In this document: piece by piece, positions 1-49,993 of the stretch | Numbering within the stretch: the stretch's first letter is position 1 | How the letters are laid out: every line of letters begins with the position of its first letter | NCBI GenBank assembly: GCA_937951345.1 | Contig: CALFCF010000050.1 | Location: 1 to 49,993 of the forward strand | Reading direction: 5' to 3' | DNA length: 49,993 bases | Source: an uncultured Granulosicoccaceae bacterium | Lineage (GTDB): Bacteria; Pseudomonadota; Gammaproteobacteria; Granulosicoccales; Granulosicoccaceae | Notes under the pieces: generated by a model | What the model saw: the letters and a program-made list of their open reading frames with translations, nothing else | What the model was told of the DNA's origin: nothing | The model's database searches: none | Translations under genes and position numbers: made by a program

Positions 1-246
1 AGCCTGCTCTATTCATGAAGGGTTCGCCACCAGAGTCTGGCTACCTAAGCAGATCGCTCGATTGAGCGAAATTCGTAGAAATCTACGGGTTGAGCTCAAT
101 CGAGTGAGCTGCGACGGCAGACGGGCACTGGTGGTGAACAGTAAACAGTGTGCGAATACCCGCAGCGACGCTAAAACTGCTTTTCTAACTGGAAATGGCT
201 TAGTTTTCATTGTCACTGTTTTCGACTTCGTGAATAGAGCAGGCTA
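1..246. repeat. MITE-like non-coding repeat, copy 1 (complete or nearly so)
   Basis: The left end AGCCTGCTCTATTCATGAAG (1-20) is matched as an inverted repeat by the right end at 226-245 with one mismatch, and the right end is followed by a G completing CTAG. Inside are a perfect 11-bp inverted repeat (57-67 with 94-104) enclosing a second 6-bp one (74-79 with 82-87), and a small palindrome CCAGAGTCTGG (30-40). No credible gene is present. The first 143 bases recur at 49851-49993 with 8 differences (about 94% identity). Terminal inverted repeats, small size, no coding capacity and a second copy fit a miniature inverted-repeat transposable element; the class of the mobilising transposase is unknown. 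The first two bases of the CTAG boundary would lie just outside the window. Confidence 0.75.
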
Positions 247-1128
247 GACAAGCATTTTCTCAACGGGCAAAACAAGTATGGAGCTGGCGCCGGCAGATTT
301 AAGAGATTCCAGCGTTTCCCAGAAAATAGTCTCACGACAAACCGCGTGCACAACCACTTTGTCACTCACACCTTCAATTGGCAGAATTGTTGGAAACTCC
401 GATCCAGGTAGCAGATCAGTTACTGCCTTCAGATTTTCACGCGGCGCATGAAGCATGATGTACTTACTTTCCTTGACCTGCAAAACCCCCTGAACACGCT
501 GCACAATCTTGTCAATCAATGCCTGCTTAGTAGGCGTACGCTCTGATGAATTGGTCAACAAAGCCGCCTCACTTTCAAACACAACATCCCACGGCGCTAG
601 TTTATTTGCTGCGAGCGTTGCACCACTGGAGACCAGGTCACAAATGTAATCAGCCTTGCCAAGTTGCGGGGCGATTTCGATGGAACCAGTTAGCGTTACC
701 ACCTCCGCTTCAATATTATTGCACTTCAGATATTCACGTAGGATACCGGGATACGAAGTCGCTATACGGGAGCCACTGAGCATATCCACTCCCTGGTAAT
801 TAGTGGTCACAGGGCCTGCCGTCATCAGCTTGCAATGACCAAAATCAAGCGCCGTTACCTCATGCGCATGGTAATCAGACGGGTTTTTATTGCGAATCTC
901 GGAAGTGACATTTTGCCCGGCAATACCCAGATCGCAGGTTCCGTCACTGACAAGACCAGGTATATCATCATCGCGCACCAGTAGAATATCCACTGGCATA
1001 TTCTCGCCGTAGTACAACAGCTTATCGCGTCCGGGCGTGTACTTCAGTCCACATCGGTTCAACAGATCAAGTGAATGATCAGTCAGTCGTCCGGACTTTT
1101 GAATGGCTATTTGTAAACGCTCTTCCAT
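244..1128 (-). CDS. hisG: ATP phosphoribosyltransferase HisG, long form
   Basis: HisG catalyses the first committed step of histidine synthesis, joining ATP and PRPP to give phosphoribosyl-ATP. The 294 residues follow the long-form enzyme closely from end to end. They start with a QKSGRLTDHS segment, contain ENMPVDILLVRDDDIPGLV and LDFGHCKL blocks, the PRPP-site region around ICDLVSSGATL, and a C-terminal regulatory domain with ESKYIMLHAP, and end in ASSILVLPVEKML. The length is normal for the family (about 299 in E. coli). The start is ATG at 1128 with no strong ribosome site. The stop TAG lies inside the CTAG boundary of the repeat at 1-246, so the repeat abuts or forms the end of the gene. 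A TrpR-like regulator lies directly upstream. Other his genes are not in the window. Confidence 0.96.
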   Translation of the reverse strand: MEERLQIAIQKSGRLTDHSLDLLNRCGLKYTPGRDKLLYYGENMPVDILLVRDDDIPGLVSDGTCDLGIAGQNVTSEIRNKNPSDYHAHEVTALDFGHCKLMTAGPVTTNYQGVDMLSGSRIATSYPGILREYLKCNNIEAEVVTLTGSIEIAPQLGKADYICDLVSSGATLAANKLAPWDVVFESEAALLTNSSERTPTKQALIDKIVQRVQGVLQVKESKYIMLHAPRENLKAVTDLLPGSEFPTILPIEGVSDKVVVHAVCRETIFWETLESLKSAGASSILVLPVEKMLV

Positions 1129-1225
1129 CAGAATTAGCTAGTGCAGCTGGTGAACAACTGCGTGGTTAAAATTTATGAAGATCGACTAACGGTGCGAATC
1201 TGGAAATAAATACTGTTTAACGCGA

Positions 1226-1537
1226 TCACTTCACCGTATTGATACGCTCGAAAATACGTTTGTACCCGCCGCTGCCCTGCGTAAGAAATCGTGCCACACG
1301 CCCGACAGTCGTTACACTAACGCCGGTTTTCTCGGCAATATCGCGATAGGAGCTACCTTCCATCAGTGGCTCTACTACCATCCACCGGTCAGTCAGTGCC
1401 TGTAGCTCAGCGGGTGTACAAAGATCAGTGAAAAAATCGCGTGCCTCGTCCACTGTTTCTATCTGAGTAATCGCATCGAACAGAGATTCTCGGGCAACCG
1501 AGGCTTGCCGGTCACTCATTGGACGATTAGGTTTCAT
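1226..1537 (-). CDS. TrpR-like regulator of the YerC/YecD (HisR-like) family
   Basis: A 103-residue protein with the TrpR-like fold signature. An alpha-helical N-terminal half (ARDFFTDLCTPAELQALTDRWMV) leads into a helix-turn-helix near residues 60-85 (SSYRDIAEKTGVSVTTVGRVARFL), followed by a GGYKRIFERI tail typical of YerC. The start is ATG at 1537 because GGAGG stands eight bases upstream; longer in-frame starts lack this. YerC-type proteins have been proposed as histidine-pathway regulators (HisR) in Firmicutes, and this gene lies about 100 bp upstream of hisG on the same strand, which fits a local regulator of histidine synthesis. The family call is firm; the regulatory target is inferred from position. 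Confidence 0.88.
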   Translation of the reverse strand: MKPNRPMSDRQASVARESLFDAITQIETVDEARDFFTDLCTPAELQALTDRWMVVEPLMEGSSYRDIAEKTGVSVTTVGRVARFLTQGSGGYKRIFERINTVK

Positions 1538-1985
1538 TGGATGCGCCTCCTGACTGTTCAGCCCGAAAATGGTTTTCTCCGGAGTCAACAAACGAATTAC
1601 ATCTGCTGTTGCGTAATAGTACGCTATCACGCTGATACAGTCAAATACTTACGCTGAACATTGGTGGCTGCCAAAAGAGATTATCTTAAGCGGGGGTTTA
1701 GCCGGTCTGCGGGGTGATCTCCGCCGGAGGAAACACCACCAGCACTGCAGTCACTTTGCTTCGACGGCTGCTGATAAAGACTGCAACTAGGCCTGTGCGG
1801 GAACCAGCTAAATGCACGCAGTGCACTGGAATCGACGCTCTCACTACATTCGGTGCAGGTAACCAGTGTCATAGGACTACCGTTTGCACTTCGGCCCACG
1901 GTACGTTTTTCAAGCATGATGATCAGTGTACGGGTGTTGAGTCACTCTTTTACGGAGTCGAGCAACAGTTGGACGAGATCAACGG
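1538..1985. other. Intergenic stretch, no convincing gene
   Basis: About 450 bp between the YerC-like gene and the glycosyltransferase. A minus-strand open frame at 1681-1872 (63 codons, ATG at 1872) begins MTLVTCTECSESV, which resembles the first CxxC knuckle of small zinc-ribbon proteins. The second cysteine pair is missing in that frame and no ribosome site is clear. It may be a decayed zinc-ribbon gene or chance. Nothing else is recognised. Confidence 0.3.
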
Positions 1986-2888
1986 TTATATAGTACGTTT
2001 TTCGCGATCCGGGGCCGCATGTGTATCCCTGTGAATCCATCGAATTCGAACGAGGTCGAGGAACATTAACATCGAATCTTTAAACAGAGACAATGTGGAG
2101 CCAGCTTGATGTGACCACTGCACCGGTACTTCAGTGATGCGATACCCAAGGCGTTTTGCGATATACAAATGTTCGACGTCAAAACAAAACCCATAGGTTT
2201 GCTGTAACTCTGCCACTTGATGAGCAACCTCACACCGATAGGCTTTAAATCCACATTGACTGTCTCGAACGGTAATTACACCCAAACCTCGCCCCAACAT
2301 ATTGAAACCGCGACTCAGAGCGTTTCGCAAGAAACTTCGACCACTAACGTCTGACTCGGGATGATTACGCGAACCCACGACCACATCATAGCCTTCTTCA
2401 ATTTTTGCCAATAACTTGGTCAGCTCATAAATAGGCGTCGCACTGTCAGCATCGGTAAAGACAACAACTCTTCCCGTGGCTTTGAGCATTCCTTTGGCTA
2501 TGGAGTAACCTTTTCCGATGTTTTTGACGTTCTCTTCCAGATGCCCCAGTTGCTGTGATTTCACTTCGTTACCATACAAATCTACGAATTTTACAATTTC
2601 AGCAGTCATGTCGTTACTGCCGTCATCTACTACAACCACCTCAAAACTCAGATTTGAAGACTCCAGATAATCTTTGGTGGTATACAGCGTAGCGGCGATA
2701 CGCTCCTGCTCGTTGTAGACCGGGATAATAATGGAGACATCCGGAATCTGCTGCGAATCAGCCAAACACTCTCCATCTGACAGATCAGCGGTGGCGCTGT
2801 TTTGTAAGTACTGAGCAGACCTATCGCTGACCGAATTTTTACACTCTCCACTATCGAACGCTGCGTTTTTCCGAGCCGGCTGCATCAT
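1986..2888 (-). CDS. Family 2 glycosyltransferase, polyprenyl-phosphate sugar transferase type
   Basis: The 300-residue protein has an N-terminal extension of about 48 residues, then a GT-A fold starting with DVSIIIPVYNEQERI. It continues with the nucleotide-sugar motif VVVVDDGSNDMT and the metal-binding DADSATPI, and a conserved DSQCGFKAYR block as in dolichyl-phosphate glucosyltransferase/ALG5-like enzymes. No C-terminal membrane segments are evident. Such enzymes usually transfer a sugar from a nucleotide donor to a polyprenyl phosphate on the cytoplasmic face. Its ATG overlaps the stop of the upstream small membrane protein by four bases, with GGGAGG just upstream, so it is translationally coupled. 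With the DMT pair and the GT39-like protein it forms an ArnC/E/F/T-like set. The exact sugar is unknown. Confidence 0.88.
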   Translation of the reverse strand: MMQPARKNAAFDSGECKNSVSDRSAQYLQNSATADLSDGECLADSQQIPDVSIIIPVYNEQERIAATLYTTKDYLESSNLSFEVVVVDDGSNDMTAEIVKFVDLYGNEVKSQQLGHLEENVKNIGKGYSIAKGMLKATGRVVVFTDADSATPIYELTKLLAKIEEGYDVVVGSRNHPESDVSGRSFLRNALSRGFNMLGRGLGVITVRDSQCGFKAYRCEVAHQVAELQQTYGFCFDVEHLYIAKRLGYRITEVPVQWSHQAGSTLSLFKDSMLMFLDLVRIRWIHRDTHAAPDREKRTI

Positions 2889-3367
2889 ACCCTCCCCGAC
2901 TCATATACAGCAGTTGAACTCAGAGCATTGGATTTGGCATTTTCCTCTTTCGCGACAGTGGATTTACGCATACACAGTGCCACACCTGTTAAAACCAGAA
3001 AAATACCAAGAGACTTTGACCAGGATACCGTCTCGTTCAGGCCAGGCATTAAAACAGCAAAGACATATACGAGCACATACCCTAAAGACAGGAAAGGATA
3101 CGCCTGACTGAGAGAAAATCGTTGTAAAGCAACCAACCATGCGAACACGGACAGTGCATACGCGGATAACGCTAGAAGCAGCAAACCGTACCAAAGGTGC
3201 AAAGATCTAAAGCTACTTACAATTTCGCTAAACCCGATTCCAGCTTGTATCCACTCGGGAAGAAGTCTTAATTCCGGTAGAATTTCCACGGACACCTGTT
3301 TAAGCACCAATTGACTGAAAACACCTAGAAACAAAGCTGATACTAATGCCGCACTGTATCGATTCAT
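2885..3367 (-). CDS. Small DMT/EmrE-like membrane protein (ArnF-like), second of a pair
   Basis: A 160-residue protein with four predicted hydrophobic segments, roughly residues 5-22, 55-80, 88-108 and 115-132, in the arrangement of small multidrug resistance/EamA half-size transporters. The SLSQAYPFLSLGYVLVYVFA stretch resembles the AYPF(L/M)SL motif common in this superfamily, including ArnE/ArnF. Its ATG overlaps the stop of the preceding homologue by four bases, and its own stop overlaps the GT2 start. Two such half-size proteins between a polyprenyl-sugar synthase and a GT39-like transferase suggest a heteromeric flippase for the lipid-linked sugar, as with ArnE/ArnF. Substrate and direction are inferred. 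Confidence 0.75.
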   Translation of the reverse strand: MNRYSAALVSALFLGVFSQLVLKQVSVEILPELRLLPEWIQAGIGFSEIVSSFRSLHLWYGLLLLALSAYALSVFAWLVALQRFSLSQAYPFLSLGYVLVYVFAVLMPGLNETVSWSKSLGIFLVLTGVALCMRKSTVAKEENAKSNALSSTAVYESGRV

Positions 3368-3828
3368 GGTGTTATTCCTGCAGACAGCAAAAACACACCA
3401 GATAGGATCGATAAAATACCGACTACTTGCTGAACATTTACTTTGTCGTCAAAAAGCACAACAGATAGCAATAGAACGACAACAACATTCAGACTCAACA
3501 ATGGATAGGCCCGACTGACTTCCATCTCCGCCAAAACGAAAAACCACAAAACCAGCCCAACGACTAACCAGAATACACCGTGAATAAGCAAGAACAGCAG
3601 GCCGAACGAACTGATTTGCGCATCGTTAGGCCTGTTACTATCCGTTTCCCCTTGGTCGCTAGAACTGCCGTTATCAATCTCAGTCGAGTCAGATACGCCG
3701 TTAACTGCGTTAGATTTTCTCGCGAGCAAAGTCAGCGACAGTCTTTTCTGAAGAACTTGCGAAAGTGACGTGCACAGTATTGTTGCGATTAGCAGTAGCA
3801 TCAGGTTCATTGCATATTTCTCTGACAT
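3364..3828 (-). CDS. Small DMT/EmrE-like membrane protein (ArnE-like), first of a pair
   Basis: About 154 residues with four hydrophobic segments. The SRAYPLLSLNVVVVLLLSVVLF block matches the equivalent motif of its neighbour, supporting a homologous pair. Segments one and two are separated by an unusually long polar insert of about 40 residues rich in Ser, Asp and Asn. The start is uncertain: ATG at 3828 is used here; ATG at 3810, immediately before the first membrane segment, is an alternative. A TTG at 3888 overlapping the upstream gene is less likely. The stop overlaps the next gene's ATG, giving tight coupling. Probably one half of a flippase for a polyprenyl-phosphate sugar; this is inference from fold and context. 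Confidence 0.72.
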   Translation of the reverse strand: MSEKYAMNLMLLLIATILCTSLSQVLQKRLSLTLLARKSNAVNGVSDSTEIDNGSSSDQGETDSNRPNDAQISSFGLLFLLIHGVFWLVVGLVLWFFVLAEMEVSRAYPLLSLNVVVVLLLSVVLFDDKVNVQQVVGILSILSGVFLLSAGITP

Positions 3829-3884
3829 ACCACCATTCTGCAATCGGTAACTCTGGGAATTCTTCGATAACGGTTTGCCATTGC

Positions 3885-5561
3885 TCAATCGCTCAATGCA
3901 ATCTTTTTGGACTTGCTTAGATGGTACAACTCGACGTTACCGTGCCGGTTACCACTCAATAAGCCGCTCACAAAATAGGGTTTACTCACCGCTAACTCAT
4001 AACCACGAAGAGATAACAACCTTCTGTAAAGGTGATTTTCTTCCGGGTGAATTTGATCAGTCAGCAATACCCAGGAAAATTTACGGTCCCATATGGCATC
4101 TCGTACATCCTGACGGCTGTGCGCGCCATCAAGGTCATTATCCAAAAAGGTAGTCTCGGAGATCAGTGCCTGCGGGAAATCAGGTAATGCTGCATATCTA
4201 AACAAATAGGGATCTTCACTTAGAATACGGCCAGAATGCTCACTCTCGTACCGTTTACTTTGCCAATAATCGGTTGTCGCTGTCATATCGGGGAAACCCC
4301 GAGACAACTGGTTTGCGGTTTTTGCGTTACTGATTATGACTTGGACGATAAATGCTGAGAAGACACATACGGTGCAAGCACCCAAAAACATGCGCGCAGT
4401 TTTGTTCGAGTTTTCCGGAGAATCACTCACGTAATTGCAAATTAAACGAAAAACCTGGGTAATCCCGTATGCGATCAATGGAACAGTAAACAGGTAAAAA
4501 TAGCTCAGATGTTTCATCAGAGCGATCTGGTTACTGCTGATGATATGGTAGAGCGGTAAAGGCGTAGCCAACAGCAAATACGCCAGCTGGGGTGTAACAC
4601 CGGGTAATCGCAGATTGGACGAGTTACTGCCCTGCGAAATATTAGATCCGGAAACAGCAGGGCGAATTATTGAGTATATCAACCAGACAAATAGCAGCAG
4701 CCCCATCAACCACGAGACGAGCGATACCATTCTGAAAATCAGGTCCTGACGTTCTATGTTAGCTGACTGAGTGATTAATATTTGTGTTTCATAAAGTACC
4801 TGCAGCGAATCTTTGTTTACAAATACGTATAGAAGCAACGCCCCACCAACTAATAGCACTGCCGGCAGCACGAAACGCGGTTTGAAAATCAAAAGGAGTA
4901 GTAACAGTGGCGGCAGATAAAGAATCAGCACATACTTTGAAAGGCACGCTGCTATTAGCAACATGCTGCCAACAAAAAACCAATACTGCGCACGTTGAGA
5001 GGCGACTTTTTCAGCCACAAGATCTTCAGAATCAGACGCACTTTCATCTAATGCAAGCTTCCAGAAAAAGAACATCGCCCACGTAAAAAGACAAAATGCA
5101 ATCACATCATATGTAGCGATTGAACTTATATAGATATGAGGCGCAGTGATAGAGAGTAAAAGTACGCTACAAGTGGCTTGTAACTTCGAATGCCATACTG
5201 AGTTAACGAGAAAATATACCCCGATCAGAGACAATAGAGCGAAGAACAGGGAGAGAAGGCGAGCAGACAAATGATTGTCCAGTATCGAGTGAGCCCATCC
5301 AAACATATGCCAGTTGAAATCAGCACCGAAGATGTAGGTCAGCGTTGGCCAACTCTCACCCAATTCAAACAGTCGCCCCACAAACAAGTAGGTGTACTCG
5401 TCCATATGCAACGGCGAATGAAGCAACCACCAACGAGCAACTGCCGAAGTCAAAATTGCAAAGACTGCCAGAATCAAGACGATTTTGACCTGAATCCGTT
5501 TACACACAGGATCATCAACCGCCACAGGCGGTTCAGCCAATTCTTGGGAGAGGTCAGTCAT
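3885..5561 (-). CDS. GT39/ArnT-like polytopic membrane glycosyltransferase
   Basis: A 558-residue protein with one membrane segment near residues 27-48 and many more hydrophobic segments through to about residue 400, followed by a soluble C-terminal region. The first periplasmic loop carries HMDEYTYLFVGRLFELG, the acidic pair expected at the active site of GT-C enzymes of the PMT/ArnT type, which use a polyprenyl-phosphate sugar as donor. It is the first gene of a tightly packed four-gene run with two DMT half-transporters and a GT2 enzyme. A plausible role is transfer of the sugar to an extracytoplasmic acceptor such as lipid A, another glycan or protein. No arnA, arnB or arnD homologue is in view, so aminoarabinose is not supported. 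Confidence 0.78.
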   Translation of the reverse strand: MTDLSQELAEPPVAVDDPVCKRIQVKIVLILAVFAILTSAVARWWLLHSPLHMDEYTYLFVGRLFELGESWPTLTYIFGADFNWHMFGWAHSILDNHLSARLLSLFFALLSLIGVYFLVNSVWHSKLQATCSVLLLSITAPHIYISSIATYDVIAFCLFTWAMFFFWKLALDESASDSEDLVAEKVASQRAQYWFFVGSMLLIAACLSKYVLILYLPPLLLLLLIFKPRFVLPAVLLVGGALLLYVFVNKDSLQVLYETQILITQSANIERQDLIFRMVSLVSWLMGLLLFVWLIYSIIRPAVSGSNISQGSNSSNLRLPGVTPQLAYLLLATPLPLYHIISSNQIALMKHLSYFYLFTVPLIAYGITQVFRLICNYVSDSPENSNKTARMFLGACTVCVFSAFIVQVIISNAKTANQLSRGFPDMTATTDYWQSKRYESEHSGRILSEDPYLFRYAALPDFPQALISETTFLDNDLDGAHSRQDVRDAIWDRKFSWVLLTDQIHPEENHLYRRLLSLRGYELAVSKPYFVSGLLSGNRHGNVELYHLSKSKKIALSD

Positions 5562-6218
5562 AGACTCCAGAGCAAAATAAAACAGGTCGACTCAATGACT
5601 ATCGGACGTATACGGAGCTGCTTTACCTGCTAAGTCAAACAGTTCACAGAATCTACGACCAGTACCCTACACCGGTATCGGAAGCTGCAAAAAATGCGTT
5701 TTTATGCAGTTTTAGAAATCAAACATGCCTTACCGTGGCGTCAGTATCAAGAAGGCTCGCCTGAGTACAGACAGACGCTTGATCAGGTGACTGAACGGCT
5801 TGTGTTCATGCAAAAAAAGCTGGAATTTGCATGGACGGTGATTATTACCTAGAAACGTACACGTTTTGATTTGTTGGCTTTAAGGTATTGCTTAGATGCG
5901 GTGATAGGATACGGTAAAGCGGTGCGGCAGACTTTATCCTCAACTGCTTAGATCAGCGATACGATGTTTTCTTGCAGCAAAGGCAAGCTCAAGTACTGTT
6001 TTCTGCGGTAATGAAATGCTACCCAAGGAATGAAAGTCTACGAATCGCAGGAAGTTACGCCAGTCTTTATGTTTTTTCAATGTCCATTACGAGTGCAGGC
6101 AAAGAAACATAACAGCTCTATCTAAAAATGAATTTTTAGATTCCAATTCTTGGGTACTTTATTGTTAGTGTTCTTTTCTCACTCTACTATTCTTCCTGCA
6201 CACTTTTCGAGGAAACAA
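5562..6218. other. Non-coding gap of about 650 bp
   Basis: No convincing gene on either strand. Short open stretches, such as one on the plus strand around 5878-5951 reading ALRYCLDAVIGYGKAV before a stop, could be relics of a lost gene but match nothing I recognise. A perfect AT-rich inverted repeat TCTAAAAATGAATTTTTAGA lies at 6121-6140. It could fold or bind a dimeric protein but is too AT-rich for a typical intrinsic terminator. The gap separates two minus-strand operons, so it should hold the promoter of the glycosyltransferase run at its low-coordinate end. Confidence 0.4.
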
Positions 6219-7019
6219 CTAGGAATTTAACAAAACATTCGCCAGTTCAGCAAAACCATATCCACCTTCAGCATTAGTCATGTACAACGGCAAATGATCC
6301 ATGCCAGATAGAAATCGCTGAATATTAGCAACACCAATAGATACAGAAAACTGCTTGAACATCGATTCATCGTTGGGCGAATCTCCGATGAACAAACAAT
6401 CCTGCTCGCTAATATTGTGTTGTTTTAGCCAGTTCATTGCCCCGGTTGCTTTCGTATACTCGCCGATCCAGGCATTTATATGGATAGAACTGCGCTTGGC
6501 TTGAGTACCATGATCTAGTAACCAAGCTGTCGCTGCTTCAGCTATTGACTCGTCTACGGTAACGGTTTGGCCGATATCAAACGCTATATCACCGACCCGA
6601 AATTGCTGATCTTGCGTATATTGTATTTCAGGAAACGTTTTCGATAGCTCATCTCCTAGCTTCAAGAGTTTGGAAAAATCCGCTTTCACTTCATCTTCAG
6701 ATTTAGAAAAGAACGCAGAGACAATTCCTTTCGCGTTCTTCTCCATGGTAAGTGCACCATTCTCTCCAATGATGTGGTTGACTGGCCATGTCTTAATAAT
6801 ACAATCGCACCAACCTGCACTTGCACCTGTCACCGGAATCACTTCAATACCGGCTTGCATTAATAGATGCAAGGCTTTGAACGTTTCTACAGGCAAACGA
6901 CCTTCGTAGGTAAGGGTATCGTCCACATCCGTGAACACAACAACAGGACGCGGCGAAAATACAGCAGGCAGTTCACTCAACTTGACTACAGCACGATTTC
7001 CCTCTACCGGAGGGTTCAC
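6219..7019 (-). CDS. HAD-superfamily phosphatase (Cof/mannosyl-3-phosphoglycerate phosphatase-like)
   Basis: About 266 residues with all HAD landmarks: the DxDxT nucleophile motif in FTDVDDTLTYEG near the N terminus, a VTGAS motif II region, and a C-terminal IGDSPNDESMF motif for magnesium binding. A C2-type cap lies between, as in Cof, trehalose-phosphate and mannosyl-3-phosphoglycerate phosphatases. The proposed start is GTG at 7019, overlapping the upstream TGA by three bases in a GTGA junction with GGAGA upstream; longer frames run into the preceding gene. It is the last gene of the DeoR-controlled ABC operon, so it probably dephosphorylates a product of the imported compound. The substrate cannot be read from sequence. 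Confidence 0.82.
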   Translation of the reverse strand: MNPPVEGNRAVVKLSELPAVFSPRPVVVFTDVDDTLTYEGRLPVETFKALHLLMQAGIEVIPVTGASAGWCDCIIKTWPVNHIIGENGALTMEKNAKGIVSAFFSKSEDEVKADFSKLLKLGDELSKTFPEIQYTQDQQFRVGDIAFDIGQTVTVDESIAEAATAWLLDHGTQAKRSSIHINAWIGEYTKATGAMNWLKQHNISEQDCLFIGDSPNDESMFKQFSVSIGVANIQRFLSGMDHLPLYMTNAEGGYGFAELANVLLNS

Positions 7020-7861
7020 AAGCCTATCTCCATAAATACAGGCTGATGATCTGAAGCATCCGTCTCTACGTCGACTCCTACTCGAATGGCTTTTCGAGCA
7101 ATATCCTGGGTTGCGAGAAAATAGTCCCTTACGTGAGCACCTTGTGGCCATTGCTTCCGATCAAAACATCCACATGTCGGCGAGCGTTGCTGATGATTCA
7201 AATCACTTGAATGACTGCATACATCCCAACAGTCCACCCATTGTTGAGCGATGAGCTCTTCCCGAAAAACATCAGAATCAGAGTCTTCATTAAGGTCGCC
7301 GCACAAAATAACGGATGAGCAATGGTTTGCGTAGCTATAAGGGCCCCAGGAATTCGAAAGATCTTGGTTACTGGACTTCAGGATATGCTGATCTCTTAGT
7401 TGAGTTAGGGCTTGAATTTGTTCCACCCGCTCCACCTTAGAATGAAAAGCTAAATGAGTATTGAATACTGCAACTGAACGACTGCCGATACCCACCACCA
7501 CCTCAACCATTGTTCTTGGCATTTGCAGATCGTTTATGCCGGGACTCGGCAGGCTATGCATTCGTGCAGTCCTTAATAGTCCTTTTTTAACTAAAGTGAG
7601 ATTGCCAAATTCACAACGCCCACCGACTCGATCCCAGGCACTGAATCCTGCCCCCCAGACATATTCGTGTTCAGGGAATTGTTTGCTAATCAATAACGGC
7701 TGGTCATTCGCATTCAGGTCGGGAATATTTCTCGATACTTCTTGCAAGCAGATGACATCCCATTCTCCCAACTGCTTAATATGATGAGTAATGCGGTTGA
7801 GATCAAATCGATCATCACAGCCCTTTGTCGCTTGTATATTCCACGTCAGGATTTGCATCAT
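7016..7861 (-). CDS. Endonuclease/exonuclease/phosphatase-fold hydrolase
   Basis: A 281-residue protein with the EEP fold motifs in order: ILTWNIQ (Asn8), the metal-binding glutamate in WDVICLQEVSR (Glu41), FNTHLAFH, LCGDLNEDSD and the C-terminal SDHQPVFMEI. The fold covers DNA repair nucleases, inositol-phosphate phosphatases, sphingomyelinases and other phosphodiesterases. No signal peptide is visible, so it should be cytoplasmic. ATG at 7861 overlaps the permease stop in an ATGA junction, and the stop overlaps the HAD gene. The operon position argues for phosphodiester or phosphomonoester cleavage of an imported solute rather than DNA repair; that is inference. Confidence 0.82.
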   Translation of the reverse strand: MMQILTWNIQATKGCDDRFDLNRITHHIKQLGEWDVICLQEVSRNIPDLNANDQPLLISKQFPEHEYVWGAGFSAWDRVGGRCEFGNLTLVKKGLLRTARMHSLPSPGINDLQMPRTMVEVVVGIGSRSVAVFNTHLAFHSKVERVEQIQALTQLRDQHILKSSNQDLSNSWGPYSYANHCSSVILCGDLNEDSDSDVFREELIAQQWVDCWDVCSHSSDLNHQQRSPTCGCFDRKQWPQGAHVRDYFLATQDIARKAIRVGVDVETDASDHQPVFMEIGL

Positions 7862-8667
7862 TTAATACCTGCTTGCATAAACGATTGCACGAACTGACGT
7901 TGAAACAGGATAAATAAAATAAGTAACGGACCAACCGATATAAGCGTTCCTGCTGATATAATCGACCAATCCACGCCCGATTCCGGCGCGCCAAATATCG
8001 ACATCCCGACAGTCAATGGTCGACTTTTCTCTGTATTCGTTACCACCAATGGCCATAGAAAATTATTCCAATGATAACTAATCGATACCAGAGAAAATGC
8101 TAGATAGGTAGGTTTTGCAAGTGGAACATAAACTTTCCAAATAATAGCTAGAACAGAGCAGCCTTCAATTTTTGCTGCGTTTTCTAAATCTTGAGGGACT
8201 GTTTTAAACGTTTGGCGAAGTAAAAATATCCCAAACGCACTGGCCACATAAGGCAAGGCAACGCCCCAATAGGTGTCGATTAAATTCAAACCAGCAAGTG
8301 TCTGGTAATTCTCAACAATGAGTATTTCAGGAACCACCATAAGCTGCATTAACACTAAGGCGAACATCAACCCTCGGCCGAAAAATTCCATTCGAGCCAG
8401 CGCATAGGCTGCCAGGGTGCACAGCACCAACTGGCCGGTAAGAATGATTAGGGTAATGGCGACTGTGTTAATCATGTAACGCAAAAAAGGAGCTTCATTC
8501 CACGCCTCTTTAAAATTATCCATTGTTAAAGGCGCGAACAACGAAAATTTAGTGGCGTACTCAGCTGGATGAATAGCAGCCCAAATAGCGTAGATAAGTG
8601 GGAACAACCATACAAACCCGAGCAACCACGCCATTGAAACAAGCACTATTCGTGTTAATCGATTCAT
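7858..8667 (-). CDS. CUT1 ABC transporter permease, UgpE/MalG-like
   Basis: A 269-residue inner-membrane protein with about six hydrophobic segments and the cytoplasmic EAA loop (ENAAKIEGCSVLAIIWKVYVP region, ending near LAKPTYLAF) that docks on the ATPase. The N-terminal segment plus the FLRYMINTVAITL and ALARMEFFGRG blocks are typical of the UgpE/MalG branch of carbohydrate uptake transporters. ATG at 8667 overlaps the stop of the partner permease by four bases, and its own stop overlaps the EEP gene. It forms the transmembrane heterodimer with the adjacent permease. Confidence 0.92.
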   Translation of the reverse strand: MNRLTRIVLVSMAWLLGFVWLFPLIYAIWAAIHPAEYATKFSLFAPLTMDNFKEAWNEAPFLRYMINTVAITLIILTGQLVLCTLAAYALARMEFFGRGLMFALVLMQLMVVPEILIVENYQTLAGLNLIDTYWGVALPYVASAFGIFLLRQTFKTVPQDLENAAKIEGCSVLAIIWKVYVPLAKPTYLAFSLVSISYHWNNFLWPLVVTNTEKSRPLTVGMSIFGAPESGVDWSIISAGTLISVGPLLILFILFQRQFVQSFMQAGIK

Positions 8668-9530
8668 CGGTAGTGCACGCGTTTTTCAATTACACCAAAT
8701 TGCAACAGCGCCAAAACGACTAACACAAGCAGCAGCAGCACAGTCAATGCCGAGGCATACGCTGTATCAAAAAAGCTAAACGCATTTTCAAAGATATAAT
8801 AAAGAAGGAGATTACTCGCGTTATTCGGACCACCTTTAGTCAGGATAAACAAGTGATCTACGAGTTTGAAAGCATTCAGCAATGCGTTTACCAATACAAA
8901 CAAAGTTGTAGGCATAAGCAATGGGAAAGTAACGCGCCTGAACACAGTCCACTTTCCTGCATTCTCTATGGCCGCAGCATCGTATAGGTTTTGATCTATC
9001 GTCTGTAAAGCAGCCAGATAGAAAATCATGAAAAATCCAGCTTCCTTCCAGATAGTCATGGCCATCAAGCTATAAAGAGCGACCGAAGGATCCCCTAACC
9101 AGTTAACACCGCCATGGCCAAAAACGCCCAAAAGCTTATTCAACAACCCTATTTCCGGACTGTAAAAGAAAAGCCAGATATTAGCGACCGAAATCATCGG
9201 CAGTACTGTGGGCGTGAAGTATGCTGTGCGCAACAGGCCTTTGCCAGCCATTTTACCGTTAACCCAAAGCGCCATCGCAATAGCCAACACAATAGACACA
9301 GGAACTGTAATAGCAGCGTACAAAAAGCTGTTATACAGAACCTGCATGAGCACTTCGTCTTCGAGTAGATAACGATAGTTATCAAGTGTCGCCTTTGATT
9401 CCCACTTTGTCCCAAAGCCATAAAAACTACGCGCTATAGTTTTGACAACAGGATAGTGCGTAAAGGTAACCAGGAGACACATTGCGGGTAACAACAGCAA
9501 CCAAGCCTGGATTTGTTTTGTCGATTGCAT
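8664..9530 (-). CDS. CUT1 ABC transporter permease, UgpA/MalF-like
   Basis: The 288-residue permease has six hydrophobic segments and the EAA loop DAAAIENAGKWTVFRRVTFP. The LLPAMCLLVTFTHYPVVKTIARSF start and TKGGPNNAS motif are typical of UgpA-type CUT1 permeases. It starts at ATG 9530, after a 66-bp gap from the solute-binding protein gene that holds a long perfect hairpin. The stop overlaps the next permease. Subfamily resemblance suggests glycerol-3-phosphate or a glycerol-containing or sugar-like solute, but permeases do not fix the substrate. Confidence 0.92.
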   Translation of the reverse strand: MQSTKQIQAWLLLLPAMCLLVTFTHYPVVKTIARSFYGFGTKWESKATLDNYRYLLEDEVLMQVLYNSFLYAAITVPVSIVLAIAMALWVNGKMAGKGLLRTAYFTPTVLPMISVANIWLFFYSPEIGLLNKLLGVFGHGGVNWLGDPSVALYSLMAMTIWKEAGFFMIFYLAALQTIDQNLYDAAAIENAGKWTVFRRVTFPLLMPTTLFVLVNALLNAFKLVDHLFILTKGGPNNASNLLLYYIFENAFSFFDTAYASALTVLLLLVLVVLALLQFGVIEKRVHYR

Positions 9531-9548
9531 CTTCGGTTTGCATCTCTA

Positions 9549-9585
9549 CCTGGCAGGAATAGCGATATACGCTATTCCTGCCAGG
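9549..9585 (-). promoter_or_regulatory. Intercistronic 16-bp perfect stem-loop after the binding-protein gene
   Basis: CCTGGCAGGAATAGCG (9549-9564) pairs perfectly with 9570-9585 around a 5-base ATATA loop. It sits between the binding-protein stop (9597) and the permease start (9530). No T run follows in the transcribed direction, so it is not a classical terminator. Such structures commonly protect the 3' end of binding-protein mRNA and reduce downstream readthrough, giving more binding protein than permease. Confidence 0.75.
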
Positions 9586-9596
9586 ACAGCTACACT

Positions 9597-10880
9597 TTAC
9601 TTATAACGGGACAAAATACGTTCAGCTTGTTTTTGCGCACTATTCAGCGCTTCTTCTGCTGTGTTCTGTCCTGTCAGTACCGACTGTATCGCGTCATCCA
9701 GTAATTTTCTGACTCGACCTGCCTGATACGTGGACAGCTCAGCAGTGGCATGTTGCAATTGATCGCGCGCAACAGCCGCCGGTGGGAACGTTTTTACGTA
9801 TTCAGTAAGTTCGGTAGTTTCATAGGCTGCAGGGCTTACTCCCATGTAACCGGTTGCAATACTCCAACGCGCCGCCTGTTCAGGACTGGTCATGAACTTG
9901 ACGAGTTTGAGTGAAGCGGCTCGTTCAGCTTCATCGGCATCCTTAAATAGGTAGAAATTACCGCCACCGGTAGGAGAACCAAGTTCGCTGCCGGCTGGCA
10001 ACATGGCAACACCAAAATCAAAATCAGCGTTCTTCTTGACCGTAGTAAGGTTACCGGTCGAGTGCCACATAATCGCAGTTTTTTGTTCCAGGAAGTTTTG
10101 ACGGAGCGTACCCCATTCAATAGTGCCTTCTGGCATCACTGCGTATTTGGACCCTAGATCTTTCCAAAAATCCAATGCTTGAATAACCTTTGGATGATTA
10201 AAGTAAGTTTCGTTACCCTCACCATTCATCAGGTTTTGACCTTGTTGTTTCGTTAAAGCACCAAACATCCAATAGGCATAACCCGTAGACGGGATCATTG
10301 CGCCCCACTGTGCGACATTGCCATCAGCATTCTTTTTAGTGAGAGCGGTGCCAACTTCGGCAAGTTCTTCCCAGGATGTGGGCGGTTTTTCAGGATCTAA
10401 TCCGGCTGCACGAAACATATCCTTGTTGTAGTACATAACAATTGTCGAACGCTGAAACGGGACGCCATAGGTTTTACCTTCAACCACGCCGTTCTCCATC
10501 AAAGCGGGATAAAAACCAGCAAGCCAATCCTTCTCCTCTTGAGTAGAAACAACGTCGTCGAACGGAACAATGGCATCTAAATCCATCAGCTCGTGCACAT
10601 CGATCGAAAACATCACTGACAATTGAGCCGGCTCACCACTTTGAAGTGCAGCCAACGCTTTGACACGAGCGTCGTTGTAGTTTCCCGCATAAATAGCATT
10701 CACACTAATATCAGGATTTTCACTTTCAAAATCCGCGACTATTCCGTCAACAATTTTAGTTAACGCTCCACCCACTGCTACCGGATAGAACATAGTTAAT
10801 TCCGTTTTGGCAAACACAGGTACACTAAGTGCACACAATGCACCTGCCAAGGCTATTTGTTTTACTGATTTCATCCACAT
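9597..10880 (-). CDS. Extracellular solute-binding protein, UgpB-like (family 1)
   Basis: A 427-residue periplasmic protein with a cleavable signal peptide (about residues 1-24, MKSVKQIALAGALCALSVPVFA then KTEL). Features of the UgpB-type family 1 fold follow: TMFYPVAVGGALTKIVDGIVADF, a Y-NKD-F block (VMYYNKDMFRAAGLDP), PPTSWEELAE, and a GGGNFYLFKDA strand. Length is close to UgpB. The start is ATG at 10880 with GGAGG eight bases upstream; a second ATG two codons later is also possible. It delivers the solute to the adjacent permeases. Glycerol-3-phosphate or a glycerophospho-compound is plausible from resemblance and the phosphatase-like partners, but not proven. Confidence 0.92.
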   Translation of the reverse strand: MWMKSVKQIALAGALCALSVPVFAKTELTMFYPVAVGGALTKIVDGIVADFESENPDISVNAIYAGNYNDARVKALAALQSGEPAQLSVMFSIDVHELMDLDAIVPFDDVVSTQEEKDWLAGFYPALMENGVVEGKTYGVPFQRSTIVMYYNKDMFRAAGLDPEKPPTSWEELAEVGTALTKKNADGNVAQWGAMIPSTGYAYWMFGALTKQQGQNLMNGEGNETYFNHPKVIQALDFWKDLGSKYAVMPEGTIEWGTLRQNFLEQKTAIMWHSTGNLTTVKKNADFDFGVAMLPAGSELGSPTGGGNFYLFKDADEAERAASLKLVKFMTSPEQAARWSIATGYMGVSPAAYETTELTEYVKTFPPAAVARDQLQHATAELSTYQAGRVRKLLDDAIQSVLTGQNTAEEALNSAQKQAERILSRYK

Positions 10881-10930
10881 AAACTTCCCCTCCAGGATAG
10901 ATTGAATTACTACTGACTAAATTTGCGTAC

Positions 10931-11932
10931 CTAAGGATTATCCTCCAATCGCTGGCCGCCTTCCGTTTTGAACCTGTGTACTGCACCAGGCTCCCATCGA
11001 ACGTTCACTGACTCACCACTAGGGATATTGCACTTCCCCGCCATACTTACCTTGATCATGGTTCCCATATACTCACCTGTCACAATGGTTTCCGAACCCT
11101 GGTAATCGCACTCTTGAATCACCATACTGATTTCACTTCCAGTATCAACATCGACTATTTGCACATGTTCAGGCCTGACACCCAGAAGAAATTCCTTCTG
11201 AGGTATCAGGTTCATCGGTGGATGACCTATAAACGATGCAACAAATGTCGTTAACGGTTTATCGTAAAATTCCTCAGGCGCTGCAGTTTGCTCGATGCGC
11301 CCTTGATTAAGCAGGATGATTTTGTCGGCCATGCTCATAGCTTCAATCTGATCATGGGTGACATAGATGACAGTTAAACCCAATTGCTTTTGCAACGAAC
11401 GAATTTCAGTTCGCATATCAGCACGAAGCTTCGTATCAAGATTCGATAACGGCTCGTCCATTAAACAAAGTGGAGCGTTAGATACGATACTGCGTGCAAG
11501 CGCGACACGTTGAGATTGACCACCAGACAGTTGCCCGGGCTTCTTATTGATGTGCGGGCCAAGCCCCACCATCTCTACCGCAGAATTGAGACGCTTTAGC
11601 CTTTCCGGTTTAGGTACTTTACGCGCTTTAAGCCCAAATAAAATATTCTCTCTCACGCTTAGATGTGGAAAGAGCGCATACGACTGGAATACCATGGAAA
11701 GATTGCGCTTGCCTGGCGCTTTACCCAGCACATCCTGACCTTCTATCTCAATAGTGCCACTATCAGGGTTCTCTAACCCAGCAATCATTTTTAGTGTCGT
11801 GGATTTCCCACAACCACTCGGACCGAGCAAAGCAACAAATTCACCCTTTCCTACTTCAAAACTGATTTCCTGGACCGCGGCAACGTCATCATAGAACCGG
11901 CACAAATTTTCGACTTTTAGAAAATTGGCCAT
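10931..11932 (-). CDS. CUT1 ABC transporter ATPase, UgpC/MalK-like
   Basis: The 333-residue ATPase has Walker A GPSGCGKST (residues 37-45), a Q-loop in MVFQSYALFPHLSV, signature LSGGQSQRVALARS, Walker B LCLMDEPLSNLD and the H-loop in VIYVTHDQIEAMSMAD. A C-terminal OB-type domain with the TOBE element LLGVRPEHV follows, as in UgpC/MalK. The start is ATG at 11932, sharing one base with the TGA of the DeoR gene (TGATG), so the two are translationally coupled. It energises the importer encoded downstream. The C-terminal domain is somewhat shorter than MalK. Confidence 0.93.
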   Translation of the reverse strand: MANFLKVENLCRFYDDVAAVQEISFEVGKGEFVALLGPSGCGKSTTLKMIAGLENPDSGTIEIEGQDVLGKAPGKRNLSMVFQSYALFPHLSVRENILFGLKARKVPKPERLKRLNSAVEMVGLGPHINKKPGQLSGGQSQRVALARSIVSNAPLCLMDEPLSNLDTKLRADMRTEIRSLQKQLGLTVIYVTHDQIEAMSMADKIILLNQGRIEQTAAPEEFYDKPLTTFVASFIGHPPMNLIPQKEFLLGVRPEHVQIVDVDTGSEISMVIQECDYQGSETIVTGEYMGTMIKVSMAGKCNIPSGESVNVRWEPGAVHRFKTEGGQRLEDNP

Positions 11933-12702
11933 CAATCGGACTCCACCAGTTCGGTAAGCACTGGTAATTCCGCTTCTTCGCACAGCGTTTTCAGTTGTGC
12001 TGGTATTGAATCCGTCAGCAACAAATCAAAATCTTTCAGGTGGCCACTTTTTACCGGCGCACTACGCAAATATTTGTGATGATCAGCGACCAATATACGT
12101 TTTTCACTGCTTTCAAGAATGGCCTTAAATAAATACGATTCTTCACTTGAGAAATTGAGTAAATTCCCGGATTCAGAAATTCCGGCAACACCACATATTC
12201 CATAGTTAACCTGAAACTTTCGAAATTGGGACGTTGCCTCTTCCCCAACGACATCTTCATCCGTGTGTCGAATACGACCACCCACCATATACGTTTCAAT
12301 ATTGGCATTACCGCACAAGGCTAAAGCAGCATTTAAATTATTGGTGATCACTTTTAGCCCGGTGTGATAGACAAGGTGTTCTGCTATTTGACTAGGCGTG
12401 GTGCCAATACCCAAGAACAAACTGGAACCGTTTGGAATTTGAGCCGCCGCAAGCTTGGCAATGTGCTTCTTTTCTTCTAGATTTATCACCTGGCGATTCG
12501 TGAAAGACAGGTTACGACTTTGCGTCGGCAGAGTTATTCCGCCATGCACGCGACGAACAACGCCGAGATCACTCAACTCATTCAGGTCTTTACGAATAGT
12601 CTGAACCGAAACATCAAAGCTTTCGGTTAACTCGCTACTCGATAGCGTGCCACCACGACTGGTCAGAAATGCAATAATTTGAGTTTGGCGTTCAGATAGC
12701 AT
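11932..12702 (-). CDS. DeoR/GlpR-family transcriptional repressor
   Basis: About 256 residues. An N-terminal winged helix-turn-helix (MLSERQTQIIAFLTSRGGTLSSSELTESFDVSVQTIRKDLNEL, ending in the family hallmark VRRVHGGI) is followed by the DeoRC sugar-phosphate isomerase-like sensor with FLGIGTTPSQIAEHL and MVGGRIRHTDEDVVG. Family members respond to phosphorylated sugars or glycerol-3-phosphate. ATG at 12702 is used; GTG at 12705 directly precedes it. It is the first gene of the importer operon and is coupled to the ATPase. Three evenly spaced TTTCG repeats directly upstream are likely its own operator, implying autoregulation and control of the whole operon. Confidence 0.9.
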   Translation of the reverse strand: MLSERQTQIIAFLTSRGGTLSSSELTESFDVSVQTIRKDLNELSDLGVVRRVHGGITLPTQSRNLSFTNRQVINLEEKKHIAKLAAAQIPNGSSLFLGIGTTPSQIAEHLVYHTGLKVITNNLNAALALCGNANIETYMVGGRIRHTDEDVVGEEATSQFRKFQVNYGICGVAGISESGNLLNFSSEESYLFKAILESSEKRILVADHHKYLRSAPVKSGHLKDFDLLLTDSIPAQLKTLCEEAELPVLTELVESD

Positions 12703-12732
12703 CACGACTTATGTTTTAGTGAACTCAACATG

Positions 12733-12789
12733 TTTCGTATGAAATCAATATTTATTTCGTTCGATGGTATATTGTATTTCGTATGAAAT
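12733..12789. promoter_or_regulatory. Three 22-bp-phased TTTCG repeats, probable DeoR operator
   Basis: TTTCGTATGAAAT occurs at 12733-12745 and again at 12777-12789, with a partial copy TTTCGTTCGAT at 12755. The three TTTCG starts are exactly 22 bp apart, about two helical turns, so they lie on one face of the DNA. Each full copy is an imperfect palindrome. DeoR-family repressors often bind tandem sites of this general kind. The array lies just upstream of the repressor start and could also affect the divergent phosphate transporter gene. Confidence 0.65.
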
Positions 12790-12934
12790 ACAGCACATTT
12801 ACAAAGTACGCAAAATTTGATTATTTATTCCTTATAAATCAACTGTTTAAGCTGACTTACATTCTTCAAGACATCGTGCTCTACAGAGGGGTGATATTTA
12901 CATTAAATAGCGACGTACAGCGGGGACATATCGC

Positions 12935-14608
12935 TTGGAAATACTACTGTTATTGATCAATGTGGCAGGGGCCGTAGCCCTGCTGCTCTGGTCTGCGCGT
13001 ATGGTAAGAACCGGCTTCGAACGCGCCAAGGGTGATGAACTAAGAGCAGCTGTGAAGCGCTCTGCGAGCGGCCGAATAAAAGCAGCGTTTATGGGTACCG
13101 GTGTGGCCTTGCTGCTACAAAGCTCCACCGCGGTCGCCGTGCTGGCATCAGGCTTTGCTGCTACCGACATCATCAGCGTCACACAGGGTATTGCCTTACT
13201 GCTTGGCGCCGACGTCGGTTCCGCCATCGTGGCTCAAATACTCTCGTTCAATGTTCAGGGTTTCATACCTGTTTTCCTGATTATTGGCGGTCTGCTGTTC
13301 TTTAAAGGTCGTACAGGCTATGTGCGCCAGGTAGGTCGCATTATTCTTGGGATCGCCATGATCCTAATCTCTCTTCAGCAACTGGGGAACGCCACCACGC
13401 CTTTGAAAGACAGCGTTTTTCTCGTCGACATGATGCAGTACTTAAGCACTGACATTATCACCTCATTACTTATCGGCGTAATTACCACATGGCTTTTACA
13501 TTCCAGTGTGGCAGCAGTGCTACTTATCGCTACATTAGCTGCTCAATCCATCGTTCCTTTCACCGCTGCAATTGGATTCGTACTTGGCGCTAACATTGGA
13601 AGTGGATTGATTGCTTACACCCTGACCAGAGAACAGCCAACTAAAGGTAGACGAATCCCACTGGCTAACCTGATTTTTCGATTAGCAGTAGCCTTGGCTG
13701 TCATGTTCTACCTGATGTTTAACAGCATTACCCAGCCTGCACTCGATTCAGATGCCGCCAAATGGGTTCTCTACTTCCACGTCGGTTTCAATATGCTTTT
13801 ATTGATCGTTTGTCTGCCACTGGCCGGTGTCATGGAAAGACTGACGCAATGGATGATTCCAAACGAAGAACTGATCAGTCCCAATAATGACAACTTTCAA
13901 GAGCCAAACACAGCGCTAGACAGATCAATCATACATTCGCCCCAGCTAGCTCTTGCCTCCGCCAGCCGCGAATGCTTACGCATGGCCGATGTTATCAACG
14001 TCATGTTGACACCGGTTATGCAATTGTATGAAAAAACAGACAAAAATGCGGTACGAAACATATTGGATTTAGAGCAGCAAATCAACCAAATGCACTCAGA
14101 CATTAAGTTGTATGTGGCTGATATAGCGGAAGAGGAACTTTCAAACTCAGATAAAAACCGGAAAATTGCGTTGATTAATTTTGCCGTGAATCTTGAATCC
14201 GCAGGGGACGTCATAACCAAAAACCTAGTACCGCTAGCAGAGTCTAAAAACCGCGAATGCCTGACATTCTCAGCGCAAGGATGGGAAGAACTGGTAGAGC
14301 TTCACAAACAATTAATTACTAATATGCATCTGTCGTTTAATACACTGGTATCAAACAATCAAACATTTGCAAGAAGGCTTATTGAAGAAAAGGATAGAAT
14401 TCGGCACCTTGAACAACAAAGTAACGAGCAGCACTATCAACGCTTGCAATCAGGCACACCGGCGAGCATTGAAACCAGCAACATACACCTCGAAACTATA
14501 CGAGCACTTCGCCAGATAAATTCACTTTTTGCTGCTGTTGCATATCCTATTCTAAATGCTAGTGGTGACTTACTGGATAGTCGGCTGACCCAATCTGGCG
14601 ACACCTAA
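12935..14608 (+). CDS. Na+/phosphate cotransporter family protein (NptA/PNaS) with PhoU-like tail
   Basis: A 557-residue membrane protein with two inverted halves. The first carries LLLQSSTAVAVLASGF (near residue 62), the conserved QSS motif of sodium/phosphate cotransporters; the second carries the related WLLHSSVAAVLL. Glycine-rich helices GADVGSAI and GANIGSGL complete the family signature. From about residue 340 the protein is soluble and helical, like the PhoU-type C-terminal domain of bacterial Na/Pi family members. The best start is TTG at 12935 with GGGGA about ten bases upstream. It is divergent from the DeoR-ABC operon. Phosphate uptake or efflux across the inner membrane is the likely role. 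Confidence 0.85.
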   Translation: MEILLLLINVAGAVALLLWSARMVRTGFERAKGDELRAAVKRSASGRIKAAFMGTGVALLLQSSTAVAVLASGFAATDIISVTQGIALLLGADVGSAIVAQILSFNVQGFIPVFLIIGGLLFFKGRTGYVRQVGRIILGIAMILISLQQLGNATTPLKDSVFLVDMMQYLSTDIITSLLIGVITTWLLHSSVAAVLLIATLAAQSIVPFTAAIGFVLGANIGSGLIAYTLTREQPTKGRRIPLANLIFRLAVALAVMFYLMFNSITQPALDSDAAKWVLYFHVGFNMLLLIVCLPLAGVMERLTQWMIPNEELISPNNDNFQEPNTALDRSIIHSPQLALASASRECLRMADVINVMLTPVMQLYEKTDKNAVRNILDLEQQINQMHSDIKLYVADIAEEELSNSDKNRKIALINFAVNLESAGDVITKNLVPLAESKNRECLTFSAQGWEELVELHKQLITNMHLSFNTLVSNNQTFARRLIEEKDRIRHLEQQSNEQHYQRLQSGTPASIETSNIHLETIRALRQINSLFAAVAYPILNASGDLLDSRLTQSGDT

Positions 14609-14628
14609 GACCTTTAGATATCACACGT

Positions 14629-15021
14629 TTACGGAAGAGAAACACAAAGACATCCATCAATAGATTGAGAGACCCACGCGTCAATGAGTTGTGAGTGAAG
14701 GAGGATTGGTCGCGTTGCCACACGCAATTCACCAGAAGGGTTGCTGGACGGATCCGACAATTCGGATAGCGCATCTTCTTCTGTCTCCGACAGGGGGGTG
14801 CGTTGAAGCAAGTAATTACTCCCGTTCTTTAGTAAATACTTAGTCAATGCAAGTTTTCGCGCGATTCGATAAAACAACGCCACACCCAGGTGTTTCTCTA
14901 GTTGCGACACGTGATAGCTGATCACCGAAGGCGACAAACCAAGCTCTTGCGCCGCTCCTCTGAAGGAACCGTGGTCAATAGTTTTAGCGAAAATGGCTAC
15001 CTGGTGCAGCTGATCAAGCAT
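14629..15021 (-). pseudogene. Truncated LysR-family regulator
   Basis: The 130 codons start like a normal LysR protein (MLDQLHQVAIFAKTIDHGSFRGAAQELGLSPSVISYHVSQLE-HLGVALF, ending in a winged HTH). They then run through the linker helix into GELRVATRPILLHSQLIDAWV, where the effector domain should begin, and stop soon after. Family members are about 300 residues, so roughly 170 residues of the effector domain are missing. The linker also looks irregular. This is most likely a decayed gene, although a DNA-binding stub could still repress. It is divergent from the exported three-gene set at 15137, the usual position for a LysR controlling a neighbouring operon. Confidence 0.75.
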
Positions 15022-15136
15022 TATTAATATTTTTAGAATAGTTACTTCTATTTATACCATCTAATCAAACACTATATTTTTGTCCATTATAGAGGCTCAC
15101 AATTGCGATAAACAGAGATAATTCAAGGATCAAAAC

Positions 15137-15610
15137 ATGGAACGTCTCAATTTATCTGTAACACTTTTTCTGATTTTATTTTCAGGACAGGTTCTCGCGG
15201 ACAACAGAGCCATAGTCCAGACTTTTTACGATTTTCTAAGCAAGCCGGTCTCGACAGATGCAGCTGATGTTTTCAAAGAATCTACCTCTGAAAACTGGGA
15301 CAGCATCGGGGACTATTCAGGCGGTAAAAAAAATTACGAGCAATTTATCGGGCAGATTTCTGGCTTTTTCGCAAAGCTGATACCGAACCTGAATTGGGGC
15401 GCGCAGGGAATGATTCAGTATGCAAATAAAGTGGTGGTGCGTGGTCGTGCCACGGGTACACCCAATGGCCCGCTGTTTGGTGTAGATGGCGAGGGAAAGA
15501 GTTTCGATATTCTCACCATCGATATTCACACTATTGAAAAAGGCAAAATTATTAGCTCCTATCCTGTCGAAGATTGGGCGGGCGCATTGCAACAACTCAG
15601 CAGCAAATGA
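15137..15610 (+). CDS. Exported SnoaL-like (NTF2-fold) protein
   Basis: A 157-residue protein with a signal peptide of about 21 residues (hydrophobic LSVTLFLILFSGQV then LADN). The mature part follows the ester-cyclase/SnoaL pattern: AIVQTFYDFLSKP helix, a tryptophan-containing DSIGDY loop, YEQFIGQISGFF, and C-terminal beta strands around VVVRGRATGTPNGPLFGV and DILTIDIHTIEKGKI. NTF2-fold proteins of this sort may be enzymes or binding proteins; no catalytic residue can be assigned safely. ATG at 15137 has AAGGA eight bases upstream. It begins a three-gene run of exported proteins. Confidence 0.78.
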   Translation: MERLNLSVTLFLILFSGQVLADNRAIVQTFYDFLSKPVSTDAADVFKESTSENWDSIGDYSGGKKNYEQFIGQISGFFAKLIPNLNWGAQGMIQYANKVVVRGRATGTPNGPLFGVDGEGKSFDILTIDIHTIEKGKIISSYPVEDWAGALQQLSSK

Positions 15611-16221
15611 GACAAACTTCGATGAAACTCAATGTTGCCATTGGATTAGCATGCGTAATCTCTTGCTGGGGAGCATCAGCGAGTGCCAATAGTGCAGTTG
15701 CCTGCATTTCATTGGAAGCACAAGTAGCGGATCAATCATTAGCGATTGTCCCGCTGCCAGAACGCTCAGGACCCAGGGTTCAAACCAGCGGAAGAGTGCC
15801 TCATGTGCAACTGAACATAGAACTAAAGCCAGCGCTTTTAATTGAACTACATCGCCTTGCTTATCTGTTACCCGGGGTTGAAGAACGCCCGACTATTGTT
15901 TCCCTTCCCGGAGCTAAGGGTATGTGGCTGAATGATAATGTTCCGGTTGTGCATTCCAAAGCGATTGTATCCGGTCGCGAATTTTCACATATACACGAAG
16001 ATGGAAGTTTACATGCACCTCTACCTTTTGAACGCGCGCTGGAAGTCGAACGAAAAGGTTGGGGAGAGCGACATCCCTGGGCTGACAGATTCGATGGTTG
16101 GGAAGGACTTGTCATGCTCTATTCTCCAACAGAAACTGATCATCTCAAAATCCTTATTCAACTTGTGACTGAATCCTACAACTACGTTACCGGCCAATCG
16201 ATGTCGACACCTGGTTGTTAA
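15607..16221 (+). CDS. Exported DUF5519 (luciferase-domain-like) protein
   Basis: About 204 residues. The N terminus looks like a signal peptide (MKLNVAIGLACVISCWGASASA). The C-terminal half has the DUF5519 pattern: an LLPGVEERPTIVSLPGAKG strand, FSHIHEDGSLHAPLPFE with two histidines, then GWGERHPWADRFDGWEGLVMLYSP. The Pfam name refers to weak similarity to a luciferase fragment and does not imply light emission; the function is unknown. ATG at 15607 overlaps the preceding stop (ATGA); ATG at 15622 is a close alternative. It lies between two SnoaL-like exported proteins, which suggests a shared extracytoplasmic substrate. Confidence 0.75.
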   Translation: MRQTSMKLNVAIGLACVISCWGASASANSAVACISLEAQVADQSLAIVPLPERSGPRVQTSGRVPHVQLNIELKPALLIELHRLAYLLPGVEERPTIVSLPGAKGMWLNDNVPVVHSKAIVSGREFSHIHEDGSLHAPLPFERALEVERKGWGERHPWADRFDGWEGLVMLYSPTETDHLKILIQLVTESYNYVTGQSMSTPGC

Positions 16222-16288
16222 ACAGACACCTTTTAGCGAGCAACAATCACGGCAGTTCTACTGTCATAACTATAACTCGAGAACTAAG

Positions 16289-16783
16289 ATGAAAAATAAC
16301 CTTCTGTTACATACGGTATTGGGATTCGCACTGGCACTTTCACTGAGCGTCCACGCACGAGCTGCTGAGATGGATGCGGAAAGCCAGGCAAGCTTCGACA
16401 CTGTGATGAGCTTTATGGGTGCAATCGGTAGTGGCGATATGGATACAGCGATATCACTAATGGCTGAAGACATGGTCTGGCTCAACGAAGGCGATAGTGC
16501 AATGCCCTGGATTGGCCCATGGGTCGGTAAAGCCGAGATTCTGAATTTTTTACCTATATTTGGTGAGAATTTCAGGACCACTGCCTGGGAAAACACCGAT
16601 GCTTTCGCCTTGGGTGACACTGTTGCTGTATTTGGAAAAATGAACGGAATCACCACGCACTCGGGTAAGGAAATCGGAGAGTTCTCTTTTGCCTTGCGTG
16701 CCAAAGTTCGCGACGGAAAAGTAATACTTTGGAACTGGTTCGAAGACAGCTATGCGGTCAGTCAGGCCTTCCACGGAAAATAA
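16289..16783 (+). CDS. Second exported SnoaL-like (NTF2-fold) protein
   Basis: A 164-residue protein with a signal peptide (LLLHTVLGFALALSLSVHARA, cleavage near residue 26), followed by an NTF2/SnoaL-like domain: FDTVMSFMGAIGSGDMDTAISLMAEDMVWLN, a WIGPWVGKAEILNFLPIF loop, and strands ending EFSFALRAKVRDGKVILWNWFED. It resembles the ketosteroid-isomerase-like small proteins rather than its SnoaL neighbour in detail. ATG at 16289 follows a 67-bp gap after the DUF5519 gene. The substrate is unknown; the three genes probably form one transcript. Confidence 0.78.
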   Translation: MKNNLLLHTVLGFALALSLSVHARAAEMDAESQASFDTVMSFMGAIGSGDMDTAISLMAEDMVWLNEGDSAMPWIGPWVGKAEILNFLPIFGENFRTTAWENTDAFALGDTVAVFGKMNGITTHSGKEIGEFSFALRAKVRDGKVILWNWFEDSYAVSQAFHGK

Positions 16784-16791
16784 TGAATTAG

Positions 16792-16827
16792 AAAAAGACA
16801 AGTAAAAAGACAAGTAAAAAGACAAGA
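16792..16827 (+). repeat. Three tandem copies of a 12-bp unit
   Basis: AAAAAGACAAGT is repeated at 16792-16803 and 16804-16815, with a third copy at 16816-16827 differing only in its last base. It starts nine bases after the stop of the second SnoaL-like gene. It is a small variable-number-type repeat with no assigned function and could vary in copy number between strains. Confidence 0.9.
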
Positions 16828-17310
16828 ACACCCATAAATTGCTCGACAAAACCCACCTGTCTGTTGGATGCCAGGGTTCCAATCCGGATATCGCTAAAAG
16901 GAATTAGCGACGACTGCAAATAAATCCGTCTGGACGTTATCCCTTACTACCACTGTGTCATCCGCACTTTGACGTCAGATTGAGTCGGCGCGAAATCGCT
17001 AACTCTTTGCAGTCCGGTTTCAGGGTCAAACGCCGGCGCTTTAGCAAGCGCCCGGCATCACCGAAGGTTTTCACAACAAAATGAAGATGATCGCAAGACG
17101 GGCTTACGGGTTCAGAAACTTCTGACAACTATCGATTACGAGTTCTGGCTCACTGTGGATGGGATCGTTATCAACAGAGGTTAATGTATGCCTGTTGAAT
17201 AGTTGTTTTCGTTTCAATGGTTCTGGATCTTAAACTGTGTTCTCGGGGTCGAAAACGGAGCTTCAGAACAAACCGAAGCTCAAGTCAAATGCAGCACTAA
17301 CAAAGATGAA

Positions 17311-17346
17311 GTGCGGGACTCAGCGCAGTATCGGTAAATCCCGCAC
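17311..17346 (-). terminator. Possible weak terminator after tdm
   Basis: GTGCGGGA (17311-17318) pairs with TCCCGCAC (17339-17346) around a 20-base loop, just downstream of the tdm stop at 17357. In the transcribed direction the stem is followed by TTCATCTTTG, only moderately T-rich. It could be a weak intrinsic terminator or an mRNA-end stabiliser for the long amine operon. Confidence 0.4.
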
Positions 17347-17356
17347 CAGCGCCGAT

Positions 17357-19777
17357 TCAGGAAGAAGCAGCTAATTCAGCAAGCGTTCGTGAGTAATCAC
17401 CCTTTACACGCGACTTGCTCGGGTCAAAGTGCGGGAACGCTATAACAGACGCCGGTATGCGTTTTTGCAAACCGTCAAGCTGACCAACTTCCACTTGCGT
17501 GCCGATTTCGGCGTGGGTTACATCCATCCGGCAAAGTGCGATTACCTTACCCAGCACCGGTGACTTCATGGCTGATGTAATCTCGCCTACCTGTGCCTTG
17601 CCGACTCGCACACAATCACCGTTAACCGGTACCAGCCCGCCTTCCAGCTCAAGACCAACCAGCTTCTTTTGCGGTGACTCTTTGCGACGAAGTATGGCTT
17701 CTTTACCGATATAGTCATCGGTCTTGGATGCCGGCACGGTGAAACCAATACCGGCTTCAAACGGATCGGTCTGGTCAGAGAATTCATAACCGGCAAATAT
17801 CAAACCGGCTTCAACGCGCACCATATCAAGCGCTGCCAACCCGAACGGCAACATACCGTGCGGCTCACCAGCTTTCCAGATTACATCGAACACTGTTTCT
17901 GCATGTTTTGGGTGACAAAATACTTCGTACCCCAATTCACCCGTGTATCCGGTGCGACTGACAACGACAGGCACACCATCGAATTCCTGAATGCGGGCAA
18001 CCGTTAAACGGAACCACCCGAGTTCGTCGACAGAGGGTTGTGCCGGGGGTGTCCAGATAACTGATGATAATATTTCGCGCGACAGAGGCCCTTGAACAGC
18101 GATGTTGCATAGCTGGTCAGTCGAATCACGTACCCATGCATGCAGATTATGTTTTTCTGCCTGCTCGCGTAACCATATGCCCGAATCATCATTACCTCCC
18201 ACCCAGCGAAAGTTGTTATCGCCGAGACGAAATACAGTGCCATCGTCGATCATACCGCCGTGCTCATAACAAATAGCTGTGTACACAACCTGTCCTACAG
18301 ACAGCTTTTTCATGTCCCGCGTCACGCACAATTGCATCAGCTCTTCAGCGTCAGGACCCGTCACCTCAAACTTTCTTAGCGGTGATAAATCCATGACAAC
18401 AGCTTTTTCACGACACGCCCAGTACTCAGCGATTGCGCCGTGGCTATGCATCTGGTTAGCCAGCCAATAGCCGTTGTATTCGGTGAAGTCACGCGTGAAA
18501 CGTGAGAATGATGAATGAAAACCGGTTTCTTTTGTTGCAGCCATATCGGAATCCGTTTTTTTTCGGAATGCCACGGAACGTTTGAAATCTTCCTTTTCGT
18601 CATACACACGAACCTGTATGTCAGTCGGATTCCAGCCATTGGCAGGATCAACGTCACAGGGACACGCCGTCGAAACACAAACCAGATCGTCGAGCGCACG
18701 CAGTAACACGTAATCCCCGGGACGTGACCACGGGTCATCCATGCCGATCGCATTTGCATCGTCAATCATGGTGTTGAAAAAGAAATTGATTGCAGGCCAA
18801 CCACCTCGCGGTCTGACATTGAAACGCCCGAGCGAGATGTTCATGTTGTCTGTGCAATTAACATGACCGGGATAACCCAGATCATCGTAGTACCTTGCAG
18901 TACAGGCAAGACCAAAGGTATCGTGCCGTCCGCAGGTGTCCTGAACAATTTCAACCAGCGGTTGCTGATTCATTGCCCAGTACTTTGCATATAAACCGGG
19001 GGTCGGGTAACCAAGCCCCATCAGTGAGCGGGTTGTTGTCGGGTCGATCGCATGTTCCAACCCTTGATCAAGACTGCTGAGCGACAGCGCCTGAAAGTCA
19101 GAACATTCCCGTCCTTTGAGATCCAGTATCTGAACGTACTGACCAGCTTTGACTTCATAAGCCTGCGCTTGCCCGGGCTGAATATTGATGTCCTGCAACG
19201 GGTCAGCCAACGGATCAGCAACACCGGCCCATTCATCCGACGTTTCCGGATGACAACGCTCGATATAGAGCGTGACCGGTGTGGTGGTGTTCTGCTCACC
19301 CGGTTGCATGGGTTCGCCCGGCGCACTGACAATAAGCAGACCATCCACGTCAGTCACAAACTCGGCTGTGTTGCCCGCGACAGAGTCCGGACCAAACAGC
19401 GAAACCGCGTTGGCAGTGGCGATATCAAAGCCACTCTTGTGAAGCGCATTGAGTACACGCTTTGCAGAGGCTTCGGTTGAGGACAGCACGGTTTGTAAAC
19501 CAACGGCTACATCAACCACCTGCCCTGCGCCACTGCGATGGAAAACGCCGGTATCGGAGCGCCCATCCGGTGTAAAGAACACCAGTTCAGCGCGCTGCTT
19601 ACCTTCATCGTCTACAACAGCGAACGTGTCACCTGCACGTAATTCAACAGCGCGCGATCCGTGTGGTGGCACCGGATAGCGCTCTGTATTCTCGGCCAGC
19701 ACCGGTATACCCGGCACCAGGACAGCCCCCATCTGCATGGGATGTCTGAACCTGTCGGGTGTGTGCGCAAGACTCAT
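17357..19777 (-). CDS. tdm: Trimethylamine-N-oxide demethylase Tdm
   Basis: Tdm converts TMAO to dimethylamine and formaldehyde in the cytoplasm. The 806 residues show the family's two-part build. An N-terminal part of about 400 residues contains a DUF1989-type metal-binding domain (GRECSDFQAL near 222-231, DTCGRHDTFGLAC near 281-292, CTDN near 308, STACPCDVDP near 369-378 with clustered Cys/His/Asp). The C-terminal half is GcvT-like (MDLSPLRKFEVTGPDAEEL, VSRTGYTGELGYE, GLAALDMVRVEAGL), as in tetrahydrofolate-dependent aminomethyltransferases, expected to capture the formaldehyde. Length matches known Tdm. It is the last gene of the cluster, 84 bp after tmm, which makes its substrate. A dimethylglycine or sarcosine dehydrogenase is excluded by the absence of an FAD domain. 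Confidence 0.9.
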   Translation of the reverse strand: MSLAHTPDRFRHPMQMGAVLVPGIPVLAENTERYPVPPHGSRAVELRAGDTFAVVDDEGKQRAELVFFTPDGRSDTGVFHRSGAGQVVDVAVGLQTVLSSTEASAKRVLNALHKSGFDIATANAVSLFGPDSVAGNTAEFVTDVDGLLIVSAPGEPMQPGEQNTTTPVTLYIERCHPETSDEWAGVADPLADPLQDINIQPGQAQAYEVKAGQYVQILDLKGRECSDFQALSLSSLDQGLEHAIDPTTTRSLMGLGYPTPGLYAKYWAMNQQPLVEIVQDTCGRHDTFGLACTARYYDDLGYPGHVNCTDNMNISLGRFNVRPRGGWPAINFFFNTMIDDANAIGMDDPWSRPGDYVLLRALDDLVCVSTACPCDVDPANGWNPTDIQVRVYDEKEDFKRSVAFRKKTDSDMAATKETGFHSSFSRFTRDFTEYNGYWLANQMHSHGAIAEYWACREKAVVMDLSPLRKFEVTGPDAEELMQLCVTRDMKKLSVGQVVYTAICYEHGGMIDDGTVFRLGDNNFRWVGGNDDSGIWLREQAEKHNLHAWVRDSTDQLCNIAVQGPLSREILSSVIWTPPAQPSVDELGWFRLTVARIQEFDGVPVVVSRTGYTGELGYEVFCHPKHAETVFDVIWKAGEPHGMLPFGLAALDMVRVEAGLIFAGYEFSDQTDPFEAGIGFTVPASKTDDYIGKEAILRRKESPQKKLVGLELEGGLVPVNGDCVRVGKAQVGEITSAMKSPVLGKVIALCRMDVTHAEIGTQVEVGQLDGLQKRIPASVIAFPHFDPSKSRVKGDYSRTLAELAASS

Positions 19778-19861
19778 AAGCTATCCGGTTAGCAGTGCGC
19801 ATCATTGATCCAGAACTTTGGTTTCTGGCAAGGAGACATGATGCGACTACGGCTTGTCAGA

Positions 19862-21199
19862 CTAGTTTTTCAAATAGGTTTTCATCGTATCGTCCATCGC
19901 CTCAACCCACTTGGTGTGGTGCACCGGTGCGTCATTGCCTGTCATCAACGATTTATAACCATTGTCACGGAAACCCATAATGTCGTCGTGCTTGTGATGC
20001 TCCCAGGTCATGAAGGTCTTATTGACACCTTCAATATCGAAGCTAGGGTAATCCGTCTGATCGATCAGCTCCTGAGTGTAATCCCCCTGGAACCAGATCA
20101 TATCCTCGTCCGTTTCCAGTTTGCCTTCACGCTCTTCCCACTTGGTGCTACGCGCTTCCATTTCGGCTTTCGATGGCAGCGAAATTTTGCCCATGATGAC
20201 ATCGCGCGCCCACCAGGCCTGTGCGTCAAACATGTTGAATGTATAAAACTGATCCTGCATGCCAATGTACATAATTTTCGGATTGGCTTCGAATGCAACA
20301 CCCTGATAAAGCCCCGGTGTCCATAAACGATTGGTGGTTACCAGGCGTATCTCATCCTGTATGAACGGAAAATGATGCAGATAGCCGGTACACAGAATGA
20401 TCGCATCAATGTCTTTCGATGTGCCGTCCTTGAAATGACAGGTTTTACCTTCAACCTTTGTCAGTAGCGGTTTGGTTTCCCAGTTGTCCGGCCAGTGAAA
20501 TCCCATCGGATTGGTGCGATAACAAGCTGTTACAGATTTAGCACCGTATTTCCAGCACTGTGAACCGATATCTTCTGCTGAGTAACTTGAGCCGACAATC
20601 ATGACGTCCTGGTCTTTAAACTCCAGCGCCTCACGGAAATCGTGTGCGTGTATAACACGGCCTTCAAATTTATCTATGCCTTCGAAATAAGGAACATTCG
20701 GGGTCGAGAAGTGGCCGGTCGATACAATGACGTTATCAAAAACATCTTTGACCTGTTTGTCGTTAACCAGGTCATGTGCAATCACGGTGAAGTTCTCCTG
20801 GTCTTTGTTGTACTCAACCCAACGTACCGGATGACGGAACTTAACCCAGGGTCTGACGCCGGCTTTTTCGACACGCCCTTTTATATAGTCGGCCAGTACT
20901 TCACGGGGCGGGTAACTCGGTATCGGTTTGCCGAAGTGCTCTTCAAACGAATAATCCGCAAATTCAAGACACTCTTTCGGACCGTTTGACCAAAGGTAAC
21001 GATACATCGAACCATGTACCGGCTCGCCGAATTCATCAAGCCCTGTACGCCACGTAAAATTCCAGAGACCTCCCCAGTCATCCTGTTTTTCAAAACAGAC
21101 AACTTCAGGGATATCTTCACCGTTTTGTTTTGCACTTTGGAATGCACGCAAGGCCGCCGTCCCGCTCGGACCAGCACCGATAATTGCCACTTTGGTCAT
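19862..21199 (-). CDS. tmm: Trimethylamine monooxygenase Tmm (bacterial FMO)
   Basis: Tmm oxidises trimethylamine to TMAO with NADPH and oxygen. The 445-residue sequence has the FAD fingerprint [14 protein letters not shown] near residue 7, the segment [15 protein letters not shown] seen in bacterial FMOs, [15 protein letters not shown], the FMO identity motif FxGxxxHxxxF as [11 protein letters not shown], the NADPH-binding [21 protein letters not shown], and the C-terminal [10 protein letters not shown] block. These are typical of Tmm rather than Baeyer-Villiger enzymes. ATG at 21199 has GGAGA nine bases upstream. The TMAO demethylase follows on the same strand, strongly supporting the assignment. 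It may also oxidise dimethylamine or sulfides, as related enzymes do. Confidence 0.93.
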
Positions 21200-21307
21200 T
21201 CTTTTATTTCTCCAATCGGATGGTTGCCTCGAGGCTGACGAACGGAGCGTCAGGCCCGAATTTATATTGACAGACTCGAACGTTGCACGGAATTTCGCGA
21301 GGTAACA

Positions 21308-21889
21308 TCAAAAAGGCGATGGATCAGCCTGACATTGTGCCCAGTCGGGCTCGAAGCCAAGTATGATCGTATCGGGCGGCAACGCCGGATTGAACAACAT
21401 ATTATGCCAATAGGTGGCCTGCCACAACGGATTGTGCTGAGAGAGGCGCCAGACTTTACAATCAAGCTCATACTTCTGACTGAAAGCCGAAAACTCCAGT
21501 CGACACCGTCTGGCCTGCAGTAAGGTGCGGGCACCCTCTGACTCGGGTGCAAAGGTTGACGTTAATACGTCAGAAAATTCCAACGCTTTTTGATAGTAGG
21601 TTTCCGAAAAGAGCGTGACTGCCTCTTTGCGACGTTTGGCCGGATCGTGGGTGCGCTTAACCATGTGCTTCAATTCAGGCACGATGGAATGAGCTGGCAA
21701 CTTGCAAAGCACGGTTATGATATGCCCCATAGCCTCAGTGCTGTCCGGGAGATAAACCGCCGGTAACATTGCATCGCCCGGTTTTCCTTCATGCTCACGT
21801 ACCGTGATCTGGCGCGTTCTGCATTGCCAGCGCAGGAAATTTTCTTTCAGTAGCTGGTTGGCGCTATCTAGCCTTAGTACTTCACTCAT
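21308..21889 (-). CDS. Uncharacterised 193-residue protein in the methylamine operon
   Basis: I do not recognise this protein. ATG at 21889 (MSEVLRLDSANQLL) is preferred; a longer frame from TTG at 21931 would add 14 hydrophobic residues. It is soluble, with no signal peptide or membrane segment. It contains two cysteines within WQCRTRQIT and ILCKLP-like positions and another pair near RRCRLEFSAF and DCKVWRLS. Tryptophan-rich, basic C-terminal segments (NPLWQATYWHNMLFNP) end the protein. It sits between the nitrilase-family amidase and tmm on the same strand, about 108 bp upstream of tmm. Its place suggests an accessory or enzymatic role in methylated-amine metabolism. It does not look like DmmA, DmmB, DmmC or an MgdABCD subunit. 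Confidence 0.72.
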   Translation of the reverse strand: MSEVLRLDSANQLLKENFLRWQCRTRQITVREHEGKPGDAMLPAVYLPDSTEAMGHIITVLCKLPAHSIVPELKHMVKRTHDPAKRRKEAVTLFSETYYQKALEFSDVLTSTFAPESEGARTLLQARRCRLEFSAFSQKYELDCKVWRLSQHNPLWQATYWHNMLFNPALPPDTIILGFEPDWAQCQADPSPF

Positions 21890-21949
21890 TAACCGGTTCG
21901 ACCACGAAAGGATTGTTAATACAAGGAGCAAACAGGTGCTGTAACTGGA

Positions 21950-22879
21950 TCATCGCGATGCACCTACCGTTGCAGTTATTAATGGTGCATCACTGTCCTG
22001 TACATCACTTTCTTGCGCAGACCATGGCCGATCGTGCTGCAGGCTAGGTATTTTTTTACGCGCCTCCTGCACTCGCCGCCTGTCTATGTTTGCGCTAATC
22101 ACACCCGGACCGACACCGCCATCGGCAAGCACCTCACCCCACGGATCAATAATCAGCGAGTGTCCGTAGGCTTCGCCGCCACCTGACACTGCACCGGTTG
22201 CACAGGGTGCAATAACGTAGGCACCATTTTCAATCGCTCGGGCGCGACACAGTGCATGCCAATGAGCCTCACCAGTCAAACGAGTAAATGCGGCAGGAAT
22301 AGCGAGTACCTCAGCACCGGAGTGTGCGAGATCACGATAGAGTTGCGGGAATCGCAAGTCGTAGCAAATGGTGTGGCCGAGTACACCGACTGGCGTACTG
22401 ACAAGCGATAGCTGATCGCCGGGATAAACAGTGTCAGACTCACGATACACCTTGTTTTCGGCGAGTTGCACGTCAAACAAGTGAATCTTGCTGTAGTCAG
22501 ATACGATCGCACCTGTATCACTGATTACAAACCCACGGTTGCTGTAACGCCCCGATGCATCCGCGTCAACTGCTATAGACCCGATTACAATCCATCTTGC
22601 AGTGTCGGCTGCATGCTGACGTAACGCATGCAACACCGGGTGTGCGTCAACATCCGAGACCGGCGGTGCAAACCGGCTGCTCTCGGTTTTCAATCCACCG
22701 CAATATTCCGGCAGAAACAACATCGTCGTGTCAGGGTCAGTCTGCGCGGCCAGATCAAGCGCTTCTGCAATCGCAGAGTCGTAATCCGGCCACAAACGCG
22801 TTTGCAGACAGGCTACCTTGACGGAAGCTTCATGCCCTCGTGCACTGTCTTTGCTGTCTTCAGACCGACTGAGTGACAT
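21950..22879 (-). CDS. Carbon-nitrogen hydrolase (nitrilase superfamily, Nit/omega-amidase-like)
   Basis: A 309-residue amidase with the catalytic triad of the superfamily: Glu58 in FLPEYCGG, Lys131 in YSKIHLFDV and Cys172 in GHTICYDLRFPQLYR. The YSKIHLFDV and ICYDLRFP motifs place it in the Nit1/NIT2 branch (deaminated-glutathione amidase, omega-amidase) rather than true nitrilases. An N-terminal extension of about 18 polar residues precedes the domain. ATG at 22879 has GGGGAG close upstream. Within the amine cluster, plausible substrates are 2-oxoglutaramate, its N-methyl analogue, or another gamma-glutamyl amide; this is inference. It belongs to the same transcription unit as mgsABC and tmm-tdm. 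Confidence 0.86.
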   Translation of the reverse strand: MSLSRSEDSKDSARGHEASVKVACLQTRLWPDYDSAIAEALDLAAQTDPDTTMLFLPEYCGGLKTESSRFAPPVSDVDAHPVLHALRQHAADTARWIVIGSIAVDADASGRYSNRGFVISDTGAIVSDYSKIHLFDVQLAENKVYRESDTVYPGDQLSLVSTPVGVLGHTICYDLRFPQLYRDLAHSGAEVLAIPAAFTRLTGEAHWHALCRARAIENGAYVIAPCATGAVSGGGEAYGHSLIIDPWGEVLADGGVGPGVISANIDRRRVQEARKKIPSLQHDRPWSAQESDVQDSDAPLITATVGASR

Positions 22880-22963
22880 CAGCTCCCCTTCAGGTTCTCA
22901 TTCCTCACCCGCCGTGGCGAACTATCAACCGACCGGCAAACACCCGCGTAATCAAAAAACTGA

Positions 22964-23374
22964 TCAGAACTTGGTGTAAGCCTGACGCAGCTGTACGAGC
23001 GGGTGACGATCAGACATCTGAAATTTGATTAACAGCTCACGCGCTATCATGTCGCGATCCTGCTGGTTGTCAGGTAGTTTGATCGAGTCGGGTACACGTA
23101 CCCAACCGTTGATGTTGCGATCGAATACCGCCGGGTTGCCATCCTCATAACCCATGTGCACATCTTCAAGCCAATTGAGATCGTGCCACCCCATGATCTC
23201 CAAGTACTTGGCAAGAAAAGGCGTCAACCGGTCATAATCGGGAACCAGGTTAACGTCATAGCGGTAGCCGATGTGCTGACCGATTTCTTTTTCGCGTGAT
23301 GACTCAAGACCGTCTCCCTTGATGAACTGGTCGACGTCTTTAATCTCGGAGCCTTTGTAGCTGGTACCTGCCAT
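22964..23374 (-). CDS. Uncharacterised 136-residue protein next to N-methylglutamate synthase
   Basis: I do not recognise this family. ATG at 23374 is well supported by GGAGG eight bases upstream and only 21 bp separate it from the mgsC stop. The protein is small, acidic and soluble, without cysteines, signal peptide or membrane segments. Notable stretches are VPDYDRLTPFLAKYLEIMGWHDLNWLEDVHMGYEDGN, rich in Trp, Asp and His, and a C-terminal helix ending VQLRQAYTKF. Tight spacing after the three synthase subunits suggests a fourth subunit or a helper protein of the synthase or of the nearby amidase. The His and Asp content could bind a metal, but no motif proves it. Confidence 0.78.
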   Translation of the reverse strand: MAGTSYKGSEIKDVDQFIKGDGLESSREKEIGQHIGYRYDVNLVPDYDRLTPFLAKYLEIMGWHDLNWLEDVHMGYEDGNPAVFDRNINGWVRVPDSIKLPDNQQDRDMIARELLIKFQMSDRHPLVQLRQAYTKF

Positions 23375-23395
23375 TGTATTGTCCTCCAGTCCCGG

Positions 23396-24778
23396 TTACA
23401 TGTGGTGGTAGTCGTCGATGCCGACTGTATGGTTGGTACCGGCGAGCGGTACTCCGGCAATTGCAGATGCTTCCATCGTTAATGCGCCGAGATCTTCGGG
23501 CTCAAGTGAATGCAGATTAGTCTTACCACAAGCGCGGGCAAACATCTGCGCTTCGATTGTCAGCGTGTGCAGGAAGTTATAAACGCGCTCGGCGGCTTCA
23601 TCAGGATTCAGGCGAGAGCGCAGAATCGGGTCCTGAGTTGCAACACCGACCGGGCATCGGCCTGAGTGACAGTGATAGCAGTAACCAGGTTCAACACCCA
23701 TTTCGTTCTGGAAGTCAGCTTCAGGAATATCCTTGTTGCAGTTCAGTGCCATCATGACTGAGTGACCCAAAGCAATAGCGTCAGCACCCAAAGCAATAGC
23801 CTTGGCAACGTCAGCACCGTTACGGATACCACCGGCATACACCAAGCTGATTTCGCCGCGCTTACCCAAATCATCAATCGCTTTACGCGCCTGACGAATA
23901 GCTGCCATACCGGGTACACCGGTCTCTTCAGTGGCCAGGTGCGGGCCAGCACCTGTGCCGCCTTCCATGCCATCGATGTAGATCGAGTCCGGGTCACATT
24001 TGACCGCCATGCGCACGTCGTCATAGACACGTGCAGCACCGAGCTTCAACTGAATCGGAATTTTCCAATCAGTGACTTCACGGATTTCCTGAATCTTCAG
24101 TGCCAGGTCATCCGGGCCAAGCCAGTCCGGGTGGCGTGCCGGTGAACGCTGATCGATACCAGCCGGCAGGGAACGCATTTCAGCCACCTGGTCGGTTACT
24201 TTCTGCCCCATTAAGTGACCACCAAGACCAACCTTACAACCCTGCCCGATAAAGAACTCACAACCATCGGCAAGAACCAGATGGTTAGGGTTAAAACCGT
24301 AGCGCGACTGTATGCACTGATAGAACCACTTACTTGAATAGCGACGCTCATCCGGAATCATGCCACCTTCACCGGAGCAGGTTGCAGTACCAGCCATACT
24401 CGCGCCACGCGCCAGAGCGGTTTTCGCTTCAAAACTTAATGCGCCGAAACTCATTCCAGTAACGTAGACCGGAATATCCAGTTCAAGAGGACGTTGGGCA
24501 CGTGGACCGATTACGGTCTTGGTTAAACATTTTTCACGATAGCCCTCGATAACGAAGCGCGTCAGTGTGCCGGGAAGAAACGTCAGGTCATCCCAGTGCG
24601 GAATTTTCTTGAACAACGAAAACCCGCGCATGCGGTAGCGACCAAGTTCTGACTTGATGTGAATATCGTCAATAACCGACGGCGGGAAAACAAAGCTGTT
24701 ACCAAGTCGATTGACATCGCGTTCAAGCGGCTTCTTTTCCGGTAACGGTTGCGTTTTAGGATCGTTTTTAGCAGCCAT
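23396..24778 (-). CDS. mgsC: N-methylglutamate synthase FMN-binding subunit MgsC (GlxD/GltB-like)
   Basis: A 460-residue protein matching the FMN-binding synthase domain of glutamate synthase. Landmarks are VTGMSFGALSFEAKTALARGASMAG, GEGGMIPDERRY, the IQLKLGAARV strand, IDGMEGGTGAGPHLATEETGVP (FMN phosphate region) and VYAGGIRNGADVAKAIALGADAIALG. Near the C terminus is an iron-sulfur cysteine set, CYHCHSGRCPVG. It would join methylamine to 2-oxoglutarate-derived glutamate in the N-methylglutamate pathway, working with MgsA and MgsB. An alternative is the homologous GlxBCD of unknown amine specificity. ATG at 24778, with GGAGA upstream, starts ten bases after mgsB. The amine context favours the Mgs reading. 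Confidence 0.82.
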   Translation of the reverse strand: MAAKNDPKTQPLPEKKPLERDVNRLGNSFVFPPSVIDDIHIKSELGRYRMRGFSLFKKIPHWDDLTFLPGTLTRFVIEGYREKCLTKTVIGPRAQRPLELDIPVYVTGMSFGALSFEAKTALARGASMAGTATCSGEGGMIPDERRYSSKWFYQCIQSRYGFNPNHLVLADGCEFFIGQGCKVGLGGHLMGQKVTDQVAEMRSLPAGIDQRSPARHPDWLGPDDLALKIQEIREVTDWKIPIQLKLGAARVYDDVRMAVKCDPDSIYIDGMEGGTGAGPHLATEETGVPGMAAIRQARKAIDDLGKRGEISLVYAGGIRNGADVAKAIALGADAIALGHSVMMALNCNKDIPEADFQNEMGVEPGYCYHCHSGRCPVGVATQDPILRSRLNPDEAAERVYNFLHTLTIEAQMFARACGKTNLHSLEPEDLGALTMEASAIAGVPLAGTNHTVGIDDYHHM

Positions 24779-24788
24779 TCTCTGTCTC

Positions 24789-25643
24789 CTACAAAATCAG
24801 TTTCTTCTCGGACGGTTCAAGGTTGTCGTAATTCCACAACTGCTTGCCCGCAACGACTTTAGTAAAGTGATCAACGCCCTTGTCAGGCAACATGCCGTAA
24901 CCTTCCAGCTTGCGCTTCAACCAGGATTTATCGAGATCCGTTAGCTCGGCTTCTACGGCATCGACACCAAAGCTTTTAATGTCTCCACCGACGAAGATAG
25001 TGCCGTCGTACATGGAGTCGCCCAGGTTTTTGCCCGCGTTGCCACAGAAAATCATGCGACCGCGTTGCATCATGAAGCCTGTTAACGCGCCTGTATCACC
25101 ACCAACGATGATCGTGCCGCCTTTCATGTCGATACCGGTTCGAGAACCGACAGAGCCTTTACAAACAAGGTCTCCGCCACGAATCGCTGCACCAAAGGTG
25201 GAACCAGCGTTCTTTTCAATGACCACCGTACCGGCCATCATATTTTCACCGCATGACCAGCCCACACGACCGTTGATACGCACATTAGGACCATCAATCA
25301 GACCGACGGCGAAGTAACCCATCGAGCCTTCTACTTCCAGATTCACACGACTGAGAATTCCAACCGCAAGACTATGCTTGCCACGAGGATTAAGTAATTT
25401 GATGCTGCCGACACCCTCGTCCATCAACTGCCGGATTCGTTCGTTGACTTCACGGGTGTTCATTTCATCAGTGTCGATTTCAGCTGATTTAGCCGGATCG
25501 ACAACAGGTGCCCAGGGATAGACGAAATTATCGTCTTCAGATGGCTCAAAGAACTCCTGCATCGAGCGCCCGGTCAGGGGCTCGGACATCATGCCGAGCT
25601 GCTCAGCGCGCTCTTCCTGTGTCATGTTGTTCATGCTTTCCAC
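24789..25643 (-). CDS. mgsB: N-methylglutamate synthase GXGXG subunit MgsB (GlxC-like)
   Basis: A 284-residue protein built largely of the glutamate-synthase GXGXG beta-helix: repeated glycine-rich turns such as INGRVGWSCGENMMAGTVVIE, GSTFGAAIRGGDLVCKGSVGSRTGIDMKGGTIIVGGDTGALTGF and MYDGTIFVGGDI. This domain structurally links the amidotransferase and synthase parts of the complex. The start is GTG at 25643: AGGAGG ends about seven bases upstream, whereas the next ATG at 25634 is too far from it. The gene thus overlaps the mgsA stop by 13 bases, implying coupled translation. The subunit call rests on fold and gene order; substrate depends on the complex. Confidence 0.82.
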   Translation of the reverse strand: MESMNNMTQEERAEQLGMMSEPLTGRSMQEFFEPSEDDNFVYPWAPVVDPAKSAEIDTDEMNTREVNERIRQLMDEGVGSIKLLNPRGKHSLAVGILSRVNLEVEGSMGYFAVGLIDGPNVRINGRVGWSCGENMMAGTVVIEKNAGSTFGAAIRGGDLVCKGSVGSRTGIDMKGGTIIVGGDTGALTGFMMQRGRMIFCGNAGKNLGDSMYDGTIFVGGDIKSFGVDAVEAELTDLDKSWLKRKLEGYGMLPDKGVDHFTKVVAGKQLWNYDNLEPSEKKLIL

Positions 25644-26566
25644 ACTCGCACCTCCTCGTCGTACGGATCGTAAGTATCAATTTCCTGCGGCAGAATTGCT
25701 CGTATAGCTACTTCTTCGGACGCCATCGCAATTAGATCATCGGATTCATACAAAACAAGCGGTTTTGCCGCCATTGAATCTTTCGCCATACCCAGCTGAT
25801 CCTGCGTCGCTACGAGATAGGTAAACACGCCGTCTATTTCTTCGATTGATGACGACAGACTATCTTCGAGGGATACGCCATTGGCGAGATTGTTGGCGGT
25901 GTAAACCGCTAGCAATTCGCTATCACAATTCGACATGAACCGGTGACCACGACGCTCCATCTCACGACGCATCAACCAGTAGTTGGTAATCTGGCCGTTG
26001 TGTACCACTGCCACATCGTTGTAGGGGAACGCCCAGTACGGATGCGCTGAACGGATATCAACGTCAGACTCTGTAGCCATACGGGTATGACCGATACCGT
26101 GCGTACCGGTGAAGTCAGTTAGACCATACTGTTCAGAGACCACGGTTGCATCACCCAGATCCTTAATCAGCTCGAGCGCATTTCCGAGTGACAGGATTTC
26201 AGTGCCTTCAACATCTTCAACGTAACGAGCCAGCGCTTCTGTATCACCGTCATGTGAAATAACATAACGTCGCGCGTAGGGCGTAACTGTTTCGCGGTTA
26301 TTGATCTTTGCATCGTGCTCACCGAGACGTTTTTCAACTTCGGCAACACGCGCTTCGATTTTCTCACCCATGTCATAACCGGCGTTCATGTCTTCGGCTT
26401 CCGCGACCTTGAATCGCATGACATAGTCACCGGCGTTGGGCTCGCCATAGATAGCGAATCCAGTTGAGTCCGGCCCCCGATGTTTCAGCGCCTGCAACAT
26501 CGAGGTCACTTCCGACCCGACGTTGGAGCTTTTGCCTTTATGTATAAGGCCAGCTATTCCACACAT
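25631..26566 (-). CDS. mgsA: N-methylglutamate synthase amidotransferase-like subunit MgsA (GlxB-like)
   Basis: The 311 residues are a class II glutamine amidotransferase domain with the N-terminal nucleophile Cys2 (MCGIAGLIHKG). Further landmarks are HRGPDSTGFAI, the glutamine-binding GHTRMATESDVDIRSAHPY, the HNGQITNYWLMRREM loop and a SNCDSELLAVY segment. An inserted helical region of about 75 residues near 60-140 is seen in GlxB-type proteins. In N-methylglutamate synthase this subunit is thought to channel the amine rather than only ammonia. It starts at ATG 26566, 98 bp downstream of the glutamine-synthetase-like ligase, and overlaps mgsB. Confidence 0.83.
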   Translation of the reverse strand: MCGIAGLIHKGKSSNVGSEVTSMLQALKHRGPDSTGFAIYGEPNAGDYVMRFKVAEAEDMNAGYDMGEKIEARVAEVEKRLGEHDAKINNRETVTPYARRYVISHDGDTEALARYVEDVEGTEILSLGNALELIKDLGDATVVSEQYGLTDFTGTHGIGHTRMATESDVDIRSAHPYWAFPYNDVAVVHNGQITNYWLMRREMERRGHRFMSNCDSELLAVYTANNLANGVSLEDSLSSSIEEIDGVFTYLVATQDQLGMAKDSMAAKPLVLYESDDLIAMASEEVAIRAILPQEIDTYDPYDEEVRVWKA

Positions 26567-26664
26567 GGGATTAACTCCAAAAAAGTTGGTAGATGATGTC
26601 TGCGATCATCCGACAGGATGACCGCAGAGTGTAAGGTTTAAGCTGCTTAGGTTATGGCTGGCAA

Positions 26665-28146
26665 CTAAGGCAGGCAATCCATGTAGGTTTCCTGGTCCCA
26701 GTCGCTGACGGTGTGCATGAAGCGCTCCCACTCGTCCGTTTTGTATTCGTGATACAGGCGGTACATTTCTCCTGGCATTGCGCTTTGTATTACCTTGTCT
26801 TTCTTCAATGCTTCAAGCGAATCACCCAGACTCATAGGCAGTTTTTTAACCTTCTTGCCTGACTCCATCGCTTCGTAAATGTTGCGTTCTTCCGGTTTAC
26901 CGGGATCAAGCTTATTCTTGAGCCCGTCATCACAGGCTTTCAGAATACCGGCACCCATCAGGTAGGGATTGACCATCGAATCAACCGAGCGGTACTCAAA
27001 ACGCCCGGGAGCAGAAATACGCAAACCGGTGGTTCGGTTCTGGAAACCCCAATCAGCAAAGATGGGTGCCCAGAAACCTGTATCCCACAAACGTCGGTAA
27101 GAGTTCACCGTTGAAGAACCAATCGCCGTCAACGCGGACAGGTGGCTGACAATACCGCCAATCGCGTGGAGGCCGACTTTTCCCGGTAACTGTTTGTCTT
27201 TGGTATCAGGCATGAAGTAGTTTGTCCCGCCTGACCGGTACTGATAATTTTCTTTTGCACCCGGCAGTTTCTTCGGGTCGTTGCCGGTGGGATGAACCTT
27301 GTCGCGACCACCGGTCCAGAGAGAAATGTTGTGGTGACACCCGGATGCCGACACACCCATAAACGGCTTAGTCATAAAACACGCGATCAAATTGAATTCA
27401 CGCGCCACTTGCGCACATATCTGCCGGTAAGTGGTCAGGCGATCGGCGTTTCGCAAAACATCGTCGTAGGTCCAATTGAGCTCTAACTGTCCTGGTGCGT
27501 CTTCGTGGTCACCCTGAATCATGTCGAGCCCCATGAATCGGCAGTATTCAAGAACCTTCATGTATACCGGTCGCAAACTTTCGAACTGATCGATGTGATA
27601 GCAGTAAGGGTTCGAGTAGCCGCCGTTTGGCTTACCTTCTTCGTCCTTTTTCAGCCACATCATTTCCGGCTCGGTGCCACAACGCAAGTGCATGCCCTTG
27701 TGATCTTTTTGGAATTGCTCGTGAATTCGGCGCAAATTACCACGGCAATCAGACGTCAGGAATGCACCCGGCTCTTCCTTCTCCTCGCGGTTGCGAAACA
27801 GCGTGCAGTAAAAACGGCCAACGCGCTTGTCCCAGGGCAACTGACAAAACGTATCCGGTTCCGGGATACCCACCAACTCAGCGGCTTCCGGCCCATAACC
27901 GAGGTAATCGCCATGGCGGTTGGTAAACAGGTTGACAGTCGCGCCGTACACCAGCTGGAAACCTTTGGTTGCAACCGACTCCCAGTGATCAGCAGGGATA
28001 CCTTTACCGCAAATGCGCCCGGTCACTGACACAAACTGCAAATAAAGGTATTCAATTCCCAGCTCGTTGATACGCTTCCTGACTTCCTTTATCTGCGCGT
28101 CTCTTCCCGCTGCACTGACGAATTTTTCAATATCGGTTTTTGCCAC
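26665..28146 (-). CDS. Glutamine-synthetase-family ligase, candidate gamma-glutamylmethylamide synthetase
   Basis: A 493-residue ATP-dependent ligase with glutamine synthetase architecture: beta-grasp N domain, then catalytic motifs LRCGTEPEMMWL, GLDMIQGDHEDAPGQLELNW, CFMTKPFMGVSASGCHHNISLW (substrate and metal site), NSYRRLWDTGFWAPIFADWGFQNRTTGLRIS (ATP region) and RFEYRSVDSMVNPYLM. It begins at GTG 28146 with a perfect AGGAGG ribosome site. It is longer than the roughly 435-440 residues of characterised GmaS, so orthology is not certain, but the gene order ligase-mgsABC matches known gmaS-mgsABC loci. It would form gamma-glutamylmethylamide from glutamate and methylamine. An ordinary ammonia-assimilating role is the alternative. 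Confidence 0.82.
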   Translation of the reverse strand: MAKTDIEKFVSAAGRDAQIKEVRKRINELGIEYLYLQFVSVTGRICGKGIPADHWESVATKGFQLVYGATVNLFTNRHGDYLGYGPEAAELVGIPEPDTFCQLPWDKRVGRFYCTLFRNREEKEEPGAFLTSDCRGNLRRIHEQFQKDHKGMHLRCGTEPEMMWLKKDEEGKPNGGYSNPYCYHIDQFESLRPVYMKVLEYCRFMGLDMIQGDHEDAPGQLELNWTYDDVLRNADRLTTYRQICAQVAREFNLIACFMTKPFMGVSASGCHHNISLWTGGRDKVHPTGNDPKKLPGAKENYQYRSGGTNYFMPDTKDKQLPGKVGLHAIGGIVSHLSALTAIGSSTVNSYRRLWDTGFWAPIFADWGFQNRTTGLRISAPGRFEYRSVDSMVNPYLMGAGILKACDDGLKNKLDPGKPEERNIYEAMESGKKVKKLPMSLGDSLEALKKDKVIQSAMPGEMYRLYHEYKTDEWERFMHTVSDWDQETYMDCLP

Positions 28147-28419
28147 CTTTTGCCTCCTAATTCTGTGTTATTTGAGTAGTGTTTAAGTCCGGCATGAAGC
28201 CAGTTTGTATAGTTTCTCTCAGCTCGGCTTTTTGCTCAAACCGTGTTTCGGTTATTCGCGTTTTCAATTCGATGTAAAGGCCTTCAAGTGCACCACATCG
28301 CTACCCGCGTAACCTGCGATAAAAAACGCCGACCCATTGGCATGGTCTGCCGCTGCTCGGCCGGTAACACTACCATTTTCCGACCTGCTTGTGTGTACCA
28401 CAATCGCACCATTAATAAT

Positions 28420-28445
28420 CCAATTAGTATAATTGGTATTACCAA
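28420..28445. promoter_or_regulatory. Overlapping palindromes over a likely promoter, candidate GntR operator
   Basis: CCAATTAGTATAATTGG (28420-28436) is a palindrome with 7-bp arms, and TTGGTATTACCAA (28433-28445) matches the TGGTNNNACCA pattern of FadR/FCD-type GntR regulators. On the minus strand TATACT lies in the first palindrome, with TTTAGA 16 bp upstream, a fair sigma-70 promoter for the amine operon. On the plus strand the same site reads TATAAT. Overlap of operator and promoter suggests repression. Confidence 0.55.
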
Positions 28446-28682
28446 ATTCTAAACCCGCCGGGGCGAATCACATCATTTACTCAGAGCGAAACACTTAAAC
28501 ATGTAAACAAAGCGTCGCACAATGATGAATTACATTTACTTTTACATTGTTGTCGCAGGCTAAGCTGGCGATATTATTTTTCGCGTAAAAGCTACCATAC
28601 CAGTGTTTAATTCGTGTAATTCATTTATCTATTTAAGTTTGCCGATCATTCAAATCACGTGTGAAATGACCAATACAATCAG

Positions 28683-28700
28683 CCCTTGTCGCCACAAGGG
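28683..28700. promoter_or_regulatory. Short perfect stem-loop upstream of gntR
   Basis: CCCTTGT (28683-28689) and ACAAGGG (28694-28700) are perfect inverted repeats around CGCC. No T run follows, so it is not a terminator. It could be a protein-binding palindrome in the divergent control region; function unknown. Confidence 0.4.
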
Positions 28701-28741
28701 GAGACTAAAGAATTAGACCATATTTGCAACTATTTTGAGTT

Positions 28742-28769
28742 ATTGGTACATTACTGGCGCATAATTGGT
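28742..28769 (+). promoter_or_regulatory. Paired ATTGGT half-sites near the gntR promoter
   Basis: ATTGGT occurs at 28742-28747 and 28764-28769, 22 bp apart, and an inverted ACCAAT lies at 28669-28674. The same hexamer forms part of the palindromes at 28420-28445. The second copy is followed by TATAGT at 28773, a plausible -10 box for gntR. This would place autoregulatory sites next to the regulator's own promoter. Confidence 0.4.
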
Positions 28770-28847
28770 TAGTATAGTCGGCACAACACTTTTACTGATC
28801 AATCAACCTCTAACTTTCCTGGGCAAACTGAGCAGGGGCTGGATGCG

Positions 28848-29513
28848 ATGAACAAAAACCATGTGTTTTTAATGCTGCGCAAAGGTATCACCGATGGTAG
28901 TTATGAAAACGGTGAGCGTTTACCCCCGGAACGTAACCTGGCGCAACAGTTTGGCGTGGCTCGTGGCACCCTCAGAGAAGGCTTGCGAGAGCTGGAAAAC
29001 GCCGGTTTGGTAGAACGCCGACAAGGCAGTGGCACGTACGTTACCTACGGTGTTGAGGATTCACAGCCATCCATACTCGGTGAAGTCAGTCCACTTGAAC
29101 TGATGGATTCGCGCCTGGCAATAGAACCACACGTCTGTCGCAAAGCTGTTTTGCATGCAACGGATGCCGACTTTCGACGGCTGGATCGAATGTTGCGCAA
29201 TATGGAACGGAACACCCGGGATATTGTTGGTTTCAGCGAGCTTGACGCCGAATTCCATCAGGCACTCGCTGAACTGTCAGGTAACCGGATGATGCACTGG
29301 TTAATCAGCAGTATGTCTGGTGCACGCGCACATTCTCAATGGTCACGCGTGCGCTCCATCGTACTGACACCGACGGCGATAACGATGTACAACCAGCATC
29401 ATCGCGCCATTGTCGATGCAATACGCTCACGTGAACCGGAAGCTGCAGCCGCACGAATGAAGAAACACATTGTCGCTGCCCGCGATTCATTGCAACGGGT
29501 TGCTGAGGTTTAA
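28848..29513 (+). CDS. GntR-family regulator, FadR/FCD subfamily
   Basis: The 221 residues start with a GntR winged HTH (YENGERLPPERNLAQQFGVARGTLREGLRELENAGLVERRQGSGTYV), then an FCD effector domain. Metal- or ligand-binding residues are seen in ELMDSRLAIEPHVCRKAV, FSELDAEFHQALAELSGN and YNQHHRAIVDAIRSREPEAAAARMKKHI. Members respond to organic acids or amino-acid-like ligands. ATG at 28848. It is transcribed divergently from the nine-gene amine operon and is its most likely regulator, with candidate operators in the space between. The ligand could be a pathway intermediate such as N-methylglutamate or gamma-glutamylmethylamide; this is inference. Confidence 0.9.
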   Translation: MNKNHVFLMLRKGITDGSYENGERLPPERNLAQQFGVARGTLREGLRELENAGLVERRQGSGTYVTYGVEDSQPSILGEVSPLELMDSRLAIEPHVCRKAVLHATDADFRRLDRMLRNMERNTRDIVGFSELDAEFHQALAELSGNRMMHWLISSMSGARAHSQWSRVRSIVLTPTAITMYNQHHRAIVDAIRSREPEAAAARMKKHIVAARDSLQRVAEV

Positions 29514-29529
29514 AATGACCGCTCGTGAC

Positions 29530-30459
29530 CTAACGAATGGAAAACGATAAATCAGGACGCTCTAACTGCTGCAGTACGGCACGACAAATGGCCGGGCTTT
29601 CAGTTTCAAAGAAGTGCTTAGCGGCCTTAACGTTGGGATGAAACGGGTCTTTTACCGATCCATCGTCTTTACGGCGAAAATAGGCTGGATTGCCTTGATG
29701 TGAAGCGATTGTTTCTTTTGTCGCACCGGGCACGAAGGCACAGTTGCTGCCAATAGCTTCAAATGCCAGTTGCAAATTCTCCTGAGCGCGAACACGCAAA
29801 TCAACCGTTTTGGATTTATACACAGGTTGCGTCGTCATAAATACGCAAGCCTTGTCATTGGGCAGTTGTGCGACCATTTCATTAACGTCGTTCATGGCAA
29901 CACTAATGTCTTCCGCCCAGGCTTTCGATGAATTCCCCAAAAACGACAATACCAATAATTTCGGATCGTAGTAGTCAGACCTGAACATAGTCTCAAACGC
30001 TGATTGCCCGGACTCACAAAATTGATAGGCTTCGCCGTCTCCGATTTGCACGTACTTCCGATCATCAAACCGGCTCACTCCATAGACACCAGCATTAACA
30101 CCCCATTTTTTATCGCGCACACAAATATGGTTTTTGTTTTCGCCGTGTCTTTCAATCCAGGAGCCTAACGAAGTCGAGCGCACACCGATGACTCCTACGC
30201 TGGCATCGACCAACGTTTCTACGCGTTCGTTGTATTCGCCATACACACTACAACGTTCTTTCAAATTGGAAAAAAAATCCAGGAATGCCGAGCCTGAACC
30301 GAAAGGAATTTGACTATCACCGAGCACAAGGATATCGGGTGATTCGAAATCAGCAGCCAACACAGACATGGCGCACATTACATATACGACGACACCCTTC
30401 AGGCAACGGAGGGCGGTTTTCTTCCAGTCAGCAGCTATTTTCCAGCGAGCAGTTTTCAC
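29530..30459 (-). CDS. Exported SGNH/GDSL-type hydrolase
   Basis: A protein of about 309 residues with an N-terminal hydrophobic signal-like segment (LKGVVVYVMCAMSVLAADF, around residues 20-40). The SGNH hydrolase blocks follow: the nucleophile motif DILVLGDSQIPFG, a SFLGNSSKAW stretch carrying the Asn block, and DPFHPNVKAAKHFF with the catalytic Asp and His. Likely an extracytoplasmic esterase or acetylhydrolase, perhaps acting on a glycan. The start is uncertain; GTG at 30459 is the best candidate before the signal segment, since earlier codons overlap the GNAT gene without signal-peptide character. It converges on gntR with only 16 bp between the two stops. Confidence 0.72.
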   Translation of the reverse strand: MKTARWKIAADWKKTALRCLKGVVVYVMCAMSVLAADFESPDILVLGDSQIPFGSGSAFLDFFSNLKERCSVYGEYNERVETLVDASVGVIGVRSTSLGSWIERHGENKNHICVRDKKWGVNAGVYGVSRFDDRKYVQIGDGEAYQFCESGQSAFETMFRSDYYDPKLLVLSFLGNSSKAWAEDISVAMNDVNEMVAQLPNDKACVFMTTQPVYKSKTVDLRVRAQENLQLAFEAIGSNCAFVPGATKETIASHQGNPAYFRRKDDGSVKDPFHPNVKAAKHFFETESPAICRAVLQQLERPDLSFSIR

Positions 30460-30550
30460 GATTGAAAGTCTTGTTAAGGGACGACTTACCCTGTTGTCGC
30501 AGTTCGATAACACTTTGAACACAAGTGATTGAAAACACGTTGAGTATGCG

Positions 30551-31033
30551 TCATACCAAATGATCGTTATTACGGGCGAGGGACTTCTCGAAGTAGACGC
30601 GATCAAAGCCGTTAACCGTTTTGCGCTGCGTCTCGGTAAAACCAAGCGTTTTATACATGGCGATGTTTTCAGTCATCAGAATATGTGTATACAACGTTAA
30701 AGTCTCTGCACCGGCGTTCAACGCCTCGCGTTGCGCAGACACTATCAAACGCTTACCAATGCCCTGCCCTTGGTAATTGGGTGATACAGCAACGTTATCC
30801 AGCATAACACTGACAGGTGTTTTAATAATCACTGCAACGCCCACTATCTGGCCTACATCCGCCACTAACACCTGATGGTCACGAATGATTTGATGATAGT
30901 CATCAAGCATGGGACCCGGGGGCTTTCCCATGCGCGCAATGTAGGGGCGGTAGGCGGCATCGACACAAATCGCAACATCATTAACATCTGTTGACGTCGC
31001 GGCGCGAATAACCACATCGGGTAGCCCGTTCAT
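30551..31033 (-). CDS. GNAT-family N-acetyltransferase
   Basis: A 160-residue protein with the GNAT fold. The core acetyl-CoA site is in VMLDNVAVSPNYQGQGIGKRLIVSAQREA (QGQGIG motif A), followed by ETLTLYTHILMTENIAMYKTLGFTETQRK (motif B with the YKTLGF signature). Such enzymes acetylate small amines, antibiotics or protein N termini; the substrate is not evident. ATG at 31033 is 21 bp downstream of the class I amidotransferase, so the two are probably cotranscribed. It lies outside the amine operon. Confidence 0.88.
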   Translation of the reverse strand: MNGLPDVVIRAATSTDVNDVAICVDAAYRPYIARMGKPPGPMLDDYHQIIRDHQVLVADVGQIVGVAVIIKTPVSVMLDNVAVSPNYQGQGIGKRLIVSAQREALNAGAETLTLYTHILMTENIAMYKTLGFTETQRKTVNGFDRVYFEKSLARNNDHLV

Positions 31034-31054
31034 ACACCGAAATCGGCGGCTGGT

Positions 31055-31774
31055 TCAGAGAACTTTGGCCGTTGTTTGCAACCAGTTTATGTAAACACGC
31101 TCAGACATTGTTCTGAACTCATCGATACGCTGCTCACAGGCTGCCTTCAACTTGTCGCTGCCGCCGCTGCCAAGCGCCTTCTCCAGCGCGTCGCGGTACT
31201 CGCTAATATCAGCCCAGGTATTTACGGTGTCGTCTTCAACTTCAAGGTGAAATTGCACCGAGTATGCGCGCGGCCCCCATTGCATAGCCTGTACGGCACA
31301 GTCTGGCGATGTTGCCAGCACCTTGGCATTGGACGGTATTTGTTTTATTTCGGCGCTGTGCCATTGCAGTGCCGGAAAGAGTTCGGGCAATCCATCCAGA
31401 AATACCCCTTCAGCACCAACATCAGTTAACTGGATGTCACAGACACCAATCTCCGGCGTACCCGGACCAACCTTACCGCCTAGTGCTTCAGCCAGCAGCT
31501 GATGACCGAGGCATAAACCCAGATAAGGCATGCCACGCTCTTCAACGGCTTCACGAATGAACGCCTTCTCATCAACAAGCCACGGATGCGCATCCTCCTG
31601 CCATACGTCCATCGGCCCGCCCATCACCCACAAGCCTTCATAGCCGTCCAGTGATGGCAGCTTTTCCCCGGCATCCAGATTGACTGTATCCCATGTGTGG
31701 CCGTCTTCTGATAACAGTCGGCGAAACTCTCCCGGATGCTCGGCCGGGTGATGCTGCAGAACGAGTAGCTTCAT
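31055..31774 (-). CDS. Class I (type 1) glutamine amidotransferase-like protein
   Basis: A stand-alone GATase of 239 residues with a complete catalytic triad: Cys88 in LGLCLGHQLLAEALGG, His176 and Glu178 in VQFHLEVE. The WVMGGPMDV oxyanion-strand motif and the AVQAMQWGPRAYSVQFH segment fit the GMP-synthase-like/YfeJ-type group, which lacks a fused synthetase. Some relatives hydrolyse gamma-glutamyl amides (PuuD-like), so cleavage of a gamma-glutamyl compound is possible. It is not part of the amine operon as drawn but lies nearby. ATG at 31774. Function beyond glutaminase-like chemistry cannot be stated. Confidence 0.88.
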   Translation of the reverse strand: MKLLVLQHHPAEHPGEFRRLLSEDGHTWDTVNLDAGEKLPSLDGYEGLWVMGGPMDVWQEDAHPWLVDEKAFIREAVEERGMPYLGLCLGHQLLAEALGGKVGPGTPEIGVCDIQLTDVGAEGVFLDGLPELFPALQWHSAEIKQIPSNAKVLATSPDCAVQAMQWGPRAYSVQFHLEVEDDTVNTWADISEYRDALEKALGSGGSDKLKAACEQRIDEFRTMSERVYINWLQTTAKVL

Positions 31775-32049
31775 GAAATGATCGGTGCTTTTTTGTAAGT
31801 GGAATTATAATAACAGGCAAAACCGCCCGACGTGCCCCAGACTCTCCGGAGCCCGCCAGCAGAACTAACATCGTCTGCGATTTTTCATGCGTTCAATGCG
31901 CCATTCGACGCGCAACGACGAGCACTATTCCCCGCATTTTAGCTGACACTTTGTGAACAATGCACGATATCAACACCCGCACTTTCAACCCCGGGGTCCC
32001 CAGCCGATAGAGTACTTATTGCCGTATAGAGTCTCTCTGAGGAAGACAC

Positions 32050-33003
32050 ATGAGTCAGAAATTCCGCCTTGTCACACGCAGTGACTTCGATGGCCTGGTG
32101 TGCGCGGTTTTATTGAAGCACCTCGATTTGATCGACGATATCGCCTTCGTTCATCCAAAAGACATGCAGGACGGCAAGGTTGATATCGGGCCCGGTGATA
32201 TCACAACCAACCTGCCTTACGTTGAGTCTGCACATATCGTTTTTGATCATCATTTATCCGAAACACTTCGCAACGACAAAAATCTGGACAATCACGTGAT
32301 TGACGCCGAGGCGCCATCAGCTGCCCGTATCGTCTGGAAGCACTATGGCGGTGAGTCTACTTTTCCATTGGAATGGAACGATATGATGGAAGCAGTCGAC
32401 AAGGCTGATTCAGCGCAATACGACCGTCAGGAAGTACTCGAACCAAAGAACTGGGAGCTATTGAACTTCCTTATGGATTCACGCACAGGTCTGGGTCGTT
32501 TTCGCGAGTTCAGGATTTCCAATTACAACCTGATGATGGATCTGATCGACTACTGCAAAGATCACACAATTGAAGAAATCCTCGAACTTCCTGACATAAA
32601 GGAACGCGTTGATCTGTACTTCGATCATCAACAACAGTTTAAGGCGCAAATTCAACGTTGCGCATCTGTCTATGAGAATGTTGTCGTGCTTGACCTGCGC
32701 GAAGAAGAGGTTATCTACGCCGGCAATCGATTCGTTATCTACGCGCTATTCCCACAATGCAATATTTCTATTCATCAGATGTGGGGATTGAAAAAAATGA
32801 ACACGGTCCTCGCCACAGGTAAATCTATCTTTGACCGTGGGTGTCGAACGAATGTCGGCGAGCTGATGCTGAAGTACGGCGGCGGTGGTCACGATGCCGC
32901 TGGCACCTGTCAGGTTGATAACGATCAAGCTGAGCAATCGTTGCAGGAAATTATTGCAACAATAATTGCTAACGAAGGCGAGTCTCTGCGTAAGGCAAGT
33001 TAG
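32050..33003 (+). CDS. DHH/DHHA1-family phosphoesterase
   Basis: A 317-residue protein with DHH-type metal motifs: TRSDFDGLVCAVLLK near the N terminus, HIVFDHHLSE (the DHH signature), and a C-terminal DHHA1 domain ending in GELMLKYGGGGHDAAGTCQV. The GGGGH motif is typical of exopolyphosphatase/NrnA-related enzymes that cleave nano-RNA, cyclic dinucleotide products or polyphosphate. The central region is longer than in NrnA and the subgroup is uncharacterised to my knowledge. ATG at 32050 has GAGGA upstream. Convergent with the YugP-like gene. Confidence 0.86.
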   Translation: MSQKFRLVTRSDFDGLVCAVLLKHLDLIDDIAFVHPKDMQDGKVDIGPGDITTNLPYVESAHIVFDHHLSETLRNDKNLDNHVIDAEAPSAARIVWKHYGGESTFPLEWNDMMEAVDKADSAQYDRQEVLEPKNWELLNFLMDSRTGLGRFREFRISNYNLMMDLIDYCKDHTIEEILELPDIKERVDLYFDHQQQFKAQIQRCASVYENVVVLDLREEEVIYAGNRFVIYALFPQCNISIHQMWGLKKMNTVLATGKSIFDRGCRTNVGELMLKYGGGGHDAAGTCQVDNDQAEQSLQEIIATIIANEGESLRKAS

Positions 33004-33052
33004 CGCTTGCCGGCGCTGACACCGCCCGGCCTAACTGGTAGCCAACAAACGC

Positions 33053-33715
33053 CTAGCGCTTTAAAACGCGCAACAGGATAAACCCGAGAAAAGCAAACGA
33101 CGAGGCGGCACTGGCGACATACGTCAGAGCCGCTGCCGTCAGCATCGACCTGGCACCATCATAGTCACGCTGATCCACCAGGTTCAGACGGGTTAGCTCC
33201 TTAAGCGCTCGCTTGCTGGCATCAAACTCAATCGGCAAAGTAAGCAATTGCATTAGAACACCGGCACCCAGCATCAGCATGCCGGTACTCACTAGCGACG
33301 AATTGCCGGTCGCACTGCCAAACACAGCCATCAAAATACCTGCGTTATTACCCAGCGCCGCCAGCGGCATCATCATCGCTTTTAATTTGAGCGGCTTGTA
33401 ACTGTCTGCGTCCTGCAACGCATGCCCCACCTCATGAGCGGCTACAGCAATCGACGCAACCGATGGCTGATTATTAACATACTCAGACAGGCGTATTCGC
33501 TTCTGTGACGGAATATAGTGATCTGAGAGTTTGCCTGGAGCCACCTCCAGTTGCACGGTTTGCAAACCGTTGTTATCGAGTATGTGACGCGCAACACTGT
33601 GCCCGTTTGCGCCAAGCGCATTTGGCACAACGCGCCACTTTTCATAGGTTCGGTTCATCCACCAACGCACTAAAGCGGCGCTACCGAAAGACAGAATTCC
33701 AATCAGAATCAACAT
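33053..33715 (-). CDS. YugP-like membrane zinc metallopeptidase
   Basis: A 220-residue membrane protein with an N-terminal hydrophobic segment (LILIGILSFGSAALVRWW), a HExxH zinc site in AVAAHEVGHALQDAD (His94, Glu95, His98), several later membrane segments (for example LAALGNNAGILMAVFGSA and MLMLGAGVLMQLL) and FDASKRAL, a conserved family block. The order matches the YugP/PF04298 family of neutral zinc metallopeptidases, usually around 225 residues. The biological substrate is unknown. ATG at 33715; the final residues form another membrane helix. Confidence 0.9.
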   Translation of the reverse strand: MLILIGILSFGSAALVRWWMNRTYEKWRVVPNALGANGHSVARHILDNNGLQTVQLEVAPGKLSDHYIPSQKRIRLSEYVNNQPSVASIAVAAHEVGHALQDADSYKPLKLKAMMMPLAALGNNAGILMAVFGSATGNSSLVSTGMLMLGAGVLMQLLTLPIEFDASKRALKELTRLNLVDQRDYDGARSMLTAAALTYVASAASSFAFLGFILLRVLKR

Positions 33716-33759
33716 AGGTTTTTTGGCCTTGCCTGCATATCGTTCTTAACAAATGTTTT

Positions 33760-34587
33760 TCACAATTGCACCCGTCGCCGCAGACCCGCGCGGTGCAATA
33801 TCGTAGCGCCGATTTCCTCGACTGACATGCGCGTTGTGTTTAGATAGGGTATGCGTGCAACCCGGAACATGTTCTCCGCCTGAGCGACTTCCGTTTGACA
33901 AGTTTGCGCAGAACTGTAGGTTTTTCCGCGGTAGCGCTCCTGCCGGATCTGCAGCAGACGTAGCGGATCGATGGTCAGGCCGAACACCTTCTCGCGATAC
34001 TCGATCAACACCTCCGGTAAGCGTTTACGTTCAAGCTCTTCCCCGGTTAACGGATAGTTGGAGACAAACAAACCAAAGTGCAGAGACAAATAGAGCGAGG
34101 TGGGTGTTTTTCCGCTCCGCGAAACACCGGTAATTATCAGATCTGAGCGGTTGTAGTGACTGGTGTCCATGCCGTCATCTGTTTGCATGGCAAAATGTAC
34201 TGCTGCCATACGCGAGGTGTACGCGTTTGTATCCTTGACACCGTGCGACTGCCCGACAGTATGCGATGAATGCAGATCAAGCTCACGCTCCATCGGTCCG
34301 ATAAACGTATCGAACAGGTCATAGACAACACAGTTGCCCGTATTTATTATGTTGCGGATGTTGTCGTCGATCAACGTAACGAACACCAGTGACTTGTTAC
34401 CAGCTTTGTTGGTGGATTCGTTAATTTCGCTCAGCAGTGATTGGGCTTTTGCCTCATCATCGATGAACGGAATGAGACGCGTATGGAAATTGACTTCAGG
34501 GAATTGAGTCAGGAGACTCTGCGCCATCGCTTCGGCCGTCAGACCGGTGCGGTCTGAGACAATATAAGCGTACCTTTCCTGTTTCAT
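33760..34587 (-). CDS. ppsR: PEP synthase regulatory kinase/pyrophosphorylase PpsR
   Basis: PpsR inactivates PEP synthase by ADP-dependent phosphorylation and reactivates it by Pi-dependent phosphorolysis. The 275-residue sequence has the family pattern YIVSDRTGLTAEAMAQSLLTQFP, FVTLIDDNIRNII, and the P-loop-like ITGVSRSGKTPTSLYLS, ending in MSVEEIGATIL. ATG at 34587 (MKQERYAYIVSDRTG) is the family-typical start; longer frames add an unconserved tail. The gene is divergent from ppsA, as in E. coli, confirming the assignment. The 283-bp gap between them carries both promoters; I could not assign them. Confidence 0.95.
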   Translation of the reverse strand: MKQERYAYIVSDRTGLTAEAMAQSLLTQFPEVNFHTRLIPFIDDEAKAQSLLSEINESTNKAGNKSLVFVTLIDDNIRNIINTGNCVVYDLFDTFIGPMERELDLHSSHTVGQSHGVKDTNAYTSRMAAVHFAMQTDDGMDTSHYNRSDLIITGVSRSGKTPTSLYLSLHFGLFVSNYPLTGEELERKRLPEVLIEYREKVFGLTIDPLRLLQIRQERYRGKTYSSAQTCQTEVAQAENMFRVARIPYLNTTRMSVEEIGATILHRAGLRRRVQL

Positions 34588-34870
34588 GGTGTACCGACTA
34601 CGTGAACTATCACGCAATGAGTGTATCAAACTGTCCCGCGCAAACGGCAACAGGTACTCAGGAACTGGTGCTTCAACCAGTGGTGTTCGTATTGGGCACC
34701 TACCAGGCGGCCTGCATTACGTGCGAAAATTGCCAGAATTGCCAGTTATCGCATATTTGTCCGCGCGCGGTCGCGTTTTTAGCTCAATGATATGCAAGAT
34801 GGTGCCGCTACCTCCAAAAGCAACCCCTGTAACTCCCAACAAACGCCCTCAACGGCGAACATAAAAGTCC

Positions 34871-37246
34871 ATGACTGACTACATTCGATGGTTTGAAGAT
34901 CTGAAGATGACTGACGTTGCAGACGTTGGTGGCAAGAACGCGTCTCTGGGCGAGATGATCAGTGAATTGTCAGGTGCCGGCATACAGGTACCGGGCGGAT
35001 TCGCAACTACCAGCACCGCTTTTCGTGAGTTCCTGCAACATCAGGAGCTGGACAAACGTATCAACGAAAAGCTGGCAAATCTCGACAGCAATGACGTCGC
35101 TGCACTAGCAGATGCCGGTAGCACCATTCGCCAATGGGTACTCGACGCACCATTGCCCGAGGGTCTGCAACGTGCGGTAGAAACCGCATACTCGAAACTC
35201 TGCGACGGCGCGGACATATCAGTCGCTGTACGTTCGTCAGCAACGGCCGAAGATCTGCCCGAAGCATCATTTGCGGGCCAGCAGGAATCCTACCTGAATG
35301 TGGTCGGCATCAATCAGGTAATCGAAAAAATTCATCACGTGTTTGCGTCGCTCTACAACGACCGGGCAATATCCTATCGCGTACATCAGGGTTTTGAACA
35401 CAGCGAAGTCGCTTTGTCAGCAGGCATCCAGCGGATGGTTCGCAGTGATTTGTCAGCCAGTGGTGTGATGTTCTCAATTGATACCGAGTCGGGGTTTGAA
35501 GATGTTGTTTTTGTGACTTCGTCCTGGGGGTTGGGCGAGTGCGTTGTACAAGGTTCGGTAAACCCGGATGAATTCTATGTTCACAAGCAGCTGGTCAACG
35601 ACAACAAGCCGGCGATACTGCGACGTAACCGTGGCAGCAAGCGAATCAAAATGATTTTCGACACCACCAATCCTGATCATGCAGTAAATACAATTGATGT
35701 TGCAGAAGCCGATCAGCGCCAGTTTTCACTGACCGACGATGATGTACTCGCCCTTGCACGCATGGCGGTGACCATTGAAAAACACTACGCTCGCCCGATG
35801 GACATCGAGTGGGGTAAAGACGGGGTAGACAACAAACTTTACATTCTTCAGGCACGACCTGAAACCGTTGAATCCCGAAGCAATCGAAATGTCATACGAC
35901 GTTACCAACTCAAGTCTGAGCAAAGTACTGTGTTGGTCACTGGCCGAAGCATCGGACAACGCATTGGTGCTGGAAAGGTCCGTGTCGTGCCCAGCATCGA
36001 TGATATTGCCAGCGTACAGGACGGAGACATACTGGTCACGGACATGACAGACCCCGATTGGGAGCCGGTCATGAAGCGTGCTGCAGCGATTGTAACCAAC
36101 CGCGGCGGACGCACCTGCCATGCAGCCATTATAGCCCGAGAACTCGGGGTACCTGCAGTCGTCGGTTGCGGTAACGCCACCGAGTTACTAGGAAACGATT
36201 CGGACGTGACTGTCAGTTGCGCCGAAGGCGATACCGGATTCGTGTATGACAAACGACTTGAATACGAAGTCACCGAAACCGAGTTGAGTTCGCTGCCCGA
36301 GCTACCCTTCAAGCTGACTATGAACGTCGGCAACCCTGAAAAGGCTTTCGGCTTCAGCCAGCTACCCAACGCAGGCATTGGGCTAGCGCGACTGGAATTC
36401 ATCATCTCGAAAACCATCGGCATACATCCAAAAGCGTTGCTCGACTACGACATGATGCCCGATGACGTGCGTGCACAAATTGATGAAACGATTGCCGGCT
36501 ATAAAAGCCCGCGAGATTTCTACATCGACAAGCTGGTCGAAGGTGTTGCTACTCTCGGCGCAGCTTTTCTACCCCATCCGGTCATAGTGCGGCTGTCGGA
36601 TTTTAAAAGTAACGAATACGCCAACATGGTCGGCGGTTCACTGTTCGAACCGGATGAAGAAAACCCGATGATCGGATTCCGGGGTGCCTCCCGCTACGTA
36701 TCCTCGTCTTTCCATGAATGTTTTGAAATGGAATGCGTGGCGCTCAAGCGTGTACGTGACGAAATGGGGCTGACCAACATTGAAATCATGGTGCCTTTTA
36801 TCCGTACACTCGAGGAAGCCGATCAGGTACTGGAATTGATGAAACAGCATGGTCTTGAGCGCGGTAGAAACGGTTTGCGCATCGTGATGATGTGCGAAGT
36901 GCCAAGCAATGCCATACTTGCAGAGGAATTTCTTGAGAAGTTCGACGGCTTCTCTATCGGGTCTAACGACCTGACGCAATTAACACTTGGCCTTGATCGC
37001 GATTCCGGTCTGATTGCACATCTGTTTGATGAACGCGATCCAGCAGTCAAAAAATTGCTGAGTAACGCGATTGCCGCTGCCAACGCGCAAGGCAAGTACG
37101 TTGGTATTTGCGGTCAGGGGCCGTCCGATCACCCGGATCTGGCGAAATGGTTAATGGACCAAGGTATCAGTAGCCTGTCATTGAACCCGGATACCATTAT
37201 CGAAACCTGGATGTTTCTGGCTGATCCGGGTAATCAGGCAGCCTAG
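34871..37246 (+). CDS. ppsA: Phosphoenolpyruvate synthase PpsA
   Basis: PpsA makes PEP from pyruvate and ATP for gluconeogenesis. The 791 residues show the ATP-grasp nucleotide-binding domain ([53 protein letters not shown]) and the mobile phosphohistidine domain with catalytic His417 in [27 protein letters not shown]-barrel PEP-utilising domain follows ([58 protein letters not shown]). Length is normal. ATG at 34871. Next to its regulator ppsR. Carbon from C1, C2 or C3 substrates could pass through it. Confidence 0.97.
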
Positions 37247-37282
37247 TCACTAAGCCAGACAGCGTATTCGTGTATTCACAAA

Positions 37283-37306
37283 GCGCCGTTACATAGGTAG
37301 CGGCGC
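37283..37306. terminator. GC-rich hairpin between convergent ppsA and the RND pump gene
   Basis: GCGCCG (37283-37288) pairs with CGGCGC (37301-37306), extended inward by a T-G pair and TAC/GTA around an ATAG loop. It lies 37 bp after the ppsA stop and 30 bp beyond the RND stop on the other strand. T-rich tracts are short on both sides, so it would be a modest bidirectional terminator or transcript-end stabiliser. Confidence 0.5.
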
Positions 37307-37335
37307 CTAGCGCTTGTTCAGAACAAAGAAGAATC

Positions 37336-40300
37336 TCAGGACGGAAAGAGTAACCTGTCGGCACCCCGGTATACGCGCTTGCACGCGTATTTGATATCTT
37401 CAAGCACCAGATAGTTTACCGGTACCAGCAACAGTGTAATAAACGTTGCGAACAAAATGCCGAAACCCAGACTCACGGCCATCGGAATCAGAAACTGGGC
37501 CTGTGTGCTCTTCTCGAAGATCAGTGGCATCAGACCGAAGAAAGTCGTCAAAGACGTCAAAATCACTGGACGGAAACGCGCCACGCCAGCCATACGTACC
37601 GCATCAAACAACGCGTGCTTTGAACGCGTTTTGTTTACGTAGTCAACCAGCACAAGACTGTCGTTGACCACGACACCGACCAGCGCCAGCATCCCCATGT
37701 AGCTCATAATCGACAGATTCATTCCCAGAATCATGTGGCCGAGTATTGCCCCGACTACACCAAACGGAATCACCAACATAACCAGTATCGGTTGAAGATA
37801 AGACCGGAAAGGAATAGCAAGCAGCGCGTATACCACTGCCAGCACCAGCCAAAGACCGGTTTTCAAGCTACCAAACGAATCCCGTTGTTCACGTGCTTCG
37901 CCTTCAAGACCAACTGAAATGTCCGGATAATCTGTAGCTAGAGATTCTGCCAATGCCTGAAGGTCAGCTTTTACGCCTTCTATATTCGTACTGCTTTTAT
38001 CAACATCAGCAGTGATATTGACCGTGCGCTTTCTATCGGTACGCCTAATGCTGGTAAACCCCCGGCCATTGTTCGCATCGACCAACGATGAGAACGGAAC
38101 AAATTCACCAGACGGTGTTCGTATCGGCATCGACTCCAGGCTCTGCAACGAACGACGCTCAGCTTGCGGGTAACGTACAATCACTGACACATCATCACGG
38201 TTGCGCTGAATACTCTGTACTTCGAGTCCGAGAAAAGCCTGTCTAACCTGGTTAGCCACATCGGCCAGTGATAAACCCATTAGCTCGGCTTGCGGGCGCA
38301 AGCTCATCTGAATCTCCTGCTTTCCACCTTCAAGCGAATCGGTGACATCGGATATTCCTGAGAAATTGAGCAACTCAGCCTTGAACCTGTTAGCGACTTC
38401 AGCCATACGATCAAAGTCGTCACCCTTTAATTGAATATCGATCGGGCTTCCACCGCCGCCGATTTCAGCGCGATAGGTCAGCTCGTGCGAGCCCGGTATG
38501 CTACCGATAAGCCGGCGCCATTCCCGCACCAGCTCGGAACTCGTTACGGGCAGACTGCGTTCCTCCGGAGGAACAATTTCAAACATCACCCGACCAAGAT
38601 GGTCACCGCGCGAACTGCCTCCGTTACTGCCGGCACTGGCGAGAATACCCATAATCACACTCTCTCCAGTGTCAGGATCTATATGCTTTTCCTTTAGCGT
38701 ATTCGCGGCCGCAGCGATACGATCAATATGTCGTTTGGTAGCTTCGTACGGCGTGCCCTGGGGCATAATCAGTCTTGCCTGTGCAACCTCGCTTTGTACT
38801 CTCGGGAAAAATATAAAACGAATGTGCCCCGCACTGACCAGACTTTGCACAACAATCAAGGTACCGACGAACAGAGCAATAGTTGCGTAGCGATATCGAA
38901 GCGCAAGTGCAAGAACCGGTTGATACAGATGTTCAACACCCCACTCCAGGCCGCTGGCTATTTTGCGTTGGATTCGGGCAAAAATATTGGGCTTTTTATC
39001 TGAATGAAAATTTATATGACTGAGGTGAGATGGCAGAATCAGTTTTGATTCAATCAACGAAAATAGTAATACAGGTATAACAATCACCGGTATTTGCGCA
39101 AAAATTTTACCGCGAATACCTTCAACCATCAGCAGCGGAGTAAATGCAGCTACCGTTGTAAGTACGCCAAACGTTACCGGCACTGCTATCTGATGCGTAC
39201 CGCGAATCGCTGCATTGATACGATCAGGGTCCTCGCGCATGCGTTTGTAGATGTTTTCACCAGTAACGATAGCATCATCCACTACGATACCAAGCACCAG
39301 TATGAACGCAAACAGACTGATCAGATTTATGGTGACGCCCATAAACGGCATCATGGCGATGCCACCCAGTATCGACACGGGTACACCGACAAAAACCCAA
39401 ACTGCAACCCAGAACCTCAAGAACAGAGTCAGCAATAGAATAATCAGGATACTGCCTTGCAACGCACTTTTAAGTAATGTATTCAAGCGCGCTTTGACGA
39501 TGCGTGATCTGTCACGCCAGTAACCAACCCGAATCCCTGCAGGCAGATCTGACTGAACCGTCGCCAGGTAGTCCTTAACCTGATTCGCTACCTTGATGGC
39601 GCTTTCATCACCACGCCTGAAGACATCAATCTCGATGCTTGAGAGATTATTGAACGTCTGATCCAGCTGGTCTTCGACAAAGCCATCAGAAATACTTGCT
39701 AACTGACCGAGCGTAACGCGCGTACCATCGTCGCGCGACAGCACAACAATATTGCGATACTGGTCGGCCGTGTCGGCTTTGCCACTGGCGCGAAGCAGAA
39801 CTTCACCGCCGGGTGTTCTGATTGCACCTCCAGCTAAGTCAAGTGAAGACCGCGAAACTGCATTGGCTATATCCTGTAGAGTCAATCCGTAACTAATCAG
39901 GGCGCTTGATGGAACTTCTATGGCCAACTCGAAGTCGCGTGCACCAGACAATGCCACTGACGAGATATCAGGTAGATTCTCCAGATCATCGCGTATTCTG
40001 ATTGCAATTGCATGTAAGTCCTGCTCGGTGCTGTCCCCTGCCACAAGAACGCTGATGACTTCACGATTGCGTTTAGGAATATAAACACCGGGCGGATCTG
40101 CGTCAGCAGGTAAATCATTTAGCTGGTCGATTTGCTGCTTGATATCATCAAGCATTGTTTGAGAATTAACGCCGCGCTTCATCGATGCAGTGACTGTGGA
40201 GAGGCCTTCGCTACTTACCGATGAAATTTCTTTGATACCGTCAACTGACTGAATCGCCTCTTCTATCTTTATACTGATACCTTCTTCTATTTCAGTCGGA

Positions 40301-40458
40301 GACGCACCACGCAAGCTTGTTCTGATCTGCACTGCATCGCGATCGAAACTGGGAAAAACCTCAAGCGGCAATCGCGTGAGCGTGAAAAGTCCCCAGACAA
40401 CGATGGTGAATAACAGCAGGTTGGCTGCGACACTGTTGCGTGCAAACCAGGCAATCAC
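37336..40458 (-). CDS. RND-family efflux pump inner-membrane subunit (AcrB-like)
   Basis: A 1040-residue transporter with the two-fold RND layout. A first membrane helix (MIAWFARNSVAANLLLFTIVVWGLF) is followed by a large periplasmic porter domain, helices 2-7 including FILVLGIVVDDAIVTGENIYK with the paired aspartates of proton relay, a second periplasmic domain and the final helices (ALVGVVVNDSLVLVDYVNK). The aspartate pair in helix 4 fits drug- or organic-compound-exporting HAE pumps rather than metal pumps. The start is GTG at 40458 with GAGGT upstream, ten bases after the adaptor gene. No outer-membrane channel or local regulator is present. Substrate unknown. Confidence 0.93.
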   Translation of the reverse strand: MIAWFARNSVAANLLLFTIVVWGLFTLTRLPLEVFPSFDRDAVQIRTSLRGASPTEIEEGISIKIEEAIQSVDGIKEISSVSSEGLSTVTASMKRGVNSQTMLDDIKQQIDQLNDLPADADPPGVYIPKRNREVISVLVAGDSTEQDLHAIAIRIRDDLENLPDISSVALSGARDFELAIEVPSSALISYGLTLQDIANAVSRSSLDLAGGAIRTPGGEVLLRASGKADTADQYRNIVVLSRDDGTRVTLGQLASISDGFVEDQLDQTFNNLSSIEIDVFRRGDESAIKVANQVKDYLATVQSDLPAGIRVGYWRDRSRIVKARLNTLLKSALQGSILIILLLTLFLRFWVAVWVFVGVPVSILGGIAMMPFMGVTINLISLFAFILVLGIVVDDAIVTGENIYKRMREDPDRINAAIRGTHQIAVPVTFGVLTTVAAFTPLLMVEGIRGKIFAQIPVIVIPVLLFSLIESKLILPSHLSHINFHSDKKPNIFARIQRKIASGLEWGVEHLYQPVLALALRYRYATIALFVGTLIVVQSLVSAGHIRFIFFPRVQSEVAQARLIMPQGTPYEATKRHIDRIAAAANTLKEKHIDPDTGESVIMGILASAGSNGGSSRGDHLGRVMFEIVPPEERSLPVTSSELVREWRRLIGSIPGSHELTYRAEIGGGGSPIDIQLKGDDFDRMAEVANRFKAELLNFSGISDVTDSLEGGKQEIQMSLRPQAELMGLSLADVANQVRQAFLGLEVQSIQRNRDDVSVIVRYPQAERRSLQSLESMPIRTPSGEFVPFSSLVDANNGRGFTSIRRTDRKRTVNITADVDKSSTNIEGVKADLQALAESLATDYPDISVGLEGEAREQRDSFGSLKTGLWLVLAVVYALLAIPFRSYLQPILVMLVIPFGVVGAILGHMILGMNLSIMSYMGMLALVGVVVNDSLVLVDYVNKTRSKHALFDAVRMAGVARFRPVILTSLTTFFGLMPLIFEKSTQAQFLIPMAVSLGFGILFATFITLLLVPVNYLVLEDIKYACKRVYRGADRLLFPS

Positions 40459-40468
40459 GATGAATACC

Positions 40469-41698
40469 TCATTCGCTTAAGCCGCCTGATCTGGCGGATT
40501 GATCGTCAGAAACTGACGAGCGCGATGAGGCAGAGGTTGCATTGGAGGCATTTTCCACTGTGGCACGAACAGGCGTACCAGCAAGTACGGAACCGAGTAC
40601 TGTGGTGACGACAAGCGGTTGCGGCGGCAACGAATCCGCAGCGATTGCCGCTTGTGTCTGATCCGTCCACAACACAGTAACAGCGGTCGGCTGCAACGTG
40701 TCATTTTCATCGACGAGAATCACCTCGCGACCTTCACGTAGCGCTGAACGCGGGATCACAAATACATTCTCGATACTGGCAGCTACGATATCGGCAACCA
40801 CGTATTGCCCTACTCTGAGTAAACTTCCCTGACTACCGGTTTCATCAAGCACCCGTGCAACCACAAACGCCTGTTGCGTCTGTGCATCGATGCCTTCGCT
40901 CCTGACCAGCGAGGCTGACCAGGTTTCAGCGTTGCTGTGTTCTGAGTTTGCACGCAACGTTACATTAGCAATGCGCTCAACGGCGTTTTGTGCTGCCGTC
41001 ATATCCAATCGATCAAGCTCTTGTGTTGCCAGTGGCAATCTGATTTCAAGCTGGTGCGATTCGAAGATTCGACCCAGCGCAGTACCACGATTAACAAACT
41101 CACCATTGGTCACACCGGCATTCAACACCGTGCCATCGTAGGGCGCAAGAAGGCGCGTTCGACTTAAATCAAGCTCGGCACGCTGCACCTGAGCGCGTGC
41201 CGATGCCAGCGCTGCCCGGGCAGCAGCGGCCTGAGGTAGTCGTGCCGTTAAAGCCGATGGCGACCCACTTCGTCCCAACGCCTTCCAGTCAGCTTGTGCC
41301 TGTTTGGAACGCGCCAGTTCTTCCTGCAGTGTGGCACTTGCCTGTGCGACATTAGCCTGCGCCTGCGTTAACGCAATTTCAAAATCTTTCGGATCAAATT
41401 CAACCAGAATGTCACCGGTCTTGAACTCGCCACCGGCGACGAAGTGCGGAGAAATACCAATCACCTTGCCGGTTATTTCCGGTACCACAGAGTTTTCGTT
41501 TGACGCGCGTACAGTACCGCGACTCGCCAGAGAGACATCAAAAATACCCGTGCTTACCGCTATTGCGTCAACTGACCTTACCTGCTCACTGGGGGGACGC
41601 TTGCGCGGTTCAGGTGCATTTTCACGGACGGTTTTGGCTGCGAACGCACCGGCGGCGACAATCACGGCCGGGAGGAAAATTTTAACGAGCAGCTGCAT
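40469..41698 (-). CDS. RND efflux periplasmic adaptor (membrane fusion protein)
   Basis: A 409-residue adaptor with an N-terminal membrane anchor (LLVKIFLPAVIVAAGAFAA), a lipoyl-like domain (ASRGTVRASNENSVVPEITGKVIGISPHFVAGGEFKTGDILVEFD), a helical hairpin rich in Ala and Gln (residues about 115-170), and the return lipoyl strand LLAPYDGTVLNAGVTNGEFVNRGTALGRI. Beta-barrel and membrane-proximal domains follow. It links the inner-membrane pump encoded next to it to an outer-membrane channel located elsewhere. ATG at 41698, without a strong ribosome site. A low-complexity Ser/Ala/Asn tail ends the protein. Confidence 0.92.
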   Translation of the reverse strand: MQLLVKIFLPAVIVAAGAFAAKTVRENAPEPRKRPPSEQVRSVDAIAVSTGIFDVSLASRGTVRASNENSVVPEITGKVIGISPHFVAGGEFKTGDILVEFDPKDFEIALTQAQANVAQASATLQEELARSKQAQADWKALGRSGSPSALTARLPQAAAARAALASARAQVQRAELDLSRTRLLAPYDGTVLNAGVTNGEFVNRGTALGRIFESHQLEIRLPLATQELDRLDMTAAQNAVERIANVTLRANSEHSNAETWSASLVRSEGIDAQTQQAFVVARVLDETGSQGSLLRVGQYVVADIVAASIENVFVIPRSALREGREVILVDENDTLQPTAVTVLWTDQTQAAIAADSLPPQPLVVTTVLGSVLAGTPVRATVENASNATSASSRSSVSDDQSARSGGLSE

Positions 41699-42192
41699 CT
41701 ATCAGAAAGATACCAAATGAAACGAGGTGTTCTAGTAAAGCGATCAAATATAATGCCATATAGCGCTTGAATATTGCCTTGTGCCATATCTCTGTCAGAT
41801 AGCAGCCAGCTGTCTAAAGCGCCGGATTTACTACAATCGGAACACGGCCCTGAAAGCCGCCACACCCCCGGCGGAGCACCGCGCAATTCACAGAATTACG
41901 GTCGAAACCCGACGACGGATCGCTACATTGCGTCCCGGTAGAGCACATATTGAGCGCCTAAGACCTGTCAAATCCGCAGTTGCTACCGGTGAGAGTCGCA
42001 AGTTACGGATGTGTTAGCTGCGTCATAATGCGGCGGTAAATCAACCCTATTTCGACGTTTTTGAGCAGCATGTTGAAAGGCACCGCGCCGCGGGCGACGA
42101 AACCACATATAATTACACCGTGCCAGACGATCTTTAACGTTAGTTAGACCGGAAGAATTCTCATCGTTCCATCAAACCAGCAAGCCAGCAGC
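41699..42192. other. Intergenic region between the divergent adaptor and ygiQ genes, about 490 bp
   Basis: No gene is recognised. A small inverted repeat CCGCC/GGCGG lies around an ACACCCCC loop near 41860-41876. The region must contain the divergent promoters of the efflux operon and ygiQ; I could not identify convincing paired -35 and -10 boxes or an operator. No tRNA-like structure is apparent. Confidence 0.35.
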
Positions 42193-44511
42193 GTGCGCAA
42201 ACGGCCATCAATGGCCGCCACTCAGGCTACACCTATCGATGCTTATCCGCTCTATTGGGCTGAGTGCTACGGAACGTCAACGTTCCTGCCGATGTCCCGG
42301 GACGAGATGGATCAGCTTGGCTGGGACAGCTGTGACATCATCATAGTCACGGGTGACGCCTACGTCGATCATCCAAGCTTCGGCATGGCTATTATCGGTC
42401 GCCTGCTCGAAGCTCAGGGTTTCCGTGTCGGCATCATTAGCCAGCCGGACTGGCAATCCGCCGAACCGTTTAAACAGCTCGGTGAGCCGAATCTCTTTTT
42501 CGGTATCACCGCCGGCAACATGGATTCCATGATCAACCGCTACACGGCTGATCGCAAAATACGTTCAGATGATGCCTACTCGCCTGATGATCAAGGGGGC
42601 CTTCGTCCAGACCGGTGTTCTATTGTTTACTCACACCGTTGCCGTGAAGCCTACGGCAACACGCCGATTGTGTTAGGTGGAATTGAAGCATCCTTACGAC
42701 GCATCGCGCACTATGACTACTGGCAGGACAAAATCAGACGATCGATTCTGGCCGACGCCAAAGCAGATCTGCTTGTCTTTGGCAATGCCGAGCGTGCGAT
42801 CGTCGAGATCGCGTATCAACTGGCAAACGGAGAAGCGATTAATTCCATTCGCGATGTACGTGGCACAGCCTATTTCATCGATGATATTCGACCCGACTGG
42901 ACAGTTATTGACTCAACCAGCGTAGACAAACCGGGACGCGTCGAAAAGCATACCAATCCCTATGACTACACGGGCAGCGAAAACGCAGAGTCTGATTCCA
43001 ATGCAATAAACAATTCGAACAATCGTTGTGCTGGCGAGAAATCACCCTCCGACAAGTCAGGTGACAAACCGGTAAAGATTATTTCCAAAGCTGAGCGCTT
43101 ACAGCTACAGGCTGATATCCGCGCAAAAACAGTCATACGCTTGCCAGCGTTTAATACTGTCAGCAATGATCCGGTTGCTTACGCACATGCTAATCGCATC
43201 CTGCACCTGGAAACCAACCCGGGTAATGCTCGCGCACTGGTACAACACCAGGGCTCCCGCAAATTGTGGCTCAACCCGCCGGCGATACCTCTATCAACTG
43301 AAGAGATGGACTTTTTGTTTGATAGACCCTATGCGCGCGTACCACACCCGGTATACAACGGTGCAAAAATACCTGCCTACGAGATGATTCGTTTCTCGGT
43401 CAATATTATGCGAGGCTGTTTTGGCGGATGCACGTTCTGCTCGATAACAGAACATGAAGGCCGCATCATACAAAGCCGCTCGGAAGATTCGATAATCAAA
43501 GAGATAGAAGAAATCCGCGACACTGTCCCGGGGTTTACCGGCGTTATTTCTGACCTCGGCGGCCCAACAGCGAACATGTATCGCCTTGCCTGCAAGTCTC
43601 CCGAGATAGAATCAGCCTGTCGTCGGCCATCGTGTGTCTACCCGGGTATTTGCTCGAATCTGAATACCGACCACTCACCAACGATCAAGTTGTATCAACG
43701 TGCACGCTCGCTACCGGGTATTAAAAAAATTCTGATCAGTTCCGGCCTGCGCTATGACCTTGCGGTCGAGTCACCGGAATACGTGAAAGAGCTCGTCACC
43801 CATCATGTCGGTGGATACTTGAAAATTGCTCCCGAACACACCGAAAAACGACCATTGTCTAAAATGATGAAACCGGGTATCGGGTCATACGATCGCTTCA
43901 AAGAGTTGTTTGATAAATATTCGAAGGAAGCCGGGAAAGAACAGTACCTGATTCCCTATTTCATCGCAGCGCATCCGGGCACCACCGACGAAGACATGAT
44001 GGAGTTAGCCTGCTGGCTCAAGCGAAACGGATTCAGAGCAGACCAGGTACAGAACTTCTACCCTTCTCCAATGGCAACCGCCACGGCGATGTATCACAGC
44101 GGAAAGAACCCGCTCGCAAAAGTAAAACGCGAAAGCGGTGACGTGCCGGTTGCGAAATCAGCTCGTCAACGCAAACTTCATAAAGCCTTCCTGCGCTATC
44201 ACGATCCTGCCAACTGGCCGATGCTGCGTGATGCACTGCGCGCAATGGGGCGCGAGGACCTGATCGGTGGCAGTGCTAACCATCTGATACCAGCCTATCA
44301 ACCACGTGATAGCGCTTATCATAGCCCTCGCCGCAAAAACAGTACGCCCGCGCACGGTGATAAAAAACAACGAACTAAAGCAACAAAAAAAACGCAAGCA
44401 TCTTCTCGCGCTGCGAAGAAAGGACATAAGAAAAACACGGGCAATCCAGCACCGGCTAAAGGACAGATCCTGACTCAACACACCGGATTACCACCGCGGC
44501 AACAGAGCTAA
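42193..44511 (+). CDS. ygiQ: YgiQ-family radical SAM protein
   Basis: A 772-residue protein closely following YgiQ. The N-terminal domain has [47 protein letters not shown] and [15 protein letters not shown]-like residues. The radical SAM core has its 4Fe-4S cysteines in [19 protein letters not shown] (around residues 405-415). Later blocks are [10 protein letters not shown] and [17 protein letters not shown] polar insert of about 45 residues near 258-300 and a very basic, low-complexity C terminus are variable features. The biochemical role is not established. GTG at 42193 is listed; ATG at 42211 is an equally good start, and neither has a clear ribosome site. Confidence 0.94.
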
Positions 44512-44537
44512 TTAACCGGTATTTCAGGTTTCGATCG

Positions 44538-45374
44538 ATGAATGCAACTGAGTTAATTGACTTACAACGATACCCGATACATACCAAAGATGAACGCTAC
44601 AACTTACTGGTTGAAGGTGTCCGTGATCAGCTAAGTCGTGACGGATGTGCAGTGCTGAGTGGTTTTCTCACTCAAAGCGGTATCAGCCAACTCTGTAAAG
44701 AAGCTGATTCCGTTGCGCAATACGGCCATCGGCAGAAAAATCGCACTAACCCCTATTTCACTACCGACGACCCCTCGTTGCCGGAGGATGATCCGCGACG
44801 GACTTTCTTTGATCGCTCCAATATATTCATTGCAGCTGATAATTTCACGCACGACGGAGCACTTCGGAGCATTCATGATTATACAGATTTCGATCCGTTT
44901 ATTCGTGACTGCCTGGAAGAGATTAACTTCTACCGCTATGCCGACCCATTAGCCGACGTTATCGTCAATATGGCAGAAGAAGGTAATGGCTTTCCGTGGC
45001 ACTTCGATACAAATAACTTCACCGTAACGCTGGCAATTCAGAACGCTGATTCCGGGGGTGCTTTTGAGTACGCGGCAAATATCCGCAGTGACTCAGAGAA
45101 TTTTGAAGCCGTGAAAAGCGTGCTTGCAGGTCGCTCAGAACTTGTCACCCGTATTGATTTACAGCCGGGCGATCTGCAATTGTTCAGAGGCAGAAACTCA
45201 CTGCATCGGGTAGCACCGTTATTTGGGCAAACACCCAGATATGTTGCGATTTTTTCGTATGTGGAAGAGCCGGATATGGTTGGCTCACCAGAACGCACCA
45301 AACAACTCTACGGCAAAGTCTTACCCATCCACTTGGCCAAAAAAGCAGATCGCAAAGATGGGTTCCTCGACTGA
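44538..45374 (+). CDS. Fe(II)/2-oxoglutarate-dependent oxygenase
   Basis: A 278-residue jelly-roll oxygenase. The metal triad is visible: His155 and Asp157 in PWHFDTNNFTVTLAIQ, and His223 in NSLHRVAP, with Arg234 in TPRYVAIFSY as the likely 2-oxoglutarate clamp. The HFDTN-FTVTL-Q and GGAFEYA-NIR blocks resemble the amino-acid hydroxylase/halogenase group related to BesD. Because Asp157 is retained, a hydroxylase or desaturase is expected, not a halogenase. ATG at 44538, 26 bp after ygiQ. Two SDR genes follow on the same strand, suggesting hydroxylation then oxidation of a small amine- or acid-containing substrate. The substrate is unknown. Confidence 0.82.
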   Translation: MNATELIDLQRYPIHTKDERYNLLVEGVRDQLSRDGCAVLSGFLTQSGISQLCKEADSVAQYGHRQKNRTNPYFTTDDPSLPEDDPRRTFFDRSNIFIAADNFTHDGALRSIHDYTDFDPFIRDCLEEINFYRYADPLADVIVNMAEEGNGFPWHFDTNNFTVTLAIQNADSGGAFEYAANIRSDSENFEAVKSVLAGRSELVTRIDLQPGDLQLFRGRNSLHRVAPLFGQTPRYVAIFSYVEEPDMVGSPERTKQLYGKVLPIHLAKKADRKDGFLD

Positions 45375-45436
45375 ATCGGCTCTAAAATACTCGCCACTAC
45401 AAACCACCTTTTTACGTATCACTCAATCATTTTCGA

Positions 45437-46180
45437 ATGCCTGATCTTTCCGATAAAAAAGCACTTGTGACTGGAGCCGCAGGTGGCATAGGACGCGCGA
45501 TTGCAGAACGTTTGCAAGCTTGCGGCGCAGATGTAGCTGCTGCTGACCACCCGAGCGCCTTGCAAAACGCTTCATTCAACCCGGACAGAACCATTCCCGG
45601 TGATTTAACCGATACTGACTACGCAGACTCACTGCCACAACGGGCAGTAGATATGTTGGGTTCGCTGGATATTCTGGTAAACAACGCAGGTGTGATGCGA
45701 AGAGGTAATATCACACAAGCAAGTGATGAAGATTTTGATGTGTCGGTCAAGGTTAATATAGAAGCCCCATTTCGGTTGTGCCGAAGTGCGATTCCGCTGA
45801 TGGAATCAAATGGTGGTGCAATTGTGAACATTGCATCCTGCTGGGGAATACATCCCGGCCCCGATCATCCGCTGTACATTATGTCAAAAGCCGCATTGGC
45901 ATCACTGACACAGTGCCTGGGACGAGATCATGCGCATCAGGGGATTCGAGTGAACGCAGTGTGTCCCAATGAGGTGGATACAGCTATGTTAAGGACCGGT
46001 TTTGCTATCAGAGGCCTTGAAGTAGACACCGCTATTGATAATCTAAATGCCAGTGTCCCCTTAGGCAGAATCGCTGAACCGGCGGATATCGCCGACGTAG
46101 TCGCGTTTCTAGCATCCGATGAATCGCGCTATATGTGCGGCGCCTTGTTGGAAGTCAACGGAGGTAAACCCGTCGCGTGA
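45437..46180 (+). CDS. Short-chain dehydrogenase/reductase (first of two)
   Basis: A 247-residue classical SDR: dinucleotide-binding TGAAGGIGRAIAERL, NNAGV in DILVNNAGVMRRG, catalytic Ser in IVNIASCWG, and YIMSK for the Tyr/Lys pair. The family-typical C terminus follows: PLGRIAEPADIADVVAFLASDESRYMCGALLEVNGG. It probably uses NAD(P)+ to oxidise an alcohol, possibly the product of the oxygenase encoded 62 bp upstream. ATG at 45437. Its TGA overlaps the GTG of the next SDR, so the pair is coupled. Specificity cannot be deduced. Confidence 0.9.
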   Translation: MPDLSDKKALVTGAAGGIGRAIAERLQACGADVAAADHPSALQNASFNPDRTIPGDLTDTDYADSLPQRAVDMLGSLDILVNNAGVMRRGNITQASDEDFDVSVKVNIEAPFRLCRSAIPLMESNGGAIVNIASCWGIHPGPDHPLYIMSKAALASLTQCLGRDHAHQGIRVNAVCPNEVDTAMLRTGFAIRGLEVDTAIDNLNASVPLGRIAEPADIADVVAFLASDESRYMCGALLEVNGGKPVA

Positions 46181-46935
46181 CGTCTACCGAAGATTCATCT
46201 CCTAGTGTACTCATAACCGGTGCTTCGAGCGGTATTGGCCTTGCCTGTGCCGAACGCTTTGCGGCAAGTGGTGCGACAGTTATAACTGCGCAGCGAAGTT
46301 CAAGCAAGAACTTTGAGTCAATTGCTGCTGACTTTTCAAAACCTGATACTGCAGCAGATGTTATCGATACGGCTATTTCGAAAATGGGCAAGCTTGATGT
46401 CTTAATCAACAATGCTGGCGTCATGATAGAAAACAGTATCGCGGACACATCGCTTGAACAATGGCAGCACGTTCTAACTGTAAATCTAACAACACCTGCG
46501 CTACTGATAAAACACGCTTTACCGCATCTTAAAAACAGTCTACACACAGCCGGAGGGGTGATAGTTAATATTGGGTCGATCGAGGGGTTGGCATCGAATC
46601 CGGAACACCCGGCTTACTGCGCATCTAAAGCCGGTTTACACGCACTGACACGCGCAGTGGCGGTTGATCACGGTATCGATGGCATTCGTTGTAACGCGGT
46701 CGCCCCCGGTTGGATCGACACGCCACTAAACCTTGCATTTACTCGACAGAGAGAGAAAGAAGTACCGGGATTTTCAGAAAAACTACAGGCGATACATCCG
46801 GTGGGTCGAACGGGTACTCCGGATGATGTGGCAAATTTAGTTTACTGGTTATCGACAAGTGAATCGTTGTACATGACCGGTCAGGTATTGACGATAGATG
46901 GAGGGCGAACTGCCAGGCTGAGCTTACCCCAATAA
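46177..46935 (+). CDS. Short-chain dehydrogenase/reductase (second of two)
   Basis: A 252-residue SDR with TGASSGIGLACAERF, LDVLINNAGVMIE, IVNIGSIEG for the catalytic Ser, YCASK for the Tyr/Lys pair and the C-terminal MTGQVLTIDGGRTA. It starts at GTG 46177 in a GTGA overlap with the preceding SDR stop. Its sequence differs clearly from its neighbour, so this is unlikely to be a recent duplication and more likely gives two successive oxidations or two different substrates. The last codons form one arm of a hairpin shared with the convergent gene downstream. Confidence 0.9.
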   Translation: MTSTEDSSPSVLITGASSGIGLACAERFAASGATVITAQRSSSKNFESIAADFSKPDTAADVIDTAISKMGKLDVLINNAGVMIENSIADTSLEQWQHVLTVNLTTPALLIKHALPHLKNSLHTAGGVIVNIGSIEGLASNPEHPAYCASKAGLHALTRAVAVDHGIDGIRCNAVAPGWIDTPLNLAFTRQREKEVPGFSEKLQAIHPVGRTGTPDDVANLVYWLSTSESLYMTGQVLTIDGGRTARLSLPQ

Positions 46936-46954
46936 CAAACACACTGGGGAAGCT
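46921..46954. terminator. Hairpin between convergent SDR and 736-residue protein genes
   Basis: AGCTTACCCCA (46921-46931) pairs with TGGGGAAGCT (46945-46954), ten pairs with one bulged A and a 13-base loop. The left arm overlaps the last codons of the SDR. No long T run follows in either direction, so it is probably a modest bidirectional terminator or mRNA-end structure. Confidence 0.5.
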
Positions 46955-46985
46955 CAACAATATAGAAAGAGTAATCCCGAAGCTA

Positions 46986-49196
46986 TCAGGCAGCCCGCGA
47001 CAGAACCCCTAAACGTCCAGCAAGTCGGCGTGCCAAATAACCACTGGAAAGAAGCCAGATAACAAACCCGTTGCTTAAACCGTCTGCCATGTATCTCACG
47101 ATGGTCGATGAGTCAAACTGGGTACCTGAATCTTTCATGCTTACGTATTTCTCCAGCGCCACTGCATGCGTGCGAAACAAACGATCCAAACGTCGCTGAT
47201 TGTCTTTTTCCGATGCGCCTTTATCGCACCAGCTTGTCCATTCACTATAATCAGCCGAAACCGTGAGTGGATTAAGCTCTAGCAATGTAAACAGTAACTC
47301 ATCCCGGTAGGCATCTACACCAGCAAAGCTTTCCGTTTGCTCAACAACTAATTTTGCAAGATCCTGGATACCGGGTAACACCTGATAGACAACCAAAGGC
47401 CCTGGACAACCGGGCAAACGTAAACTCAGAAGCACCTCTTTGTCGGGCATACGCGATGGTGATTTGCGTTGGTCATTTGTATTCGCTTGATCCACCAGCC
47501 TGCGGCCGCCTAAATCAACGTGAAACTCCTGCATACCCGGCAGAGAATGATCGATATCGCGACTCGAATGGATGTAAAATTCACGCGAAACGGGATCAAT
47601 AACCTCAACATTACTCAAGTGAGGATTTTGTTTTTCACTACCGTCACTTTTCCTTAGTTTATCCAGATGTAGATCCGCACTGGTTTGAGCTGTTGATTTG
47701 GAACCATCCAGATAAACGCAAAAATTTAGTCCTGCAAAATCAAACCCATCCTTCGAGAACTCCAGATACATACTTCTGCTGCAATCTAACGAGCCATCAT
47801 GAGAAATAAAAACTTCACCACTAGCAATATCACTTACAGTGAAACTGAATGATGACCGTCCTTTCACAAACACATCAACCCCTCCAGCTGGCTCAATGAT
47901 ATGAAACTGGCTGCTATCAGCATACTCGCGGTCAATACCATTATCAGATAAAAGCTGATCCAGCCATTGAGCATCAAGGGCATACATTCTCATTTCTTCT
48001 AAAAACAAATCACATGAGTTAGCTCTTGTCGGAATTTTGTTAGAGTGGAAAAGAGACTTTGTAACGAATTCAATTTCGCGATGAAGCACGTTTGAAACTT
48101 TATTGCCATCGACAACCGAAATTCGTATAACGCGATTTGGATCACTCGTTGCATCGGCTGTACTGGAGAAGACGACTGATCTGATGATACCCACATACAC
48201 GCTCGCACTGGCTTTTCCTGATATATGGAACGTACCACTCTCAATGTCAAAAAATGTATAGATAGAAACAGGAGTTTCTGCCTGATCATCGTAAGAGACT
48301 ACGCTTAGTATATCCTCACCATGCTGATACCCATCATCTATGGCGATAGTCGCGTATTCAAGATGGCCGGTCGATGGCGAAAGCGCCAACAATGTATCGG
48401 TAATCGACACAGTGGCAGCACCGCCCGTATACATTAAAGGAAACTTCTCCGCAGACATGAGGATGGGTCCGGAATCTGACACACTGCCGGAATCAATTTC
48501 ATGCTTATTCGACAAACCGGAATCTAGTGGATAGTTCGCCAATGCACCATCGGTACTAGTTTCTCTAAACCCAATCATCAGAAGCAAAGTTGAGGCGACA
48601 CATTGAAAATTCTGCTGTACGCCACGGATGTAGACATTGTTTCCTTCTATGTAGAATTTGTCGGCATCGGGACCAAACAAAACAAAATGCTCTGCTGATA
48701 ATATATCGTGAGTCTCAAGTTCTGCTACTTTTGAAGACGAATCTGACTGGTGTCTAAAATCTATCGTTGATACCGGATTGTTGATCTTTAGTTTCAACAT
48801 ATCCTCGGTATCTGCCTGATCACTTACTGCTATAGCGTGTTCAATAAATAGAACCTCGCGACCAGGATCGGACGGCCATTCACATTTAAGCCTTATCTTC
48901 ACAACAGAAGAGCCCAGGCACCGTAGATCTATCCCCTTCTTCAATATTAACGAAGAGTCTCGCATACAAAAATAGATAGACTGCTGACCACTAACACTGA
49001 CAACCACATCGGAACTGTTCAAAGAATCGAAGACCAGTTCAGCAATCAGAATATCCTCTGCGATATCCTGACTGGAAGACAGTACAGACGTAACCGGCAC
49101 AACCTGTACAGAGGTTCCAAAATCTCTATTCCTTAGTGAAATTGGCTGCACTGCCAGTATGTGGTCGAATTGACTGAATTCGAAGAAGTCGAACAT
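46986..49196 (-). CDS. 736-residue protein resembling the C-terminal part of giant cadherin-like repeat proteins
   Basis: The start at ATG 49196 is well supported by GAGGAAG eight bases upstream, and a TAG lies in frame ten codons earlier. No signal peptide is visible, which is odd for what follows. Residues about 265-380 (ATVSITDTLLALSPSTGHLEYATIAIDDGY through RVIRISVVDGNKVSN) resemble the cadherin-like/immunoglobulin-like repeats of very large bacterial surface proteins. The last 35 residues (MADGLSNGFVIWLLSSGYLARRLAGRLG) resemble their C-terminal membrane helix. The rest matches nothing I recognise. It could be a truncated descendant of such a protein or a small paralogue; function unknown, probably envelope-associated. 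Confidence 0.75.
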   Translation of the reverse strand: MFDFFEFSQFDHILAVQPISLRNRDFGTSVQVVPVTSVLSSSQDIAEDILIAELVFDSLNSSDVVVSVSGQQSIYFCMRDSSLILKKGIDLRCLGSSVVKIRLKCEWPSDPGREVLFIEHAIAVSDQADTEDMLKLKINNPVSTIDFRHQSDSSSKVAELETHDILSAEHFVLFGPDADKFYIEGNNVYIRGVQQNFQCVASTLLLMIGFRETSTDGALANYPLDSGLSNKHEIDSGSVSDSGPILMSAEKFPLMYTGGAATVSITDTLLALSPSTGHLEYATIAIDDGYQHGEDILSVVSYDDQAETPVSIYTFFDIESGTFHISGKASASVYVGIIRSVVFSSTADATSDPNRVIRISVVDGNKVSNVLHREIEFVTKSLFHSNKIPTRANSCDLFLEEMRMYALDAQWLDQLLSDNGIDREYADSSQFHIIEPAGGVDVFVKGRSSFSFTVSDIASGEVFISHDGSLDCSRSMYLEFSKDGFDFAGLNFCVYLDGSKSTAQTSADLHLDKLRKSDGSEKQNPHLSNVEVIDPVSREFYIHSSRDIDHSLPGMQEFHVDLGGRRLVDQANTNDQRKSPSRMPDKEVLLSLRLPGCPGPLVVYQVLPGIQDLAKLVVEQTESFAGVDAYRDELLFTLLELNPLTVSADYSEWTSWCDKGASEKDNQRRLDRLFRTHAVALEKYVSMKDSGTQFDSSTIVRYMADGLSNGFVIWLLSSGYLARRLAGRLGVLSRAA

Positions 49197-49848
49197 TAAG
49201 CAGACTTCCTCGGGTAACAGGCACTATTACCCACAAGGCTGATATTTTTCACAAACACACTCTTTATTATTGCTGTAGAACAAACACTTACAAAACAATA
49301 TCGAATTGTAAATTTTACCAAATGCTGAGGAACGTATCGGCCCGATGATAGTTACCTGTGATGTTTCTGTAGAAACCTATCGAATACGACAAGTTTCAGA
49401 AGGTACTCGAGCACAAAGTAAAATTCACTAACCGGCAGGAAACGAATTTCTGCAATATCGAACATAAATTGTGTCCAAAATAATGCAAGTTAATGGTAAT
49501 AAGAACTTCGATAATCCGATAAATACAGACGATTTCAGATAGAGAGCGACACAGTGATACATACATAGATCCCTGCTTTGCATCATTGTAGAAAATCTGT
49601 TGAATTGACTCAGCGGATAAATCGCAACTGTATCAGCGATCTACTGGATTTAGGGCATACAATCCTTAATGTGCTTCAGAGCAAAACAGAAACCATCTCA
49701 AAATCGATCGGGGACGCCCAGTCCTGCACGCTGATCCCGCGTTGTGGGCCGTTCTGCGCTGCTCATTTACTGCGTGTAAGCTGCGCTGCTCGAGCGACAC
49801 CCGCCTTGTCTGAGCGCGCAATCTCAATTATGAGATGTCTAATATTGC
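49197..49848. other. Non-coding gap of about 650 bp before the second repeat copy
   Basis: No convincing gene on either strand. Bases 49197-49600 are AT-rich. Bases 49690-49840 are distinctly GC-richer and contain short frames without ribosome sites, such as a plus-strand frame from 49578 that runs into the repeat. This change in composition next to the repeat could mark decayed mobile or horizontally acquired DNA, but no transposase motif is recognisable. Confidence 0.35.
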
Positions 49849-49993
49849 CTAGCCTGCTCTATTCATGAAGGGTTCGCCACCAGAGTCTGGCTGCTTAAGC
49901 AGGTCGCTCGATTCAGCGAAATTCGTAGAAATCGACGGGTTGAGCTCAATCGAGTGAGCTGCGACGGCAGACGGGCACTGGGGGTGAATAGAA
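49849..49993. repeat. MITE-like non-coding repeat, copy 2 (cut by the window edge)
   Basis: Bases 49851-49993 match bases 1-143 with 8 differences, in the same orientation. The preceding CT completes the CTAG boundary seen at the far end of copy 1. The internal 11-bp stem of copy 1 has one mismatch here and the inner 6-bp stem is partly broken, so the two copies have diverged. The right terminal repeat lies beyond the window. Confidence 0.8.

Follow-up and report, generated by a model that had tools for sequence, protein, structure and literature searches.

What could a small protein without a recognized family contribute to an enzyme that looks like N-methylglutamate (NMG) synthase, directly behind whose genes it is encoded? 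The question is raised by u136, a gene at positions 22964..23374 on the minus strand of a 49,993-nucleotide stretch of DNA from an uncultured Granulosicoccaceae bacterium; the whole stretch is called the window here. The original prediction, which gave no strand, had described a 136-residue ORF that lies 21 bp after mgsC, has a strong ribosome site and belongs to no family, and on these points it proved right. The ORF has 136 codons, the plus-strand frame at the same positions is closed by four stops, the gap to the MgsC-like stop codon (which ends at 23396) is 21 bases, and GGAGG stands eight bases 5' of the ATG (the reverse strand reads ...TGGAGGACAATACAATG). In the family searches, Pfam-A and NCBIfam gave no match at E ≤ 1 and PHROGs only matches at E ≥ 0.15, and none of the three yielded a family for u136 at E ≤ 0.001.

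In the order of transcription on the minus strand, u136 is preceded by four genes, which are marked with a prime throughout: GS' (26665..28146), a 493-aa glutamine-synthetase-like ligase (PF00120); MgsA' (25631..26566), a class-II glutamine amidotransferase-like protein with an N-terminal MCGI (PF13522/PF13537); MgsB' (24789..25643), a GXGXG or FwdC-like subunit (PF01493); and MgsC' (23396..24778), an FMN glutamate-synthase-like subunit with a GltS-like CPVG motif (PF01645). Further 3' on this strand lie a carbon-nitrogen hydrolase of the nitrilase family (21950..22879; PF00795), u207 (21308..21931; 207 aa, without a Pfam or NCBIfam family), the trimethylamine monooxygenase Tmm (19862..21199; NF058570, 819 bits with a cut-off of 675), and the trimethylamine N-oxide (TMAO) demethylase Tdm (17357..19777; NF053776, 1222 bits with a cut-off of 1100). 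A divergent regulator gene, which we take to be FadR/GntR-like, is located beside GS' on the plus strand (28848..29513).

u136 is a genuine gene under strong purifying selection. Its product is 84% identical to the copy of Ruegeria arenilitoris, with a pS of 0.92 (synonymous sites saturated) and a pN of 0.12, and these values, together with relatives in many genomes, rule out a chance ORF or an artefact. Judged by pN, which is ~0.17 for MgsA', MgsB', and GS' and 0.33 for the carbon-nitrogen hydrolase, u136 changes about as slowly as the synthase subunits do. Its consensus is free of cysteine, and no cofactor or catalytic motif was recognized in it.

The single-chain structure model of u136 is of middling confidence overall (pLDDT 78, pTM 0.66), with a pLDDT of 77 to 96 per ten-residue block past residue 40. 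It predicts a small mixed fold with a helix at residues 52 to 61, three strands within residues 75 to 93, and helices at 104 to 120 and 125 to 134. Compared with the PDB, this model (pLDDT 78) reached a best E of 0.47 in Foldseek and a single row with a Z of 2.2 in VIA-align, and a profile search against PDB sequences gave only chance-like matches (best E 0.0057, TLAP2 of Toxoplasma). A DRNINGWV turn is suggestive of an EF-hand or a WW domain, but conservation fails at the final ligand position of an EF-hand, and neither domain is assigned. In some u136 proteins, the unchanged core is preceded by a Lys/Ala-rich, histone-H1-like tail of ~15 to 80 residues at the N terminus (approximate positions: L028 8697-8910, L030 8629-8870, L033 6150-6375, L174 11602-11649, and L188 7944-8003); such tails occur in gamma- as well as alphaproteobacterial lineages.

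Linkage of u136 to a paralogue of NMG synthase

The original prediction took the neighbour of u136 for NMG synthase itself. As canonical references, we used a plasmid of Ruegeria conchae and pAMI6 of Paracoccus aminophilus; on the former, the amidotransferase, the GXGXG protein, the FMN subunit, and the type III ligase are encoded beside dmmDABC, folD, and fhs. The same three-subunit architecture (amidotransferase, GXGXG, and FMN glutamate-synthase-like subunit) is present in the primed set according to Pfam. Identity of the window proteins to the R. conchae set is 35% for A, 40% for B, 52% for C, and 30% for the ligase, and GS' remains below the curated cut-off for type III ligases (TIGR03105, 302.2 versus 469.6 bits). 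In a maximum-likelihood tree of 67 MgsC proteins (all 39 of the canonical type, 27 of 98 primed proteins that were usable, and one other), the canonical and the primed groups lie on opposite sides of a branch with 100/98 support, which places the window protein outside the clade formed by MgsC proteins whose clusters are linked to dmm or mgd. The host has a canonical mgsABC-gmaS as well, on contig C62 (MgsC 80% and GmaS 60% identical to Ruegeria). From these comparisons, the window genes are a paralogous GS'-Mgs'ABC system in a separate clade and not a canonical NMG synthase, and such genes are easily misannotated as gmaS-mgsABC.

The CPVG cysteine motif is present in 99/99 MgsC' but only 3/39 canonical MgsC, and these three rule it out as an absolute clade marker. 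The canonical MgsC proteins that keep CPVG branch early, and the motif is absent from the other 36 (e.g., L148 11968-13296 versus L175 856-2136); an iron-sulfur site has apparently been lost within the canonical family. A third mgsABC-like cluster, without u136, lies between a canonical gmaS and a primed block in one genome (G692; L183 3017-5814) and is 44, 38, and 40% identical to A, B, and C of the window.

How tightly is u136 bound to this paralogue? A contig scan revealed at least 574 relatives in genome contigs. We fetched the loci of the best 80, which belong to marine Rhodobacteraceae, Roseobacteraceae, SAR116, Rhizobiales, Kiloniellaceae, Granulosicoccaceae, and others. Among 57 related genomes, u136 was found in 17, all within the host family (17 of 36 there, host included), and two genomes of the host's genus gave no match; in an even, phylum-wide sample of 398 genomes, only the host and one other genome (G063) matched. 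Every matching genome had one copy, in these two sets as well as in a family set of 120 and a class set of 190 genomes. In 105 of 105 loci (a number that includes the window and in which at least two contigs are counted double), the gene immediately 3' of MgsC', on the same strand, is u136. Homologues that occur mostly away from mgs genes would have spoken against a functional link, and no such pattern emerged; because the fetched 80 had the highest similarity, distant homologues away from the block could be missed. Where the flank sufficed, GS' was present in 87/87, MgsA' in 92/92, and MgsB' in 94/94 loci. Counted over 139 distinct MgsC proteins, u136 follows 99/99 primed and 0/39 canonical ones, nor does it follow the one remaining paralogue (0/1). 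None of 72,556 plasmid records holds u136, and 239 of these records hold an MgsC relative.

By its genomic linkage, u136 is thus an obligate and previously undescribed partner of an Mgs-type synthase. This is the part of the predicted role as a fourth synthase subunit that stood. The other part, a subunit of the canonical NMG synthase, is rejected: u136 is missing from all 39 canonical loci, and mgsABC of Methylobacterium extorquens alone yields NMG in Pseudomonas putida, according to the text available for PMC6237917. Therefore, u136 is no overlooked component of the known enzyme.

Other neighbours are less constant. Relatives of the regulator gene were found in 78/84 loci with enough flank, u207 in 87/93 loci, Tdm in 48/74, and a DAO-type FAD oxidoreductase, of which none was found within the window, in 37/84; the nitrilase-family hydrolase, for which a gamma-glutamyl amide could be a substrate, follows u136 in 62/98. 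In many loci, the block is embedded between the divergent regulator and tmm/tmoXVW/tdm. One locus has the order DAO-GS'-A'-B'-C'-u136 and adjoins a canonical gmaS (G643). u207 is also encoded beside canonical gmaS (e.g., L174 10526-11116, L024, and L032), and its occurrence near both may point to a general role in methylated-amine metabolism. An IMG/VR contig with 31% GC (L188 7587-8354) encodes the last 83 residues of an MgsC' and a whole u136 beside phage-like genes; it is probably a chimera or picked-up host DNA, and it was left out of the linkage and exclusion counts.

The linkage alone would also fit a separate enzyme or an assembly factor of the same pathway instead of a subunit, and we regard this as possible. 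No fusion of u136 with MgsC' was seen, no known fold was clearly matched, and the lysine-rich tails on some u136 proteins suggest contacts of another kind. On the other hand, the unbroken position directly after MgsC', the slow, subunit-like evolution, and the lack of a recognized cofactor or catalytic motif argue for an accessory subunit of MgsA'B'C', which is the reading that we prefer. The question of a subunit or a separate factor is, in any case, compatible with the function in dimethylamine (DMA) metabolism that is considered below.

Mutual exclusion with DmmC

In the published pathway of trimethylamine (TMA) degradation, dmmDABC is needed between Tdm and GmaS, and many marine bacteria are described as lacking it (available text of PMC5520151). 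The distribution of u136 bears directly on this gap. Among 120 genomes of the family of R. arenilitoris, 15 have DmmC and 15 have u136, with an overlap of 0. A strong Tdm (53% identity or more and E < 1e-270, which excludes the weaker G560 and G569) was found in 30 of the 120, i.e., in all 15 genomes with u136, in 14 of the 15 with DmmC, and in one with neither (G578). The class set of 190 genomes contains 17 with u136 and two with DmmC, again with an overlap of 0; here, a strong Tdm (E < 1e-270 and 51% or more, which excludes the weaker G635) is present in 14 genomes, of which 12 have u136, one has DmmC, and one has neither. Pooled, with the shared genome G476 counted once, 43 alphaproteobacterial genomes have Tdm: 26 with u136, 15 with DmmC, none with both, and two with neither. 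The exclusion has a P of ~1e-9 if genomes are taken as independent, i.e., with phylogeny ignored. Furthermore, DmmC was found in 0/49 genomes behind fetched loci (from 50 of the 80 loci; some of these genomes are also part of the family and class sets) and in 0/17 genomes of the host family with u136, in a search in which two positive controls matched, and homologues of DmmC or DmmA were found near the block in 0/74 loci with enough flank. Hence, the block occupies the genomic place where dmm would be.

The two Tdm genomes with neither gene are G578 (L187), which has a canonical mgs-gmaS beside tmm/tdm, and G785 (L184), a small genome of 1.5 Mb in which Tdm lies on a contig of 3 kb; incompleteness or a third DMA route may account for these cases. 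We take Rhodobacteraceae bacterium SB2 to be the CHAB-I-5 isolate; its locus (L109) holds a complete block beside tmoXVW and tdm, in a genome without DmmC. For CHAB-I-5, genes for the oxidation of TMA, TMAO, and monomethylamine and no dmm genes are described in the available text of PMC5520151.

Shared descent can inflate the mutual exclusion. Most DmmC genomes have a different type of Tdm, with 53 to 57% identity to that of the window versus 61 to 69%, and therefore, two operon lineages partly explain the pattern. This leads to the possibility that the block is a second set of monomethylamine isozymes with another affinity or regulation, u136 being its accessory subunit, and that the exclusion merely reflects two inherited types of TMAO operon. 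The subunit architecture shared with gmaS-mgsABC, the conserved amine pocket of GS', and the differing Tdm types are consistent with this, as are the 10 of 48 u136 genomes that gave no match to canonical GmaS (58% identity or more), which are perhaps incomplete. Yet, canonical GmaS is present in the other 38 (and in 15 of 17 DmmC genomes), which would make the set redundant; DMA would be left unprocessed in 26 of the 43 Tdm genomes; the divergence is deep (30 to 52% identity); and two genomes, G508 and G771, have DmmC and no u136 next to a window-like Tdm (67 to 68%). We consider a monomethylamine isozyme set unlikely. The 38 genomes with both ligases also rule out a replacement of canonical gmaS by GS' as a general rule, i.e., the block does not substitute for gmaS.

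More unlikely still is a role in the turnover of some other primary or secondary amine, with the tie to TMAO genes reflecting the niche: Tdm is absent in 5/31 u136 genomes, and GS-type ligases take many amines, such as putrescine, ethanolamine, and isopropylamine, but the block is so often embedded next to tmm/tmoXVW/tdm, and the exclusion is specifically with the DMA enzyme. Taken together, the distribution of the block points to DMA rather than to monomethylamine.

A possible route for dimethylamine

In sum, we propose, with a probability of roughly 55%, that u136 is the fifth obligate component, most likely an accessory subunit of MgsA'B'C', of an undescribed GS'-Mgs'ABC-u136 system that serves the DMA step of TMA and TMAO catabolism where DMA monooxygenase is absent. 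We infer the substrate, the chemistry, and the physical role as a subunit from genomics.

Consistent with a glutamylating first step, GS' keeps K30, E122, Y147, Q175, D177, E179, E186, and N188 of GmaS and has I in place of Y174 (five GS' and four GmaS proteins aligned). Roles of these residues in the amine pocket or in catalysis are known from RhGmaS, which also takes DMA, albeit with a Km of 16.07 × 10^3; the table that lists it has a value of 58.1 for ethylamine (roles and Km values from the available text of PMC7948447). Hence, the glutamylation chemistry is possible, and the poor Km makes a dedicated DMA enzyme plausible.

In our model, Tdm would convert TMAO to DMA, and GS' would join DMA to glutamate at the expense of ATP, giving gamma-glutamyl-dimethylamide. 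MgsA' would release DMA from this amide, and MgsB'C', with FMN and cysteines of the iron-sulfur type, would condense it with 2-oxoglutarate and reduce the product to N,N-dimethylglutamate. An FAD amine oxidase (a DAO gene is often found upstream) or Mgd may then remove a methyl group from this product to give NMG, which would enter the known pathway. NMG synthase is usually written as a redox-neutral exchange; the cysteines kept in MgsC' suggest instead a reaction that is reductive overall and draws on an external electron donor. u136 may shape the assembly of MgsA'B'C', its amine specificity, or the docking of the electron donor. That GS'-MgsA'B'C'-u136 is the missing DMA route of dmm-negative marine bacteria, oxygen-independent, passing through gamma-glutamyl-dimethylamide and N,N-dimethylglutamate, and with u136 turning an Mgs-type synthase toward a secondary amine, is a more tentative proposal, which we put at somewhat below even odds. 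In the portions of the open-licence literature that were searchable, we found no description and no biochemistry of the block, nor any mention that bacteria form gamma-glutamyl-dimethylamide or N,N-dimethylglutamate as intermediates.

Many abundant marine bacteria are described as having tmm, tdm, and gmaS and no dmmDABC, a DMA bottleneck that has been linked to DMA in marine aerosol (Lidbury et al., PMC5520151, available text). Furthermore, growth on TMAO is described for a SAR11 strain that lacks dmm, and an unknown isoenzyme was proposed there as the explanation (PMC8918994, available text). The block would help to resolve this bottleneck in marine bacteria of the tmm-, tdm-, and gmaS-containing, dmm-negative type. 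If it degrades DMA, many bacteria that are supposedly blocked are not, DMA turnover is underestimated from metagenomes, and u136 offers a compact marker gene for this route.

Comparison with known systems

The closest known system is the canonical gmaS-mgsABC of Methylobacterium, Ruegeria, and Paracoccus. It comprises the same kinds of enzymes in the same methylated-amine setting, but it forms a separate clade at 30 to 52% identity, and u136 is found only in the primed block. The gene order differs as well: GS' (493 aa) is encoded first, whereas gmaS (~440 aa) follows mgsC on the plasmids of R. conchae and Paracoccus.

Glutamate synthase (GltS/GOGAT) resembles the primed proteins in that MgsC' matches PF01645 and keeps CPVG and MgsA' has an N-terminal cysteine of the catalytic type. 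In contrast to glutamate synthase, the domains of the primed system are split over three genes, with u136 in addition, and u136 resembles no solved part of glutamate synthase by sequence.

The DMA monooxygenase DmmDABC takes the same genomic slot as the block, being found with tdm in genomes that lack the latter. The proteins, however, are unrelated to those of the block; DmmC is a DUF3445 protein.
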